Source: an uncultured Ectothiorhodospiraceae bacterium
GTDB lineage: Bacteria > Pseudomonadota > Gammaproteobacteria > UBA6429 > Thiohalophilaceae
Length of the DNA: 64,000 nucleotides
Direction: 5' to 3'
Assembly: GCA_947258695.1 (NCBI GenBank)
Contig: CAMYJG010000001.1
Location: 1 to 64,000 of the forward strand
The translations under genes were made by a program, and so were the position numbers. This document shows, in pieces, positions 1 to 64,000 of this stretch; the stretch's first letter is position 1, and each line of letters opens with the position of its first letter. Below the pieces are notes generated by a model. The model ran no database searches. It was not told the origin of the DNA and saw nothing but the letters and a program-made list of their open reading frames with translations.

Positions 1-35
1 TGTGGCGAATAGTTTATTCGTGTTCGATATGCCAT
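1..35 (-). CDS. IS30-type transposase, N-terminal fragment (cut by window edge)
   Basis: On the minus strand an ATG at 35-33 is preceded by a GGAG ribosome site and opens a frame that runs off the window after 11 codons, reading MAYRTRINYSP. From memory, IS30-family transposases often begin with a very similar (M-x-YRTRINY) stretch, so this is probably the first residues of such a gene. The fragment is too short to show any catalytic DDE residue or helix-turn-helix, so the call rests on the N-terminal motif alone. It points away from mtgA, whose end lies 75 bases off. It could equally be another gene that happens to start this way. Confidence 0.4.
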   Translation of the reverse strand, partial: MAYRTRINYSP

Positions 36-110
36 AGATCACACTCCATCTTTTTGCTATAAAGATACAGTGTTGCGTCGACCGGTTGAAGTCGCAGCCG
101 ATAACAGCCA

Positions 111-842
111 CTAAAAGTAACGACCAATCTTTCTAACCCGTTTTAAGAAAAACTTCGTTCGAGTGCCGGGGTTATGTTTTACCGGTGCAGGTAAGCTTGC
201 TGCTAACTCGATGGCTTGTCTTACTGATAACCTGGAGGCAGGAATACCCCAATAGTGTTTGGCTGCGGCGTTAACCCCATAAATGCCTCGACCAAATTCG
301 GCGATATTTAAATATAGATGAAGAATACGTTGTTTACTTAAGTTACGCTCCATACCAATAGTTAAAACAAACTCGTGCCATTTGCGTAACGGGTTACGCG
401 ATGGGCTTAAGAAAATATTTTTAATGGTTTGTTGCGAAATAGTACTGCCACCATAAACAAAACGTTTTTTTGATAAGTTGTATTCCATCACTTCTTGCAA
501 GGCATCGGTATCGATACCGCTATGCGAATAAAAGCGGGCATCCTCGGCAACAATCAGTGCACGGATCATATGTTTTGGGATATTATGAAACGAGGTGGGT
601 TTCCAGCGCAATGGTGGCCAGTCTTTATGTTTATAATGTTCGGTTATATAGTTTCTTATAAAGTTAGATTGTTGTACCGGGCCTTCAGCATAAATTTTCC
701 AGTTAGGCCAGATACCGATCAAGTAGCCAGTGTCCATAACAAAAATCAATAACAATATTTTCCAGCTCCATCGTAGCGTTGTGATTACACTGGGAAGCTT
801 TAAGAATTTTTTTGATTTTCTTTTTAGATTAGTAAACAACAT
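111..842 (-). CDS. mtgA: Monofunctional peptidoglycan glycosyltransferase MtgA
   Basis: Inner-membrane enzyme that polymerises lipid II into glycan strands without a transpeptidase domain (GT51 family). The 243 residues hold one N-terminal membrane anchor (about 25-45) and a single GT51 domain. Motifs seen are VAEDARFYSHSGID with the expected catalytic Glu at residue 100, GGSTISQQ (131-138) and MERNLSKQRILHLYLN with the second conserved Glu at 165. Length is normal for the family. The C-terminus stops soon after the conserved domain, close to the transposase-like fragment, so slight trimming by an insertion is possible but not shown. It is 3 bases downstream of the CysZ-like gene, so the two are probably co-transcribed. 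Confidence 0.93.
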   Translation of the reverse strand: MLFTNLKRKSKKFLKLPSVITTLRWSWKILLLIFVMDTGYLIGIWPNWKIYAEGPVQQSNFIRNYITEHYKHKDWPPLRWKPTSFHNIPKHMIRALIVAEDARFYSHSGIDTDALQEVMEYNLSKKRFVYGGSTISQQTIKNIFLSPSRNPLRKWHEFVLTIGMERNLSKQRILHLYLNIAEFGRGIYGVNAAAKHYWGIPASRLSVRQAIELAASLPAPVKHNPGTRTKFFLKRVRKIGRYF

Positions 843-845
843 TGT

Positions 846-1583
846 TTAATTTTTAAATTCACTGACATACATTTTAGTGGCGCCGGCAACGGCGACGGGC
901 ATGACTAAAAAATTAACAAATGGAATCATGGTACCGAGTAAGACCATGCCGCCAAAACCTAACGACAACAAACGTTTGCTGGCTAACTTTTCCCGGATAG
1001 CCGGGAATGTGATTGAGTGATTAGCCATTGGGAAGTCAGCATACTCTAAGGTTAACACCCAAACAGTATAGACCATCCATAACACGGCCACTAAAGGAGA
1101 GATGAGTGGGAAGGCAAACGAAAGTAAGGATAAAAATATCAGTGGCATCATTAAATACAGTGAATGTTTAAGTTTGACCAGTTCGTTGAGTATTGAGTCT
1201 TTGATTTCCTGTGTAAATGCTTTTTGCAGCGATGTGTGATCTGGATTGCTGATATTACGTTCAACCGCTGCCGCTAATGGACCATTAAATGGAGCGGCAA
1301 TAATATTGGCGATGATGGAGAAACCATAAAACACGACGCCATAAAAGGTGAGAGCAAATAAAGGCCAGAGAATCCATTCTAACCAACTGAGCCAGCCAGG
1401 TAATTCTGATAATGCCCATTCAATAAAAATGTCAAACTGGGATATTGCAAACCATAAACCAGCACTAAAGATTAAAATATTAATGAGTAAAGGAATTAAT
1501 ACATAACGTCGAATACCTTTGGTTTTTATTAAGCTTAAACCATCCAAAAAATAAATGGCGCCGGTGATGGGGTTACTAATCAT
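846..1583 (-). CDS. cysZ: CysZ/EI24-family membrane protein
   Basis: A 245-residue polytopic inner-membrane protein starting with the characteristic ISNPITGAIYFLDGL segment of the EI24/CysZ family. Several long hydrophobic stretches are visible (about 30-50, 65-95, 140-175 and 205-235), separated by a cytoplasmic-looking loop with an AAPFNGPLA motif. E. coli CysZ brings sulfate into the cell for cysteine synthesis. Here the neighbours are mtgA and a sugar kinase, not cys genes, so the transported substrate is inferred from the family only. Confidence 0.8.
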   Translation of the reverse strand: MISNPITGAIYFLDGLSLIKTKGIRRYVLIPLLINILIFSAGLWFAISQFDIFIEWALSELPGWLSWLEWILWPLFALTFYGVVFYGFSIIANIIAAPFNGPLAAAVERNISNPDHTSLQKAFTQEIKDSILNELVKLKHSLYLMMPLIFLSLLSFAFPLISPLVAVLWMVYTVWVLTLEYADFPMANHSITFPAIREKLASKRLLSLGFGGMVLLGTMIPFVNFLVMPVAVAGATKMYVSEFKN

Positions 1584-1598
1584 GATTGTCTCTTTTTG

Positions 1599-2912
1599 TT
1601 AATTTAAATATTTTTGTGCAGCGAGAATAGCTGATCCATAGGCCGCTGCTGTTTCATTGGCTACGCTAACAGGTACGTCTAATTTTTGTTGTCTTATTTG
1701 TTGCCAGGCTTTATTGACTGCGCCACCGCCCGCAGTTTGTACTGATGTCGGATAGGGTGCACCGAGTTTTTCTAATAATTGATAACCCTGGTATTCAATT
1801 TCCGCTATGCCTTCAAGTAAGCCTTGAAAGAATATTACATCGTTATCAACTTTTGGTGTAAGCCGAGGCGCTAAATTAATGTCATTTATTGGAAAACGTT
1901 CTCCAACATCAAGTAACGGGTAATAATTTAAGTTTGTATTTATTTCCGGCTTAATTGCTTTTGTTAGCTCTGCCATTTGCAGTTCGTTAAAAAAATACTT
2001 AAGCACGGCGCCCCCTGAGTTTGATGCACCACCGACTAACCAATGTTGCCCAAAGGGTTGGCTATAAACGCCATGAGCCGGATCGTCGATGGCTTTGTCG
2101 CTGATTATTTTTAAGACCAGGGTTGAGCCTAACGAGGTCACTGCTTGTCCAACTTGTTTAGCGCCACTGGCAATGAAAGCCGCGGTACTGTCTGTTGTAC
2201 CAGCTATGATTTCGATATCTAAGGGTAAGTCTAACGCTTTAGCAACGCGAGGTTGAATACTGGCAATCACTGAGCCTGGCGTTACGACTGTTGGTAAAGA
2301 AGCATTATCAATTTGCAGTTCATGAAATAAATCGGTTAACCATAAAGGCCAAATTTTATTAACCGGATCAAAACCTGTCTTTAACGCATTATTGATATCG
2401 CTATGATCGAAACGACCTGCTAGCAGACCGGCAATCCAGTCTGCCTGGTGGACTATATGAAAAGGTTCGTTTAACTCGTGGTGTTCGAGTAACCAGAGCA
2501 CTTTTGCCAGGCCACTACTGGGGTTGAGTACAATGGAGTTGTTGGGTGCAAACTGTTTTAAGAAATTGGCTTGTTCGCTAGCTCGTTTGTCATTGTACAT
2601 TAAGGCTGGGGTTAACGGTTGGCCGCTATCACCACAGATTAACACGGTGCCTGAGGTGCCATCGACACTAATGGCCTGGATGTGATGCTGGGAAGTCTGT
2701 GAGCTAATCTCTTTTAAAACTGTTTGGGTGGCTGTCCACCAGTCTTGTGGTGACTGATTATGCTCATGATTTGTGTAGTGCAGTTTTGCCTCGGCTTTAA
2801 CAATGCCATCACCATCAATGGCAATAGCACGGCACCCGGAGGTGCCTAGATCTAGGCCAATAAAAAGTGAAGAAGGACGGAGCAATTTTGAGGCATAACT
2901 TTTCTCAGTCAT
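1599..2912 (-). CDS. FGGY-family carbohydrate kinase (D-ribulokinase/xylulokinase-like)
   Basis: ATP-dependent sugar kinase of the FGGY family, about 437 residues. Seen: the N-terminal phosphate-binding loop IGLDLGTSGCRA, a GTTDSTAAFIASGAK segment, the SLGSTLVLK loop and a C-terminal GGGAVNKAWQQIR adenosine motif. The compact length and the LMYNDKRA and NPSSGLAKVLWLL stretches recall the short ribulokinase-like members found in cyanobacteria and plants, but the sugar cannot be fixed by reading. The frame stays open upstream into queF. The start at 2912 is preferred because AAGGGA lies a few bases before that ATG and the family's N-terminus follows it. The gene starts 19 bases after queF ends, so it is probably in one operon with it. 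Confidence 0.85.
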   Translation of the reverse strand: MTEKSYASKLLRPSSLFIGLDLGTSGCRAIAIDGDGIVKAEAKLHYTNHEHNQSPQDWWTATQTVLKEISSQTSQHHIQAISVDGTSGTVLICGDSGQPLTPALMYNDKRASEQANFLKQFAPNNSIVLNPSSGLAKVLWLLEHHELNEPFHIVHQADWIAGLLAGRFDHSDINNALKTGFDPVNKIWPLWLTDLFHELQIDNASLPTVVTPGSVIASIQPRVAKALDLPLDIEIIAGTTDSTAAFIASGAKQVGQAVTSLGSTLVLKIISDKAIDDPAHGVYSQPFGQHWLVGGASNSGGAVLKYFFNELQMAELTKAIKPEINTNLNYYPLLDVGERFPINDINLAPRLTPKVDNDVIFFQGLLEGIAEIEYQGYQLLEKLGAPYPTSVQTAGGGAVNKAWQQIRQQKLDVPVSVANETAAAYGSAILAAQKYLN

Positions 2913-2931
2913 TGAGTGTCCCTTAATCCTA

Positions 2932-3321
2932 TTAAGGCAGGGTGACGTGCTCTGGGGCTTTCCAGCTTGGGTCACGGTGTTCGGCAACCACGGTGGTATA
3001 GATTCCTCCGCGGACATTAAACTTGCCGGTTAGGCGCATAAAGCGAGGCTGAGTGACTTTGACCAGGTCATCGAGAATCATATTGGTCACTTTCTCATGG
3101 AAATGACCTTCTTCTCGAAATGCCCAGAGATAAAGCTTTAAAGCTTTGAGTTCAACACATTGTTTATCGGCGACATATTCAAGGTGCAGGGTGGCGAAAT
3201 CAGGTTGCCCGGTTTTAGGACAGAGGCAGGTGAATTCCGGCATATCAATACGTATGGTGTAATCACGCTCCGGCATCGGGTTATCAAAAGTTTCGAGTTC
3301 TTTAGTGGGCTGTGTCGACAT
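2932..3321 (-). CDS. queF: NADPH-dependent 7-cyano-7-deazaguanine reductase (short QueF)
   Basis: Reduces the nitrile preQ0 to preQ1, a late step in synthesis of the queuosine base for tRNA. The 129 residues match the short (YkvM-like) QueF class. Seen are the [20 protein letters not shown] stretch with the nucleophilic Cys and the Asp of the active site, the [13 protein letters not shown] motif and [10 protein letters not shown]. The C-terminal [20 protein letters not shown] region is also typical. It is transcribed divergently from smc across about 210 bases and heads the queF-kinase-cysZ-mtgA run. Confidence 0.95.
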
Positions 3322-3531
3322 GATGTTCTCTAATCAGTTACAAATTAAAATAGGCTGTTTATGGCGCAGATTTTAGCACTGATTTCAGTATTAGACTTCA
3401 ATTAGATGAATTGAAATTTTTGCTAACAAATTGAGCAATTTTCAACCATTTTCGCAATTATTTTCACTCGGCACAGCCTGAATGTGAAGTCAATGTTGTA
3501 ACTGATACGGGGGATCGAGTACATTCTCTCC

Positions 3532-6500
3532 ATGCGATTAAGTAAACTAAAATTAGCGGGATTTAAATCCTTCGTCGACCCCACCACTGTTGAATTTCCA
3601 AGCCAGTTAAGTGGCGTTGTTGGACCAAATGGTTGTGGTAAATCCAATATTATTGATGCTGTCCGTTGGGTAATGGGGGAGTCTTCTGCCAAGCACCTGC
3701 GTGGTGAATCCATGGCGGACGTTATTTTTAATGGTTCGACCGGGCGTAAGCCTGTTGGCCAGGCCACGATTGAGCTGGTTTTTGATAATTCTGAAGGCAA
3801 GCTCGGTGGCGAGTATGCCAACTTCAATGAGATTGCTATTAAACGTACCGTGACCCGTGATGGTCAGTCGATTTACCATTTAAACGGTACCCGTTGCCGT
3901 CGTCGTGATATTACCGATATTTTCCTCGGTACCGGTTTAGGCCCACGTAGCTATGCGATTATTGAGCAAGGCACCATTTCTCGCTTGATTGAAGCCAAAC
4001 CTGAAGAACTGCGGGTTTTTCTTGAAGAAGCGGCGGGAATTTCAAAATATAAAGAACGTCGTCGCGAGACGGAAAATCGAATTAAGCATACACGTGAGAA
4101 CCTGGATCGTTTAAGCGATTTACGTGATGAACTGGACAAGCAGCTTGCTCGTTTAAAACGCCAGGCCAACACCGCTGAAAAATACAAAGTACTGCGTGAA
4201 GAAGAGCGTTTACTCAAAGCACAATTAACAGCTCTACGCTGGCTGCTCAAGCAAGCAGAAGCTGAAAAAACGGAAACACAAATTCGTGAACAGGAAACGG
4301 CGCTTGAATCTGCGATTGCACAGCAACGCAGTATTGAAGCAGAAATAGAAGCACAACGTGAATCACATACCGAGGCTTCGGATAGGTTTAACGAAGTACA
4401 AAGTCGTTTTTACAGTGTTGGTACTGAAATAGCGAAAATTGAACAATCCATTCAACATGCCAAAGAACGTCGTCAACAGCAACAACAAGATTTATCACAA
4501 ATTGAACAAGACTGGCAAGAAGCGCATGCGCATCATGAAACCGATCAAAAACGTTTAAGCCAGGTAAAAGAAAATCTCGCTGAGGTTGAACCTAAACTTG
4601 ATCATTTGCAAAGCACGGCAGAAATGTCATCGGCAGCGTTACAAGAAGCAGAGAGTGCAATGCAGGCATGGCAAACTGAATGGGATAGCTTTAGTGAAGC
4701 CGCCACTGAACCGGCACAAAATGCAGAAGTTGCGCGAACACATATTCAGCATGTTGAAGAACACATGCAACGTCAAAAGCAACGCTTAGAACGTTTGCAG
4801 GATGAACTAGGTAAACAATCACATGATGAGTTAATCAGTGAATGCACTGAGATAGAACAAAAACTACAACAAGATGCCGCCGAAATTGAACAATCACAGG
4901 CGATTCTTGAAGAGAAGAAAAGTCAAATTAATCAATTACGTGATTCTGTTCACTCATCAAATACACAACTTGATGAGTCGCGTAGCAAGTTACAGGATTT
5001 ACGGGGTCGTAGCGCTTCACTTGAAGCATTGCAACAAGCTGCACTGGGTAAAGAAGAAGGCGCGGTTACACAGTGGTTGAATAACCAACATTTGCAAGAT
5101 GCCCCACGTTTAGCTGAAGAGCTGGATGTTGAAGAAGGTTGGGCCAAAGCAGCGGAGTGTGTGCTTGGTGAACATTTAGAAGCGGTTTGTGTAGATGGTG
5201 TCGATCCATTAGCCGATGTACTGGAAAATTTTGATGAAGGTACACTGACCTTATTTGATACACGAAGCGAAACGGATTCAGGTTCAGCGCAAGCTGACAG
5301 CCTGGAAAGTAAAATTAAAGCGCCATGGAAACTGACAAGCTTACTCAATGGTGTTTTTGTTGCTGAAAACTTAGCCCAGGCAATGTCCATGCGTGGACAG
5401 CTAGCTGATATAGAATCTGTTGTAACACGTGAAGGTATCTGGCTAGGTAAAAACTGGTTGCGTGTGGCGCGTGATAAAGATGAAAAAGCCGGTATCTTAC
5501 AACGCGAGCATACGTTAAAAGCATTGGCATCAGAAACGAATGAGTTACAGGCGGCGGTACAACAGATACAACAACAACTTGAAACTGAACGTGAACAACT
5601 TGCCACGGCGGAAATGGATCGTGACAGTAGCCAGGCAACGATTAACCAGTTATCCAGTCAACGTGCAAATCGCCAGTCAGACTTAAGTGCACGTAAAGCA
5701 CGTTTAGAACAATTACAATCACGCAAGGAAGAACAACGCGTCGAAGCGGAAGAAGTTCGCCAGGAAATTGAAAAAGATAATCAAGAGCTGGATATTTCAC
5801 GTGAAAAGTTAGAAGTTGCAGTTGAAGCTATGGCAACGTTAGAAGAACAACGCGTTGAGTTACAACAACGTCGAGACTCTTGCCAGGAGAACCTGCAAGC
5901 TAAACGAGAACAAGCACGTGTTGAGCGTGATGCAGCACATGAAATTAAAGTGCGTATTGAAACACTCCGTGCCGAGTTAAATTCTACCGAACAATCACTG
6001 CAACGCATGCAGGAAAGACAACAACAGCTGAATGCGCGTCGAGAAGAGTTAACCAAAGCGGCGGCAGAAAGCGATGAGCCAATTGAAGGCATGAATAAAG
6101 AGTTGGAAGTTCTGCTGGATACGCGTATTAAAGTAGAAGAAGAACTTACCCAGGCAAGATCAGCGGTTGAAGCGATTGACCATCATATGCGTGAGCTTGA
6201 AGAAGCACGCTCTAATGCTGAAAATGCGGTACAGGAAGTACGTTCCGGCCTGGAATCAATTCGTATTGGTTGGCAGGAAGTTAAAGTTCGTCGTCAAACG
6301 TTAGAAGAGTCAATTAATGAAACCAATTTTGTTTTACAAACGCTAATCGACGAAATGCCAGAAGAGGCCAACGACTTTGCCTGGGAACAACGTGTTGATG
6401 ATTTAGAACAAAATATTCAACGGCTTGGCCCTATCAACCTTGCTGCAATTGAAGAGTATGAGCAGGAAGCTGAACGTAAGAAATACCTGGATGAGCAAGA

Positions 6501-7038
6501 TAAAGATTTAACTGATGCATTAACTACTTTAGAAAATGCGATTGCGAAAATCGATGCCGAAACACGGACACGCTTTAAAGAAACCTTCGACAAGGTAAAT
6601 AGTGGAGTGAAAGAATTATTCCCTCGCTTATTCGGCGGTGGTCATGCCTATCTTGAATTAACCGATGATAATTTATTGGATGCCGGTGTCACGATTATGG
6701 CGCGTCCGCCAGGTAAACGTAACAGTACCATTCACTTGCTATCGGGTGGTGAAAAAGCATTAACCGCGGTTTCACTGGTATTCTCTATCTTCCAGTTAAA
6801 CCCGGCGCCGTTCTGTATGCTCGATGAGGTTGATGCACCGCTTGATGATGCAAACGTTGGTCGTTTCTGCGATATGGTGAAATATATGTCAGATAAAACG
6901 CAGTTTATTTTCATTACCCATAACAAGATTACCATGGAAATATCACAACACTTAACCGGCGTCACGATGCATGAACCAGGTGTGTCTCGACCCGTTGCAG
7001 TTGATGTGGATAAAGCGGTTGAATTAGCGACAGCATAG
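3532..7038 (+). CDS. smc: Chromosome partition protein SMC
   Basis: ATPase of the SMC-ScpAB condensin, which organises and segregates the chromosome. The 1168 residues show the full architecture: N-terminal head with Walker A GPNGCGKS (31-38), long coiled coils rich in Glu, Gln and Arg, a hinge around 500-650, and a C-terminal head with the ABC signature LSGGEKAL (about 1069) and Walker B CMLDEVDAPLDD (about 1095). The start is fixed by the conserved MRLSKLKLAGFKSFVDPTT opening. A GGGGGA stretch lies about 18 bases before it, further than usual. Its partners ScpA and ScpB are encoded at about 17.4-19.0 kb. It heads smc-zipA-ligA, a common gammaproteobacterial order. Confidence 0.98.
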   Translation: MRLSKLKLAGFKSFVDPTTVEFPSQLSGVVGPNGCGKSNIIDAVRWVMGESSAKHLRGESMADVIFNGSTGRKPVGQATIELVFDNSEGKLGGEYANFNEIAIKRTVTRDGQSIYHLNGTRCRRRDITDIFLGTGLGPRSYAIIEQGTISRLIEAKPEELRVFLEEAAGISKYKERRRETENRIKHTRENLDRLSDLRDELDKQLARLKRQANTAEKYKVLREEERLLKAQLTALRWLLKQAEAEKTETQIREQETALESAIAQQRSIEAEIEAQRESHTEASDRFNEVQSRFYSVGTEIAKIEQSIQHAKERRQQQQQDLSQIEQDWQEAHAHHETDQKRLSQVKENLAEVEPKLDHLQSTAEMSSAALQEAESAMQAWQTEWDSFSEAATEPAQNAEVARTHIQHVEEHMQRQKQRLERLQDELGKQSHDELISECTEIEQKLQQDAAEIEQSQAILEEKKSQINQLRDSVHSSNTQLDESRSKLQDLRGRSASLEALQQAALGKEEGAVTQWLNNQHLQDAPRLAEELDVEEGWAKAAECVLGEHLEAVCVDGVDPLADVLENFDEGTLTLFDTRSETDSGSAQADSLESKIKAPWKLTSLLNGVFVAENLAQAMSMRGQLADIESVVTREGIWLGKNWLRVARDKDEKAGILQREHTLKALASETNELQAAVQQIQQQLETEREQLATAEMDRDSSQATINQLSSQRANRQSDLSARKARLEQLQSRKEEQRVEAEEVRQEIEKDNQELDISREKLEVAVEAMATLEEQRVELQQRRDSCQENLQAKREQARVERDAAHEIKVRIETLRAELNSTEQSLQRMQERQQQLNARREELTKAAAESDEPIEGMNKELEVLLDTRIKVEEELTQARSAVEAIDHHMRELEEARSNAENAVQEVRSGLESIRIGWQEVKVRRQTLEESINETNFVLQTLIDEMPEEANDFAWEQRVDDLEQNIQRLGPINLAAIEEYEQEAERKKYLDEQDKDLTDALTTLENAIAKIDAETRTRFKETFDKVNSGVKELFPRLFGGGHAYLELTDDNLLDAGVTIMARPPGKRNSTIHLLSGGEKALTAVSLVFSIFQLNPAPFCMLDEVDAPLDDANVGRFCDMVKYMSDKTQFIFITHNKITMEISQHLTGVTMHEPGVSRPVAVDVDKAVELATA

Positions 7039-7075
7039 AGCTTAATTAAATTATTTATTGGTTAGGGCAAATAGT

Positions 7076-7831
7076 ATGGATTCATTACGTTTAACCTTAG
7101 CTTTAATCGGGCTTGTTATTGTTGTCGGGATCTATTTTAAATTTCGTTCTTCTGATGATGATTTTTTACTGGTATTAAAAAAACTGTTCAACCCGGTTAC
7201 CAAAAAATTTGCTGCCACGGATCATGCTGTCGTTAATGATGATGATCTTATTCCTGTTTTAACTCCGATCGATGATGAACCTGACTCAAGTGATTTCGAA
7301 GCATTAAGTCAGGTGATATCGGGTCGCGATCGAGTTGAAAAATATACTAAGCAAGAAGAGCTCACTTTTACTGCTGTTGAAGAAACCAGTGAAACGGGTC
7401 CCGAATCATTATTACTGGTTCTTAATCTCATGTCACCAAAAGGCCATGTTTTTACCGGTGAAGGTATTCATGCAGTAATGACTTCCGCTGGCTTAACTCA
7501 TGGTGAGCATAAAATTTATCATTACCTGGATAATGGCTCTGCTGTATTCAGTATTGCGAATGCAATAGAGCCCGGTTATTTTGAGCTCTCACAATTAAAA
7601 ACTATCTCAACGCCTGGACTCGCATTATTTATGGAATTGCCTGGTCCGCTTGAATGTCGCAAAGCATTCGATACCATGCTTGAAGTTAGCCAGCGCCTGG
7701 CTACGGCATTAACTGGCGATCTATGTGATGAGAACCGTAGTGTATTAACGCAACAAACGATATCTCACCTAAAAGAAAAAGTTGAAGCTTACCGTTTAAA
7801 ACAACAAGCTTCACAGCGACGTAAACATTAA
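7076..7831 (+). CDS. zipA: Cell division protein ZipA
   Basis: Membrane-anchored division protein that binds the FtsZ C-terminus and tethers the Z ring. About 251 residues: one N-terminal membrane segment (SLRLTLALIGLVIVVGIYF), a charged linker, and a C-terminal FtsZ-binding domain from roughly residue 115 containing LLVLNLMSPKGHVFTGEGI and the IANAIEPGYFEL stretch. The ATG at 7076 is preferred over an in-frame TTG at 7058 because AGGG sits at the right distance and the membrane segment follows at once. It lies between smc and ligA with a short gap on each side, so one transcript is likely. ZipA is essentially restricted to Gammaproteobacteria, which supports the taxonomic call. Confidence 0.93.
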   Translation: MDSLRLTLALIGLVIVVGIYFKFRSSDDDFLLVLKKLFNPVTKKFAATDHAVVNDDDLIPVLTPIDDEPDSSDFEALSQVISGRDRVEKYTKQEELTFTAVEETSETGPESLLLVLNLMSPKGHVFTGEGIHAVMTSAGLTHGEHKIYHYLDNGSAVFSIANAIEPGYFELSQLKTISTPGLALFMELPGPLECRKAFDTMLEVSQRLATALTGDLCDENRSVLTQQTISHLKEKVEAYRLKQQASQRRKH

Positions 7832-9844
<2,013 letters not shown>

Positions 9845-9949
9845 TTCATTAAATATTGTAAAATGCTGTCAAACTGGTTGAGCTGTTGTGATATTCGCAA
9901 TACCCGACTATTATTAGTACAAGGGTTATTAAGAATAATCGAGAGACTA

Positions 9950-10003
9950 ATGAGCAGTTGTAAAACAATGAGTAGTTGTAAAACAAAGAACAGTTATAAA
10001 ACA
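9950..10003 (+). repeat. Three 18-base tandem units at the start of the STAS-like gene
   Basis: Units at 9950-9967, 9968-9985 and 9986-10003 differ by a few bases and encode MSSCKT, MSSCKT and KNSYKT. Being 18 bases long they keep the frame, so copy number could change without disrupting the gene. Confidence 0.8.
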
Positions 10004-10390
10004 AAGATCATTGATAATATCATTTGTGCAGAAATAACGGGTGAGTTGAATGCCGAGCTTGCTAATGAGTGGGTAGAAAACCTGGAAGCACAAGAAGCGG
10101 CCTCTGATATTACATTACATCGGTTTTATGATGTTCGTAATATAAATGCAGTACATTTAACTTTTGATGATTTATGGGGTATTGCCCAACGTCGTCTAAA
10201 AGCTTACCAGTCTGGGGCGGCTAACTTATCTGCATTCTGGGTAAGTACACCACTCAATTATGGTGTATCAAGAATGTACCAGGCGTTAACGGATGGTACT
10301 CCCTTTAAGATTGAAGTTTTATATAACCTTGATGAAGTTGCTGATTTTCTTGAGGTTGATATAAAGCTCCTGGAAAACATTACATATTAA
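9950..10390 (+). CDS. STAS/SpoIIAA-like small protein
   Basis: Cytoplasmic protein of about 146 residues. Its alternating strand-helix pattern (IICAEITGEL, ITLHRFYDVRNI, LSAFWVSTPLNYGVSRMYQAL, FKIEVLYNLDEVADFL) suggests a SpoIIAA/STAS-like fold of the kind found in small proteins of unknown role. No catalytic residues are recognised. The frame can be extended back to 9863 through a stretch with no family features. The start is ambiguous because the first codons lie in a repeat of three 18-base units and the first two units each begin with an in-frame ATG (9950 and 9968). It lies between ligA and an ABC exporter. Confidence 0.6.
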   Translation: MSSCKTMSSCKTKNSYKTKIIDNIICAEITGELNAELANEWVENLEAQEAASDITLHRFYDVRNINAVHLTFDDLWGIAQRRLKAYQSGAANLSAFWVSTPLNYGVSRMYQALTDGTPFKIEVLYNLDEVADFLEVDIKLLENITY

Positions 10391-10476
10391 TCCCTATCGC
10401 TGTATCATTCATTTTAATACTCTGAATAATTTTAAGACCTACCAATTATACGTCTGCCATTTAAAAAGGAACGGGT

Positions 10477-11361
10477 TTGGCTGCCAGCATATTACAAATT
10501 AATAATCTTGTTAAACATTATCCATCTGTCAAGGCTGTTAACGGTATTGATATAACGTTAGATAAAGGGATTTGTTTTGGCTTGCTAGGACCAAACGGGG
10601 CAGGGAAGACGACAACGATTGAAATTCTTGAAGGTATTAATCATCCTACCTCAGGTGAAATATTTTATAAAGGGGAGCGGTTAGGCAACCAGTTTCGAAA
10701 TGAAGCCGGTATTATGTTTCAATCCACAGCGTTACAAGATTTTATAACTGTTCGTGAAACACTTGAAATGTTTTCACAATTTTATCCGCAACAAGCCGAT
10801 CTGAATAAATTAATTTTGCGCTGCAACCTTACTGAATATCTTGATCAAGACAACAGGGAGTTATCTGGTGGGCAACGTCAGCGCTTGTTACTTGCAATAG
10901 CCCTGGTTAATGATCCTGATATTATTTTTTTAGATGAACCGACAACTGGTTTAGATCCACAGGCAAGACGTAATTTCTGGGATTTAATCAATGATATAAA
11001 AGCAGAAGGTAAAACGATAGTGTTAACTACTCACTATATGGATGAAGCCTATATGCTGTGTGATGAAATAGCCATTATGGATCATGGAAAAATTATTGCC
11101 CAGGGCACACCTAAATCATTGCTTGAAGAAACATTTAACGATGTGATTTTACAATTACCTAAAGCTGATTTAGCCGGTTATGATTTAACTTCGTTGATGA
11201 CGCATAATAAAAGTACCCATATTGAGATCACAACCTGTGACGTTAATAGTGTCATTTCTGACTTAATTAAAAACAACGTTTCACTTTCACAATTACAGAT
11301 AAGAGCCAGAACCCTGGATGATCTCTTTCTTGAATTAACCGGTAAAGAGCTTCGAGCTTAA
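10477..11361 (+). CDS. ABC-2 type transporter, ATP-binding subunit
   Basis: ATPase of a two-gene exporter, 294 residues. Seen: Walker A GPNGAGKTT, signature LSGGQRQR, Walker B DIIFLDEPTTGLD, the H-loop as TTHYMDEA, and a C-terminal regulatory extension typical of the NodI/CcmA/DRA class. The start is a TTG at 10477, chosen because AAAAAGGA lies about 6 bases upstream and no ATG precedes the conserved region. The permease gene follows after one base, so the pair is surely translated together. The substrate cannot be read from sequence. Confidence 0.92.
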   Translation: MAASILQINNLVKHYPSVKAVNGIDITLDKGICFGLLGPNGAGKTTTIEILEGINHPTSGEIFYKGERLGNQFRNEAGIMFQSTALQDFITVRETLEMFSQFYPQQADLNKLILRCNLTEYLDQDNRELSGGQRQRLLLAIALVNDPDIIFLDEPTTGLDPQARRNFWDLINDIKAEGKTIVLTTHYMDEAYMLCDEIAIMDHGKIIAQGTPKSLLEETFNDVILQLPKADLAGYDLTSLMTHNKSTHIEITTCDVNSVISDLIKNNVSLSQLQIRARTLDDLFLELTGKELRA

Positions 11362-11362
11362 T

Positions 11363-12382
11363 ATGTCATTTAAACGATTTTTAGCCTTGTTTTATACGCG
11401 CAATAAAGAGTTTATGCGTGATAGATCATCGCTTAGCTGGAATATCCTGATGCCAGTATTAATTGTAGCGGGTTTTTCATTTGCATTTTCTGGAGATATT
11501 GGTAAAAAGTTTAAAGTTGCTGTCGCCAATACTACGAATGCAACGGAACTGGCAAAGCAATTTATACAGTTAAAACATATTGAGTTTTATAGTATCGACT
11601 CATCTGAAGCAGAAATTAATCGTTCTATAACTAAAGTTCAGCGACACCAGGTAGATATGTTGTTGGATGCTGCCAAACAACGCTACTGGATAAATACTGA
11701 GTCACCAAATGGTTACCTGGTCGAAAAAATTTTATTAGGCACTAAACAAAACGAGTTTAAAAAACAAACGGTAACTGGCAATCAAATTCGCTATATAGAC
11801 TGGGTGGTTCCCGGAATTTTATCCATGAATATGATGTTTAGTGCTTTGTTTGGTGTGGGCTTTGTCATTGTGCGTTATCGTAAGAATGGAATGTTAAAAC
11901 GTTTAAAAGCAACACCGATAACTGCATTTGAGTATTTATCCGCACAAATCGCCTCCCGAATTATTTTGATTCTTCTTGTTACCGCGTTTGTTTTTTACGG
12001 TACAAATTATTTTGTGAATTTTGTAATGAACGGTTCACATCTCATTTTATTTTTAGTGTTTGCGCTTGGCGCATTAAGTATGATTAGTCTTGGATTAATT
12101 ATCGCGGCTCGTATTACTAGTGAGGAAACGGCAGGTGGTTTATTGAATTTATTTAGCTGGCCGATGATGTTTTTTTCTGGTGTCTGGTTTTCTCTTGAAG
12201 GAGCCGCGCCTGTGATGCAAAACATTGCTGAAATATTTCCGCTTACTCATGTTACGACTGCAGCTCGCGCCGTAATGATTGATGGCGCTGAGTTAATTGA
12301 TATTAGTTATCACTTGATGATTTTATTTATACAGAGCATCGTGTTCTTGTTTTTAGGTTCATGGTTTTTTAAATGGGAATAA
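11363..12382 (+). CDS. ABC-2 type transporter, permease subunit
   Basis: Membrane partner of the preceding ATPase, 339 residues. It has one N-terminal membrane segment (NILMPVLIVAGFSFAF), an extracytoplasmic domain of about 120 residues, then five or six membrane segments with the ABC-2 signature region (SWPMMFFSGVWFSLEGA and IFPLTHVTTAARAVMIDG). This layout is that of the YhgE/YadH-like ABC-2 permease family used to export drugs, lipids or polysaccharides. Transcription ends at the strong hairpin just downstream. Confidence 0.9.
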   Translation: MSFKRFLALFYTRNKEFMRDRSSLSWNILMPVLIVAGFSFAFSGDIGKKFKVAVANTTNATELAKQFIQLKHIEFYSIDSSEAEINRSITKVQRHQVDMLLDAAKQRYWINTESPNGYLVEKILLGTKQNEFKKQTVTGNQIRYIDWVVPGILSMNMMFSALFGVGFVIVRYRKNGMLKRLKATPITAFEYLSAQIASRIILILLVTAFVFYGTNYFVNFVMNGSHLILFLVFALGALSMISLGLIIAARITSEETAGGLLNLFSWPMMFFSGVWFSLEGAAPVMQNIAEIFPLTHVTTAARAVMIDGAELIDISYHLMILFIQSIVFLFLGSWFFKWE

Positions 12383-12391
12383 CATACCCAT

Positions 12392-12420
12392 AAAAAAAGC
12401 CCCGTTTAGCGGGGCTTTTT
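12392..12420. terminator. Bidirectional Rho-independent terminator
   Basis: AAAAAAGCCCCG and CGGGGCTTTTTT arms around a 5-base loop give a GC-rich stem with A and T runs on both sides. It serves the convergent ABC exporter (plus) and PpiC-like gene (minus). Confidence 0.93.
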
Positions 12421-12439
12421 TATTTAAATAAAACTTATA

Positions 12440-13246
12440 TTATTTAATTTCGATTTTAGCTTTGCTTCTTAGTTTAACAACGTATTCTTGTAAACGTTTG
12501 TTTTGAATAACCGGTTTGATTTGGTTTTTAACATCATCAAACTTTGGCAACTCACGTTTACGTGTATCTTCTAATTTAATGATATGAAAACCAAAACGGG
12601 TTTTAACTGGCTTTTGACTGTGAGTACCTTTTTTCAATTTAGCAGTTGCTTTTGAAAAGGCAGGAACCATTTGCGCTGAAGAGAACCAGCCTAGGTCACC
12701 ACCATTTTTCCCTGAAGGGCCAGTCGATTCTTTTTTAGCCATATCTTCAAAGCTGGCACCATCATTGAGTTCTTCAATCAGTTTTTTTGCTTTCGCTTCT
12801 TCTTTTACCAGGATGTGGCGGGCTTTAAACTCTTTTGGATCGGCTCCACCAATTTGCTTGTCATAAACTTCTTTCAGTTCTTTATCACTGACAGGTTTTG
12901 CTGCTGGTGACTTGGCAATCAGTGCCTGGATTAAAAGATTATCTTTTAATTGCTGCAGCTGAGCTTTAACTTTTTTATCGTTTTGAAGTTTTTTCTTTTT
13001 AGCTTCTTGTAAAAGTACTTCACGATTAATTAACTCATCCAGGATAAGTTTTCTGTCAATTGGCGCGGCTTGTTTGCCTTGTTGCGCACTTTGAGCCTGG
13101 CGTTGTTTTAAGTGGTTTTGGTATTGTTGCTGAGTGATTTTTTTGCCATTTACAGCAGCAACAGAGTTTTTATCTAAAGCGAAAGCTGAGCCAGTAAATA
13201 ATGTAGCAAGTAAAATGCTAGCTATGCTTAATGTTGATTTGTTCAT
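12440..13246 (-). CDS. Periplasmic PpiC-type peptidyl-prolyl isomerase
   Basis: Exported parvulin-type foldase of 268 residues. A cleavable signal peptide is visible (hydrophobic LSIASILLATLFTGSAFA), followed by a SurA-like N-terminal helical region rich in Lys and Gln. One parvulin domain (about 145-240) has the motifs ARHILVKEEAKAKKLI, GGDLGWFSSAQMVPAF and GFHIIKLEDTR. The gene is downstream of yciI and yciB, a neighbourhood seen in other gammaproteobacteria. A second, membrane-anchored isomerase (PpiD) is encoded at about 36 kb. Confidence 0.9.
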   Translation of the reverse strand: MNKSTLSIASILLATLFTGSAFALDKNSVAAVNGKKITQQQYQNHLKQRQAQSAQQGKQAAPIDRKLILDELINREVLLQEAKKKKLQNDKKVKAQLQQLKDNLLIQALIAKSPAAKPVSDKELKEVYDKQIGGADPKEFKARHILVKEEAKAKKLIEELNDGASFEDMAKKESTGPSGKNGGDLGWFSSAQMVPAFSKATAKLKKGTHSQKPVKTRFGFHIIKLEDTRKRELPKFDDVKNQIKPVIQNKRLQEYVVKLRSKAKIEIK

Positions 13247-13275
13247 TTGATTTTCCTTAATAACTTTAATAATAA

Positions 13276-13575
13276 TTAGGGTAATACTTTTTTAAAGGGC
13301 TTAACGGTAACTGCGTCATAAACCCCGGCTTTTATATAGGGGTCGTTGTCAGCCCAATTTTGCGCTTCTTCTAAAGAGCCAAATTCTGCCACAACAAGAG
13401 AACCCGTAAAACCAGCCGGTCCGGGTTCATTGTTGTCAATGGCAGGATGTGGACCTGCTAAAATCAGGCGACCTTCTTCTGTTAAGTCGTTTAGACGCTG
13501 AATATGTTCTGGGCGAGCTGACTTTCTTTTATCCAGACTATTTTCTACATCTTGTGAAATGATTGCGTATAACAT
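13276..13575 (-). CDS. YciI-family protein
   Basis: Small (99 residues) cytoplasmic protein of the YciI/YCII family, with the [11 protein letters not shown] opening, [11 protein letters not shown], the [13 protein letters not shown] loop with the conserved His, and [20 protein letters not shown]. The biochemical role of the family is not settled. It sits between yciB and the PpiC gene in one minus-strand run, 10 bases after yciB. Confidence 0.92.
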
Positions 13576-13585
13576 TTTGATTAAT

Positions 13586-14152
13586 TTACTCGTCGTTTAT
13601 TTCCGGTTCAGGCTCAGGCATGTGTTTTGCCAGGTAAATAGCTTGTATAACAACAAACAAAACAGTCAAACCTAACATTCCATAGGTTTTAAAATCAACC
13701 CATATTGAAAGGCTGTAATTAAAAGCCACGTACAAGTTTGCAAAGCCCATTGCTATAAAGAAGACAACCCAGGCAAAATTTAGTTTCATCCAAACGGCAT
13801 CGGGTAACTCCACAGCATGTGCCATCATTCGTTTAACCAGGGGACTGTGGCCAATATATTGGCTGCCAAAGAATCCGAGTGCAAACATCCAGTTAACAGC
13901 AGTGGGTTTCCATTTAATAAAGACAGGATCTTTCAGGATTAGTGTTGCACCACCTAAAATCGTGATCAGAACGAGCGTGATGATATGCATTTTTTCAACA
14001 CGTTTGTTTTTTAGCCAGAAAGCTAACACCTGTATTATAGTGGCAATAATAGCAACTGCAGTAGCAGCTAGTACGCCTTCCTGGGGATCTTCATAAAATT
14101 TAAAGGTTATAAAGAAGAGGGCAATTGGGAAAAAATCAAATAAAAACTTCAT
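13586..14152 (-). CDS. yciB: Inner-membrane septation protein IspZ/YciB
   Basis: Polytopic inner-membrane protein (188 residues, about five membrane segments) linked in the literature to septation and cell-envelope organisation. Family signatures seen: [40 protein letters not shown] and the [23 protein letters not shown] segment. It is first in the yciB-yciI-ppiC run and divergent from the PHP gene across about 340 bases. Confidence 0.95.
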
Positions 14153-14489
14153 AATATAATGCTAAATCATTTCTCAAATATAATGATATTCGTAATCTCA
14201 GGTCGATTTTAGTTAAATGCTAAAATTTATCTACCTTATGCCTGTCGGTGTTATTTACACAGTGAGGCATTATACCCCTTTTTAGCTTCAATATTCGCCA
14301 AGGATATCCCGCTTCTGAGATATTTGGGGCTGGTCTTTGTCAATTGCAAACTAAATTGAGTGAATTTTCAGTATTTTGTATATTCGTTAGTCAATTTTGA
14401 CAGTGATATAAGTAATTTGTTTCAGTTAATCCGTAATATGTTTATTCAGAGTTGTGAAATGTCTTTAATCAGGTAGACTCGTTCGCATT
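14153..14489. promoter_or_regulatory. Divergent intergenic region between yciB and rnm
   Basis: This 337-base AT-rich gap holds no credible gene. On the minus strand a TATAAT hexamer (14274-14269) is a plausible -10 for the yciB run, without a good -35. It overlaps an inverted pair TGCCT (14239-14243) and AGGCA (14265-14269). On the plus strand TTGACA occurs at 14397-14402 but no well-spaced -10 follows. Confidence 0.35.
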
Positions 14490-15350
14490 ATGAATTTACG
14501 TTGTGATTTACATAGCCATTCCACTGTTTCTGACGGGACCCTAAGCCCGACAGAGTTAGTCCAACGCGCGTTTGAAAAAGGCGTTGAAATGCTTGCTTTA
14601 ACCGATCACGACGCGACCGAAGGACTGCATGAAGCGGCGGCACATGCTAATAAATTGGGTATCCAATTTGTACCGGGCATAGAGCTTTCTGTAACCTGGA
14701 GTCACCAGACTGTTCATATAGTGGGGCTTGGCATTAATCCAGACGATGTGCCATTAAATAATGGGTTAAAAGAACTGAGAGATTTCAGAGGGCGCCGTGG
14801 AGAAGAAATCGCTCGTAAACTTGAAAAAGCAGGCTTAGAGAAGCCACTTGAAGGGGCGCAAAAATTTGCCAATGGCGAGATTTTGAGTCGGACTCATTTT
14901 GCACGCTACCTGGTAGAACAGGGTAGAGCAAAAGATATGCGCCAGGTGTTCAAACGCTTTTTAGTAAAAGGCAAACCGGGATATGTGGCAGGAAACTGGG
15001 CCAGCCTGGAAGATGCTTTGTCATGGATTCACGGTGCCGGTGGTATCGCTGTGATTGCCCATCCCGCACGTTATAAATTTTCCGCTACCCGTTTACGCCA
15101 GTTAATATCTGAATTTAAAGACCTTGGTGGACTGGGATTTGAGGCTATTTCAGGTAGCCATAGCCCTGAAGAAGAAGAGCGGATGGCCCGCCTTGCTAAC
15201 CAGTTTGAGCTTTTTGTATCGAAGGGCTCTGATTTTCATAGTCCAGAGAATGTCTATCGTGAATTGGGCTACATGCCGGATATTCCGGCTCACTGCGTAC
15301 CTCTTTGGCACAGTGATTCCTGGAAAGAGAAAATTGGTGATTATAAGTGA
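14490..15350 (+). CDS. rnm: PHP-domain 5'-3' exonuclease / 3',5'-nucleotide bisphosphate phosphatase (RNase AM type)
   Basis: PHP-fold metal-dependent phosphoesterase of 286 residues, orthologous in layout to E. coli YciV (RNase AM), which trims 5' ends of rRNAs and degrades short oligonucleotides. Metal-ligand motifs visible are DLHSHSTVSDG near the N-terminus, ALTDHDATEG, a GIELSVTW segment, AVIAHPARYKF and SKGSDFHSP. Its stop overlaps the GTG start of the next gene by 4 bases, indicating translational coupling. Confidence 0.9.
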   Translation: MNLRCDLHSHSTVSDGTLSPTELVQRAFEKGVEMLALTDHDATEGLHEAAAHANKLGIQFVPGIELSVTWSHQTVHIVGLGINPDDVPLNNGLKELRDFRGRRGEEIARKLEKAGLEKPLEGAQKFANGEILSRTHFARYLVEQGRAKDMRQVFKRFLVKGKPGYVAGNWASLEDALSWIHGAGGIAVIAHPARYKFSATRLRQLISEFKDLGGLGFEAISGSHSPEEEERMARLANQFELFVSKGSDFHSPENVYRELGYMPDIPAHCVPLWHSDSWKEKIGDYK

Positions 15351-15970
15351 GCCAATTTTTCCAGATCCATCCAGATAATCCTCAGCAACGTTTAATCAAT
15401 CAAGCCGTGGAAATGTTACATGAGGGAGCGGTTATCGTTTATCCCACCGATTCTGCCTATGCATTAGGCTGCCATATCGGCGATAAAAAGGCGTTGGATA
15501 GAGTTCGTGCGATTCGCCAGGTAGAAAATAAGCATAATTTTACCCTGGTGTGCCGGGATTTATCAGAAATTAGCATTTATGCGAAATTAACCAATAATTC
15601 GCTATACCGGAGCTTAAATGCGCACACACCCGGCGCCTATACGTTTATTCTCAAGGCGACCTCAGAAGTACCGCGACGTTTAATGCACCCTAAGCGTCGC
15701 ACTATTGGTATTCGAGTACCATCCAATCCAATCGCTCATATGTTATTGGAAGGCCACCGTGAGCCCATCATGAGCACAACATTAATTATGCCGTCAGATG
15801 AGACGCCACTGACGGACCCCTACGATATTAGAGAAATACTCGAACACCAGGTTGATCTGGTCATTGATGGTGGCTATTGCGGACTCGAGCCGACTACTGT
15901 TGTCGATATGACAGGAGATGTGCCCGAGGTAGTTCGGATAGGTCAGGGTGATCCCAGTCATTTTCAATAG
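15347..15970 (+). CDS. yciO: YciO-type Sua5/YrdC-family protein
   Basis: The 207 residues form one YrdC-like domain: VIVYPTDSAYALGCHIGDKKA, KHNFTLVCRDLSEIS, HTPGAYTFILKAT and the GIRVPSNPIAHMLL stretch. The family includes TsaC, which makes threonylcarbamoyl-AMP for tRNA t6A. The neighbourhood next to the PHP gene is that of the paralogue YciO, whose cellular role is less clear. The start is the GTG at 15347, overlapping the upstream stop in a GTGA arrangement. Confidence 0.88.
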   Translation: MSQFFQIHPDNPQQRLINQAVEMLHEGAVIVYPTDSAYALGCHIGDKKALDRVRAIRQVENKHNFTLVCRDLSEISIYAKLTNNSLYRSLNAHTPGAYTFILKATSEVPRRLMHPKRRTIGIRVPSNPIAHMLLEGHREPIMSTTLIMPSDETPLTDPYDIREILEHQVDLVIDGGYCGLEPTTVVDMTGDVPEVVRIGQGDPSHFQ

Positions 15971-16002
15971 CTAGAAATCACTTTAACTTCATCGAAAAAG
16001 CC

Positions 16003-16032
16003 TGTTTAAGCACCGGAAGAATCAGGTATAAT
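16003..16032 (+). promoter_or_regulatory. Candidate sigma-70 promoter for trpS
   Basis: A perfect -10 hexamer TATAAT at 16027-16032 lies about 95 bases before the trpS start. The -35 is weak (TGTTTA at 16003-16008, 18-base spacing). Confidence 0.45.
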
Positions 16033-16128
16033 TCAACGCTATGCTAAAAATAATAACTCATTCATTAGTTACATTTTTGTCTCTAACCCTGCTATAGCAC
16101 GAAATCCCGGAATACTCAGGAGAAAAGA

Positions 16129-17346
16129 TTGAATTCCTTAACGAATCAACAGCAACGTGTGTTGTCTGGCATGCGTCCAACTGGCGCTTTACACCTTGGC
16201 CATTATCACGGTGTATTAAAAAACTGGATTGATTTACAACATGAGTATGAATGCTATTTTTTCGTTGCTGACTGGCATGCATTAACCACGCATTATGAAG
16301 AAGCCCATGTTATCCAGGACAGTGTTTGGGATATGGTGATTGACTGGCTGGCCGTTGGGGTCAACCCAGGTTCAGCAACCTTGTTTATACAGTCCAAAGT
16401 ACCTGAGCATGCTGAATTACATGTTTTACTCTCTATGATGACGCCACTATCCTGGTTGGAACGTGTGCCAAGTTATAAAGACCAGCAGTTAAAGCTAAAA
16501 GAGCGAGATTTAGGTACTTATGGTTTTCTTGGTTATCCACTGCTGCAAAGTGCAGATATTTTGATGTACAAAGCCGGTTTAGTGCCGGTGGGCGAAGACC
16601 AGGTTGCTCACGTTGAATTAACCCGTGAAGTGGCCAGGCGATTCAATCATATTTATGGTCGTGAGGCCGGCTTTGAAGAAAAAGCCGAAGCCGCGGTTAA
16701 GAAAATGGGTAAGAAGAATAGTAAGCTTTACAATGAGTTACGGAAGAATTATCAGGAAAAGGGTGACCTGGAAGCACTTGAGAAAGGTAAGGCATTATTA
16801 GAGACACAGCAAAATATCACCCTGGGTGATAAAGAACGTTTGTTTGGTTTTCTTGAGGGTAGTGGCCGAATAATATTGCCTGAGCCGGACTCACTTTTAA
16901 CGACAGCCTCGAAGATGCCCGGTCTAGATGGTCAAAAAATGTCCAAATCCTATGACAATACCATTGCATTACGTGAAGATCTGGATGTGGTTGAGAAAAA
17001 GCTGCGTACCATGCCGACAGATCCTGCGCGAGTACGCAAAACTGATCCCGGTGACCCAGAAAAATGTCCTGTCTGGAATTTGCATCAGGTATACTCTGAC
17101 GAAGAAACCAAGAGCTGGGTTAACGAAGGTTGCCGCTCAGCAGGTATTGGTTGTATCGACTGTAAAGGTCCAATTATCGACTCAGTCAAGGCTGAGCTGG
17201 GACCGATTCATGAGCGTGCTAAAGAGTTCGAAGCCGATAAAGACCTGGTTCGAAATATTATTACTGACGGCTGTGACCGGGCACGTGATGTTGCAAAACA
17301 AACTATCACTGAAGTACGCCAGGTCATGGGACTTGAATACAGTTAA
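16129..17346 (+). CDS. trpS: Tryptophanyl-tRNA synthetase
   Basis: Class I aminoacyl-tRNA synthetase that charges tRNA-Trp. The 405 residues include the HIGH-type motif (TGALHLGHYHG) near the N-terminus and KMSKS at 270-274. The protein is longer than the roughly 334-residue E. coli enzyme because of an inserted segment around 185-235 rich in Lys and Glu. Longer versions of this kind are known in other gammaproteobacteria. The start is a TTG at 16129 with CAGGAG about 6 bases upstream; no better start exists before the HIGH region. Confidence 0.95.
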   Translation: MNSLTNQQQRVLSGMRPTGALHLGHYHGVLKNWIDLQHEYECYFFVADWHALTTHYEEAHVIQDSVWDMVIDWLAVGVNPGSATLFIQSKVPEHAELHVLLSMMTPLSWLERVPSYKDQQLKLKERDLGTYGFLGYPLLQSADILMYKAGLVPVGEDQVAHVELTREVARRFNHIYGREAGFEEKAEAAVKKMGKKNSKLYNELRKNYQEKGDLEALEKGKALLETQQNITLGDKERLFGFLEGSGRIILPEPDSLLTTASKMPGLDGQKMSKSYDNTIALREDLDVVEKKLRTMPTDPARVRKTDPGDPEKCPVWNLHQVYSDEETKSWVNEGCRSAGIGCIDCKGPIIDSVKAELGPIHERAKEFEADKDLVRNIITDGCDRARDVAKQTITEVRQVMGLEYS

Positions 17347-17376
17347 GGTTACTGTTTAAGTAAAAATAGGATTAAC

Positions 17377-18195
17377 GTGGACTCAGAAAACGGACAACCA
17401 GAACAACAAGAAATGCCGTTTGCGGTAGTGCAAGGCAGTCCGCTGACTGTTGTTCCAAAAGATCTCTATATCCCACCAGACGCATTAGAAATATTTCTTG
17501 ATGAGTCATTTGAGGGGCCGTTAGATTTATTATTGTATTTAATCAAACGTCAGAACCTTGATATTTTAGATATTCCGGTAGCGGCAATTACTGAGCAATA
17601 CATGGAGTATATTGCGTTAATGAAAGACATGCGCTGGGAGCTTGCCGCTGAATACCTGTTAATGGCGGCGATGCTAGCTGAAATCAAATCACGCATGTTA
17701 TTACCTCGTCCAAAATCTGAAGAAGAAGATGAAGGCGATCCACGTGCTGAATTGGTGCGCCGTTTACAAGAGTACGAACGCTTCAAAAAAGCCGCAGAGG
17801 ATATTGATTATCTACCACGACTCGATCGTGATATTCATGTTGCTGAAGTAAAAGGCCCTGATCTTAAGGTTGTGCGTAAACCACCTGAAGTTGATTTAAA
17901 AGACATACTGAGTGCGTTTAAAGATGTGATGCAACGTGCAACACTTTATGAACATCATCAAATTGAAATGGAACCGTTATCCGTTCGTGAACGGATGTCG
18001 TTAGTACTTGATAAACTAAACGCAGATAGCTTCACCGACTTTAGTGATTTATTTACGCCTGAAGAAGGTAAGAGTGGTGTTGTTGTTAGTTTGTTAGCAA
18101 TACTGGAACTGATTAAACAATCATTGATTGAGATTGTACAAACTGAAAACTTTGGTCAAATTCACGTTAAAGCATTAGTTGCAGTTAACAAATAA
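17377..18195 (+). CDS. scpA: Segregation and condensation protein A
   Basis: Kleisin subunit that bridges the SMC heads and binds ScpB. The 272 residues show the N-terminal FEGPLDLLLYLIKRQNLDILDIPVAAITEQY signature spread over about 45-76. A middle acidic linker (EEEDEGDPRAELV) and a C-terminal winged-helix region (LFTPEEGKSGVVVSLLAILELIKQ) follow. The start is a GTG at 17377. It lies 30 bases after trpS and is followed closely by scpB. Confidence 0.96.
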   Translation: MDSENGQPEQQEMPFAVVQGSPLTVVPKDLYIPPDALEIFLDESFEGPLDLLLYLIKRQNLDILDIPVAAITEQYMEYIALMKDMRWELAAEYLLMAAMLAEIKSRMLLPRPKSEEEDEGDPRAELVRRLQEYERFKKAAEDIDYLPRLDRDIHVAEVKGPDLKVVRKPPEVDLKDILSAFKDVMQRATLYEHHQIEMEPLSVRERMSLVLDKLNADSFTDFSDLFTPEEGKSGVVVSLLAILELIKQSLIEIVQTENFGQIHVKALVAVNK

Positions 18196-18218
18196 ATTTA
18201 TAGTCAGGAACAATATAC

Positions 18219-19007
18219 ATGAGTGAGTCTACATCAATAGAAGCTTCAACGGATACACAGGATGATGTGAACGAAACGGCGGATAAACCACAGAAAATTA
18301 TTATTAATTCTGATTTAAGTAAAAAAGAATTAAAACGTATTCTTGAGGCCGCATTATTTTCTGCTGGTCAGACTTTAAGTATAGCTCGCCTGATGGATTT
18401 ATTTCCGTTTGATAAACACCCTGGGAAAGATGCGATTCGTGAAGCATTAACTGATTTACAGCAACAATACCCGGAACATACCTCGCTTGAACTTAAAGAA
18501 GTGAGTAGTGGTTTTCGTTTCCAGGTAAGAGATGATTACTCAAGCTGGGTGGCAAAATTATTTGAAGAGCGTCCGGCCCGTTATTCACGCGCGACATTAG
18601 AAACACTGGCGCTGATTGCATATCGTCAACCTATTACCCGCGCAGAAATAGAAGAAGTACGTGGTGTCAGTGTTAGTTCGCAGATCATTAAAACCATGGT
18701 AGAGCGTGACTGGATTCGGGTTATTGGCCATCGTGATGTACCCGGCAAGCCGGCACTTTACGCGACGACTAAAGGATTCTTAGATTACTTTAATCTGAAG
18801 AATTTATCTGATCTTCCACCATTAGCCGATTTACGTGATATTGATGCAATCAATGCAGAGCTTGATCTTGAAGTAGCAACAGTACCTTCTGTACCTACTG
18901 CAGACAGTGAAGAAGGTTCTGCAGAAGATGTTGAAATGACTTCAGCAGAAGATGATTTGTCGTCTCAGGATATTGAGATGGATAATACAGCTGAAGTTAT
19001 TCATTAA
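18219..19007 (+). CDS. scpB: Segregation and condensation protein B
   Basis: Winged-helix partner of ScpA in the SMC complex. The 262 residues contain LKRILEAALFSAGQTLSI, SGFRFQVRDDYSSWV, RATLETLALIAYRQPITRAEIEEVRGVSV (across about 127-155) and the GHRDVPGKPALYATT loop. An acidic, Ser/Glu-rich tail of about 50 residues follows the two winged helices. It is co-directional with scpA at 23 bases. Confidence 0.96.
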   Translation: MSESTSIEASTDTQDDVNETADKPQKIIINSDLSKKELKRILEAALFSAGQTLSIARLMDLFPFDKHPGKDAIREALTDLQQQYPEHTSLELKEVSSGFRFQVRDDYSSWVAKLFEERPARYSRATLETLALIAYRQPITRAEIEEVRGVSVSSQIIKTMVERDWIRVIGHRDVPGKPALYATTKGFLDYFNLKNLSDLPPLADLRDIDAINAELDLEVATVPSVPTADSEEGSAEDVEMTSAEDDLSSQDIEMDNTAEVIH

Positions 19008-19028
19008 TACAAATTAAGTTTACTAACC

Positions 19029-19103
19029 AAAGGTCGCAGAGTCGCAGAGGCCGCAAAGTTTTTAATTATACATCTTTGCGCTCTTAGCAATTTTGCGACC
19101 TTT
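19029..19103. repeat. Symmetric intergenic palindromic element before rluB
   Basis: A 75-base imperfect palindrome. Outer arms AAAGGTCGCA (19029-19038) and TGCGACCTTT (19094-19103), and inner arms CGCAAAG (19052-19058) and CTTTGCG (19074-19080), share one centre at 19066. The left side carries the repetitive GTCGCAGAG wording common to dispersed intergenic repeats in proteobacteria. It resembles in style the element before glnS. Confidence 0.75.
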
Positions 19104-19139
19104 GTGTTTATTACTAATATATAAAAATCATATATCACT

Positions 19140-19982
19140 ATGGATGAAAAACTACAAAAAGTCTTAGCGCGTGCGGGTCTTGGATCTCGTCGTGAGATGG
19201 AACGCTGGATCGAACAGGGCCGTGTTAAAGTCAATGATCAAATTGCGACTATTGGTGATCGTGTTTCAGTTAAAGATTCGATAAAAGTTGATAATAAATT
19301 TATTAATCAAAAGCGTACTGAAGTTCAACAGCGTGTCATTGCTTACCATAAACCTGTCGGTGAAGTTTGCACACGCGATGATCCGGAAGGTCGTGCTACC
19401 ATTTTCTCAAATTTACCCAAGCTTCGGACAGGTCGCTGGATTAGTATAGGTCGTCTTGATTTAAATACCAGTGGTTTGATTTTGCTTACTACAGATGGAG
19501 AGCTTGCAAACAAACTTATGCACCCGTCGAGTGAAATAGAACGTGAATATGCGGTGCGTGTTTTAGGGGAAGTCTCACCGGAAATTATTGAACAACTTAA
19601 AACAAACGTTGCTTTAGAAGATGGTGATGCACACTTTACTGACGTAAAGGTTGCAGGTGGCCAGGGTGCAAACCATTGGTACCATGTTGTGTTAAAAGAA
19701 GGACGTAACAGGGAGGTCCGGCGTTTATGGGAATACTTTGGTTTTGCGGTTAGCCGCTTAACTCGTATTCGCTACGGTGATATCAAACTAGAACGTCGTT
19801 TACGTCCATCTAAAAGTGAAGATTTGAGTGAAAAGGAAATTGCTTCTCTTTATAAAAGTGTTGGACTTAAATATCATGTCGATGAAACAATTAAGAAAGA
19901 TAAAAGCCGTTTCAAAGCTAATAAAACCAATAAAAATACTAAACGTTCTGTTTATCAAGGTAAATCAGGACGTCGTCATTAA
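19140..19982 (+). CDS. rluB: 23S rRNA pseudouridine(2605) synthase RluB
   Basis: Isomerises a uridine in the peptidyl-transferase region of 23S rRNA. The 280 residues comprise an N-terminal S4 RNA-binding domain (KLQKVLARAGLGSRREMERWI) and an RsuA-type catalytic domain. The catalytic Asp107 lies in IGRLDLNTSGLILLTTDG, and GRNREVRRLWEYFGFAVSRL follows. A Lys/Asn-rich basic tail of about 45 residues ends the protein, as is usual for RluB. Placement after scpAB is conserved. Confidence 0.95.
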   Translation: MDEKLQKVLARAGLGSRREMERWIEQGRVKVNDQIATIGDRVSVKDSIKVDNKFINQKRTEVQQRVIAYHKPVGEVCTRDDPEGRATIFSNLPKLRTGRWISIGRLDLNTSGLILLTTDGELANKLMHPSSEIEREYAVRVLGEVSPEIIEQLKTNVALEDGDAHFTDVKVAGGQGANHWYHVVLKEGRNREVRRLWEYFGFAVSRLTRIRYGDIKLERRLRPSKSEDLSEKEIASLYKSVGLKYHVDETIKKDKSRFKANKTNKNTKRSVYQGKSGRRH

Positions 19983-19989
19983 TTAATTT

Positions 19990-20418
19990 CTAGCCTGTAT
20001 CCTTCATTTGATGTTTAGAGCGAACCGCGAAAGGTTTAAGTAATGAGGGAAGCTTAATATGTTCAGCAACCATAACGACAATTTTATGGGTGTCACCGGT
20101 AGCAATACTAATTAAATCTTCAACCATATCTTCACTTTCTAAAACATGTGTGTAATCACGCAAAATATATATTCCAAAATGATTACTGGCTTCAATATGT
20201 TCCATTAAGTCTTCGGGTGTTTGTGTTCTGGGAATGCCGATATGTGAAGCCCCTAGTCTATGCATAGCTTGTTCTGGTTGTGCCAGATAATACGGTTTCG
20301 GGCTAAAACGACTAAGCTCAAGTAACAAATCGCAAACGCGATCAACTTCATATGTTTCCATGGTGATGAGTCTATGGCCACTTTCCAGCATTTTTTCTAG
20401 TTGATTTAGATATTCCAT
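19990..20418 (-). CDS. Orphan Ycf46-N-like protein without ATPase domain
   Basis: A 142-residue soluble protein. The order of segments LEKMLESGHRLITMETYEVDRV, IYILRDYTHVLES.EDMVEDLISIA and HKIVVMVAEHIKLPSLLKPF resembles the N-terminal, non-catalytic part of Ycf46-type AAA proteins. In those proteins a comparable layer precedes the Walker A motif. No Walker A or B is present, and the frame ends where the ATPase would begin. It ends 8 bases from rluB in convergent orientation. This may be a stand-alone regulatory domain or the remnant of a longer gene; the family link is from memory and moderate. Confidence 0.6.
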   Translation of the reverse strand: MEYLNQLEKMLESGHRLITMETYEVDRVCDLLLELSRFSPKPYYLAQPEQAMHRLGASHIGIPRTQTPEDLMEHIEASNHFGIYILRDYTHVLESEDMVEDLISIATGDTHKIVVMVAEHIKLPSLLKPFAVRSKHQMKDTG

Positions 20419-20526
20419 TGCAGTGATTCATGTTGAGTTGTAATGCAAGTAATTATAGACACTCAGACTGCAAGCTGCAGTCTGATAATGTGAATTGGTT
20501 CAAAGACTGATTAGGAATAGATACAT

Positions 20527-21447
20527 TTATGCGTTAACAGCGGTTGCTTTGTGGCTTGCTCCCGAAGATACAACCTGGTTACGCCCAGATTGCTTTGCCG
20601 TGTACATCGCTTTATCGGCCCGATCTAACAGTGATTTTGCTGTATCACGCGCTGTTAAGCTTGCTACACCTGCGCTAATTGTAACCGGGACGGTGTTTTG
20701 ACGGCTTGTGAATACATGTTTTTCAATAATGCTACGCAAACGTTCTGCTGCCAGAGCTGCGCCACTTGCATTGACACCGGGTAACATAATGACAAACTCT
20801 TCACCACCAAATCGAAATACCATGTCAGAGCTACGCATAGCTTGCTTGCAGCACTCTACAGACTCACGTAAAACATCATCACCCGTTGAGTGGCCATAGT
20901 TATCATTAATTTGTTTAAAGTGATCAAGATCAAAAATGATCATTGAAAATGCTGTTTGATGACGATGGGCTAAATCAACTTCTCTGTCTATCGTTTCATC
21001 CATTGCAGCGCGATTATTTGCACCAGTTAGAGCATCTATCTTTGCTGCTTGTAATGCTCTTTGATACCAGACCGCATTGCGAAGAGGAAATATCAATTGG
21101 CCCATTAAGTTTTCAAGGTGTTCCATTTCTTGTTCTGCGAAACGACGACGGCGGGTAAAAATCAATTCTCCGAGAAATTCACCGGCAAGACGTAACCGGT
21201 AGGAACAACGGTGCCGCTGGGTTTTACCATAATTCAGATTTAGCCCTTGTTCATCGAAGCTATAGTGAGCTGCATCAAAACTGACAAGCTGCTGCGCAGA
21301 CTGCAGGAAAAAGTTTAAAACACTGTCAATTTCCAATGATGTCTGTAATAAACCAGCTAATTTAAGCGTTTGTTGCAGTTCAGCAGGCGCTATACCAAGT
21401 TGTTCACGGGCAGCTGTTGGGTTTATGTATTGATCTATATTATCCAT
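20527..21447 (-). CDS. Diguanylate cyclase (GGDEF)
   Basis: Makes cyclic di-GMP from GTP. About 306 residues: an N-terminal sensory part of about 130 residues with no membrane segment, then a GGDEF domain beginning at DALTGANNRAAMDE. The active-site motif is GGEEF (214-218), so it is predicted active, and the product-inhibition I-site RSSD lies just upstream (205-208). The start at 21447 is preferred over the longer frame to 21546 because GGAG sits 5 bases before this ATG. It is isolated, with its own upstream region shared with the divergent thioredoxin gene. Confidence 0.9.
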   Translation of the reverse strand: MDNIDQYINPTAAREQLGIAPAELQQTLKLAGLLQTSLEIDSVLNFFLQSAQQLVSFDAAHYSFDEQGLNLNYGKTQRHRCSYRLRLAGEFLGELIFTRRRRFAEQEMEHLENLMGQLIFPLRNAVWYQRALQAAKIDALTGANNRAAMDETIDREVDLAHRHQTAFSMIIFDLDHFKQINDNYGHSTGDDVLRESVECCKQAMRSSDMVFRFGGEEFVIMLPGVNASGAALAAERLRSIIEKHVFTSRQNTVPVTISAGVASLTARDTAKSLLDRADKAMYTAKQSGRNQVVSSGASHKATAVNA

Positions 21448-21716
21448 GGTGACTCCGCTTACCTCAAAAGTTTTTAAAATGCGGTCACAGGAAGTAATGC
21501 GAAATGTATGCCAGAATTCAATATTAAAATTATCATTTAATATCAATTAGTTACAGCCACTTTAAGAAAGCATAGTGTTTTCGTCAAAATTATGGCATCT
21601 AAAAGTACGGATAATTGTTATATTCACTGAATTTTTGTTAAATAAGTCGGTATATATACTTATATATCAATTATCTAAACTATTTAAACTAGTATTAATA
21701 GTAAAGGGGTAAAGTT

Positions 21717-22787
21717 ATGTCATCAACATTCCGATATCATCAATATGTATTGTTTTTTTTCACATTAGTTATCTGTGCTCAGGTGCAAGCCGCGAGCAAG
21801 AGTAGTAACTCTGATTCAGGTGAGTCATTGCAGCAGGATATGGTTAACCCGGGTTACCATGAAAAGCCTGCCTGGTTTAAAGAATCATTTCTTGATTTAA
21901 GAGAAGATATCCAGGAGGCCGCTGCTAATAAAAAGCGCGTGTTGCTATATTTTTATCAGGATGGATGTCCTTATTGCGCCAAGTTATTACAAAATAATCT
22001 TGGGCAGAAAAAAATAGCCGATAAGACACGAAACAATTTTGATGTCATCGCTATGAATATGTGGGGTGATAAAGAAGTTACCGATTTAAATGGAAAGCTA
22101 ACAACGGAAAAAAAATTCGCTGAGCGACTTAAAGTAATGTACACACCAACACTTCTTTTTCTGACTGAAAAGGGGAAAGTAGCATTACGTGTAAACGGCT
22201 ATTATGCGCCTAATAAATTTGAAACAGCATTAGATTATGTTCGCGGACATAATGAAGGAAAAATATCTTTTCGAAATTATGTGCGTAAATTCATTAAAAA
22301 ATCTGCGACAGGAAAACTGCATCAGCAATCTTTTATATTAAAGCAGCCTTATAATCTTAAAAAATTATTAGCAGCAAAAAAACCATTATTAATTTTATTT
22401 GAGCAAAAACAATGTTATGACTGCGATGAGTTACATAATGATATTTTTAAACGCAAAGAAACGCTTAGCCAGATTAAACGATTTAATGTTGTACGATTAG
22501 ATATGTGGAGTAAAGATAACGTAGTCGACTTTAATGGGAAATCGATAACCGCTAAAAACCTGGCTAAAAAATTTAAAGTAAACCATTCTCCCAGTTTTAT
22601 ATTTTTTAATAACAAGGGGGATGAGGTATTTCGTATCGATGCCTATTTGAAATCTTTTCATACTCAATCTGTTTTGGATTATGTTGCATCAAATGCATAT
22701 ATAAAACAGCCTAATTTTCAACGTTACATTGATAAGCGGGCGGATGATTTAGAGGCGCAGGGAGTACATGTTGATTTAATGCAGTAA
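21717..22787 (+). CDS. Exported protein with two tandem thioredoxin-like domains
   Basis: A 356-residue secreted protein: signal peptide (YVLFFFTLVICAQVQAAS), then two repeated thioredoxin-like domains of about 150 residues each. Domain 1 has C84-P-Y-C87, the disulfide-reductase motif type. Domain 2 has C233-Y-D-C236. Each is followed by similar VIAMNMWGDKEVTDLNGK / VVRLDMWSKDNVVDFNGK stretches and by a TPTLLFL / SPSFIFF segment holding the cis-Pro. The domains therefore arose by duplication and resemble SoxW/DsbD-gamma proteins. The next gene, a hybrid kinase, starts 62 bases downstream on the same strand, so a shared transcript is possible. Confidence 0.85.
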   Translation: MSSTFRYHQYVLFFFTLVICAQVQAASKSSNSDSGESLQQDMVNPGYHEKPAWFKESFLDLREDIQEAAANKKRVLLYFYQDGCPYCAKLLQNNLGQKKIADKTRNNFDVIAMNMWGDKEVTDLNGKLTTEKKFAERLKVMYTPTLLFLTEKGKVALRVNGYYAPNKFETALDYVRGHNEGKISFRNYVRKFIKKSATGKLHQQSFILKQPYNLKKLLAAKKPLLILFEQKQCYDCDELHNDIFKRKETLSQIKRFNVVRLDMWSKDNVVDFNGKSITAKNLAKKFKVNHSPSFIFFNNKGDEVFRIDAYLKSFHTQSVLDYVASNAYIKQPNFQRYIDKRADDLEAQGVHVDLMQ

Positions 22788-22849
22788 TGTTAATTTTGCT
22801 ATCGTAGTGAAGTATTATATGGAAACATTTTTTATTAAAAGGTTTTAGA

Positions 22850-25456
22850 GTGTCCTCAGCGGAAAATAATTTAAAATACATTTTAAATAAAATCTGGCCT
22901 CGCAAGATCGGAATACAGCTGGCTTTATATGTTTCATTACTTTTGGCAATCTCAATAGGTGGGTTTTCATGGTATACCATCAATGAGCAGGTGAAAGATG
23001 TTAAAGAGAATATGCTATTACAGGCTAAAGTATTAGCAAATAATGTTTCTGCTGTCAGTGCCGTGCATTTACTTTCTCATGACTACAGTTCAATTGAACA
23101 ATTATTATTCAGGACAATTGAATTCCCAGGTGTCCATAAGATCCAATTAACTAATGAAAAAGGTAAGCTGCTCGGAGATATTACCCGGCGGGCTGGTGAG
23201 GAACCTGAGGTGAAATATGGTCAACCAGCATTAGATTTACCTAAGACAAGCGATGTTTCAGTATTATTTGATAAAAAATATATGAAGGTGTGGCATCCTA
23301 TTGTTTTAGGTGAATTAATTGGTTGGGTAAAAATCACGTATGGTTTAGAACCTATTTTTTCTCGCCAACAAGAGGTTTTAAAGGATTTAATTTTTGTAGG
23401 TGGAGCAATAGTCCTTTTGTCAGTTTTGCTGATGCTAATGTACATACGTGGATCAATACAAACAATAGCACGTTACACAGATTTTGCTGATCAACTGGAT
23501 CTTATCAAGGGAAAAGAAGTTCCCGTAAATAATGACTCCGTGGAATTAGAACATCTTGGTGTAGCACTAAATAGTGCATCAGCCAGTCTGTATGAACAAA
23601 GTTTACGTATATCAACGGCTATGTCGGAAATGGAACGATTGGCTGCATTTCCTGAAATGAATCCAAATATTGTGCTTTCTATGAATATGAAAGGCGAGGT
23701 GCAATATCTAAACCCTTATGGTGAAAATTTAATTGATAGTTTAAATATTTTACAATCGCATATGGGTATATTACTGCCTGAAAATTTAAAAGACATTATT
23801 CATAAGTGCATAAACAACAACGAAACAATACATGCTGTAGAAACCACCTATAAAAACAGATCTTTTTTATGGACCTTTTCCCCGGTAGTGAATCAACAAC
23901 TTGTGCATGGTTATGCATTGGAAATAACGAAACGTAAGGAAGCGATGGCGCAGGCACAAACTGATCGTCTGGAAAGGATGGCAGCGGAATCTGCGAACAC
24001 GGCTAAAAGTACTTTTCTTGCCAATATGAGTCATGAGATACGTACACCATTAACAGCAATTATTGGGTTTTCTGAATCGTTACTTGATACCACGCAATCT
24101 ATGCCTGAGCGAGTAGAGTCTATTAATACCGTTATTCGTAGCGGTAAGCATTTAATGCAAATTATTAATGATATTTTAGATTTATCAAAAGTTGAAGCAG
24201 ATAAATTGGAACTTGAAGAGCTTGAAGTATCACCCTTTGAGTTGCTTGATGATATAGATTCATTGGTATCTTTGCTTGCTGAAAACAAAGGACTGTATTT
24301 TGACGTTGAGTATGACTTTCCGCTGCCTGAAACAATTACTACTGATCCAGTCCGATTGAAACAAATTATAATCAACCTATGTAACAATGCCGTTAAATTT
24401 ACTGGGAAAGGTGGTGTTAATGTTAAAGTTTCATTTGATAGCAATAAAGGCTTGATGTTGATTAAAATAATCGACACAGGCATTGGCTTAAGTAAAGAAC
24501 AATCAGAAAAAATATTTGCCCCTTTTACTCAGGCTGATACATCAACAACTCGCCAGTACGGCGGAACAGGATTGGGCTTATCGCTATCAAAACAGCTGGC
24601 TGAAAAACTGGGAGGTGACATCAAGGTACAAAGTACGCCTTCTGTCGGAAGTTGTTTCACTTTATCGGTGAAAGTGGGGGATCTTACCAATATTAAGATG
24701 CTTTCATTTGAACCTGACATTCAACAAGTTTCTCCACAGTCAATTATTAATAGCGTGGATGGTAAAGTTACCGGCAAAGTACTTGTCGCTGAAGATAATA
24801 CAGATAATCAAAGATTGGTCACCATGTATTTAAAAAAACTCGGTGCCGATGTAGTTATTGCAAATAATGGTAGAGAAGCAATTGAAAAGACAAACAAAGA
24901 GTCTTTTGATTTAATCTTGATGGATATGCAGATGCCTGTAATGAATGGTGTCGATGCAACAGTTCGCTTGCGCGAAATGAACTATGATAAACCAATAGTC
25001 GCTTTAACCGCTAATGCTATGAAAGAAGACGTTGATGCCTGTATGAATGCAGGTTGTAACGATTTTATTAAAAAACCAATTATACAGAAAGAATTTAAAG
25101 AAAGTGTCGTAAAATATCTGCAGCCCATTAAGGTATCTGCATCACACGATAGTCCGCTAGTTTCCTCATTGTTAGAAGAAGAGCCAGAGATGATAGATCT
25201 TGTTCAAAAATTTGTTAGTAGGCTGCCTAAATATATCCAGGATATTCATCAGTGTGATAAAGATGAAAACTGGAAAGGTTTGAGTGAAGCAATACACATA
25301 TTAAAAGGAACGAGTGGTAATTATGGTTTTAATGAATTATTAAAGTTAACACAAGATATAGAATTCGAGCTAACCAAGGAGAATTTTGAAGGTGTTCACA
25401 ATATGGTAATGATGTTTGATAAGTTGCACAATAGAATTAAACTGGGTATCTCATAA
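22850..25456 (+). CDS. Membrane hybrid histidine kinase (sensor-PAS-HisKA-ATPase-REC-HPt)
   Basis: An 868-residue sensor kinase carrying a whole internal phosphorelay. A periplasmic domain (about 45-180) lies between two membrane segments (about 20-42 and 180-202). A PAS-like region (about 270-365) follows. Then come HisKA with FLANMSHEIRTPLTAIIGF (His395), an ATPase domain (NNAVKFT, DTGIGLSKEQ, GGTGLGLSLSKQL), a receiver with Asp692 in LILMDMQMP, and a C-terminal HPt with His816 in AIHILKGTSGNYG. The start is a GTG at 22850 with AAAAGG upstream. No separate output regulator is adjacent. It is very similar in layout and wording to the kinase at 57.3 kb, so the two are probably paralogues. Confidence 0.93.
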   Translation: MSSAENNLKYILNKIWPRKIGIQLALYVSLLLAISIGGFSWYTINEQVKDVKENMLLQAKVLANNVSAVSAVHLLSHDYSSIEQLLFRTIEFPGVHKIQLTNEKGKLLGDITRRAGEEPEVKYGQPALDLPKTSDVSVLFDKKYMKVWHPIVLGELIGWVKITYGLEPIFSRQQEVLKDLIFVGGAIVLLSVLLMLMYIRGSIQTIARYTDFADQLDLIKGKEVPVNNDSVELEHLGVALNSASASLYEQSLRISTAMSEMERLAAFPEMNPNIVLSMNMKGEVQYLNPYGENLIDSLNILQSHMGILLPENLKDIIHKCINNNETIHAVETTYKNRSFLWTFSPVVNQQLVHGYALEITKRKEAMAQAQTDRLERMAAESANTAKSTFLANMSHEIRTPLTAIIGFSESLLDTTQSMPERVESINTVIRSGKHLMQIINDILDLSKVEADKLELEELEVSPFELLDDIDSLVSLLAENKGLYFDVEYDFPLPETITTDPVRLKQIIINLCNNAVKFTGKGGVNVKVSFDSNKGLMLIKIIDTGIGLSKEQSEKIFAPFTQADTSTTRQYGGTGLGLSLSKQLAEKLGGDIKVQSTPSVGSCFTLSVKVGDLTNIKMLSFEPDIQQVSPQSIINSVDGKVTGKVLVAEDNTDNQRLVTMYLKKLGADVVIANNGREAIEKTNKESFDLILMDMQMPVMNGVDATVRLREMNYDKPIVALTANAMKEDVDACMNAGCNDFIKKPIIQKEFKESVVKYLQPIKVSASHDSPLVSSLLEEEPEMIDLVQKFVSRLPKYIQDIHQCDKDENWKGLSEAIHILKGTSGNYGFNELLKLTQDIEFELTKENFEGVHNMVMMFDKLHNRIKLGIS

Positions 25457-25485
25457 TTAATCAGATACTTTTTTCTGAGGATATT

Positions 25486-25599
25486 CTAGCCAGTTATGTT
25501 AAGTATGGCTAGAGCTGCAACTAACAATATAAACATCGCTAGCAACATGCGAGAGAACAAGCCAAATTTATTTCTGTTATTTTTTTTGATAAACCTCAT
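25486..25599 (-). CDS. Possible 37-residue single-span membrane peptide
   Basis: A minus-strand frame beginning ATG-AGG (25599) encodes a basic N-terminus rich in Lys, Asn and Arg, then the hydrophobic stretch MLLAMFILLVAALAIL and a short end NITG. The basic-then-hydrophobic layout is that of small inner-membrane proteins, and it sits in an otherwise empty gap. There is no convincing ribosome site, which is the main argument against it. Confidence 0.35.
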   Translation of the reverse strand: MRFIKKNNRNKFGLFSRMLLAMFILLVAALAILNITG

Positions 25600-25779
25600 T
25601 TGTTGAATTGTTTAAGTTTTAATAGTCAGTAACCGTTGGAATTTATCTGTTTTATTGTTATGTATTTTGAACCGGGTATGTTAATAAAATTATATTTTAT
25701 GTTGGCTGGAATACTTGATTAGTATTGTCGTTATTAAAACACTATTCTTTAAACATATATATAATAGTTATTACATTTC

Positions 25780-25801
25780 GTGACAATTCACAAGATGTCA
25801 C
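25780..25801. promoter_or_regulatory. Candidate operator dyad upstream of the HD-GYP gene
   Basis: Perfect 6-base arms GTGACA and TGTCAC with a 10-base spacer give a 22-base dyad about 190 bases before the HD-GYP start. The cognate regulator is unknown. Confidence 0.35.
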
Positions 25802-25988
25802 AATTTGATTAAAAATACCTTTCTTTATTTAATCCCAGTTAATTAATAAAATTGATCCTAATTCATTGATTTTCGTGATTTTTTATAAATTAGACCTCAA
25901 TTATTATATATTCAGTTTAAATTAACTGACTTATTGCCGATATATGTAGTATATAAAGCTAATTTGAAGTTCTCTAAGTAGATTTGTT

Positions 25989-27257
25989 ATGGAAAAAATA
26001 AAAGTTGATGTAGATAAAATTGTAAAAGGCATGTACGTCTGTGAACTCGATCGTCCATGGAATGAAACTTCTTTTCTTTTTCAGGGGTTTCGGATTACCA
26101 ATGACCAGGAAGTAGAACGACTTCAAAAGACCTGTAAATTTATCTACGTTGATCAGGATAAAAGTTCAGTTGATATTAAGCCAGATTTAATGGTGTTGTC
26201 TTCATCGCAAGCCTCTCAAAGTTATAAAAAACCAGAACCGCTATTTAATATTCAGGTTAAAAACGAACCTTATAAAGAAAAGTTTGAAAAAGAATATCCT
26301 GTAGCAAAGGCTGCTTATCAAAACTCGGTTGAAAAAATCCATCTTGTATTTAATGATTTACGTTTGGGTAAATCTCTGGATGTCCTGGCGGTTAAAGATA
26401 CTGTGAATGAAATGGCGAACAGCATAATAAGAAATCCAGACGCGTTAAAATTGCTTTGTGTATTGCAGGATCGTAATAGTAGTGCTGTTACGCACGCACT
26501 ACACGTTTGTATATTAAGTTTGGCGTTTGGCAATTATCTGGGTTTAAAAAAAGATATGATACAAAAACTGGGTATTGGCGGTTTGTTGCATGATATAGGC
26601 GAAACAAAACTACCCGATGGATTATTCTGGCGCTCAGAACATTATAATAAAGAAGAGAAATCTAAAATTCAAAAACACACTGAATATGGGATAGAGATAC
26701 TGAAAGATGTCCAGGGTTTAGATAGCACCGTTTTAGATATTGTTCGTGATCATCATGAGCGTATTAATTGTACCGGTTTTCCTAACCAGACTTGCGGCGA
26801 TCAAATTAGTTACAATGCTATGTTGGTTTCTATAGTAGATGTTTATGATAGTGTAACTATGGGCTATGAAGGAAAAGAAATGGTTTCATGCACTAATGCC
26901 TTAAAAAGTATGTATGACTGGCGAGACGAGTTATTTCAAGGTGAATTAATTGAACATTTTATTCAGTGCCTGGGGATTTATCCAATTGGAAGTGTGGTTG
27001 AACTTAATTCTGGTGAGATAGGCGTTATTATCACTTTTGATGATTATTCCAGGTTAGCACCTCGCGTTATGTTATTACTGGACAAAAAAAGAGAAAGGTA
27101 TCCTGCACCCGTCATTATTGATTTATCCAAGTTTAAAGATGCAGATGAAAAATACCTTTATGAAATTAAGCGTGTTGTAACAGCTGAAGATTATGGTATT
27201 GATTTAAGAAGTCATTTATTAGAAGAACTCTATGTCACCAAGGAAATTAATTTATAA
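25989..27257 (+). CDS. HD-GYP cyclic di-GMP phosphodiesterase
   Basis: Predicted to hydrolyse cyclic di-GMP. The 422 residues begin with a DUF3391-like N-terminal domain (KVDVDKIVKGMYVCELDRPW), found before many HD-GYP domains. The HD-GYP domain (about 145-330) has the HD pair H201-D202 in LLHDIGETKLP, then EYGIEIL, DHHERINCTGFP (GFP in place of GYP) and VSIVDVYDSVT. It ends with about 90 residues containing IYPIGSVVELNSGEIGVI. It is cytoplasmic, with no membrane segment. It is convergent with the nucleotide cyclase gene, 21 bases away. Confidence 0.92.
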   Translation: MEKIKVDVDKIVKGMYVCELDRPWNETSFLFQGFRITNDQEVERLQKTCKFIYVDQDKSSVDIKPDLMVLSSSQASQSYKKPEPLFNIQVKNEPYKEKFEKEYPVAKAAYQNSVEKIHLVFNDLRLGKSLDVLAVKDTVNEMANSIIRNPDALKLLCVLQDRNSSAVTHALHVCILSLAFGNYLGLKKDMIQKLGIGGLLHDIGETKLPDGLFWRSEHYNKEEKSKIQKHTEYGIEILKDVQGLDSTVLDIVRDHHERINCTGFPNQTCGDQISYNAMLVSIVDVYDSVTMGYEGKEMVSCTNALKSMYDWRDELFQGELIEHFIQCLGIYPIGSVVELNSGEIGVIITFDDYSRLAPRVMLLLDKKRERYPAPVIIDLSKFKDADEKYLYEIKRVVTAEDYGIDLRSHLLEELYVTKEINL

Positions 27258-27278
27258 TCTGAAACATCATTCTATGCG

Positions 27279-28739
27279 TTAGCGCTCTATATATTGAACA
27301 GTTGAGGCGCCATAAACATGAAGCGGTGTTTCTTTCCCTCTTATTTTTTGCATACCCAGGTCGGTGAATTTTTCCTGTGTAGGTTGATTTAAGTATTTAT
27401 ACGTTTCTTCAGAGATAATGATACTGTAGCCTAATCGCTTGGATAAACCATCCAATCTGCTGGCAATGTTTACAGTATCGCCTATAAACGTATATTCAAA
27501 TCTGTCCTGTGAACCGATGGTACCAGCCGTGGCATAACCAATATGTATACCGATACCAACGTTAAAACGCTCGCCATCAGGTAAGCAGATAGCATTTGAA
27601 TGCATGACAATGTCTAATGCAGTTTCAACCGCATTATCTGCAGTGGATGTGTTATCGTCCAGATGAAAAATTGCCAATATGGCATCACCCATAAACTTGT
27701 TAACCAGGCCGTTGTGCTCAGTTACGATGTCAACAATTTTTCCAAAGTAACTGTTGAGGAAAAATATCACATCCTCTGGTGTATTTTTTTCTGCGTAGTT
27801 TGTGAAATTACGTAAGTCACAAAAGAATACTGCAATATGTTTTTTCTCTCCTTGTTGTAAAGATGAGGAATCTGAATGCATTAATTTTTTCATTATGTCC
27901 GGACTAACAATGCTTTCTAATGTTTGCCTGATTTTTTCCTTATCCCTTAATTCATCAATAACCCTGTTAGTTTTTTGTGCAATCACACCAAATTCATCAC
28001 GACTTAAGACAGGAACATATTCCTCTAATTTTCCATCCTGTATATGTTGTAATGCATCTACCTGGTTATCGAAGAGATGTTGTAAGTTAAGAGAATAGGA
28101 ATGAATCAGGCGTAAGGTAAGCGCAACTACGATACCTAGTGTAAATAATGTTTCTATCATATATGCATTTATTAAGCTTTGATCTATTTTGCTTTGACTT
28201 ATAGCACCGAGACTCATGTATGAATAAGCGGATAATGCATTGGCTAAAATAGCAACCAGTAAAGTGACTGTAAGAAATAAACTTATTCTTCGGGTAACCG
28301 AAATCGTATTTTGTATGTTGGACTGCTTGCGATTAAGCTTAAAAAAACAATCATGTTCGCGTTTTAACGCGCTATCGATACTGGCGAAATAACCAATTAT
28401 TAATACACCAGATAACAGTTTACTGGCTACCAGGTAGCTTTGCTGATTAAGATAGACTTCAACAATAAAAAGTATGATTGCTATACATGTGTATATGGTG
28501 AATTCAAACAGAAGTTGCTTTTTTGGTTGGTCGAATAAAGCTTGTTTTATCACCAGTTCTAATTCAAGTCTTGTTCTGATAAGCAGGCTGATCAAGAATA
28601 AAATAATCAGGGTGATAACAGTGCTATAGCTGGCACTTGTCGAATCGAAAGTATTGCTCCGCAAGGAGATTATCCCAATAACCATAATAGTTATCAGGTA
28701 ATACATAATTACTTGATTTTTTTGGAAATATTTAATCAT
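27279..28739 (-). CDS. Membrane-bound class III adenylate/guanylate cyclase
   Basis: Synthesises a cyclic nucleotide, most likely cAMP. The 486 residues have about six N-terminal membrane helices (roughly 10-27, 38-57, 79-98, 104-120, 151-171 and 190-212), a HAMP-like linker (about 213-265) and a C-terminal catalytic domain. The two metal-binding Asp residues are in VFFCDLRNFTNY and KFMGDAILAIF. The RFEYTFIGDTVNIASRLDGL stretch carries the transition-state region. NKF and YTF are the patterns seen in bacterial adenylate cyclases, which favours cAMP over cGMP by inference. It reads towards the HD-GYP gene. Confidence 0.9.
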   Translation of the reverse strand: MIKYFQKNQVIMYYLITIMVIGIISLRSNTFDSTSASYSTVITLIILFLISLLIRTRLELELVIKQALFDQPKKQLLFEFTIYTCIAIILFIVEVYLNQQSYLVASKLLSGVLIIGYFASIDSALKREHDCFFKLNRKQSNIQNTISVTRRISLFLTVTLLVAILANALSAYSYMSLGAISQSKIDQSLINAYMIETLFTLGIVVALTLRLIHSYSLNLQHLFDNQVDALQHIQDGKLEEYVPVLSRDEFGVIAQKTNRVIDELRDKEKIRQTLESIVSPDIMKKLMHSDSSSLQQGEKKHIAVFFCDLRNFTNYAEKNTPEDVIFFLNSYFGKIVDIVTEHNGLVNKFMGDAILAIFHLDDNTSTADNAVETALDIVMHSNAICLPDGERFNVGIGIHIGYATAGTIGSQDRFEYTFIGDTVNIASRLDGLSKRLGYSIIISEETYKYLNQPTQEKFTDLGMQKIRGKETPLHVYGASTVQYIER

Positions 28740-29083
28740 TTCACATTTATTAGTCGGTCAGATCCTCTTTATATGAAGTTTTATCGCTAATATATTGCAA
28801 TTTGTGACGTTTAGGTACAAATTATTAGCTGTGATAATCAAATTTATCTAATTTAATCAATAAGATATGTGGGCATTCTCACATTCTAGATTATATTTAA
28901 TAAACTTGTTTATAATGACTTTAAATTGACAGAAATAGACACTATTTAGTGTTGAACAAATAGTGTAAGGGTAGTCCTTAATAAGTGGACTTAGCGCCTT
29001 TGAGAGCCTAGCTACACAATCTATTCATAATGATAGATTTCCACTTCTGCGGCTTAATCGGTATACTGCGGGCTCAAATTTAT
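28740..29083. promoter_or_regulatory. Divergent intergenic region between cyclase and tRNA-Leu
   Basis: This region of about 340 bases contains no credible gene. It holds a dyad AATTTGT-N11-ACAAATT (28799-28823) that could act on the cyclase, a TTGACA hexamer at 28926-28931, a perfect palindrome ACACTA-TT-TAGTGT (28939-28952) followed by another TAGTGT (28961-28966), and TAAGG-N5-CCTTA (28966-28980). Confidence 0.4.
29039..29067 (+). promoter_or_regulatory. Promoter of tRNA-Leu
   Basis: A -10 hexamer TATACT (29062-29067) with a weak -35 TTCCAC (29039-29044) at 17 bases lies just before the tRNA. The sequence after the -10 is GCGGGC, a GC-rich discriminator typical of stringently controlled tRNA promoters. 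Confidence 0.6.
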
Positions 29084-29168
29084 GCGGATGTGGTGAAATT
29101 GGTATACACGGTAGATTTAGGTTCTGCTGCCGCAAGGCGTGAGAGTTCGAGTCTCTCCATCCGCACCA
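29084..29168 (+). tRNA. tRNA-Leu (anticodon UAG)
   Basis: An 85-base class II tRNA with a 7-bp acceptor stem (GCGGATG/CATCCGC), an encoded CCA end and a long variable arm. The anticodon stem GTAGA/TCTGC encloses the loop TTTAGGT, giving UAG. It lies directly upstream of tig. Confidence 0.96.
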
Positions 29169-29220
29169 TATTTTTAAGTCTTAGAATTAATAATTTCTGA
29201 TGAAATAGAGGATAAAGGTA

Positions 29221-30531
29221 ATGCAAGTTTCTGTAGAAACCACCAATGGTCTTGAGCGTAAACTAACTGTAGCAATTGATGAAGAGAAAATTGCCAGTGT
29301 AGTTGATGGTCGTCTTCAGGATATGACGAAAACAGTCAAAGTCAAAGGCTTTCGTGCCGGTAAAGTTCCTCTAAAGATTGTTAAGCAGCAATATGAACAG
29401 CAAGTGCGTCAGGAAGTCGTTGGTGATGTTCTGCAATCAACACTTTATGAAGCAATAGGCCAGGAAAAACTCAATCCTGCAGGTCAACCTCGGATTGACT
29501 CACTCAAAAGTGATCCCGGTCAAGGTGTTGAATACACTGCTTTATTTGAAGTTTACCCTGAGGTTAAGTTGGGTGACTTGTCCAGTGAAACCATTGAAAA
29601 TCCGGTTACCGAGTTAACTGATGACGATGTAACAGAGATGCTGGAAACAGTGCGTGGTCAACATAAAGAGTGGGTTGAAGTTGAACGTGCTGCAAAAGAT
29701 GGCGATCAGCTTAATATTAATTTCAAAGGCATGATTGATGGTGAAGCCTTCCCAGGTGGCGAAGCAAATGATATGGCCATCGAGCTGGGTAGTGGCAGAA
29801 TGATCAAAGGCTTTGAAGAAGGCTTGATTGGCGCTAAAGCCGGTGATGACGTTACTTTAAATGTGACTTTCCCTGATGATTACCATGCAAAAGAGTTAGC
29901 CGGTAAACCTGCTCAATTTGATACGCATATTAACAAGGTTGAGGAAGCTCAATTACCTGAGTTGAATGATGATTTTGCAAAAAAACTCGGCATTAAAGAC
30001 GCCAGTGTTGAAAATATGAAAAAGGAAATTAAGGCGAGCATGCAACAAGAGTTGGACTCGCGCTTAAATACCCAACTAAAAACAGCTGTTATGGATGCGT
30101 TGATAAATGTTCATGACTTTGATGTACCCAAGCCACTGGTTGACGATGAATCGGAAGCGGTCAAGAACAATATGCTGGAAAACCTGAAGCAACAAGGTAT
30201 GCAAGATCAAGGCTTGCAACTGGATGCGAGTATGTTTGCAGATCAGGCCATTCGTCGCGTAAAGTTAGGCTTAATCATGTCTGAAATCGTTAAGTCAGAA
30301 AAAATTGAAGCGGATGAAGAAAGCGTGAAGAAAAAAGTGGAAGAAATTGCCGCACCATATGAACAGCCACAACAGGTGATTGACTGGTATATGGGTGATA
30401 AACAACGCCTTGCTGAGATCAAAGCCCTGGTGACAGAGCAACTTGTTGTCGATTGGGCTATGGAAAAAGCAAAAGTGGTCGATAAAGAGATTAGTTTCAA
30501 GGATATAATGAATCCTGAAGCAAACAAATAA
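29221..30531 (+). CDS. tig: Trigger factor
   Basis: Ribosome-bound chaperone with prolyl isomerase activity. The 436 residues show the N-terminal ribosome-binding domain with the GFRAGKVPLKIVKQQYEQQV signature (about residue 44), a central FKBP-type domain (DQLNINFKGMIDGEAFPGG, about 150-240) and a C-terminal helical chaperone domain. It is first in tig-clpP-clpX-lon, the standard protein quality-control order in this class. Confidence 0.97.
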   Translation: MQVSVETTNGLERKLTVAIDEEKIASVVDGRLQDMTKTVKVKGFRAGKVPLKIVKQQYEQQVRQEVVGDVLQSTLYEAIGQEKLNPAGQPRIDSLKSDPGQGVEYTALFEVYPEVKLGDLSSETIENPVTELTDDDVTEMLETVRGQHKEWVEVERAAKDGDQLNINFKGMIDGEAFPGGEANDMAIELGSGRMIKGFEEGLIGAKAGDDVTLNVTFPDDYHAKELAGKPAQFDTHINKVEEAQLPELNDDFAKKLGIKDASVENMKKEIKASMQQELDSRLNTQLKTAVMDALINVHDFDVPKPLVDDESEAVKNNMLENLKQQGMQDQGLQLDASMFADQAIRRVKLGLIMSEIVKSEKIEADEESVKKKVEEIAAPYEQPQQVIDWYMGDKQRLAEIKALVTEQLVVDWAMEKAKVVDKEISFKDIMNPEANK

Positions 30532-30560
30532 TTTGAATTTACCCTTAAGGATAAGAATTC

Positions 30561-31199
30561 GTGACCGATAAAATAACTAATGCAGATATTATGAACCAAT
30601 TGGTGCCAATGGTCGTAGAACAGACTTCTCGTGGAGAACGTTCTTACGATATATATTCCAGATTATTAAAAGAACGTATTATTTTTCTGGTGGGGCAGGT
30701 AGAAGATCATATGGCAAACCTGGTGGTTGCACAGATGCTTTTCCTGGAGTCTGAAAACCCGGATAAAGACATATATTTGTATATTAATTCACCAGGTGGC
30801 TCAGTAACAGCTGGACTGTCAATTTATGACACCATGCAGTTTATTAAGCCAGATGTGAGCACTCTGTGCATTGGCCAAGCTGCCAGTATGGGGGCTTTAT
30901 TGCTTGCTGGTGGTGCTGCAGGTAAGCGTTACGCGCTGCCACATGCCAGAACCATGATTCATCAGCCATTAGGCGGTTTTCAGGGCCAGGCAAGTGATAT
31001 TGAGATACATGCTAAAGAAATCATGGAAGTTCGGGAACGATTAAACAAAATTCTTGCCGAACATACAGGAAATCCAATTGATAAAATTGAAGTGGATACA
31101 GACCGCGACAACTTTATGAATGCAGATACTTCTGTTGAATACGGCTTGATTGACTCAGTGATGGTAGAACGGGTCAAAGCAGAGTCGGATGCAGATTAA
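30561..31199 (+). CDS. clpP: ATP-dependent Clp protease proteolytic subunit
   Basis: Serine peptidase barrel that works with ClpX. The 212 residues show catalytic Ser109 in [14 protein letters not shown] and His134 in [10 protein letters not shown]. The third residue of the triad falls in the [12 protein letters not shown] stretch. The start is a GTG at 30561 with AAGGAT upstream; an in-frame ATG 30 bases further on is possible, and the N-terminal propeptide makes the exact start uncertain. It is 29 bases after tig. Confidence 0.97.
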
Positions 31200-31218
31200 T
31201 AAACCTGTTATTGATGTT

Positions 31219-31299
31219 GTTATTTTGTATAAAATAACGAAAAAATCAAGGATAAAAATGTGCAGTAATGACTTGAAAAAGTCACAAAAACTGCGCATG
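31219..31299 (+). promoter_or_regulatory. Structured clpP-clpX leader with possible heat-shock promoter
   Basis: Two secondary structures are visible: a hairpin GTTATTTT/AAAATAAC (31219-31238), and a nested pair with outer GCAGT/ACTGC (31262-31266 with 31290-31294) and inner GACTT/AAGTC (31270-31274 with 31279-31283). A CTTGAAA hexamer-plus at 31272-31278, followed after 15 bases by CGCATGGT, resembles a sigma-32 promoter with a poor -10. None of the hairpins has the T run of a terminator. Confidence 0.35.
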
Positions 31300-31337
31300 G
31301 TATAGAGAACGATAATGTTCATGATGAGGCAAAGGAC

Positions 31338-32618
31338 ATGAGCGACGATAAAAGCACCGGTGAAGGTGGCAACAAACTGCTGTATTGCTCTTTTTGTGGC
31401 AAAAGTCAGCATGAAGTCCGTAAATTAATAGCGGGTCCATCTGTATTTGTTTGTGACGAATGCGTTGAATTATGTAGCGATATTATTCGTGAAGAAATTC
31501 AGGAGCAGTCCAATAAAACTGAGGGTGACTCTCTACCAACACCACACGAAATTAACCAAATTCTCGATGAGTATGTGATTGGCCAATCTCGTGCCAAGCG
31601 GGTGCTCTCGGTTGCGGTTTATAATCATTATAAACGCCTGGAAACCGGTCAGAAAAAAGACGACGTCGAGCTCTCTAAAAGTAATATCTTACTAATAGGT
31701 CCTACTGGCTGTGGTAAAACATTACTTGCTGAAACACTCGCTCGCTTACTCAACGTGCCATTTACTATCGCCGATGCAACAACATTAACCGAAGCCGGTT
31801 ATGTTGGTGAAGATGTTGAGAATATTATCCAAAAATTGTTGCAAAAATGTGATTACGACGTAGAAAAAGCACAAACAGGTATTGTTTATATTGATGAAAT
31901 TGACAAAATTTCACGTAAATCAGACAATCCATCAATAACCCGAGATGTTTCTGGTGAGGGTGTACAACAAGCCTTATTAAAGTTAATTGAAGGCACTATC
32001 GCCTCTGTTCCACCTCAAGGTGGACGTAAACACCCGCAACAAGAATTTTTGCAGGTGGATACTTCAAACATCTTGTTTGTTTGTGGTGGTGCTTTTGCTG
32101 GCCTGGATCGCATTATCCGTGATCGTTCAGAGAAAGGCGGAATCGGTTTTGGTGCCGAAGTCACTAGTAAAGACGATAAGAAGAGCATGAGTGAAGTGAT
32201 TCACAGTGTTGAGCCTGAGGATTTAACCCGCTTTGGTTTAATTCCTGAGTTCGTGGGCCGTTTACCCGTTGTAGCGACTCTCAGTGAGCTGGATGAAGAC
32301 GCACTGATACGTATCTTAACTGAACCTAAGAATGCCTTAACCAAGCAATATCAAAAAATGTTTGAAATGGAAGGCAGTGAACTTGAATTCCGTGACAGCG
32401 CATTATCTGCAATTGCAGCTAAAGCGATGGAACGTAAAACAGGTGCAAGGGGCTTACGCTCAATCCTGGAACATGCATTGCTTGATACCATGTATGACTT
32501 ACCTTCAATGGACAATGTTGAAAAAGTGGTGATAGATGATACAAGCATTAATGGAGAGGGGGACCCACTCTTTATATATGAAAACCTGGAGCCGTTAGCG
32601 GCATCTTCAGATGAATAG
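31338..32618 (+). CDS. clpX: Clp protease ATPase subunit ClpX
   Basis: AAA+ unfoldase that feeds ClpP. The 426 residues include the N-terminal four-cysteine zinc-binding domain (CSFCGKS and CDECVELC), Walker A GPTGCGKT, the [10 protein letters not shown] pore loop, Walker [11 protein letters not shown], the [20 protein letters not shown] region and the C-terminal sensor-2 [10 protein letters not shown]. Length and motifs are canonical. It follows clpP after a 138-base leader that may carry its own promoter. Confidence 0.98.
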
Positions 32619-32620
32619 CA

Positions 32621-32656
32621 AATAAAGGGGTATGTAAATACCCCTTTATTTTTTTG
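32621..32656 (+). terminator. Rho-independent terminator after clpX
   Basis: AATAAAGGGG (32621-32630) pairs with CCCCTTTATT (32641-32650) around a 10-base loop and is followed by a T run. Confidence 0.88.
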
Positions 32657-32707
32657 GAAATGTTAATTTTTATTAATATTTCAATTGATGATATTTTTGT
32701 TTGTTAA

Positions 32708-32736
32708 CTTGAAATGAGAGAACGCTGACCTTATAT
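32708..32736 (+). promoter_or_regulatory. Sigma-32-type heat-shock promoter of lon
   Basis: CTTGAAA (32708-32714), a 14-base spacer and CCTTATAT (32729-32736) closely follow the heat-shock consensus of CTTGAAA then CCCCATNT. It lies about 55 bases before lon, which is a heat-shock gene in E. coli. Confidence 0.65.
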
Positions 32737-32791
32737 CATTGGACAAGGTTCAAACATAAATATCGTTTTAATATAATTACAGGACAGAAAC

Positions 32792-35200
32792 ATGTCTGAA
32801 ATGGTCGAAACTCAGTTATCAGCAATTCCAATTTTACCACTACGTGATGTTGTGGTTTATCCGCACATGGTTATCCCGCTTTTTGTTGGGCGTGAAAAAT
32901 CAATCCAGGCATTAGAAGCAGCCATGGATAATGACAAACAAATTTTATTAGTTGCGCAAAAAAGCGCGGCTAAAGATGAACCAACCCAAGAAGATTTATA
33001 TCAAATTGGTACCGTATCCAGTATTTTACAATTACTTAAATTACCAGATGGCACAGTAAAAGTTTTAGTTGAAGGCAATAAGCGGGCAAATATTGTTCAT
33101 TTTCTTGGGCAGGAAGAATATTTTACTGCACAAATAAAAGAGCTTGAGCCTGAAGTCGTTGATGATCGTGAATCAGAAGTGCTAATTCGTTCTTTAACAA
33201 CTCAGTTCGATCAGTACGTAAAACTGAATAAAAAAATCCCACCTGAAATTTTGACATCACTTTCAAGTATTGAAGAACCTGAGCGTATGGTTGATACCAT
33301 TGCCGCGCATATGTCATTGAAGCTGGATGAAAAACAAAAGGTACTTGAAATCGTAGATTTACGTGAGCGTGTTGAACACCTCATGGTATTGATGGAATCA
33401 GAAATCGATATATTACAGGTTGAAAAGCGTATTCGTGGACGAGTTAAAAGACAAATGGAGAAAAGTCAGCGCGAGTACTACCTGAATGAACAAATGAAAG
33501 CTATCCAGAAAGAACTGGGTGACATGGATGATGTACCAAATGAAATGGACGAACTCGAGAAAAAAATCGAGAGCGCAGGGATGTCAAAAGAAGCCTTGAA
33601 AAAAGCCAAGGCTGAATTTAATAAGCTGAAAATGATGTCACCTATGTCTGCTGAAGCAACAGTCGTTCGTAACTACCTAGACTGGATGGTTGGAGTACCC
33701 TGGAAAAAACGCACTAAAATTCGTAACGATCTTTCTAAGGCGGAAGAAGTGCTTGAAGCAGACCATTATGGTTTAGAAAAAGTGAAAGAACGTATTTTAG
33801 AGTATCTTGCTGTACAGCAACGTATGAAAAAAATGAAAGGACCTATTCTTTGTTTAGTAGGGCCACCAGGTGTTGGTAAAACATCTGTCGGTAAATCGAT
33901 TGCCCGTGCAACTAATCGTAAGTTTATGCGTATGGCATTAGGTGGCGTACGTGATGAAGCAGAAATTCGTGGTCATCGTCGAACCTACATCGGTTCAATG
34001 CCGGGTAAAATCATTCAAAATCTTTCAAAGGTTGAAACGCGTAACCCGTTATTCTTACTTGATGAAATAGATAAAATGGCGATGGATTTTCGTGGTGATC
34101 CTGCATCTGCATTATTAGAAGTTTTAGATCCTGAACAAAATCATACTTTCAATGATCACTATATGGAAGTGGATTATGATTTATCAGAAGTGATGTTCGT
34201 TGCTACATCGAATACCATGAATATTCCTGGTCCATTATTAGATCGTATGGAAGTGATTCGTTTGTCGGGTTATACCGAAGATGAAAAACTCAATATCGCG
34301 ATGCGTTATTTAGTTAAAAAACAGATCAAAAATAATGGTCTTAAAGAAGATGAAATTATCATCACTGAAGATGCGGTACGTGGAATTATTCGTAACTACA
34401 CACGTGAAGCAGGTGTCCGTAATTTAGAGCGTGAGATAGCGAAATTATGTCGCAAAGTAGTGAAAGAAATTTTACTCGATAAGTCAGTCACTACTGTAGA
34501 AATTACTGATAACAACCTTGAGAAATATCTCGGTGTTATGCGTTTCCGTTATGGTGTTATTGATGAAAACGATCAAGTTGGTCAAGTTAATGGTTTAGCC
34601 TGGACTGAAGTAGGTGGTGAATTATTAACCATTGAAACGGCTGTTATTCCTGGTAAAGGTAAAACAAGTGTTACTGGTCAGCTTGGCGATGTCATGAAAG
34701 AATCAATCCAGGCAGCAATGACAGTAGTACGTAACCGTTCATCAGTCTTAGGTGTTGAAGATGAAATATTTGAGAAAAAAGATATACATGTTCATGTACC
34801 TGAAGGCGCGATACCGAAAGATGGTCCTAGTGCAGGCGTAGGGATGTGTACAGCGCTTGTTTCATCATTAACGGGAATTGCAGTGCGTAATGACGTTGCG
34901 ATGACTGGCGAGATTACCTTGCGCGGTGAAGTCTTACCAATTGGTGGTTTGAAAGAAAAGTTACTTGCTGCTCATCGTGCAGGCATTAAAACCGTTCTTA
35001 TCCCGGAAGAAAACCGCAAAGATTTAACGGAAATCCCGGATAACGTAAAAGAAAATCTTGATGTTAGACCTGTTCGTTGGATTGATGAAGTTTTAGAAAC
35101 TGCATTGGTACATTCACCAAAGCCATTAGCAGAGTCTAAAACTGGTGGAAAAGTGAGCAAATCTAAAAAAACTGATAGTACAAATATACAAACTCACTAA
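32792..35200 (+). CDS. lon: ATP-dependent protease Lon
   Basis: Cytoplasmic AAA+ serine-lysine protease that degrades misfolded and regulatory proteins. The 802 residues run through the N-terminal substrate domain ([23 protein letters not shown]), the ATPase domain (Walker [19 protein letters not shown] Walker B) and the protease domain with catalytic Ser680 ([12 protein letters not shown]) and Lys723 ([14 protein letters not shown]). The C-terminal tail is Lys/Ser/Thr-rich. It stands alone with its own heat-shock promoter upstream and a terminator downstream. Confidence 0.98.
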
Positions 35201-35302
35201 AAAATGCTGGTTTTATGCACTGATACAACTAAACTGTGCATAGTTTGCTTGACCGCATCCTGTTAGCGTTGGTATAAATCCATCCAGTTAATAATTATTT
35301 AA

Positions 35303-35339
35303 ACCGCTCTGTATTTTTTGTTGAGCGGTATTTTTTTTG
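35303..35339 (+). terminator. Rho-independent terminator between lon and hupB
   Basis: ACCGCTC (35303-35309) pairs with GAGCGGT (35323-35329), then A and a run of eight T. It ends only about 25 bases before the hupB start, so a hupB promoter must lie within or before it. Confidence 0.85.
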
Positions 35340-35363
35340 TCATTCCATTAGGGGGAAAACTCA

Positions 35364-35636
35364 GTGAATAAATCAGAACTCGTAGAAGCTGTTGCAGAAA
35401 GTGCAGACATTTCTAAAGCAGCAGCCGCTCGTGCTGTAGATACAATGGTAAGCAGCATTATCGATACTTTAGCAAAAGGTGATCAGGTAGCCATTGCAGG
35501 CTTCGGTACTTTTACAGTACGTGACCGTGCAGCACGAACTGGTCGTAATCCGCGCACAGGTGAAGAAATCCAGATAAAAGCATCAAAAAATCCTGGATTT
35601 AAGGCTGGTAAAGCATTTAAAGATGCCTTAAACTAG
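35364..35636 (+). CDS. hupB: DNA-binding protein HU-beta
   Basis: Small nucleoid protein (90 residues) that bends and compacts DNA. The canonical HU sequence is visible: [42 protein letters not shown] with the beta-arm RNPRTGEEI, and [12 protein letters not shown] at the end. The start is GTG at 35364 with GGGGG upstream. Its position after lon is conserved. Confidence 0.97.
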
Positions 35637-35650
35637 CGCGCCTTCAGCAG

Positions 35651-35726
35651 GGGTGGTTAGCTCAGCTGGTAGAGCATCGCCCTTACAAGGCGAGGGTCAC
35701 AGGTTCGATCCCTGTACCACCCACCA
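35651..35726 (+). tRNA. tRNA-Val (anticodon UAC)
   Basis: A 76-base cloverleaf with acceptor GGGTGGT/ACCACCC, anticodon stem TCGCC/GGCGA and loop CTTACAA giving UAC. CCA is encoded. It lies 14 bases after hupB and 6 bases before tRNA-Asp. Confidence 0.97.
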
Positions 35727-35732
35727 AATTGC

Positions 35733-35809
35733 GGAGCGGTAGTTCAGCTGGTTAGAATACCGGCCTGTCACGCCGGGGGTCGCGGGTTCGAATCCCGTCC
35801 GCTCCGCCA
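35733..35809 (+). tRNA. tRNA-Asp (anticodon GUC)
   Basis: A 77-base cloverleaf beginning GGAGCGG and ending CCGCTCC-G-CCA. The anticodon loop CTGTCAC gives GUC. It is nearly identical in wording to the E. coli tRNA-Asp and forms a pair with tRNA-Val. Confidence 0.97.
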
Positions 35810-35817
35810 CTATTACT

Positions 35818-35852
35818 AAAGGCGCAATCTGTATAGATTGCGCCTTTTTTTA
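35818..35852 (+). terminator. Rho-independent terminator after the tRNA pair
   Basis: AAAGGCGCAATCT pairs with AGATTGCGCCTTT around the loop GTAT and is followed by a T run. Confidence 0.93.
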
Positions 35853-35931
35853 TACTGAATTTATAAACACAAGAATAAATAATAAACGTATAATAGCGTC
35901 CAATTTATCATTAATAGTAAAGTAAAATATT

Positions 35932-37842
35932 ATGTTGCAATCTATTCGTAATAACGCTCAGGGTCTTTTTGTCTGGATCGTAGTAGGTTTAATTGTTGTT
36001 TCTTTTGCCCTGTTTGGTTTAGGAAGTTATTTATCTGGTACCTCAAAAGTTGTCGCTGCATCGGTGAATGGTGTCGAAATAAGCGGTACAGAATTAACCC
36101 GAGCTCATCAAAATTACCAGGAAAGATTACGCAACATGTTCGGCGATCAATATCGTCCAGAAATGTTTTCTACTGCCCGGGTTAAATCTGAAGTATTAAA
36201 CGGTTTAATCACCCAGGAAGTAATGAATCAAATGTTAGCTGAACAAGGTTATTTAGCCTCTCCAGGCCAGGTCTTGCAACGATTAAAATCGTACGAAGCT
36301 TTCCAGGAAGGCGGTGTGTTTTCTGCGCAAAGATATAAAGAAGTTTTGTCCGCTCAACGCATGAACGGAGAAGCTTTTGAATATGATTTATCACGTGATA
36401 TTGCTTCGCAGCAAATTCGTGCTGCAATTACCACAAGCGCTTTTTTAACTGAGAAAGAGAAAAACAAATTAGCTGCTTTAGAAAATCAGAAACGCGAAAT
36501 CGGTTACTTTGAGGTATCAACTAAGCCATACCAGAAGTCTATAAGAATCAGTGACGAACAAATCAACTCATATTATGAAAAAAATAGTCAGCAATTTTTA
36601 TCTGCTGAAAAAGTTCAGGTTGAATATGTTGAGTTGAATATGAATGAAGTTGCAGGTTTACAGGAAGTTACTGATGAGATGATCAAGCAACAGTACGAAA
36701 GCTCACCAGATAGTTATATGGCAAACGATGATGTCGCTGCGAAAAAGAAGATTTCAGATCTGCGTCAGCAAGTTGAACAAGGTGCTGACTTTGCCGAGCT
36801 GGCACAAGAAAATTCAGATGATAAAGGCTCAGCAAATCAGGGTGGTGATTTAGGTTACGTTACTCGTGGAGTAGAAGAAAACTTTGATAAAGTTGTATTT
36901 GCTTTAAACAAAGGTGAAGTTAGTCAGGTCATCAAATCTAAAGACGGTTTTCAGATTATTAAGTTAGATGATATTCGTGCCGGTGATCCAGAAGAACGCA
37001 AAGTACGACATATATTAATTAAATCAGAAAAAAAACTGAAACCATTAGCCGATGTAAAAGAAGTTATTAAAAAAGAGCTCCAGCTACAATTAGCGAGTAA
37101 AGTATTTTTTGACGACGCTGATCAAATGAATAACCTTAGTTACGAAACTCCGGATTCACTTGAGCCTGTGGCACAAGCGCTAGGTCTAAAAGTGAAAACA
37201 AGTCCGTTAATGACACGCCGAGGTGCTGCAGGAATGTTTTCAAATCCCAAGATTCTGAGTGCAACTTTCAGTGAAGAGGTTTTGAAAAATGGACGTAACA
37301 GTGAACTGATTGAATTATCTGATACTCATCTTGTTGTTTTAAGGGTAAAAGAACACCAGGCAGCAACGGTGCAACCACTGGCCAAAGTTAAAGCACGGAT
37401 TAAGAGCCGTCTATTACAAGAACAAGCAGCTAAAAAAGCTCAGCAAGTTAGCTCTGATATTCTCGCACGAGTTGAGAAGAATGAAACTATTAAGTCGATT
37501 CAAAAAGATTATCCTGAAATTAAATGGAATAAGTCTGAATGGATAAACCGTAAAGCCGATAAAGATTCAAAATTATCAGTTACAGTAAGAGAACACGCTT
37601 TTGCGATGCCTAAACCTGCTGCAGACAAAGTCAGCTGGAGCAAACTTAATTTACAGGCCGGGAACCAGGCAGTGGTAGCTGTATATAAAGTTGAGGAAGT
37701 TTCTGTAGCAAAAACTGACAGCGATAAAATTACTCAGGTTTTAGGTAATGCTGATTACAATGCATTTGTGCAATACCTTAAATCCCAGGCAGATATTGTT
37801 ATAACCCAATCAGTCATAGATGCTGAAGTAGAAACAAACTAA
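35932..37842 (+). CDS. ppiD: Membrane-anchored periplasmic chaperone PpiD
   Basis: Foldase attached to the inner membrane near the Sec translocon. The 636 residues have the PpiD start (MLQSIRNNAQGLFVWIVVGLIVVSF) with a single membrane anchor at about 12-33. A SurA-like N-terminal region follows, then a parvulin domain (about 265-350; AELAQENSDDKGSANQGGDLGYV and DGFQIIKLDDI) and a long C-terminal helical region. Length matches the roughly 620-residue E. coli protein. It is preceded by its own promoter region after the tRNA terminator. Confidence 0.94.
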   Translation: MLQSIRNNAQGLFVWIVVGLIVVSFALFGLGSYLSGTSKVVAASVNGVEISGTELTRAHQNYQERLRNMFGDQYRPEMFSTARVKSEVLNGLITQEVMNQMLAEQGYLASPGQVLQRLKSYEAFQEGGVFSAQRYKEVLSAQRMNGEAFEYDLSRDIASQQIRAAITTSAFLTEKEKNKLAALENQKREIGYFEVSTKPYQKSIRISDEQINSYYEKNSQQFLSAEKVQVEYVELNMNEVAGLQEVTDEMIKQQYESSPDSYMANDDVAAKKKISDLRQQVEQGADFAELAQENSDDKGSANQGGDLGYVTRGVEENFDKVVFALNKGEVSQVIKSKDGFQIIKLDDIRAGDPEERKVRHILIKSEKKLKPLADVKEVIKKELQLQLASKVFFDDADQMNNLSYETPDSLEPVAQALGLKVKTSPLMTRRGAAGMFSNPKILSATFSEEVLKNGRNSELIELSDTHLVVLRVKEHQAATVQPLAKVKARIKSRLLQEQAAKKAQQVSSDILARVEKNETIKSIQKDYPEIKWNKSEWINRKADKDSKLSVTVREHAFAMPKPAADKVSWSKLNLQAGNQAVVAVYKVEEVSVAKTDSDKITQVLGNADYNAFVQYLKSQADIVITQSVIDAEVETN

Positions 37843-37969
37843 TAAAGTTTAATTCATATCTGCATTGTGAGTCTACACAGTACAGAATGCGCTATCATAT
37901 TATAAAAATAACATTATTGGCTGTGATATGAGCTAATAAAATTTAGTTGATGCGCTCTTAGGGGGAATC

Positions 37970-39277
37970 ATGTTTAAAACAATTATGAATCTTAAGCTAC
38001 ATTGGCAAATTTTAATAGCCCTGTTGTTAGCGGTTATTGCAGGGATTGTTGCTGGTAAAACGGCCAGTATTTTTGGCATCACTTTTTACAATATTTTCTC
38101 CTTCATTGGTTCATTATTTATGAATGCACTGAAGATGATTATCATTCCTTTGATAGTTTCTTCTATTATTGTGGGTGTTGCCAGAATTGGTGGCGGAGAA
38201 GGCTTAGCACGAATGGGCGGTCGCACTATTCTTTATTATGCGACTACCAGCTTGTTTGCTATTTTGCTTGGTTTACTGTTTGTTAATGTTTTGTCTCCCG
38301 GAATTATTGATGGGCAACCCGCACAACAGGTTTTAGGGCTTGATGCAGAGCAGGGTCAAATGGCAGCTGCTAAAGTTGGTGAAAAAGGGGTCGGAGATAT
38401 TGCCGGTGTCTTTTTGGACATGGTGCCGGCAAATGTTGTTTCAGCCGCGGCAAATGGTCAGCTTCTTGGCTTAATTTTCTTTAGTATTTTATTTGGTTAT
38501 TTTATTACCCGAATTCAGGAAGCCTACGCCGAAGCACAATATAATTTTTGGGAAGGCATTCTTGAAGTTATGATGAAGATTACTGATTTGGTGATGAAGT
38601 TTGCCCCAATCGGTGTCTTTGCACTTGTGGCTAAAGTTATCGCAGGTATGGATGGCGATGAAATGCTTAGCCTTGCTTCAACATTAGGCTGGTTCTTCTT
38701 AAGTGTGGTGCTGGCATTGGCAGCACATGTTTTCATCGTGCTTCCACTATTACTAAAATATGTTGCCAGGGTAAGTCCAACACGTCATTTTCAGGCGATG
38801 TCACCCGCCCTGTTAACTGCTTTTTCAACTGCATCGTCTTCTGCAACCTTGCCATTAACCATGGAGTGCGTTGAAAAGAACGCCGGTGTTTCAAATAAAA
38901 CCACCTCATTTGTTCTACCACTCGGTGCTACGGTTAATATGGATGGCACAGCGCTTTACGAGTGTGTTGCAGCCATGTTTATTGCCCAGGCATACGGCAT
39001 AGAGTTGAGTTTTACAGTGCAATTTACCGTGGTCCTGGTGGCATTGCTCACATCAATTGGCGTGGCGGGTATACCCGCAGCCAGTCTTGTTGCAATAACT
39101 ATCATACTTGGGGTTATCGGCTTACCGGTTGAGGCATTAGGCTTAATCCTGGCGGTAGATCGAATACTGGATATGTTTAGAACCTCGGTGAATGTTTTTA
39201 GTGATTCTTGTGGCGCGGTCATCATTGGAAGATATGAAGGCGAAAAAGGCATTTTACAAGAAGAGAGGGCCCTCTAA
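37970..39277 (+). CDS. Dicarboxylate/amino acid:cation symporter (DAACS family)
   Basis: Sodium- or proton-coupled inner-membrane importer of the GltP/DctA fold, 435 residues with about eight membrane helices and two hairpins. Family signatures: LKMIIIPLIVSSIIVGVARIG, the serine-rich hairpin AFSTASSSATLPLTMECVEK, LPLGATVNMDGTALYECVAA, and DRILDMFRTSVNVFSDSCGA near the end. The substrate is probably glutamate, aspartate or a C4-dicarboxylate, and sequence reading cannot decide. It is monocistronic, with a terminator following. Confidence 0.92.
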   Translation: MFKTIMNLKLHWQILIALLLAVIAGIVAGKTASIFGITFYNIFSFIGSLFMNALKMIIIPLIVSSIIVGVARIGGGEGLARMGGRTILYYATTSLFAILLGLLFVNVLSPGIIDGQPAQQVLGLDAEQGQMAAAKVGEKGVGDIAGVFLDMVPANVVSAAANGQLLGLIFFSILFGYFITRIQEAYAEAQYNFWEGILEVMMKITDLVMKFAPIGVFALVAKVIAGMDGDEMLSLASTLGWFFLSVVLALAAHVFIVLPLLLKYVARVSPTRHFQAMSPALLTAFSTASSSATLPLTMECVEKNAGVSNKTTSFVLPLGATVNMDGTALYECVAAMFIAQAYGIELSFTVQFTVVLVALLTSIGVAGIPAASLVAITIILGVIGLPVEALGLILAVDRILDMFRTSVNVFSDSCGAVIIGRYEGEKGILQEERAL

Positions 39278-39303
39278 GAGGCAGCAAATGTCCTTTTAAA
39301 AAT

Positions 39304-39330
39304 AAAAAAGGCCGCATATGCGGCCTTTTT
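39304..39330. terminator. Bidirectional Rho-independent terminator
   Basis: AAAAAAGGCCGCA pairs with TGCGGCCTTTTT around a 2-base centre, flanked by A and T runs. It ends the symporter (plus) and fabI (minus) transcripts. Confidence 0.9.
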
Positions 39331-39361
39331 GGTTCATGTTGGCTAGTTATTCACCATGCCA

Positions 39362-40153
39362 TTATTCACCATCAAGGGGACGCATACCGATAGTGCTGTA
39401 ACCGGCATCAACATAGGTAATTTCGCCTGTAATTCCGGAGGCTAAATCTGAACAAAGAAATGCGGCTGCGTTACCGACGTCTTCTATGGTGACATTTCGA
39501 CGAAGAGGAGCTGATTTTTCTACTTCATCTAACATTTTACGGAAATTACTGATTCCAGCCGCCGCGAGCGTTCTGATAGGCCCTGCTGAAATCCCGTTAA
39601 CACGAATACCATCAGGCCCCAGGCTTTGTGACATATAGCGGACATTCGCTTCTAAGCTCGCTTTTGCCAGCCCCATAACATTGTAATTAGGCATAGCACG
39701 CTCAGCACCTAAATAGCTGAGTGTTATCAAAGAGCCATCACGACCTTCCATCATATTCCGGCCCGCCTTTGCCAGGGCAGCGAAACTGTAGGAGCTGATT
39801 TCATGTGCGGTACGAAAACCATCACGCGTCACATTATCCAGGTAGTCGCCTTCAAGCTCATTACGTGGCGCGAAAGCAACGGAATGGACAATAATATCTA
39901 AGCCATCCCAGTAATTATCGAGTTCATCAAAAACATTATCGATTTGTTCATCACTGCTAACATCACAGGGAACGACAATCTCAGAATCAAGTTCAGCGGC
40001 CATTTTGGCGACACGATCTTTCAGTTTTTCGTTTTGGTAAGTAAAGGCAAGTTCAGCACCTTCGCGGTGCATAGCTTGAGAAATCCCCCAGGCGATTGAA
40101 CGATTGCTGGCTAGTCCAACAATAAGAGCACGTTTGCCTTGTAGAAAACCCAT
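39362..40153 (-). CDS. fabI: Enoyl-ACP reductase (NADH) FabI
   Basis: Last step of the fatty-acid elongation cycle. The 263 residues follow E. coli FabI almost motif by motif: [20 protein letters not shown] (nucleotide binding), [39 protein letters not shown] with the catalytic Tyr-x6-Lys pair, [20 protein letters not shown] and the C-terminal [11 protein letters not shown]. It is a single gene on the minus strand. Confidence 0.98.
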
Positions 40154-40376
40154 AATGTATTCCTCTTAATTCTTAGTATTTATTTTAATTTTCTGTGAAA
40201 GCTAATGATAATGCTTTCAACTCGACTATTAAAGTCACGATTGTGTGAAGCATACAATCTATGCGAATAAGTCAGTTTGATTATTATACTAATACTGGCA
40301 AATTAAGGTAATATCTGGGAGTAATATTTATTCACCATAACAATAATTACAGGCGTCATAGGTAAATTACGTACAG

Positions 40377-42185
40377 ATGTATAAGCAACTCCTTCTTTCA
40401 TGTCTTTTCCTTTTTCCGTCATTACAGGCCGTGGCAGCTGCTTCGATTGGATTAGGTTATACACCAAAATACCCTGCAAATTTTAAGCATTTTGACTATG
40501 TGAATCCGAATGCCCCAAAAGGAGGAGAATTAATACTTAATGGCAATGGGAATTTTGATTCGTTTAACAGTTTTGCATTAAAAGGGGTAAAAGCCGCAGG
40601 TTTAAGTGAACTTGTTTTTGAAAGCTTAATGGTCCAAAGCGCCGATGAGCCTTATAGTTTATATGCTCATATTGCAGAAGATGTAAAACTGGCAACAGAT
40701 AAAAAATCTATTACTTTTCGAATTGATCCGCGTGCACAATTTTCTGATGGATCGTATGTTACTGCAGATGATGTGAAATTTGCTTTTGAAACCATTAAAG
40801 AAAAGGGACATCCTTTTTATAAGTTCTTTTGGGCTGATATAAAAAATGCCAGGGTGCTAAGCAAAAGAGAAATCCGCTTCTTTTTTTCCAGAACCTATCC
40901 TGAGCTGCCATTGATCGCTTCACAAATCCCCGTGTTTTCGAAAAAGTGGGTCGGTGAGAAAGAGTTTGCCAAAGTCAGTCGTGAACTACCGATAGCAACG
41001 GGTCCCTATGTAATTGATAAATACCGCTTGGGTAAGGATATTACTTATAAGCGAAACCCGAATTACTGGGCTAAAGATAAAAATACAACACGAGGAATGT
41101 ATAACTTCGATCGTGTTATTTACAAATACTACAAAGATGAAACGGTTCGTTTAGAAGCATTGAAAGCGGGTGAGTTTCATTTCCTACATGAAAACTACTC
41201 TAAACTTTGGGCCAGGGAACATGCTGGTACAAAATATGATTCAGGTGAAATTAAAAAAGTTAATTTTGAACATAAGAATAACGAAGGAATTCAAGGGTTT
41301 TATTTTAATACCCGAAAGAAATTATTTAAGGATATCAGAGTCAGAAAGGCAATCGCGCTGGCTTATAATTTTGAATGGGCAAACCGAAATCTTTTTTATA
41401 ACCAATATGTACGCTGTGATAGTTATTTTAGTAATAGCAGTATAGCGACCAGGGAGCTACCTGTTGGCCTTGAGTTATCGCTATTAAAAAAATACAAAAA
41501 GAAATATCCAGAACATGTTCCGGATAAAGTCTTTACAGAAGTTTGGCAGCCATCACGCATCACCGATCAAAAAAGCTTACGTGAACATTTACGCAAAGCT
41601 AAACAATTACTGGATGATGCCGGTTGGAGAGTGAAAAACGGTGTATTGCAAAATGAACAAGGCGAAAAACTCGAGTTTGAAGTGTTATTAAATAGCAAAG
41701 GTTTTGAAAGAATCCTGGGTGCGTTTGCCCATAATTTAAAACAAAAACTGGGTGTTCAAATCAATTACAGGACAGTTGACGTTTCGCTCTGGTTAAGGCG
41801 AGTTAGAAAATATGATTTTGATATGATTGTATCCGGTTTAAGTCAGAGCCAGTTGCCTGGTAAAGAGCTCATGAATTACTGGCATTCGTCAGTTATTAAT
41901 GAAGAGGGCGCCCGCAATTATGCCGGGGTAAATAACCCGGTTATCGATGATTTAATTGAAAAAATTGTTACCACTAATAGTCGTGAAAGCCGGGTAGCGA
42001 TGGCAAAAGCGATCGATCGAATTTTATTATACGGTGAATACCTTGTACCAAACTGGTATATCGCGTACCACCGCGTTGCCTATTGGGATCGTTTTAGTTT
42101 ACCTGAAAAGCCACCGCTGTTTTATCAACCTACACCCTGGGCTTTACAAACCTGGTGGCTAAAAGAAACAAAAGGTAAACAATAA
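40377..42185 (+). CDS. yejA: Peptide ABC transporter substrate-binding protein YejA
   Basis: Periplasmic binding protein (family 5) of the YejABEF importer, which in enterobacteria takes up peptides including microcin C. The 602 residues start with a signal peptide (LLLSCLFLFPSLQAVAAAS). SBP_bac_5 features follow: YVNPNAPKGGELILNGNGNFDSF, DGSYVTADDVKFAFETI, ATGPYVIDKYRLGKDITYKRNPNYW and NTRKKLFKDIRVRKAIALAYNFEW. Its stop overlaps the yejB start by one base (TAATG). It is first of four co-directional genes. Confidence 0.94.
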   Translation: MYKQLLLSCLFLFPSLQAVAAASIGLGYTPKYPANFKHFDYVNPNAPKGGELILNGNGNFDSFNSFALKGVKAAGLSELVFESLMVQSADEPYSLYAHIAEDVKLATDKKSITFRIDPRAQFSDGSYVTADDVKFAFETIKEKGHPFYKFFWADIKNARVLSKREIRFFFSRTYPELPLIASQIPVFSKKWVGEKEFAKVSRELPIATGPYVIDKYRLGKDITYKRNPNYWAKDKNTTRGMYNFDRVIYKYYKDETVRLEALKAGEFHFLHENYSKLWAREHAGTKYDSGEIKKVNFEHKNNEGIQGFYFNTRKKLFKDIRVRKAIALAYNFEWANRNLFYNQYVRCDSYFSNSSIATRELPVGLELSLLKKYKKKYPEHVPDKVFTEVWQPSRITDQKSLREHLRKAKQLLDDAGWRVKNGVLQNEQGEKLEFEVLLNSKGFERILGAFAHNLKQKLGVQINYRTVDVSLWLRRVRKYDFDMIVSGLSQSQLPGKELMNYWHSSVINEEGARNYAGVNNPVIDDLIEKIVTTNSRESRVAMAKAIDRILLYGEYLVPNWYIAYHRVAYWDRFSLPEKPPLFYQPTPWALQTWWLKETKGKQ

Positions 42186-43234
42186 TGCTGGCATATATAT
42201 TAAGACGACTCCTGCTTATGTTGCCGACATTGATTGGCGTATTACTGCTAACTTTTATTGTCATACAGTTTGTGCCAGGTGGTCCGGTTGAACAGTTAAT
42301 CAGCCAAATACAGGGTCATGGTGCTGGTGGTGAGGCTGCAAGTTCGGCGACAGGTTTATACCGGGGTGATTCTGGTTTAGATAAAGAAAAACTCGATAAA
42401 CTTAAACAGATTTACGGTTTCGATAAACCGGCATACCAACGATTTTTTGAAATGCTCGCCAATTTTGCCGTGTTTGATCTGGGTGAAAGTTATATTTATC
42501 AGCAATCGGTAACAGAACTTATTATTTCTAAGTTACCTGTTTCAGTCACGCTTGGTGTCTGGACATTTTTAATTACATACCTGGTATGTATTCCTCTTGG
42601 AATTTCAAAAGCGGTAAGAGATGGCACAACTTTTGATGTTATTAGTAGCACGATTATATTAATTGGTTATGCGATTCCAGGTTTTGTACTTGGCATTACT
42701 CTACTGGTTTTTTTTGGTGGCGGGAGTTTTTGGGATGTTTTCCCTTTAAGGGATATTATTTCTGATAATTGGTCAGAACTTCCCTGGTATGAAAAAATTC
42801 TGGATTATCTCTGGCATATCACATTGCCTTTAATCTCGTTAGTTATCGGCAGTCTGGCAATAATGACTATGCTAACTAAAAATAGTTTTCTTGAAGAGAT
42901 ACGAAAACAGTATGTGCTGACAGCACGTGCAAAAGGCTTGTCGGAAAACAAAGTACTGTATAAACATGTTTTTCGCAATGCCATGATTCCGTTGGTAACA
43001 AGTTTTCCTGCTGCTTTCATTGGCGCATTCTTTACAGGTAGTCTTTTAATTGAAACGATATTTTCACTGGATGGACTTGGTTTACTGGGATATGAATCTG
43101 TTGTAAGACGGGATTACCCCGTTGTTATGGGGTCACTTTATTTTTTTACTTTGCTGGGCTTATTTGCAAAATTGTTAACAGATATTTTATATGTGGTCGT
43201 TGATCCACGGATACAATTTGAGTCGGTGAAATAA
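42185..43234 (+). CDS. yejB: Peptide ABC transporter permease YejB
   Basis: Inner-membrane subunit, 349 residues. N-terminal RRLLLMLPTLIGVLLLTFIVIQFVPGGPVEQ and the YejB-type inserted loop (GHGAGGEAASSATGLYRGDSGL) are followed by the BPD_transp_1 domain with the EAA-like loop VLTARAKGLSENKVLYKHVFRNAMIPLV. About six membrane helices. It overlaps yejA by one base and yejE follows immediately. Confidence 0.95.
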   Translation: MLAYILRRLLLMLPTLIGVLLLTFIVIQFVPGGPVEQLISQIQGHGAGGEAASSATGLYRGDSGLDKEKLDKLKQIYGFDKPAYQRFFEMLANFAVFDLGESYIYQQSVTELIISKLPVSVTLGVWTFLITYLVCIPLGISKAVRDGTTFDVISSTIILIGYAIPGFVLGITLLVFFGGGSFWDVFPLRDIISDNWSELPWYEKILDYLWHITLPLISLVIGSLAIMTMLTKNSFLEEIRKQYVLTARAKGLSENKVLYKHVFRNAMIPLVTSFPAAFIGAFFTGSLLIETIFSLDGLGLLGYESVVRRDYPVVMGSLYFFTLLGLFAKLLTDILYVVVDPRIQFESVK

Positions 43235-44275
43235 ATGAATGCAGCTGGCTTTATTAATGTGAGTTCACCGTATTATCGAAACTGGTTACGTTTTAAAAAT
43301 AACCGTCGTGGTTACGTTAGCTTATGGATATTTATTATTCTGTTTGGATTAAGTTTGTTTGCAGAAGTATTGAGTAATGATAAGCCGCTTGTTGTAAATT
43401 ATAATGGTAGTTTTTACTTTCCTGTTATAAAGCTCTATCCGGAATCATTTTTTGGTGGCGATTTTGATACAGAAGCTGATTATAACGATCCCTATGTTCG
43501 TAAATTATTATCCGAAGGTGATAATTGGGCACTATATCCGTTAAATCCATACAGTTATGACACCATAAACTATTTTACCAAGCAACCAAACCCGGCTCCT
43601 CCATCCGCTGATAATTTATTAGGAACAGATGATCATGGTCGAGACGTATTTGCAAGATTAATCTATGGTTTCCGTTTGTCAGTTATTTTCGCCCTGGGTT
43701 TGACTATATTAGGGATTGTTATGGGAGTGGTTGCCGGCGCAATACAGGGTTACTTTGGTGGCAAACTGGATTTAATAGCACAGCGCTTTATTGAAATTTG
43801 GTCATCCATGCCGGAGCTTTACTTACTGATTATCTTTGCTTCAATTTTTACTCCAAGCATGTTGTTACTACTTTTAATACTGTCATTATTTGGCTGGATG
43901 GGTTTAGCAGATTATGTTCGTGCTGAGTTTTTACGTGGTAGAAATATGGAATACGTTAAAGCGGCTAAAGCAATGGGTGTCTCAAGTCGTGCGATTATGT
44001 TTAAACACTTACTACCAAACAGTATGACTCCGGTAGTAACTTTTTTGCCGTTTCGTATCAGTGGTGCGATCATCGCGTTAACCAGTTTAGATTTTCTTGG
44101 CTTAGGTGTGCCACCACCAACGCCAAGCCTGGGTGATTTACTTGCTCAAGGTAAAGATAATATATCAGCTTGGTGGTTATCTGTTTTTACATTTATTGTT
44201 TTAGTTGGCACGCTTAATTTATTGATCTTTATCGGTGAAGCTTTGCGTGAAGCACTGGATACACGTCGTGGCTGA
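43235..44275 (+). CDS. yejE: Peptide ABC transporter permease YejE
   Basis: Second permease of the importer, 346 residues. An N-terminal helix (GYVSLWIFIILFGLSLFAEVL) and a periplasmic loop with GTDDHGRDVFARLIYGFRLS lead to the permease domain. The EAA loop is YVKAAKAMGVSSRAIMFKHLLPN, followed by LDFLGLGVPPPTPSLGDLLAQG. There is no gap after yejB, and its end abuts the yejF start. Confidence 0.95.
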   Translation: MNAAGFINVSSPYYRNWLRFKNNRRGYVSLWIFIILFGLSLFAEVLSNDKPLVVNYNGSFYFPVIKLYPESFFGGDFDTEADYNDPYVRKLLSEGDNWALYPLNPYSYDTINYFTKQPNPAPPSADNLLGTDDHGRDVFARLIYGFRLSVIFALGLTILGIVMGVVAGAIQGYFGGKLDLIAQRFIEIWSSMPELYLLIIFASIFTPSMLLLLLILSLFGWMGLADYVRAEFLRGRNMEYVKAAKAMGVSSRAIMFKHLLPNSMTPVVTFLPFRISGAIIALTSLDFLGLGVPPPTPSLGDLLAQGKDNISAWWLSVFTFIVLVGTLNLLIFIGEALREALDTRRG

Positions 44276-44276
44276 T

Positions 44277-45908
44277 ATGGATAAACAAAATATAAAGTCA
44301 CCTTTACTCTCAATTCGTGATCTTGACGTTGCATTTGGATTGCTACCAGCTGAGCTAACACAAGTTGTTAGTGGTGTTAGTTTTGATGTTCACAAAGGTG
44401 AAAAGCTTGCGCTTGTTGGTGAATCTGGTTCAGGAAAGTCCGTTACCGCTTTATCTATTTTACAATTGCATGATAAACGGCAAACTCACTATAAATCTGG
44501 CGAGATTATATTTCAAAAACAAGACTTGTTAACCGAGTCTGAAGATCGCTTGCGGCAAATTCGCGGCCAGGACATTGCTATGGTTTTTCAGGAACCTATG
44601 ACGGCCCTTAACCCGGTATACCGAATTGGTGATCAACTGTCTGAAACGTTAATGATTCATAAAGGTTTTACTCAACAAAAAGCAAAACAACATATCATTG
44701 AATTACTTGATCGTACCGGTATTGTTGAGCCACATAAACGCTTTGATGCTTACCCACATATGCTTTCTGGTGGCCAACGTCAGCGTGTAATGATTGCGAT
44801 GGCGCTGGCATGTCAGCCAAAATTACTAATAGCCGATGAACCCACAACTGCACTTGATGTGACAATCCAGGCTCAGATTCTTGAGTTGCTTGAAGACTTG
44901 CAAAAAGAGTTTGGAATGGCGGTACTAATGATTACACATGATCTGAATATGGTTCGTCGTTTTGCCGATCATGTTTGTGTAATGCAAAATGGTACGATAG
45001 TTGAACAAAAAAATGTTGATGCAATCTTTACTGACGCGGAACATAGTTATACTCACCATCTTTTAAATAGTCAGCCAGAAACATTAGTTAAACAAAGTGA
45101 TACAAGTGAGATTGAAAAATCACCTGAATTGCTAAATGCAAATAATATTAAATGTTACTTCCCAATTAAGGCGGGATTTTTTAACCGTCGCATCGGCGAT
45201 GTAAAAGCAGTAGATGATGTATCTATTATTTTAAAACAACGTCAGACAATTGGCATTGTTGGCGAATCAGGATCAGGTAAAACAACGCTGGGGATGTGTT
45301 TGTTGCGCTTACAGGATGCGCAAGGCAATATCGTTATTGATAATAAAGATTTAACTGGTCTAAGCGAAAGACAACTGCGTCCGTTACGCAAGAATATACA
45401 AGTAGTTTTTCAGGATCCTTTTTCATCATTGTCACCACGTATGACAATTCTGCAAATTATCGAAGAAGGATTAAAGATTCATTTCCCAGAATTATCTTTA
45501 GCGCAAAGGTATCAACGTATTGTAAAAGTACTTGATGAAGTAGGTTTAGAAGAATCTATGTTGAACCGGTATCCGCATGAATTTTCAGGTGGGCAACGAC
45601 AGCGAATTGCTATCGCCAGAGTGGTTATTTTAGAACCAAAACTTATTTTACTCGACGAGCCAACCAGTGCATTGGATGTTTCCGTGCAAAAACAGGTGCT
45701 TACATTACTACGCCAATTGCAGGAAAAACATCAATTAAGTTATTTATTTATCACGCATGATTTACGCGTGATAAGAGCAATGGCACATAAAGTTATTGTT
45801 ATGCGAGAGGGCAGGATTGTTGAACAAGGTGATACTGAAACTTTATTTACTCAACCTGAAAACCCGTATACAAAAACACTATTGGAAGCCTCATTATTTA
45901 GAAATTAA
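44277..45908 (+). CDS. yejF: Peptide ABC transporter ATP-binding protein YejF (fused dimer)
   Basis: Two ABC ATPase domains in one chain of about 543 residues. Domain 1: Walker A GESGSGKSV, signature LSGGQRQR, Walker B LLIADEPTTALD. Domain 2: Walker A GESGSGKTT, signature FSGGQRQR, Walker B LILLDEPTSALD. Each is followed by an oligopeptide-type extension. The open frame runs back into yejE (to 44235). The ATG at 44277 just after the yejE stop is chosen, with a GTG at 44268 as the alternative; neither has a strong ribosome site, so coupling to yejE translation is likely. Confidence 0.93.
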   Translation: MDKQNIKSPLLSIRDLDVAFGLLPAELTQVVSGVSFDVHKGEKLALVGESGSGKSVTALSILQLHDKRQTHYKSGEIIFQKQDLLTESEDRLRQIRGQDIAMVFQEPMTALNPVYRIGDQLSETLMIHKGFTQQKAKQHIIELLDRTGIVEPHKRFDAYPHMLSGGQRQRVMIAMALACQPKLLIADEPTTALDVTIQAQILELLEDLQKEFGMAVLMITHDLNMVRRFADHVCVMQNGTIVEQKNVDAIFTDAEHSYTHHLLNSQPETLVKQSDTSEIEKSPELLNANNIKCYFPIKAGFFNRRIGDVKAVDDVSIILKQRQTIGIVGESGSGKTTLGMCLLRLQDAQGNIVIDNKDLTGLSERQLRPLRKNIQVVFQDPFSSLSPRMTILQIIEEGLKIHFPELSLAQRYQRIVKVLDEVGLEESMLNRYPHEFSGGQRQRIAIARVVILEPKLILLDEPTSALDVSVQKQVLTLLRQLQEKHQLSYLFITHDLRVIRAMAHKVIVMREGRIVEQGDTETLFTQPENPYTKTLLEASLFRN

Positions 45909-45941
45909 TAAGGCCTGAACTTAACAATGAAATTTTAATAA

Positions 45942-47591
45942 TTAAGAACTACCAGACTGTCTCGCAACATCGACTATCAAGGTTAGCCATTGACCAGGTT
46001 GTAAATATTTTTTTGTTCGTACACTGCGGTTCCAGCGCTTAAGCTGACTGATACTCACTTTAAACTTGCTGGATATTCTTGCCAATGAATCACCCGTTCT
46101 TACTCTGTAACCGATACGCTTGGTAATATTTCGGCGTGGTGGAGCAGATATGCCTTCTATATCGAGTGAAGAGGTCACTGAACTACCTCGACGTGACCAG
46201 ATAATCAAACGTTGTCCCGCTTGCAAACGATCTCTTGGTGCCATGCTATTCCATTTTGCAAGCTGTCGAACCCCGACACGATGATAACGGGCCAAATCCC
46301 AGAAGGTATCACCTTGTTGTACGATGTGTGAAACTTTACGGCCCTGGCGTGGAATGTTTTGTAATTTACTTTTTCGTTGACCAGCACTTAAGCGATATTC
46401 GCGTAGTGATCGGCTTGCGACAGGAATGGTTAAGCCACGGCCAACACGAATCATTTTTCCGCGTAAACGATTAACGCGTTTAATAGTACTGATGCTGGTG
46501 TGAAATTTTTGCGCTATGGTGCCAAGTGTTTCACCTTTACGTACTCGGTGTCGTACCCAACGAATACGTTTTTCAGCAGGAAGTTCGGCCAGTTTAGTTT
46601 TGAATTGTTCAACATGGCTAATTGGTAATAATAAATCGTATGGACCGTTAGGTGAGGTTGCCCAACGGTTATAACCAGAATTTAAGCGGTATAGATCGTC
46701 TAATGGCATGTCTGCCATTTCAGCAGCAAGGGCTAAATCTATCTGGCTATCGAGTTTCACATTTTCGAAAAACGGGGTATCGGGTATTTCTTTGAGTGTA
46801 ATGCCATATTCTTCAGGTGTGTTGATGATCTTTTTTAAGGCTAATAACTTAGGTACATAGGCACGAGTTTCTTTTGGTAACCTGAGGGCAAAAAAGTTAG
46901 TTGATTTACCCCGGCGTTTGTTGTGGCGTATTTCTCGTTTAACGCGTGCATCACCAGTATTATAAGCCGCCAGGGCATGCATCCAGTCACCTTTAAAATT
47001 ACGGTGCAAGTTTTTTAATAGTTTAATTGCCGCTTTTGTCGAAGCGTAAACATCGCGACGTCCGTCGTACCACCAGTTTTGTTTTAGACCATAACGTTTA
47101 CCGGTTGCTGGAATGAATTGCCATATACCCGCTGCACGCCCATGAGAGTATGCAAAAGGTTGAAATGCACTTTCAACAATGGGTAATAAAGCGATTTCAG
47201 TCGGTATACCCGCGGCTTCCACAGTTTCGATAATATAATGTAAGTAGGGTGTAGCACGTTCAGCAACGCGTTGCATGTATTCAGGATGACGTTTAAACCA
47301 GTTAAGTTCCTGTTGAACACGCTTATGCTCTACATCTGGCAAATCAAAGCCGTTACGAATGCGTTCCCAGGTGTCGAGGGGGATTCGAGGAAACAGCTCT
47401 TCATCTTTAGCCTGTTGGTTTGCTAGTATAATTGAAGGTGAATCGGTTTCAGCCTGTAAATTGGCCTCAGTCTTAACCTGTTGATGTTGACAACCGCTAA
47501 GTGAAAAAAAGACAGTGCCAAGCAGTAAAAACCAAACAGCGTTTTTACCTAAATTGACAATTTCGGTGCTAAAAAGTACTTTTGTGAGCAT
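45942..47591 (-). CDS. mltD: Membrane-bound lytic murein transglycosylase D
   Basis: Cleaves peptidoglycan glycan strands from the outer membrane. The 549 residues carry a lipoprotein signal with lipobox LSGC (Cys34). An SLT domain (about 110-260) has the catalytic Glu in LLPIVESAFQP and the SHGRAAGIWQFIPATGKRYG motif. Three C-terminal LysM domains follow (about 345-390, 417-460 and 492-540), for example HIVQQGDTFWDLARYHRVGVRQL. It is convergent with yejF. Confidence 0.95.
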   Translation of the reverse strand: MLTKVLFSTEIVNLGKNAVWFLLLGTVFFSLSGCQHQQVKTEANLQAETDSPSIILANQQAKDEELFPRIPLDTWERIRNGFDLPDVEHKRVQQELNWFKRHPEYMQRVAERATPYLHYIIETVEAAGIPTEIALLPIVESAFQPFAYSHGRAAGIWQFIPATGKRYGLKQNWWYDGRRDVYASTKAAIKLLKNLHRNFKGDWMHALAAYNTGDARVKREIRHNKRRGKSTNFFALRLPKETRAYVPKLLALKKIINTPEEYGITLKEIPDTPFFENVKLDSQIDLALAAEMADMPLDDLYRLNSGYNRWATSPNGPYDLLLPISHVEQFKTKLAELPAEKRIRWVRHRVRKGETLGTIAQKFHTSISTIKRVNRLRGKMIRVGRGLTIPVASRSLREYRLSAGQRKSKLQNIPRQGRKVSHIVQQGDTFWDLARYHRVGVRQLAKWNSMAPRDRLQAGQRLIIWSRRGSSVTSSLDIEGISAPPRRNITKRIGYRVRTGDSLARISSKFKVSISQLKRWNRSVRTKKYLQPGQWLTLIVDVARQSGSS

Positions 47592-47713
47592 ATAAAAATT
47601 CTAGTTATTTTAATTAGATACGGTTTATTATGTACGTATAGTATGAATTAAGTGAGCGGTGGTCAACTAGTGACTAACCCCGTACAAACAGATTGCCAAC
47701 TGCATCAAGATGA

Positions 47714-48541
47714 GTGAAATTAGATAACATAATGTTTCCTAAATTTGTACAAGGGCTCAAAAAGACGTTTCAGCAGCGTCAACTAGTCCGTGATGAAATT
47801 AAAGTGTGGCAACAATTTCAGTCATGGTATGCGACACCACTGGGTAATCGGTTAGCAAATGAGGAAAAACAACTACTTGAGCAAGTATTACCCGATTTAT
47901 TTGGTTATTACCTGTTACAGTGTGGCTGCCCTGAAATTAAAACTGAAAACCAGGCTGGAAATTGGCTAAATAGCAGCCGTGTTTCTGTTCGATTTTGCCT
48001 AGATTACAATATAAATCAAGGGGTTAGCTGTCAATCAAACCTTGCACACTTGCCAGTAAAAGCGGATAGTCTGGATATTGTCATTTTACCGCATGTGCTT
48101 GATTACTCTGCTGAACCGCACCAGGTCTTACGTGAGGCCGAACGTGTGTTAATCGCAGAAGGGCATGTTGTTATCCTTGGCTTTAATCCCTGGAGCATCT
48201 GGAATGTGTTTCGCTGGTTTCTTTTTTGGACCAATCAGGCTCCCTGGAATGCGCAGTATCTTTCGGCGTATCGTGTAATGGACTGGCTCGCTCTGCTGGG
48301 TTTTGATGTGGTTAAACACAAAGGCTACTTTCACCAGTTGCCTATACAGAATGAAGGTATAACAAAAAAATTAGGGATATTTGAAAAAATAGCCCAGCGC
48401 TTTTTAGTAAAATTTGGTGCTGGCTATGTTCTGGTTGCTCGTAAGCGTGTGGAAACCTTAACACCGATTCGTCCCCGATGGCGTACTCGTCGTCAGGTAA
48501 TTGCAGGTAGCCTTGAAACAATTAACAGGAATAAAGTGTGA
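47714..48541 (+). CDS. YafS-like SAM-dependent methyltransferase
   Basis: Predicted class I methyltransferase, 275 residues, matching YafS by content and by position before rnhA and dnaQ. Seen: [37 protein letters not shown] (about 108-145) and [18 protein letters not shown]. The usual glycine-rich motif I is not obvious, as in the rest of this group. Substrate unknown. The start is uncertain: GTG at 47714 or ATG at 47732, neither with a clear ribosome site. Its stop overlaps the rnhA start (GTGTGA). It is divergent from mltD; gloB, found between them in E. coli, is absent. Confidence 0.8.
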
Positions 48542-48978
48542 GTAAAGTAGTAGAGGCGTATACCGATGGAGCATGCCGTGGCAATCCGGGTCCAGGTGGA
48601 TGGGGTGTATTATTACGCTTTAATGGTAACGAAAAAAGGTTGTTTGGCGGAGAAGCGCAAACAACCAATAACCGCATGGAACTCATGGCGGTGATACAAG
48701 CGCTCGAAAGCCTCAATAAGCAATGCAAAGTCAAACTGACTAGTGACTCCCAGTATGTGCTAAAAGGCATAACTGAATGGATGGATAACTGGAAAAAGCG
48801 TGGCTGGAAAACTTCAGCAAAGAAACCGGTAAAAAATGTCGATCTCTGGCAGCGCTTGGATAAGTCGCGTGAAGAGCATGAGATTGAATGGGTCTGGGTA
48901 AAAGGGCATAGTGGTCATGCAGAAAACGAGATTGCCGATGAGTTGGCCAACCAGGGTATTGATCAACTTCCCGCATAA
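48538..48978 (+). CDS. rnhA: Ribonuclease HI
   Basis: Degrades the RNA strand of RNA-DNA hybrids. The 146 residues contain the complete active site: Asp10 in [16 protein letters not shown], the Glu in [10 protein letters not shown], the Asp in [11 protein letters not shown], and the C-terminal Asp in NEIADELAN. The start is a GTG at 48538 overlapping the end of the methyltransferase gene. It is co-directional with dnaQ, whereas in E. coli the two genes are divergent. Confidence 0.97.
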
Positions 48979-49021
48979 ACACGGGTTTAAATAATGCATC
49001 TTTAGAAGAGAATATATAGAT

Positions 49022-49753
49022 ATGCGACAAATCGTACTCGATACTGAAACAACGGGGCTTGAACCACGTTTAGGTCACCGCATTATTGAAATTGGTTGTG
49101 TTGAAGTTATTGATCGTCGGGTAACGGGCAACCGCTATCATCAGTATATTAACCCTGAACGTGAAATTGATGAAGGTGCCGAGGAAGTTCATGGTATCAG
49201 CACGGCATTTCTTGCAGACAAACCGGTATTTGCTGATATCGTTGATGATTTTTTAAGCTTCATTAAAGGGGCTGAGCTCGTTATACATAACGCACCGTTT
49301 GATGTTGGTTTTATTGATCATGAATTAGACCTTCTTAACCAGCCGCATAACCATGTCGAGAATATAAGCACGGTTCTTGATACGTTGGTATTAGCCAGGA
49401 AAATGCATCCTGGGCAAAAAAATAACCTCGATGCTCTATGTAAGCGTTATGACATAGATAACTCACAACGTGATTTACATGGCGCTCTACTTGATGCCGA
49501 AATATTAGCTGATACTTATCTTGCTATGACAGGCGGACAAACCATGTTGTCGCTCGGCGGTCAGGGTGATCATAGTGATTCAAATTTCTCAGGAACATCG
49601 CACAACAGTCCGCGTGCTGTTTCCGTAGAAACAGAAAAACTACGTGTAATATATGCCAAGGAAGATGAACTCGAGCTGCACCATCAGCGTTTAGCCGGAA
49701 TTAATGATGCCAGTAATGGAAATTGTGTCTGGTTAAAAGAAAAAGAACTATAA
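49022..49753 (+). CDS. dnaQ: DNA polymerase III epsilon subunit (proofreading exonuclease)
   Basis: 3'-5' exonuclease that proofreads for the replicative polymerase. The 243 residues show the DEDDh site: Asp and Glu in VLDTETTGLEP, Asp in IHNAPFDVGFID, and His/Asp in DLHGALLDAEILADTYLAM. A short C-terminal segment for binding the polymerase follows. The start MRQIVLDTET has an AGAAGAG ribosome site upstream. Confidence 0.97.
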   Translation: MRQIVLDTETTGLEPRLGHRIIEIGCVEVIDRRVTGNRYHQYINPEREIDEGAEEVHGISTAFLADKPVFADIVDDFLSFIKGAELVIHNAPFDVGFIDHELDLLNQPHNHVENISTVLDTLVLARKMHPGQKNNLDALCKRYDIDNSQRDLHGALLDAEILADTYLAMTGGQTMLSLGGQGDHSDSNFSGTSHNSPRAVSVETEKLRVIYAKEDELELHHQRLAGINDASNGNCVWLKEKEL

Positions 49754-49814
49754 AAAAACAGCAAAGGATAATAAATCTTTTAAATCAATAAGTTATATTA
49801 TATATAAAAATTAA

Positions 49815-49948
49815 AGTTCGATGCAGGGGTGTCGATAACTTAAATACATAAGGTTAATTGTTGTTCATTATGTATGACATAGTTAGGTAGTTTCCTCCCC
49901 TGCGCGAAGCGCATTTTTAAACCTCACAGTTTTGTGAGGTTTTTTTTA
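49815..49948 (+). ncRNA. Candidate structured small RNA after dnaQ
   Basis: This gap of about 330 bases (49754-50084) holds no gene but has nested complementarity: outer GCAGGGG (49823-49829) with CCCCTGC (49897-49903), and inner ATACATAA (49844-49851) with TTATGTAT (49868-49875). A tight TGCGC-GAA-GCGCA hairpin followed by TTTTT (49901-49918) and a second strong terminator hairpin come after. The tight hairpin and the outer stem compete for bases 49901-49903. This looks like a small RNA with tandem terminators, or a long structured dnaQ 3' end. It matches no RNA family I recognise. Confidence 0.45.
49918..49948 (+). terminator. Rho-independent terminator
   Basis: AAACCTCACA pairs with TGTGAGGTTT around GTTT, followed by further T residues. 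Confidence 0.9.
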
Positions 49949-50084
49949 TTCGTTAAAGTTTTAATTTTAACTGCCGTTAACTTAATCAGAATGTAATCAG
50001 TGACTTAATAGTTGTTCTTATAAGTGCTAGAGGCTATTCTTAGAAAAAAATAAATATGGCTAACAACATATCAAGGAATAAAGT

Positions 50085-50387
50085 ATGGCAATTTCAGGCA
50101 ATGTAAGTGATGGTGGCGATTCAGTATTAATTAATATCAGTGGTCGTTTTGACTTTAACGCGCATCATGATTTCCGGAATATTTATCGAAATGAAAAATC
50201 TAGTGCAACATACACAATTGACATGTCGGGTACTGAGTATATAGATAGTTCTGCTTTAGGTATGTTATTGCTATTACGTGAGCATGCAGGTAATGAAAGT
50301 GCTAAAATCACCATTAATGGTTGCAACGATGACATAAAGAAAATATTTGCTATTTCTAATTTTGAGAAACTGTTTACGATTACATAA
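50085..50387 (+). CDS. STAS-domain anti-sigma-factor antagonist-like protein
   Basis: A 100-residue single STAS domain of the SpoIIAA/RsbV kind: SVLINISGRFDFNAHHDFRNIY, then YTIDMSGTEYIDSSALGMLLLL with the conserved Asp-Ser-Ser phosphorylation region, and ISNFEKLFTI at the end. Such proteins act in partner-switching with anti-sigma kinases. No kinase or phosphatase partner is adjacent; the next gene is a GAF/HD-GYP protein 180 bases on, after a terminator. The true partner is unknown. Confidence 0.9.
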   Translation: MAISGNVSDGGDSVLINISGRFDFNAHHDFRNIYRNEKSSATYTIDMSGTEYIDSSALGMLLLLREHAGNESAKITINGCNDDIKKIFAISNFEKLFTIT

Positions 50388-50421
50388 ATGTATGTAAGTT
50401 AATTTCTTTATGGTGATTTTT

Positions 50422-50459
50422 AAAAGGCTTTGTCGTTGAATCGATAAAGCCTTTTTTTT
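50422..50459 (+). terminator. Rho-independent terminator after the STAS gene
   Basis: AAAAGGCTTTGTCG pairs (one unpaired A) with CGATAAAGCCTTTT, followed by a T run. Confidence 0.88.
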
Positions 50460-50568
50460 ATTTTTAGAATATTTTTACAGATATAGTGACCTGGGTTACC
50501 TTTTAAATAATTTAAGCTTTACATGTATTTTTGTATCAAGTAAAAATCATCTTAATTTCATATTAAGT

Positions 50569-52164
50569 GTGAATGGATTAACCGTAGTGAATGAAAAAGT
50601 AGACAGCGTATTTGAAAAAATTAACCTGCTTAATGAAGTAGGTATCGCACTGTCTGCGGAAAAAGATTTTTCCAGTCTGCTCGAGCAAATTCTAATTGGT
50701 GCAAAACAAATTACTAATGCGGATGGCGGAACGATATACTTGCTTAATAATGAGCAAAATCTTGAAATGGTCGTTGTTCAGACCGATTCTTTAAATATCC
50801 ACCTGGGTGGCAACACCGATAAACCGATTAAATTTAAACCCATAGAACTTTATAATAAAGATGGCTCACCCAATTTAAATATGGTGGTGACCCGTTCAGT
50901 CATAGAAGATAGACCTATCATTATTGATGATGCATATAATGCAAACGAGTATGATTTTTCCGGAACATATGAGTTCGATAAAAGTACAGGTTACCATTCT
51001 CAGTCATTTTTAGCGGTTCCTATGAAGAACCATGAAAATGATGTTATTGGTGTTTTGCAGTTAATTAATTCTAAAGATCCTGAATCAAATAAAACAATTC
51101 CTTTTACCAACGAAGATCAAAAGCTGGTTGAGTCTCTGGCCAGTCAGGCAGCCGTTGCTATCACAAACAAACAGCTTATCGATAGTCTTAACGAGCTGTT
51201 TAATTCGCTGGTTCAGTTAATAGCGACCGCGATTGATGAAAAATCACCATACACCAGCGGACACTGCAAACGTTTGCCTATAATAACCATGTTAATTGCA
51301 GATGCAGCGCATAAAGCTGACGAAGGCGAATTAAAAAATTTCATAATGAGTCATGCTGATCGCTATGAACTTGAAGTCGCAGCCTGGTTACATGACTGTG
51401 GAAAATTAACCACACCAGAAATGGTAATGGATAAGTCAACAAAACTTGAACGTGTTGTTGACCGTATTGAGTTAATCGATCTGCGGCTGGATATTATAAA
51501 ACGTGATATTGAAATTGAAAAATTATCAAACATCGCCAAAGGAGTTGCAGCTGTTCAGGCAACCAAAGAATATGAAACTAAGTTAAACGAAATTAATGAT
51601 ATTCGTGAATTTATTCGTCGACATAATAAGGGCGGTGAATTTATGCATGAAGATGATATCAATAGAATTAAACAATGCGCCAATTTAACCTGGACGGATA
51701 GCCAGGGTGTTACACAGCCTTTATTAAGTGAAGATGAAGTTAAAAACTTATGCATCGTTAAGGGAACATTAACTCAGGAAGAACGTGATATAATCAACAA
51801 CCATATTGTTGCAACAATCAAAATGCTGGATACTCTACCGTTCCCTAAACATCTGAAAAACGTACCAGAATATGCAGGCGGTCATCATGAGCGGGTTGAC
51901 GGAAAAGGTTTTCCAAAGGGGCTGGTGAAAGAACAAATGTCTGTGCAGGCAAGAATTATGGCAATCGCGGATATTTTTGAGGCATTGACTGCGCGTGATC
52001 GCCCCTATAAAGATCCTATGAAGTTATCCCAGGCTGTTTCAATTCTGAAAAAAATGAGTGAAACAGGGCATATTGATCCTGATTTATTTCAGGTATTTAT
52101 GCAGTACTCGGTTCATATCGATTATGCAAAATCTCACTTATTGCCTGAGCAAAACGATTTGTAA
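50569..52164 (+). CDS. GAF and HD-GYP domain cyclic di-GMP phosphodiesterase
   Basis: Cytoplasmic sensor-effector of 531 residues. An N-terminal GAF domain (about 30-205) has ADGGTIYLLNNEQNLEM, YHSQSFLAVPMKNHENDVIGVLQLINSKD and SLASQAAVAITN. The HD-GYP part begins near residue 215, with the HD pair H275-D276 in AAWLHDCGKLTTPEMV. HHERVDGKGFPKGL comes only after an inserted charged, helical stretch of about 140 residues (KLERVVDRIELIDLRLDIIK through LTQEERDIINNH). Late motifs MAIADIFEALTARDRPYK are normal. The start is taken as GTG at 50569; another GTG follows at 50587. Confidence 0.9.
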   Translation: MNGLTVVNEKVDSVFEKINLLNEVGIALSAEKDFSSLLEQILIGAKQITNADGGTIYLLNNEQNLEMVVVQTDSLNIHLGGNTDKPIKFKPIELYNKDGSPNLNMVVTRSVIEDRPIIIDDAYNANEYDFSGTYEFDKSTGYHSQSFLAVPMKNHENDVIGVLQLINSKDPESNKTIPFTNEDQKLVESLASQAAVAITNKQLIDSLNELFNSLVQLIATAIDEKSPYTSGHCKRLPIITMLIADAAHKADEGELKNFIMSHADRYELEVAAWLHDCGKLTTPEMVMDKSTKLERVVDRIELIDLRLDIIKRDIEIEKLSNIAKGVAAVQATKEYETKLNEINDIREFIRRHNKGGEFMHEDDINRIKQCANLTWTDSQGVTQPLLSEDEVKNLCIVKGTLTQEERDIINNHIVATIKMLDTLPFPKHLKNVPEYAGGHHERVDGKGFPKGLVKEQMSVQARIMAIADIFEALTARDRPYKDPMKLSQAVSILKKMSETGHIDPDLFQVFMQYSVHIDYAKSHLLPEQNDL

Positions 52165-52253
52165 ATTCATTTCATCTAAGCATTGCACGTATAGAACTGC
52201 TGCGCGTGTCCTCAGTATTACCCTAACGAATTCGAGCCGCTCATAAAAATACC

Positions 52254-52291
52254 TTTTTTCTACGGATTGCCGCGTTATCGCTCGCAATGAC
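52254..52291. repeat. Dispersed intergenic repeat fragment
   Basis: The sequence around CGGATTGCCGCG and CTCGCAATGAC has short arms ATTGC (52266-52270) and GCAAT (52284-52288), with inner GCG and CGC. This wording is common among dispersed palindromic repeats between genes of many proteobacteria. It lies in the 207-base gap before gltX, which holds no gene. Confidence 0.45.
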
Positions 52292-52371
52292 AAACTAATA
52301 TTAATGTATTTTTTGTTGTGGATGGTTACAATAGCGCCCTGATTATGAAGTTGTTTTAATTTGGAGATGTT

Positions 52372-53778
52372 ATGTCCATTCGGACCCGTTTTGCCCCCAG
52401 CCCAACTGGTTATTTGCACATTGGTGGTGCCCGAACCGCCTTATTTGCCTGGCTGTATGCCCGTAAACACGGCGGGAAATTTGTCTTGCGTATCGAAGAC
52501 ACCGATCTTGAACGCTCTACTGAAGCGTCTGTGAATGCCATTCTTGAAGGTATGAACTGGTTAGGACTCGATTATGACGAAGGTCCTTTTTATCAAACAC
52601 ATCGCTTTGAGCGATACGAAGAAGTTATTCAGAAACTATTGGATGAAGGCAAAGCTTACCGCTGTAATTGTTCAAAAGATCGTATTGAAAAATTACGCGA
52701 ACAACAAATGGCAGCAAAAGAGAAGCCTCGCTATGATGGGCATTGCCGTGAATTAAATCTTTCTGCAGATGAGCCGCATGTGATTCGTTTTGCAAACCCA
52801 CAGCAGGGCAATGTAGTTTTTGATGATATGGTGAGAGGAACCATCTCAGTAAACAACCAGGAACTTGATGATTTAATAATTAAGCGTACCGATGGTTCAC
52901 CTACCTATAATCTTTCAGTCGTGGTTGATGATCTTGATATGAAAATTAGCCATGTCATTCGCGGTGATGATCACATCAACAATACACCTCGTCAGATCAA
53001 TATTCTTAAGGCGATGGGCTTTGAAGCACCGACCTATGCTCACGTACCGATGATCCTGGGTGAAGATGGTACACGTTTATCTAAACGTCATGGAGCTACC
53101 AGTGTTATTGAATACAGGGATATGGGTTACCTGCCAGAAGCTTTAATTAATTACTTAGTACGTCTTGGCTGGTCTTCCGGTGATCAGGAATTGTTTAGCC
53201 TGGATGAAATGATCTCATTATTTGATGTTATTGATGTTAATAAAGCACCATCAAGCTTTAATAATGAAAAACTACAATGGATAAACCAGCAATACATAAA
53301 AGAAGATGATGCCACACGAGTAGCGCAATTACTTAGTGTGCATCTTGGAAATCTTGATATTGATCCCGCCGAAGGCCCGTCATTAGAAGATGTCGTAGTG
53401 GCACAGCGGGAACGCGCAAAAACATTAATTGAGCTCGCAGAAGTATCACAATTCTTTTATCGGGATTTTGAAGAGTTTGACGAGAAAATGGCGAAAAAAC
53501 AATTAAGACCGGTTGCAACAGAGGTGTTAAAAGCTGCACAGACAGCGCTGAATGAGCTGGAGAATTGGGAAATAGAACCAATACATGATGCGATTCATGG
53601 TGTCGCTGAACAGCTCGGTGTAAAAATGGGTAAAGTAGGGATGCCATTACGTGTCGCTGTCACTGGCGGTGCACCTTCACCCAGTCTGGATTTAACGGTT
53701 TACCTGGTTGGACAAGAGGCGTGTAACCGACGCATTAATAAAGCATTAGAATACATCGCGAACAGAACAGAAGCATAA
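52372..53778 (+). CDS. gltX: Glutamyl-tRNA synthetase
   Basis: Class I synthetase charging tRNA-Glu, 468 residues. HIGH-type motif in [20 protein letters not shown] at the N-terminus, [11 protein letters not shown], and the KMSKS-type [11 protein letters not shown] helical anticodon-binding domain forms the C-terminal third. A full GlnRS gene follows, so this enzyme is expected to be the discriminating type that leaves tRNA-Gln alone. A cognate tRNA-Glu lies about 2.3 kb downstream. Confidence 0.97.
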
Positions 53779-53950
53779 AATTAGCCACTAAGCTCACAAC
53801 GAAATCTAAGAAAAAGATTTTCAAAACCACTGGGACACGGGGAACACAGGGAAAACATTTAATAATGATATCAATTAAATTATCATTCCTCTGTGCACCC
53901 CGTGTTCCCTGTGGTTAAATCTTTGTTTCATTGTGTTCTTCGTGACTAGA
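53775..53950. repeat. Large imperfect palindromic element between gltX and glnS
   Basis: Nearly the whole gap folds on itself. Outer TAGCCACTAAG resembles the complement of CTTCGTGACTAG. Inside, AACCAC (53825-53830) pairs with GTGGTT (53911-53916), ACACGGGG (53835-53842) with CCCCGTGT (53898-53905), and AATGATA (53864-53870) with TATCATT (53881-53887). The phrase structure (ACACGGGGAACACAGGG) is that of dispersed intergenic repeats known in many bacteria and resembles the element before rluB. Confidence 0.75.
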
Positions 53951-53970
53951 TTACTATTAAGGTTTAATGA

Positions 53971-55671
53971 ATGAGTGATACAAACGAAACAACGAAACCC
54001 CGTCATTTTATTCAGCAATACATTGATGCTGATATTGCGGCGGGCAAAAATGAAGGAAAAGTGGTGACGCGTTTTCCACCAGAACCAAACGGTTACCTGC
54101 ATATCGGACATGCAAAATCCATTTGTTTGAATTTTGGTATTGCTGAAGAATTTAATGGCAGCTGTAATTTACGTTTTGATGACACCAATCCGAGCAAAGA
54201 AAAAGAAGAATTTGTTGCAGCAATTGAGCAAGATGTGCAATGGCTTGAATTCGATTGGCAGGATCGCCTTTATTATGCCTCAGATTATTTTGAACAGTTA
54301 CATGACTTTGCCGTAGAACTGATCAACGCCGGTAAAGCCTATGTTTGTGATTTAAACGCAGAACAGGTGCGTGCATACCGTGGCACTTTACAAGAGCCGG
54401 GTAAAAACAGTCCGCATCGCGATCGTAGTGTAGAAGAAAACCTGGAACTCTTTGCCAAAATGCGTTCGGGTGATTTTGCTGATGGTGAACGCGTATTACG
54501 TGCAAAGATTGATATGGCATCACCAAATATGAATATGCGTGATCCTACTTTATACCGGATCAGACATGGCGTGATTCATCATCAAACCGGCGAAGAGTGG
54601 TGTATCTATCCGATGTATGATTACACTCATCCTATTTCAGATGCGATTGAAGGTATAACTCACTCGTTATGTACCCTGGAGTTTGAAGATCATCGTCCGT
54701 TATACGATTGGGTTTTGGATAATATCAGTATCGGCTGTCATCCGCAGCAAATAGAATTTTCACGTTTGAATTTACAATACACGATTGTCAGCAAACGTAA
54801 GCTGACCCAGCTGGTAGAAGACAACCATGTCTCAGGCTGGGATGATCCACGTATGCCGACGCTTGCGGGTTTACGTCGTCGTGGCTTCACACCAGCATCG
54901 ATCCGAGATTTCTGTGATCGCATTGGTGTTACCAAGTCTGATAATTCAATCGAAATGGGCGTGTTAGAAAATTGTATTCGTGAAGATCTTAACGAGATTG
55001 CCCCACGAAGAATGGCCGTTTTAAACCCGGTAAAAGTCGTTATTGAAAATTACCCAGAAGATAAAGTAGAACAACTGGATGCTCCAAATCACCCTCAGAA
55101 AGAAGAGTTGGGAACACGCCAGATTCCATTTAGCCGCGAGGTATTTATCGATCGTGATGATTTTCGCGAAGAAGCTAATAAAAAATACAAACGTCTGGTG
55201 CTGGGTAAAGAAGTACGCCTGCGAAATGCATATGTCATCAAAGCAGAAGACGTAATCAAAGATGATAGTGGAGAGATTATCGAAATTCGTTGTTCTTATG
55301 ATACTGAGACACTGAACAAGAACCCAGCTGATGGGCGAAAAGTGAAGGGGGTTATTCACTGGGTATCCGCAGCACATGCTGTAGAAGCCGAAGTCAGACT
55401 GTATGACCGTTTATTTAACCAACCTAATCCTGAATCAGCCGCGAAAGAAGGCAAGGAATTTACCGATTACATTAATGAAAATTCACTAGAAACATTGTCA
55501 AAATGTTACCTGGAAACGAATCTGCAGGATGTCGATGCCGGCGAGCGTTTTCAGTTCGAACGGGAAGGCTATTTCTGCCGCGACACCGATAATTCGGCTA
55601 ATGGCAAGCCCGTTTTTAACCGTACAGTGACATTGCGCGATACTTGGGCAAAAATTGAAGCAGCCGGATAA
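53971..55671 (+). CDS. glnS: Glutaminyl-tRNA synthetase
   Basis: Charges tRNA-Gln directly. The 566 residues include [23 protein letters not shown] (HIGH region), [17 protein letters not shown], the [19 protein letters not shown] stretch, and KMSKS-like VSKRKL. The C-terminal two-barrel anticodon domain ends [16 protein letters not shown]. Length is close to that of the 554-residue E. coli enzyme. Its presence shows this organism does not rely only on the Asp/Glu-tRNA amidotransferase for Gln-tRNA. Confidence 0.98.
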
Positions 55672-55761
55672 AAACTGTGCAGAGAAGTTAAAAAAGCACT
55701 GATTTTTAATAAAATTATTGACATAACAGGCCTGCTAACGTAAATTGCGCGCTCTCTTACA

Positions 55762-55837
55762 GGGGCTATAGCTCAGCTGGGAGAGCGCTACACTGGCAGT
55801 GTAGAGGTCGGCGGTTCGATCCCGCCTAGCTCCACCA
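55762..55837 (+). tRNA. tRNA-Ala (anticodon GGC)
   Basis: A 76-base cloverleaf: acceptor GGGGCTA/TAGCTCC with one G-T pair, D-loop AGCTCAGCTGGG, anticodon stem CTACA/TGTAG with loop CTGGCAG giving GGC, encoded CCA. It follows glnS by about 90 bases. Confidence 0.97.
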
Positions 55838-55887
55838 AATACTGGGAAATGTTGTTATGAATGTATCCTGTATGAAGAATAGAACAG

Positions 55888-56082
55888 ATGCATAAAGCAG
55901 GAAAGTATGCAGTCATAGCAGGGATTTTGCTGATTGTTATTGGTATGGTGATTGGATTTACTCTTTTGATAAAAGAGGGCGAAAACGCAATCATATGGCT
56001 TGGCACCATCATACCGGTGGGATTTGTAATACTGTTAACCGGCACGGTTACATCATTACTTTCTCAGAGTGACGACGACTAA
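55888..56082 (+). CDS. Small two-span membrane protein between tRNA genes
   Basis: A 64-residue protein with two clear hydrophobic helices (YAVIAGILLIVIGMVIGFTLLI and IIWLGTIIPVGFVILLTGTVTSLL) joined by a short charged KEGENA turn, ending SQSDDD. The ribosome site is weak (AGAAT). It occupies all of the space between tRNA-Ala and tRNA-Glu and ends about 10 bases before the latter, so it would sit on a tRNA transcript. It matches no family I recognise. Confidence 0.6.
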   Translation: MHKAGKYAVIAGILLIVIGMVIGFTLLIKEGENAIIWLGTIIPVGFVILLTGTVTSLLSQSDDD

Positions 56083-56091
56083 CGAGTTTTA

Positions 56092-56167
56092 GTCCCCATC
56101 GTCTAGAGGCCTAGGACACCGCCCTTTCACGGCGGTAACAGGGGTTCGACTCCCCTTGGGGACGCCA
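56092..56167 (+). tRNA. tRNA-Glu (anticodon UUC)
   Basis: A 76-base cloverleaf with acceptor GTCCCCA/TGGGGAC, anticodon stem CCGCC/GGCGG and loop CTTTCAC giving UUC, CCA encoded. Confidence 0.97.
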
Positions 56168-56174
56168 TACAAAT

Positions 56175-56204
56175 AAACCTCGACATTTCTGTCGGGGTTT
56201 TTTT
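56175..56204 (+). terminator. Rho-independent terminator after tRNA-Glu
   Basis: AAACCTCGACA pairs with TGTCGGGGTTT (one T-G pair) around TTTC, followed by a T run. Confidence 0.9.
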
Positions 56205-56379
56205 ATTTCTAGACTAAGTAAATTCCCCTATAAAATCACATATATTTCAAAGGCATATGCTTAAGTTTTACTGCTGTCTGCCGACAATATAGCTACTTTA
56301 CTATTAAAAGCATGACTCATTCACTAAAGGCGTAAAAGTCATATTTACCAGGTATTTATATACCGTAGCGGAATTCCAG

Positions 56380-57252
56380 ATGAAAACAATAAGGCTGACA
56401 CTATTATCTATTATCTTCTCACTGGGAGCTGTACCCACTGCTATTACTTATGCTGCGGAAACTTCCTCTGCAGAGCCTCTGAAAATAGGTATTTTTCCAA
56501 GACGAAATCCAACTGAAACCTTTCAATTATTCAAACCAATGGCAGATTATTTATCTGAGCAATTAAACAGGAAAGTAAAAATTATAACAGCAAGTAATTT
56601 TTCAAGTTTTTGGGGAAGCGTTGAGCAAAAGGAATTTGATATTGTTCACTATAACCAGATGCAGTATATCGAATCGCACAAATACCAGTCCTATGAGGCG
56701 ATTTTGAAAAATGAAGAGTTTGGTAAAACCACAATTGCAGGTGCGATTTATGTAAGGAAAGACAGTGGTATTAATTCTTTAAAAGATCTGGAAGGAAGAA
56801 CTATTAATTTTGGGGGTGGCTTAAAAGCGATGATGGCATATGTTGTTCCTACTGCACTACTTAGAAGGGCTGGATTAAGGGAAGGGGATTATGATGAGTT
56901 ATTTTCAAAAAACCCACCCAATACAATTTTATCAGTTTACTATAAACAGGCTGATGCTGCTGGCACAGGCGACATCATTATGAAAGTTTCTAAAATAATT
57001 GAAAATATTGAACCGTCTGAACTAAAAATGATAGCTGAAAGTGAACAACTGCCACATGTTTTATGGGCAGTAAAAGGTTCGATGCCTGCTGAACTGAAAA
57101 AGCAAATTACAAACAAGATGCTTGAGCTAAATAATACGGCTGAAGGTAAAGCCATTTTAGGAAAAGCAAAATTGACAGGCCTGCATAAAACAACGGATAA
57201 AGAATACGATATACATCGAAAATACGTCAAAGAAGTATTTGGTGAAATCTAG
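56380..57252 (+). CDS. PhnD/SsuA-like periplasmic binding protein
   Basis: Exported binding protein of 290 residues in the phosphate/phosphonate (PhnD) superfamily. Signal peptide (LTLLSIIFSLGAVPTAITYAAE), then LKIGIFPRRNPTETFQLFKPMADYLSEQL. FDIVHYNQMQYIESHKYQSYEAI, GAIYVRKDSGINSLKDLEGRTINFG and QADAAGTGDIIM mark the two lobes. No ABC permease or ATPase genes follow. Instead a hybrid histidine kinase starts 36 bases downstream, so the protein probably presents a ligand to that kinase and does not serve transport. The ligand is unknown. Confidence 0.88.
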   Translation: MKTIRLTLLSIIFSLGAVPTAITYAAETSSAEPLKIGIFPRRNPTETFQLFKPMADYLSEQLNRKVKIITASNFSSFWGSVEQKEFDIVHYNQMQYIESHKYQSYEAILKNEEFGKTTIAGAIYVRKDSGINSLKDLEGRTINFGGGLKAMMAYVVPTALLRRAGLREGDYDELFSKNPPNTILSVYYKQADAAGTGDIIMKVSKIIENIEPSELKMIAESEQLPHVLWAVKGSMPAELKKQITNKMLELNNTAEGKAILGKAKLTGLHKTTDKEYDIHRKYVKEVFGEI

Positions 57253-57288
57253 TATTTTTTTATTAACTGCCCTTATTATTTTATAAAT

Positions 57289-59589
57289 ATGCCAAGAATG
57301 AATTCAAACAAGCAGCGCCTTGGAACAACTTTTATATTAGTTATCGTTGCAGTGCTTTCAATAACCATGGGTGCAACCACTTATATTCGTTACCAGGTCC
57401 AGCATAAACAAGCTGTAGAAGATATAACCGAGAAGGGAAGATCTTTTTCAACATTTATCAGTCTTATTATTTCAGATGCAATATTGTCCTCTGATTTTTT
57501 ATTGATGAATCAGTATATGAAAGAACTAGCAAATGTGCAGGACGTTGTATTTGGTACAATCGCGATAGGTGATGAAATCAATTTAACATCATATCTTAAT
57601 AATAAAAATGAATATGTGAAAAAATACAAATCCAAAAGTTTTTCTGAAACAATAAAAAACATAAAAAATGACAACGATATCGTAACCCTCGAATACCCGG
57701 TAGTATCGAATGAAAATAATGCTAGAGTTATCGTTGGCATTAGTACTAAACGGGCGGCTGAGATTTCAAATGAATACCTGGTAAGACAATTGATTGAGTC
57801 CATTATAATTATGGTCATTTTAAGTCTGGCCATTTATTTTGTTTTTCGTAATAAAACGCTAAAACCTATTCGAGAGCTTGTGACTAGCTTTAAAAAAGTC
57901 GAGCATGGTACGTTAGATAGCAAGGCACCTGTTGCCTCCAGCAAAGAACTTGCTGAACTCGGTGACTCATTCAATCAAATGACAAAGGCTTTGTTGTCCA
58001 GTCAACAAGAAAAAGTACAGGCACTTGCTGAAATTATTAGTGCAAATGAGCAACTTGAGGCGGCAACGAAAGCTAAGAGTGCATTCCTTGCTAATATGAG
58101 TCACGAAATTCGTACACCCTTAACTGCAATTGTTGGGTTTGGCCAAGCCCTGCTGGATGAACAAAGTGAATCTATCGACAGAGATGATGCCATATATTCA
58201 ATTATAAGAAATGGTAAGCATCTTCAACATATTATTAATGATATTCTTGACCTGTCTAAAATTGAGGCAGAGAAACTTGAAATAGAAGAGCTTCCAGTTT
58301 CCTTGTTTGAATTGTTGCATGATGTTTCATTATTAATTGAGATACAAGGGCGTGAGAAAGGTCTATCTACGTATATCAATCATCGTTATCCCTTACCTAA
58401 AACTATTTACAGTGATCCGGTACGTATAAAACAGATATTAATTAATCTTTGTAATAACGCGATTAAATTTACAGAGAGTGGCAGTGTGTCTGTTGATGTG
58501 GCATATGACAAGTTTAACAATAAAATCAAGTTTGATGTAATTGATACAGGAATAGGTCTTGATCAAGAACAGCAGCAGAAAATTTTTGAGGCTTTTTCTC
58601 AGGCGGATTCTTCGACAACACGTAAATATGGTGGTACAGGCCTTGGTTTGTCTCTATCAAAACAACTGGCAAACATGCTAGGCGGAGATATAACCGTTGA
58701 AAGTAAACCGGGAGAGGGCAGTAAGTTTTCTATCTCAATATCTGCTGGAGAGAAGGAATTGGAATTTGTGCATCGCCAGACCGCAGTCCACTCTGTTCCG
58801 CCATCAAAAGACACTGTATCAGATGTACTACTTGATGGTCATGTTCTCCTTGCAGAGGATGTGCCTGATAACCAGGTATTAATATCACTCTACATTAAAC
58901 GGATGGGGTTATCAGTAACAGTGGTGAATAATGGTAAAGAAGCCATTGAAGCGGTTAATGAAAACGATTTTGATCTTGTCTTTATGGATATGCAAATGCC
59001 GATTATGGGTGGTGTCGAGGCAGTCGAGATATTACGTAGTCAAAACTTTAATAAACCAATTATTGCATTAACGGCGAATGCAATGAAAGATGATAAGGAC
59101 AAATGTCTTATAGCTGGTTGTCAAGATTTTCTAACAAAACCTATCGACACTACTAACTTTAAAAATTTACTCAGACATTATTTAAAAACTAAAGATACTC
59201 GTTTAGATGAAGCAAAACTTGTCTTACCTAATATTGATGTAAGAGATGAGGAAATGTTTAACCTGACTAAAATTTTTGTATCTCGTTTACCAGATATTAT
59301 AAAAAACATAAACGAAACATTTGATAACAGGGAGCTTCTCAAACTTAAAGAACTTATCCATGATCTTAAAGGCACGGCTGGCAGTTTTGGCTATCCAAAA
59401 TTATCATCTATATGCCAGGATATACAGGTAGAAATTTTTAACACCTGTAAAAATTCTAACTCATGTGAATTAACTGACAGCGAAAATGGTGAGATAGTCG
59501 ACTCAATATCAGATCTAATTGATGAGCTTAATGCCACGATAAAGCTTGTGTTAAGAAGCTGGGATGAGAGATATTCAAATGCTTCCTGA
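57289..59589 (+). CDS. Membrane hybrid histidine kinase (sensor-HAMP-HisKA-ATPase-REC-HPt)
   Basis: A 766-residue sensor kinase, the likely partner of the preceding binding protein. Membrane segments at about 12-30 and 165-187 enclose a periplasmic domain, followed by a HAMP region (FRNKTLKPIRELVTSFKKVEHG). HisKA has FLANMSHEIRTPLTAIVGF (His272). The ATPase domain has NNAIKFT, DTGIGLDQEQ and GGTGLGLSLSKQL. A receiver has Asp567 in LVFMDMQMP, and a C-terminal HPt has His691 in ELIHDLKGTAGSFG. It lacks the PAS region of the kinase at 22.9 kb but is otherwise its close match, including the HPt. Confidence 0.92.
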   Translation: MPRMNSNKQRLGTTFILVIVAVLSITMGATTYIRYQVQHKQAVEDITEKGRSFSTFISLIISDAILSSDFLLMNQYMKELANVQDVVFGTIAIGDEINLTSYLNNKNEYVKKYKSKSFSETIKNIKNDNDIVTLEYPVVSNENNARVIVGISTKRAAEISNEYLVRQLIESIIIMVILSLAIYFVFRNKTLKPIRELVTSFKKVEHGTLDSKAPVASSKELAELGDSFNQMTKALLSSQQEKVQALAEIISANEQLEAATKAKSAFLANMSHEIRTPLTAIVGFGQALLDEQSESIDRDDAIYSIIRNGKHLQHIINDILDLSKIEAEKLEIEELPVSLFELLHDVSLLIEIQGREKGLSTYINHRYPLPKTIYSDPVRIKQILINLCNNAIKFTESGSVSVDVAYDKFNNKIKFDVIDTGIGLDQEQQQKIFEAFSQADSSTTRKYGGTGLGLSLSKQLANMLGGDITVESKPGEGSKFSISISAGEKELEFVHRQTAVHSVPPSKDTVSDVLLDGHVLLAEDVPDNQVLISLYIKRMGLSVTVVNNGKEAIEAVNENDFDLVFMDMQMPIMGGVEAVEILRSQNFNKPIIALTANAMKDDKDKCLIAGCQDFLTKPIDTTNFKNLLRHYLKTKDTRLDEAKLVLPNIDVRDEEMFNLTKIFVSRLPDIIKNINETFDNRELLKLKELIHDLKGTAGSFGYPKLSSICQDIQVEIFNTCKNSNSCELTDSENGEIVDSISDLIDELNATIKLVLRSWDERYSNAS

Positions 59590-59906
59590 GCACTATTATG
59601 GCCAGGATTAAATGTCGGTTGTTTGATTAATTTTGCCTTGTAAAGAGCGTTCGCTTATTCAAATAAAAGCATGTAAGACATAATAAAATAATGTGATATA
59701 TTGCTGCTAGAGCCATAAGTTTGAGTAAATTGGTTATTTTATAAGCAAAAGTATACACAAAACGTAATATTTACTATAAATAATGAATATAGTTATCAAT
59801 TTTCAATAATAATAGAATTAATGTAAGATTATCTCCTGTAAGATGTTACTTACATGCAAAATGCAGTGTAAATGGATAGACAGAGTTAATATTCAGAGGA
59901 TAGATA
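59590..59906. promoter_or_regulatory. Upstream region of the CsrA-like gene
   Basis: The gap of about 317 bases has no gene. It contains TGTAAGAT twice (59822-59829 and 59837-59844, starts 15 bases apart), and the second copy forms a perfect inverted pair TGTAAG-N6-CTTACA (59837-59854). This is a candidate operator or RNA hairpin 50-85 bases before the start. The rest is AT-rich. Confidence 0.45.
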
Positions 59907-60080
59907 ATGCTTGTACTAGAAAGGAAATCTGGCGAATCAATCGTGATTCAAAATGGTGAAGACATCATTGAAATTAAGGTTGATAAGTATAATAAAGGTG
60001 CGGTTAAGCTGGTTTTTGATGCGCCAATGAATTATGTAATTTTGCGTAAAGAACTAACTACAAATAAAAAACCAAACTAA
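59907..60080 (+). CDS. Divergent CsrA/RsmA-family RNA-binding protein
   Basis: A 57-residue protein beginning [14 protein letters not shown], aligning with CsrA (MLILTRRVGETLMI). It continues with [20 protein letters not shown] and NYVILRKEL, the counterpart of the RNA-binding VHREEI end. Leu4, Arg6, the GE pair, the AP turn and the Arg equivalent to CsrA Arg44 are kept. Arg7 is Lys, Val42 is Ile, and the first Glu after Arg44 is Lys. AGAGGA lies at good distance before the ATG. Too short for usual gene-length cut-offs, it is clearly a real gene. CsrA normally binds GGA motifs in mRNA leaders; the altered surface suggests a specialised paralogue. Confidence 0.85.
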
Positions 60081-60167
60081 GCGTTATTTTAATATATTGG
60101 CTCAATAGGGCTTTATCTTAGTTTTATTATTGCCTTCCATCTTAGTGTATTGAGCTAAAAAGAATTA

Positions 60168-60947
60168 ATGTTGTTTTCAATGCAATCTAAAAATTCCTTT
60201 CTGACTTTTCTGTTATTTTTTATCTCCTTGCCTGTCTCGGCAATCGTTAATATGGATGGTCTTCATTTTGATAAACGAGAAGATACTTTTACCGCAGATC
60301 TTGATTTAACAGTCAAGGGATCATCTGGCAACTCAAACTTATCACGGATTTCATTAAACGGACAATTTAGCTGGTTAAGCGATAAGTCGATTCACCTGGC
60401 CATAATGGGTTACCAATATGGTGAGAATAATGATGTAGCGAGTGTCAATAAGTCTTTTGCCCACTACCGTTATATTCATCAATTAACAGATACAACGGAT
60501 CTAGAGCTATTTGCACAATTAGAATCTAATGAGTTTACCCGCTTGTCATACCGTGGATTGATCGGCACCGGGGTACGTTTTTCTGTTTCTAACTCAGAGA
60601 GTCATCGCGCTTTTTTAGGCATGGGTGGTTTTTATTCAAAAGAAAAAACGGAATTCACTATCGGTTTAACAGATCATGGTACTGAAGAATTTTCCCGGGC
60701 TAACTTCTATTTTTTATCTAAGTATAATTTAACATCGACGGCTAGTTTTTCTAATGCTTTATACTATCAGCCGCGTTTAAGTGAGTTATCAGATTATCGT
60801 GCATTGCTTGAGAGTAAATTGGATATAAAAATTAATAAATCACTCAGTTTTAGATTAAAGCTGGATATTGAATACGATAGTGAACCTTCGTTAACAATAA
60901 AAAGTACTGATGTTAGCTATATGACCGGGTTGCTATACCACTTCTAA
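60168..60947 (+). CDS. DUF481-type outer-membrane beta-barrel protein
   Basis: A 259-residue exported protein: signal peptide (FLTFLLFFISLPVSAIVN), then alternating short beta strands ending in an aromatic residue (SYMTGLLYHF), as outer-membrane barrels require. The order DGLHFDKREDTFTADLDLTVKG, then SWLSDKSIHLAIMGYQYGE, FAHYRYIHQLTDTTDLELFAQ and YRGLIGTGVRFSV is that of DUF481/YdiY-like proteins. Function unknown. It lies between the CsrA-like gene and a response regulator. The start at 60168 may be two codons early, since a second in-frame ATG follows at 60180. Confidence 0.78.
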   Translation: MLFSMQSKNSFLTFLLFFISLPVSAIVNMDGLHFDKREDTFTADLDLTVKGSSGNSNLSRISLNGQFSWLSDKSIHLAIMGYQYGENNDVASVNKSFAHYRYIHQLTDTTDLELFAQLESNEFTRLSYRGLIGTGVRFSVSNSESHRAFLGMGGFYSKEKTEFTIGLTDHGTEEFSRANFYFLSKYNLTSTASFSNALYYQPRLSELSDYRALLESKLDIKINKSLSFRLKLDIEYDSEPSLTIKSTDVSYMTGLLYHF

Positions 60948-61085
60948 GTCATTACAGAGAACCTATTTTCTCGATGACCTTATATTATTTGTGACATTGA
61001 TTTGCATTATAGAAGAGTTTTTTTCAGGATATTCACGTTATACTAGCGTTATACTACCCTTGTTTAGCCGGAATCTGATTTATTA

Positions 61086-61469
61086 ATGACGGAAGCACAA
61101 AAAAAAATATTAATAGTTGATGATGACGAAAACATGTTGAGTATGTTGCATGATTTTCTGTTAGATAAAGGCTATGAAGTTATGCAGAGTGTTGACGGGG
61201 TTGAAGCCCAGTCATTATTTGATGAATTTATGCCCGATATTGTATTAACCGATATCGTTATGCCAGGAGTTGACGGCATAGAGTTGTTACTAAACCTGAG
61301 AAAAATAAATCCTGAGCTTTCTGTTATCGCGATGTCAGGCGGTAATACGGGGCATGCAGATACCTATTTAAAAATGGCAGATAATTTAGGTGCGAATATT
61401 ATTTTAAATAAACCTTTTAAATTATCTGAGCTTCTTGAACATATACAAAAACTCGATGTTGATGCGTAA
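61086..61469 (+). CDS. Single-domain response regulator
   Basis: A 127-residue CheY-like receiver: acidic pocket ILIVDDDENMLSML, phospho-acceptor Asp56 in IVLTDIVMPGVDGIELL, a VIAMSGG segment and the conserved Lys in ILNKPFKLSELL. No output domain. It is 38 bases before a PAS hybrid kinase, so it probably receives phosphate from it. Confidence 0.93.
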   Translation: MTEAQKKILIVDDDENMLSMLHDFLLDKGYEVMQSVDGVEAQSLFDEFMPDIVLTDIVMPGVDGIELLLNLRKINPELSVIAMSGGNTGHADTYLKMADNLGANIILNKPFKLSELLEHIQKLDVDA

Positions 61470-61507
61470 TTAACTTCAGTTCAGTTGTTTATACGGATGA
61501 TAGATAA

Positions 61508-63475
61508 TTGAAAAAAAATAGATATTCTACTCATTCTAAAAGTAAAACAACTAAACCATCAGGTCTGCCAAAGACAGAATTCGATGCGATTCTAAATTCT
61601 ATTCCTGATGTCATTGTCCGCTTTAACCTGTTAGGCAAAATAGTTTGGTGGAATAAAAACCTTGACGATGTCGTTGATTCACAAGGTAATGATTTACTTA
61701 ATTCAGATTTTTCAGATTTATTCACTCCATGTAACGACGAGTCCATTCAACAAATAATAGAACAAACTGTGGTGCGTGGACAGGCAGAAATAGACGCTTA
61801 TATTTCTACATCATCCGGTAACAAGCGATACAATCTAAAAATCAGTTTAATCGAAGAGGCTCGTGAAAAAGAGATACTTGCTGTAGGTCGTGATATTGAT
61901 GAGCGGGCACTTATGTCTGACGCGCTTAAAAAAAGCCAGTCTAAACTTCAAAAACTGATTGATGCTCTTCCATTTCTAATTTTTCTATCCTCGCCAGAAG
62001 ATGAATTTATTCATGCAAATAAAAAGTTTTGCCAGTTTGTTAAGTTACCGTTAAATAAAATTATCGGCTATACAAGTTCTGATGTATTTGACCAGCAACT
62101 ACATGACTCCTTTATCAAAGGAAACGATAAAGTTTTATCTAAAACGGATACTATTAATTATGAATGTGTAATAGAAATAAACAGGGCAAATGTAAACTTG
62201 TCTGTTGATAAATTTCCATTATTTGATGAAGCAGGAAATGTCTATGCAATATGTGGTGTGGTTGAAGATGTTACCAGCCAGTATCAATTACAACGACAAT
62301 TACAACAAACACAGAAGATGGAAGCTATAGGGCAATTGACCGGGGGCATTGCGCATGATTTTAATAATGTGCTGGCTTCTATAATGGGTTATACCGGTTT
62401 AGCAAACAGAAGAGCAAAAAAATCTAATGATGATTTAATTGAAGGTTATTTATCGCAAATTCATCGTGCTGGAGAACGAGCAAGGGATCTTGTACAACAG
62501 TTATTAGCATTTAGTCGTGGTGACGTAGGTGGGCTACAGATATTAGAGCCTGAGCCACTGGCAAATGAAGCGATCAAAATGTTGATATCTCTGATACCTA
62601 GTAGTATTAGTTTAAATCTCAAAATTCGCAGTAACAACCTTAAACATTACATTGAAGTTGATCCGGTTCAGTTTAATCAAAGCATAATGAACCTTGTGAT
62701 TAATGCCAAAGATGCAATTGTAGCTGATACAGGCGAAATTAATGTATCTATAGAATATCTTCCAAAGGTAAAGGGTATCTGTGATTCATGCCATAGCACA
62801 TTTTCAGGAAAATTTATCAGGTTGTCAGTTAGTGATAATGGAATAGGTATACATAATGATATTTTAAGCAGGATTTTTGATCCCTTCTTTACCACCAAGG
62901 AAGTAGGTAAAGGTTCTGGTATGGGTTTATCAATGTTGCATGGTATTGTTCATGGCAGTGGGGGGCATATCGTTGTTAAATCAAATAATCCTCATGCGAA
63001 AAAAGGCACTACCATACAAGTCTATTATCCTGAAGTGAAATCAAACTCTGTAGAAGAAAATAAACTTGAATATACTCCTGAAATTATTAAAAATAAGAAT
63101 ATTGGTAAAACTATACTGGTCATTGATGATGAACCATTAATAACACAATACTTAACAGATCTCTTAAGTAGCGAAGGTTATAAGGTTATTTCATTTAATG
63201 AATCTATCCAGGGTTTAGATTATTTTAAAGCACATAATAATCATATTGATATGATTATCACGGATCAAACCATGCCTGAATTAACAGGTTTAGAGTTAGC
63301 TAAAAATATCCAAACATCGGGTTATAAAATCCCGATAATTTTATGTACGGGCTACAGTGATTTTGCTGATGACATTATGGAGTCAGATCATGGAATTGAT
63401 GTTTTTTTTGATAAACCATTTGATGATTCACAACTGCTACTATCAATCACAAAACTCATTTCTGCTTATAAATAA
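61508..63475 (+). CDS. Soluble PAS hybrid histidine kinase with C-terminal receiver
   Basis: A 655-residue kinase without membrane segments. Two PAS domains (about 22-135 and 145-260; FDAILNSIPDVIVRFNLLGKIVWWN and LIDALPFLIFLSSPEDEFIHAN) lead to HisKA with AIGQLTGGIAHDFNNVLASIMGY (His283). The ATPase domain has NLVINAKDAI, SDNGIGIHNDI and KGSGMGLSMLHGIVHG. The C-terminal receiver has Asp586 in MIITDQTMPELTG. In the ATPase domain a C425-D-S-C428-H429 motif lies just before the N-box-to-G-box loop. The start is a TTG at 61508; no in-frame ATG precedes the first PAS domain. Confidence 0.9.
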   Translation: MKKNRYSTHSKSKTTKPSGLPKTEFDAILNSIPDVIVRFNLLGKIVWWNKNLDDVVDSQGNDLLNSDFSDLFTPCNDESIQQIIEQTVVRGQAEIDAYISTSSGNKRYNLKISLIEEAREKEILAVGRDIDERALMSDALKKSQSKLQKLIDALPFLIFLSSPEDEFIHANKKFCQFVKLPLNKIIGYTSSDVFDQQLHDSFIKGNDKVLSKTDTINYECVIEINRANVNLSVDKFPLFDEAGNVYAICGVVEDVTSQYQLQRQLQQTQKMEAIGQLTGGIAHDFNNVLASIMGYTGLANRRAKKSNDDLIEGYLSQIHRAGERARDLVQQLLAFSRGDVGGLQILEPEPLANEAIKMLISLIPSSISLNLKIRSNNLKHYIEVDPVQFNQSIMNLVINAKDAIVADTGEINVSIEYLPKVKGICDSCHSTFSGKFIRLSVSDNGIGIHNDILSRIFDPFFTTKEVGKGSGMGLSMLHGIVHGSGGHIVVKSNNPHAKKGTTIQVYYPEVKSNSVEENKLEYTPEIIKNKNIGKTILVIDDEPLITQYLTDLLSSEGYKVISFNESIQGLDYFKAHNNHIDMIITDQTMPELTGLELAKNIQTSGYKIPIILCTGYSDFADDIMESDHGIDVFFDKPFDDSQLLLSITKLISAYK

Positions 63476-63587
63476 CTTATAAATAATATGCATTAATGGT
63501 TTCTCCTCTTAATATAATGAGAACTATTGACAATAATGCTGAATTTACATTAAATGACTCGTCGGTCAGTTATTTGGTGAAGAAGTT

Positions 63588-64000
63588 GTGCATGTTTCTG
63601 CAAACAGTTTAAGCGATTCAGTAAGATGGCGTCGTAGAAAGGACAATAGGCCCGCTGAGATTCTCTCTTCAGCTTTGAAAGTATTCTCATTGAAAGGCTA
63701 TGCCGCAACAAAGCTTGAAATAGTTGCGAAACAGGCTGGAGTTTCTAAAGCAACTCTTTATTTATATTTTGAGAGTAAAGAGGCCTTATTTAAAGCCGTT
63801 GTTACCGAATTTGTCCTGCCACAAATTAAAAGAGCGGAAGACCAGGCTCAAAATTACACCGGTTCGATAAAAATACTCATGCATGAGTTATTGGAACACT
63901 GGAGAATTAATGTTCTGGAAACAGACGTATCTGGGATTCCAAAAATAATGATTGCTGAAGCCTCCAATTTTCCTGAACTTGCAACATTTTACCTCGACAA
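63588..64000 (+). CDS. TetR-family transcriptional regulator, N-terminal part (cut by window end)
   Basis: Frame from GTG 63588 to the window end (137 codons so far). The N-terminal DNA-binding domain is clear: ILSSALKVFSLKGYAATKLEIVAKQAGVSKATLYLYFESKEALFKAV across about 25-71, with the TetR helix-turn-helix. The ligand domain begins with VLPQIKRAEDQ and resembles the AefR-like subgroup (EHWRINVLETD, IMIAEASNFPELATFYLD). An in-frame stop at 63555 leaves GTG as the only usable start, with GAAGAAG before it. Target genes cannot be seen. Confidence 0.88.
   Translation, partial: MHVSANSLSDSVRWRRRKDNRPAEILSSALKVFSLKGYAATKLEIVAKQAGVSKATLYLYFESKEALFKAVVTEFVLPQIKRAEDQAQNYTGSIKILMHELLEHWRINVLETDVSGIPKIMIAEASNFPELATFYLD

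Follow-up and report, generated by a model that had tools for sequence, protein, structure and literature searches.

The element downstream of dnaQ in the analysed stretch of 64,000 nucleotides (hereafter the window) quite probably encodes a small RNA belonging to the late flagellar regulon, the predicted transcript of which would depend on FliA and act in trans by means of an anti-Shine-Dalgarno stretch (see Table 1). The comparison among genomes revealed a promoter-like element, a conserved anti-Shine-Dalgarno stretch, two covarying hairpins, a conserved neighbourhood and a single copy; judged from these sequence features the element is real, probably functional and not a switch, and probably represents a new family of FliA-linked small RNAs without a match in Rfam 15. 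According to the proposed mechanism, the sigma-28 (FliA) RNA polymerase would start at approximately position 49844 from TAAAGTTC-N11-GTCGATAA and stop at the terminator (49919-49947); the resulting RNA of approximately 104 nt would comprise a variable 5' part, the exposed stretch UUUCCUCCCC, the GCGC hairpin and the terminator hairpin with its U tail. The exposed stretch would most likely pair with the ribosome-binding sites of target mRNAs and thus block their translation after the late flagellar genes have been switched on. From these features we infer that the RNA depends on FliA in vivo, starts at this 5' end, pairs with mRNAs and represses them; the RNA is probably a discrete transcript with its end close to 49947.

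Table 1. Features of the small-RNA locus and its neighbours in the window.
Feature	Positions	Strand	Remarks
dnaQ	49022..49753	+	upstream neighbour, conserved with the RNA
Sigma-28-like promoter TAAAGTTC-N11-GTCGATAA	49812..49838	+	14/16 to consensus
5' arm of outer stem, GCAGGGG	49823..49829	+	inside promoter spacer; partner (3' arm CCCCTGC, 49897-49903) only in the genus of the window
Predicted small RNA	49844..49947	+	predicted start 6 bp past the -10 octamer (as in E. coli aer); predicted end at the T run
Inner stem-loop, ATACATAA (49844-49851) / TTATGTAT (49868-49875)	49844..49875	+	conserved within the genus but not between genera
GUUAGGU	49882..49888	+	identical in the genus rows; recurs in some other genera (by inspection)
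UUUCCUCCCC, anti-Shine-Dalgarno-like proposed seed	49891..49900	+	most conserved unpaired part
UGCGC-GAA-GCGCA hairpin, TGCGCGAAGCGCA	49901..49913	+	conserved with compensatory changes
Intrinsic terminator	49919..49947	+	10-pair stem (hairpin 49919-49942), then T run
Second sigma-28-like promoter TAAAGTTT-N11-GCCGTTAA	49954..49980	+	15/16, for STAS
STAS-domain gene (anti-sigma-factor-antagonist-like)	50085..50387	+	neighbour
GAF-HD-GYP gene	50569..52164	+	neighbour; searched protein read from 50587

The putative promoter reads in full TAAAGTTC-GATGCAGGGGT-GTCGATAA and was scored against the sigma-28/FliA consensus TAAAGTTT-n11-GCCGATAA as printed in the available part of PMC2859248; the same text places the aer start site 6 bp past the -10 octamer. 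Since GATGCAGGGGT is the spacer, the GCAGGGG arm of the outer stem falls inside the promoter and the inner stem begins at the inferred start. The alignments across genera keep TAAAGTT-N11/12-GCCGA, followed by a variable stretch, UUUCCUCCCC(C)UGCGCAG...GCGCA and the terminator. A sigma-28-like site of at least 12/16 was present in 31 of the 34 family loci (the remaining three score 10-11), with a spacer of 11 nt in 28 loci and of 12 nt in five, the count of 31 being partly circular as the covariance model R2 includes the promoter columns. An independent set of 17 loci, collected by a pattern of the 3' motif only (named uncultured Gammaproteobacteria, Chromatiales, Ectothiorhodospiraceae and one Proteobacteria MAG), exhibited an upstream site of at least 12/16 in 15 and of at least 13/16 in 12 cases, with shuffle rates of 3.76% and 0.32%, respectively; two loci fell below 12/16, and none of the 17 reached this score in the antisense control. 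Within the genus of the window, several of the -35 elements are weak (TAAAGAAG). Upstream of the -35 element, an AT-rich, AATAAGTTATA-like block (49760-49811) is similar among the genus members and may be a regulator site or a sigma-70 promoter.

Sites of at least 14/16 were found at three places in the window (49812, 49954 and 56261; 0.37 expected), two of them at this locus. The third (56261-56287, + strand, 14/16) lies 92 bp before a gene for a phosphonate-binding-type protein, after which comes a hybrid histidine kinase gene. The search of the own genome for the consensus with up to two mismatches returned 30 places versus eight for the reversed pattern; the genes behind several of these sites encode FlgN (with a small ORF between site and gene), CheW-response-regulator, HDOD, chemoreceptor-like dCache-HAMP and CsrA proteins. 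The site of csrA (L151 on contig C72) has two mismatches and lies 94 bp upstream of the gene, which suggests CsrA as a possible member of the FliA regulon in this genome. A FliA-type sigma factor was present in all 40 family genomes (above the curated cut-off in 38) and in all eight further genomes checked, so that its presence gives no contrast for a link with the small RNA. Two copies above the FliA_WhiG cut-off are shown by 26 of the 40 family genomes, and the own genome carries two FliA-type sigma factors (L113:2233-2961 on contig C1; L114:9765-10487 on contig C13), one of which sits in the order flhF-flhG-fliA-cheY, the other at the end of another chemotaxis cluster.

By DNA search the element was retrieved from six of the seven further genus genomes, in each case after dnaQ. 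The covariance model R1, made from the seven genus sequences, extended the set to the eighth genus member and to further genera of the family; at E 0.1 it matched 25 of the 40 genomes, some of these matches being chance terminators, and many of its matches outside the genus adjoin gltX or fall between dnaQ and gltX. Model R2, built over the genera of the family, matched 34 of the 40 family genomes and all 18 genera with one copy each, and gave no match in the remaining six genomes, one of which (G008) is 100% complete. Outside the family, R2 matched 11 of 369 genomes of the class; R3, built with these 11, matched 26 of the 369, among which are the own genome and two members of the family. As R2 and R3 contain the promoter, the extra-family matches are leads, and the weaker ones (the R3 loci of G083, G138, G161, G379, G133, G183 and G051) are doubtful. 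Among the 18 R3 loci listed, nine reach 12/16 and four match in the 3' part only. The locus L109 of G384, which is without the CTCC stretch, was set aside as a chance match. The good extra-family loci combine CUCCUCC or CCUCCCCC with the GCGC hairpin, the terminator and a sigma-28-like site, at varying positions (dnaQ, tsaC-hemB, hemF-tsaC; the hem and tsa names are partly by inspection). The search for phage relatives of the element gave no match.

The first-pass annotation had described nested stems followed by two terminator-like hairpins, and all of these are indeed present: The fold of positions 49800-49960 (-43.8 kcal/mol versus -27.25 +/- 3.5 in 200 dinucleotide shuffles; z -4.73) was not equalled by any shuffle, and the stems thus exceed chance. 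The covariation that the annotation proposed to look for was found across genera in the last two hairpins: In the GCGC hairpin and the terminator 93.0% of the cells are paired, with 39 both-side changes in 24 sequences and none of 500 shuffles as high; slid versions of this pairing all score far lower. Of the two hairpins only the second has the character of a terminator, as many relatives have non-T sequence (e.g. ACACACCCTTG) after the first.

The stretch UUUCCUCCCC is complementary to Shine-Dalgarno sequences and conserved across genera. In the minimum-energy fold of the predicted short RNA (from 49845) this seed is open and the inner stem absent; the mean unpairedness of the seed in the predicted short RNA is 0.64 in seven genus genomes and 0.77 in 26 others (G005, the contig of which ends inside the terminator, was left out of the accessibility folding). 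The motif GUUAGGU is possibly a second pairing region. Short seeds complementary to Shine-Dalgarno sequences by nature pair with many mRNAs. The search for GGGGGAGGAA-N-ATG, in which a perfect 10-base complement of the seed precedes ATG, yielded 25 matches in 40 genomes, approximately half of them the other strand of the small-RNA gene, and no recurrent target gene. A duplex scan over the ribosome-binding sites of 211 ORFs, a biased set from the window and from flagellar or FliA-site loci, ranked that of fliA third; the pairing over 21 fliA copies is mostly ordinary GGAGG pairing. The Shine-Dalgarno-like GGGGGAGGAA followed by ATG in several genera was also considered as the start of a coding gene on the minus strand and rejected, the frames being of 3-36 amino acids and unconserved; no ORF of at least 50 amino acids is listed in the element.

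The annotation had further proposed a switch-like arrangement, as the outer stem and the first hairpin would compete for TGC at 49901-49903. These three nucleotides are common to both stems in the window; the switch itself did not hold up. The 5' arm lies between the -35 and -10 elements, so that a transcript from the sigma-28-like promoter would exclude it, and in several genus relatives the outer stem stops at CAU before the GCGC hairpin; the overlap is unconserved, and mutually exclusive stems are not a conserved feature, since the outer stem is restricted to the genus. Quite unlikely, in our view, is therefore also a longer RNA, originating from dnaQ read-through or an upstream sigma-70 promoter, folding into the nested stems and serving as a structured RNA or as a switch. 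Besides the favorable folding energy, the nested helices are paired in 85.2% of the cells within the genus (seven rows), with a covariation score reached by one of 500 shuffles, a statistic that ignores relatedness; the interval between dnaQ and the element showed no terminator-like site, and 60 additional upstream nucleotides cut the openness of the seed from 0.64 to 0.36 in the seven genus genomes (from 0.77 to 0.70 in the 26 others). Over 16 rows across genera, however, the outer helix is paired in only 46.8% of the cells (the middle one in 68.8% and the innermost run in 50.5%); the nested set still beats the shuffles (covariation score 0/500), an excess attributed to the genus rows and to relatedness. 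The own-versus-cross pairing of the outer stem among eight genus members was borderline (p = 0.08 by permutation, 0.02 with shuffled spacers; the other-genera set comprised 24 genomes, with G021 and G022 left out). What the folding models retain of this alternative is residual support for an upstream arm that, in this genus, would mask the anti-Shine-Dalgarno sequence if a longer read-through transcript existed. The case illustrates that one apparent arm of an RNA stem can in fact be a promoter spacer.

An extended form of the small-RNA reading appears rather unlikely: The element might stand for an old and widespread gammaproteobacterial class of FliA-controlled anti-Shine-Dalgarno small RNAs that would constitute a translation brake tied to flagellar assembly, with fliA possibly among the targets. 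In the genus of the window, promoter choice would then decide on the seed, masked by the outer stem in the long dnaQ read-through RNA and exposed in the short RNA started by FliA.

FliA-dependent small RNAs as such are already known from E. coli and C. jejuni (available parts of PMC10578931 and PMC11187230). On the main reading, a single conserved, free-standing FliA-linked small RNA in 18 of 18 family genera, with related elements in other gammaproteobacterial families, would provide the flagellar checkpoint with an output of general reach at the post-transcriptional level.

The Rfam 15 search of the window stretch gave no family at gathering score, nor did the element in the relatives at permissive E-values, in agreement with the annotation of an unassigned RNA. 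The best weak matches were anti-hemB (RF02837; 21.8 bits in the window and 21.4-29 bits in relatives, gathering score 49.5), the PyrR binding site (RF00515; 24.9 bits and E 1.1 in the window, cut-off 54 bits) and the Betaproteobacteria toxic small RNA (RF02278; unlisted for the window at E 5, 24.6-26.6 bits in relatives, gathering score 50). That the element is a divergent member of RF02837 or RF02278 is very unlikely, although it shares the C-rich anti-Shine-Dalgarno stretch and two hairpins with them: All scores remain below gathering, and anti-hemB, which resembles the element in its CCUCCC stretch, hairpin and terminator, differs in that the anti-Shine-Dalgarno sequence (CCUCCCU) is placed in the loop of a CCCGC/GCGGG hairpin, a feature absent in the window. 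The promoter-like element differs as well: Upstream of 30 anti-hemB loci, where the best sigma-28 score is 8-12, the sequence is often GAACTTT...GTC, which in many of these loci (L177-L206) we take to resemble an extracytoplasmic-sigma promoter. The proximity of the element to hemB in G386 and G122 had suggested a link with anti-hemB by synteny, which was rejected in view of promoter and structure. Some genomes carry close anti-hemB copies in a row.

Several described small RNAs share single traits with the element. The sigma-28-dependent UhpU, MotR, FliX and FlgO of E. coli are likewise FliA-controlled and tied to flagellar late genes; as far as the accessible text of PMC10578931 goes, they are UTR-derived and conserved among some Enterobacteriaceae, in contrast to the free-standing gene next to dnaQ, which is also marked off from them by its C-rich anti-Shine-Dalgarno stretch. 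The likeness to CJnc170/FlmR of Campylobacter jejuni, a small RNA of another phylum that affects flagella, consists in the FliA dependence and is drawn from its description only (excerpt of PMC11187230). For the Burkholderia double-hairpin RNAs, C-rich stretches are predicted to act on ribosome-binding sites: According to the part of PMC5688073 at hand, ncS27 and its relatives (RF02278), as well as Neisseria NmsR as cited there, have two hairpins and an unpaired CU-rich stretch complementary to ribosome-binding sites. The ncS27 RNAs, however, occur in three to five copies per genome versus one for the element, the latter scores below the RF02278 gathering score, and that part of the source gives no sigma-28 link for them. 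In the accessible portions of the literature on small RNAs that are linked to FliA, located at dnaQ or equipped with a CU-rich stretch, no description of the element was found.

That the element is merely the transcription terminator of dnaQ with chance stems is highly improbable: Its location is indeed the 3' region of rnhA-dnaQ, and a good terminator closes it, but the anti-Shine-Dalgarno stretch and the promoter-like element are conserved at fixed spacing, and homologues occur away from dnaQ (among the 34 family loci, analysed with short flanks, dnaQ is near 17, gltX alone near six, and neither in 11). That the element serves the STAS/HD-GYP operon as a cis-acting leader or riboswitch is barely tenable: Its position upstream of STAS in matching orientation and the terminator in between speak for it, but the RNA is retained in G006 (dnaQ-RNA-gltX, with STAS and HD-GYP missing) and elsewhere beside gltX, MCP or hem genes, and STAS has a separate sigma-28-like site past the terminator. 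In the six analysed genus genomes with STAS this separate site (11-15/16) is located 6-10 nt past the terminator; it has decayed to 10/16 in G006, and the post-terminator site mostly scores 8-11 where gltX follows the RNA. The downstream gene differs across the genomes (STAS, gltX, MCP or others). The gene order in G022 is dnaQ-RNA-MCP-STAS, followed by a response regulator with SpoIIE and HATPase domains; the STAS and response-regulator/SpoIIE genes resemble the HsbA/HsbR pair of Pseudomonas, which acts on FlgM according to the available text of PMC5085249.
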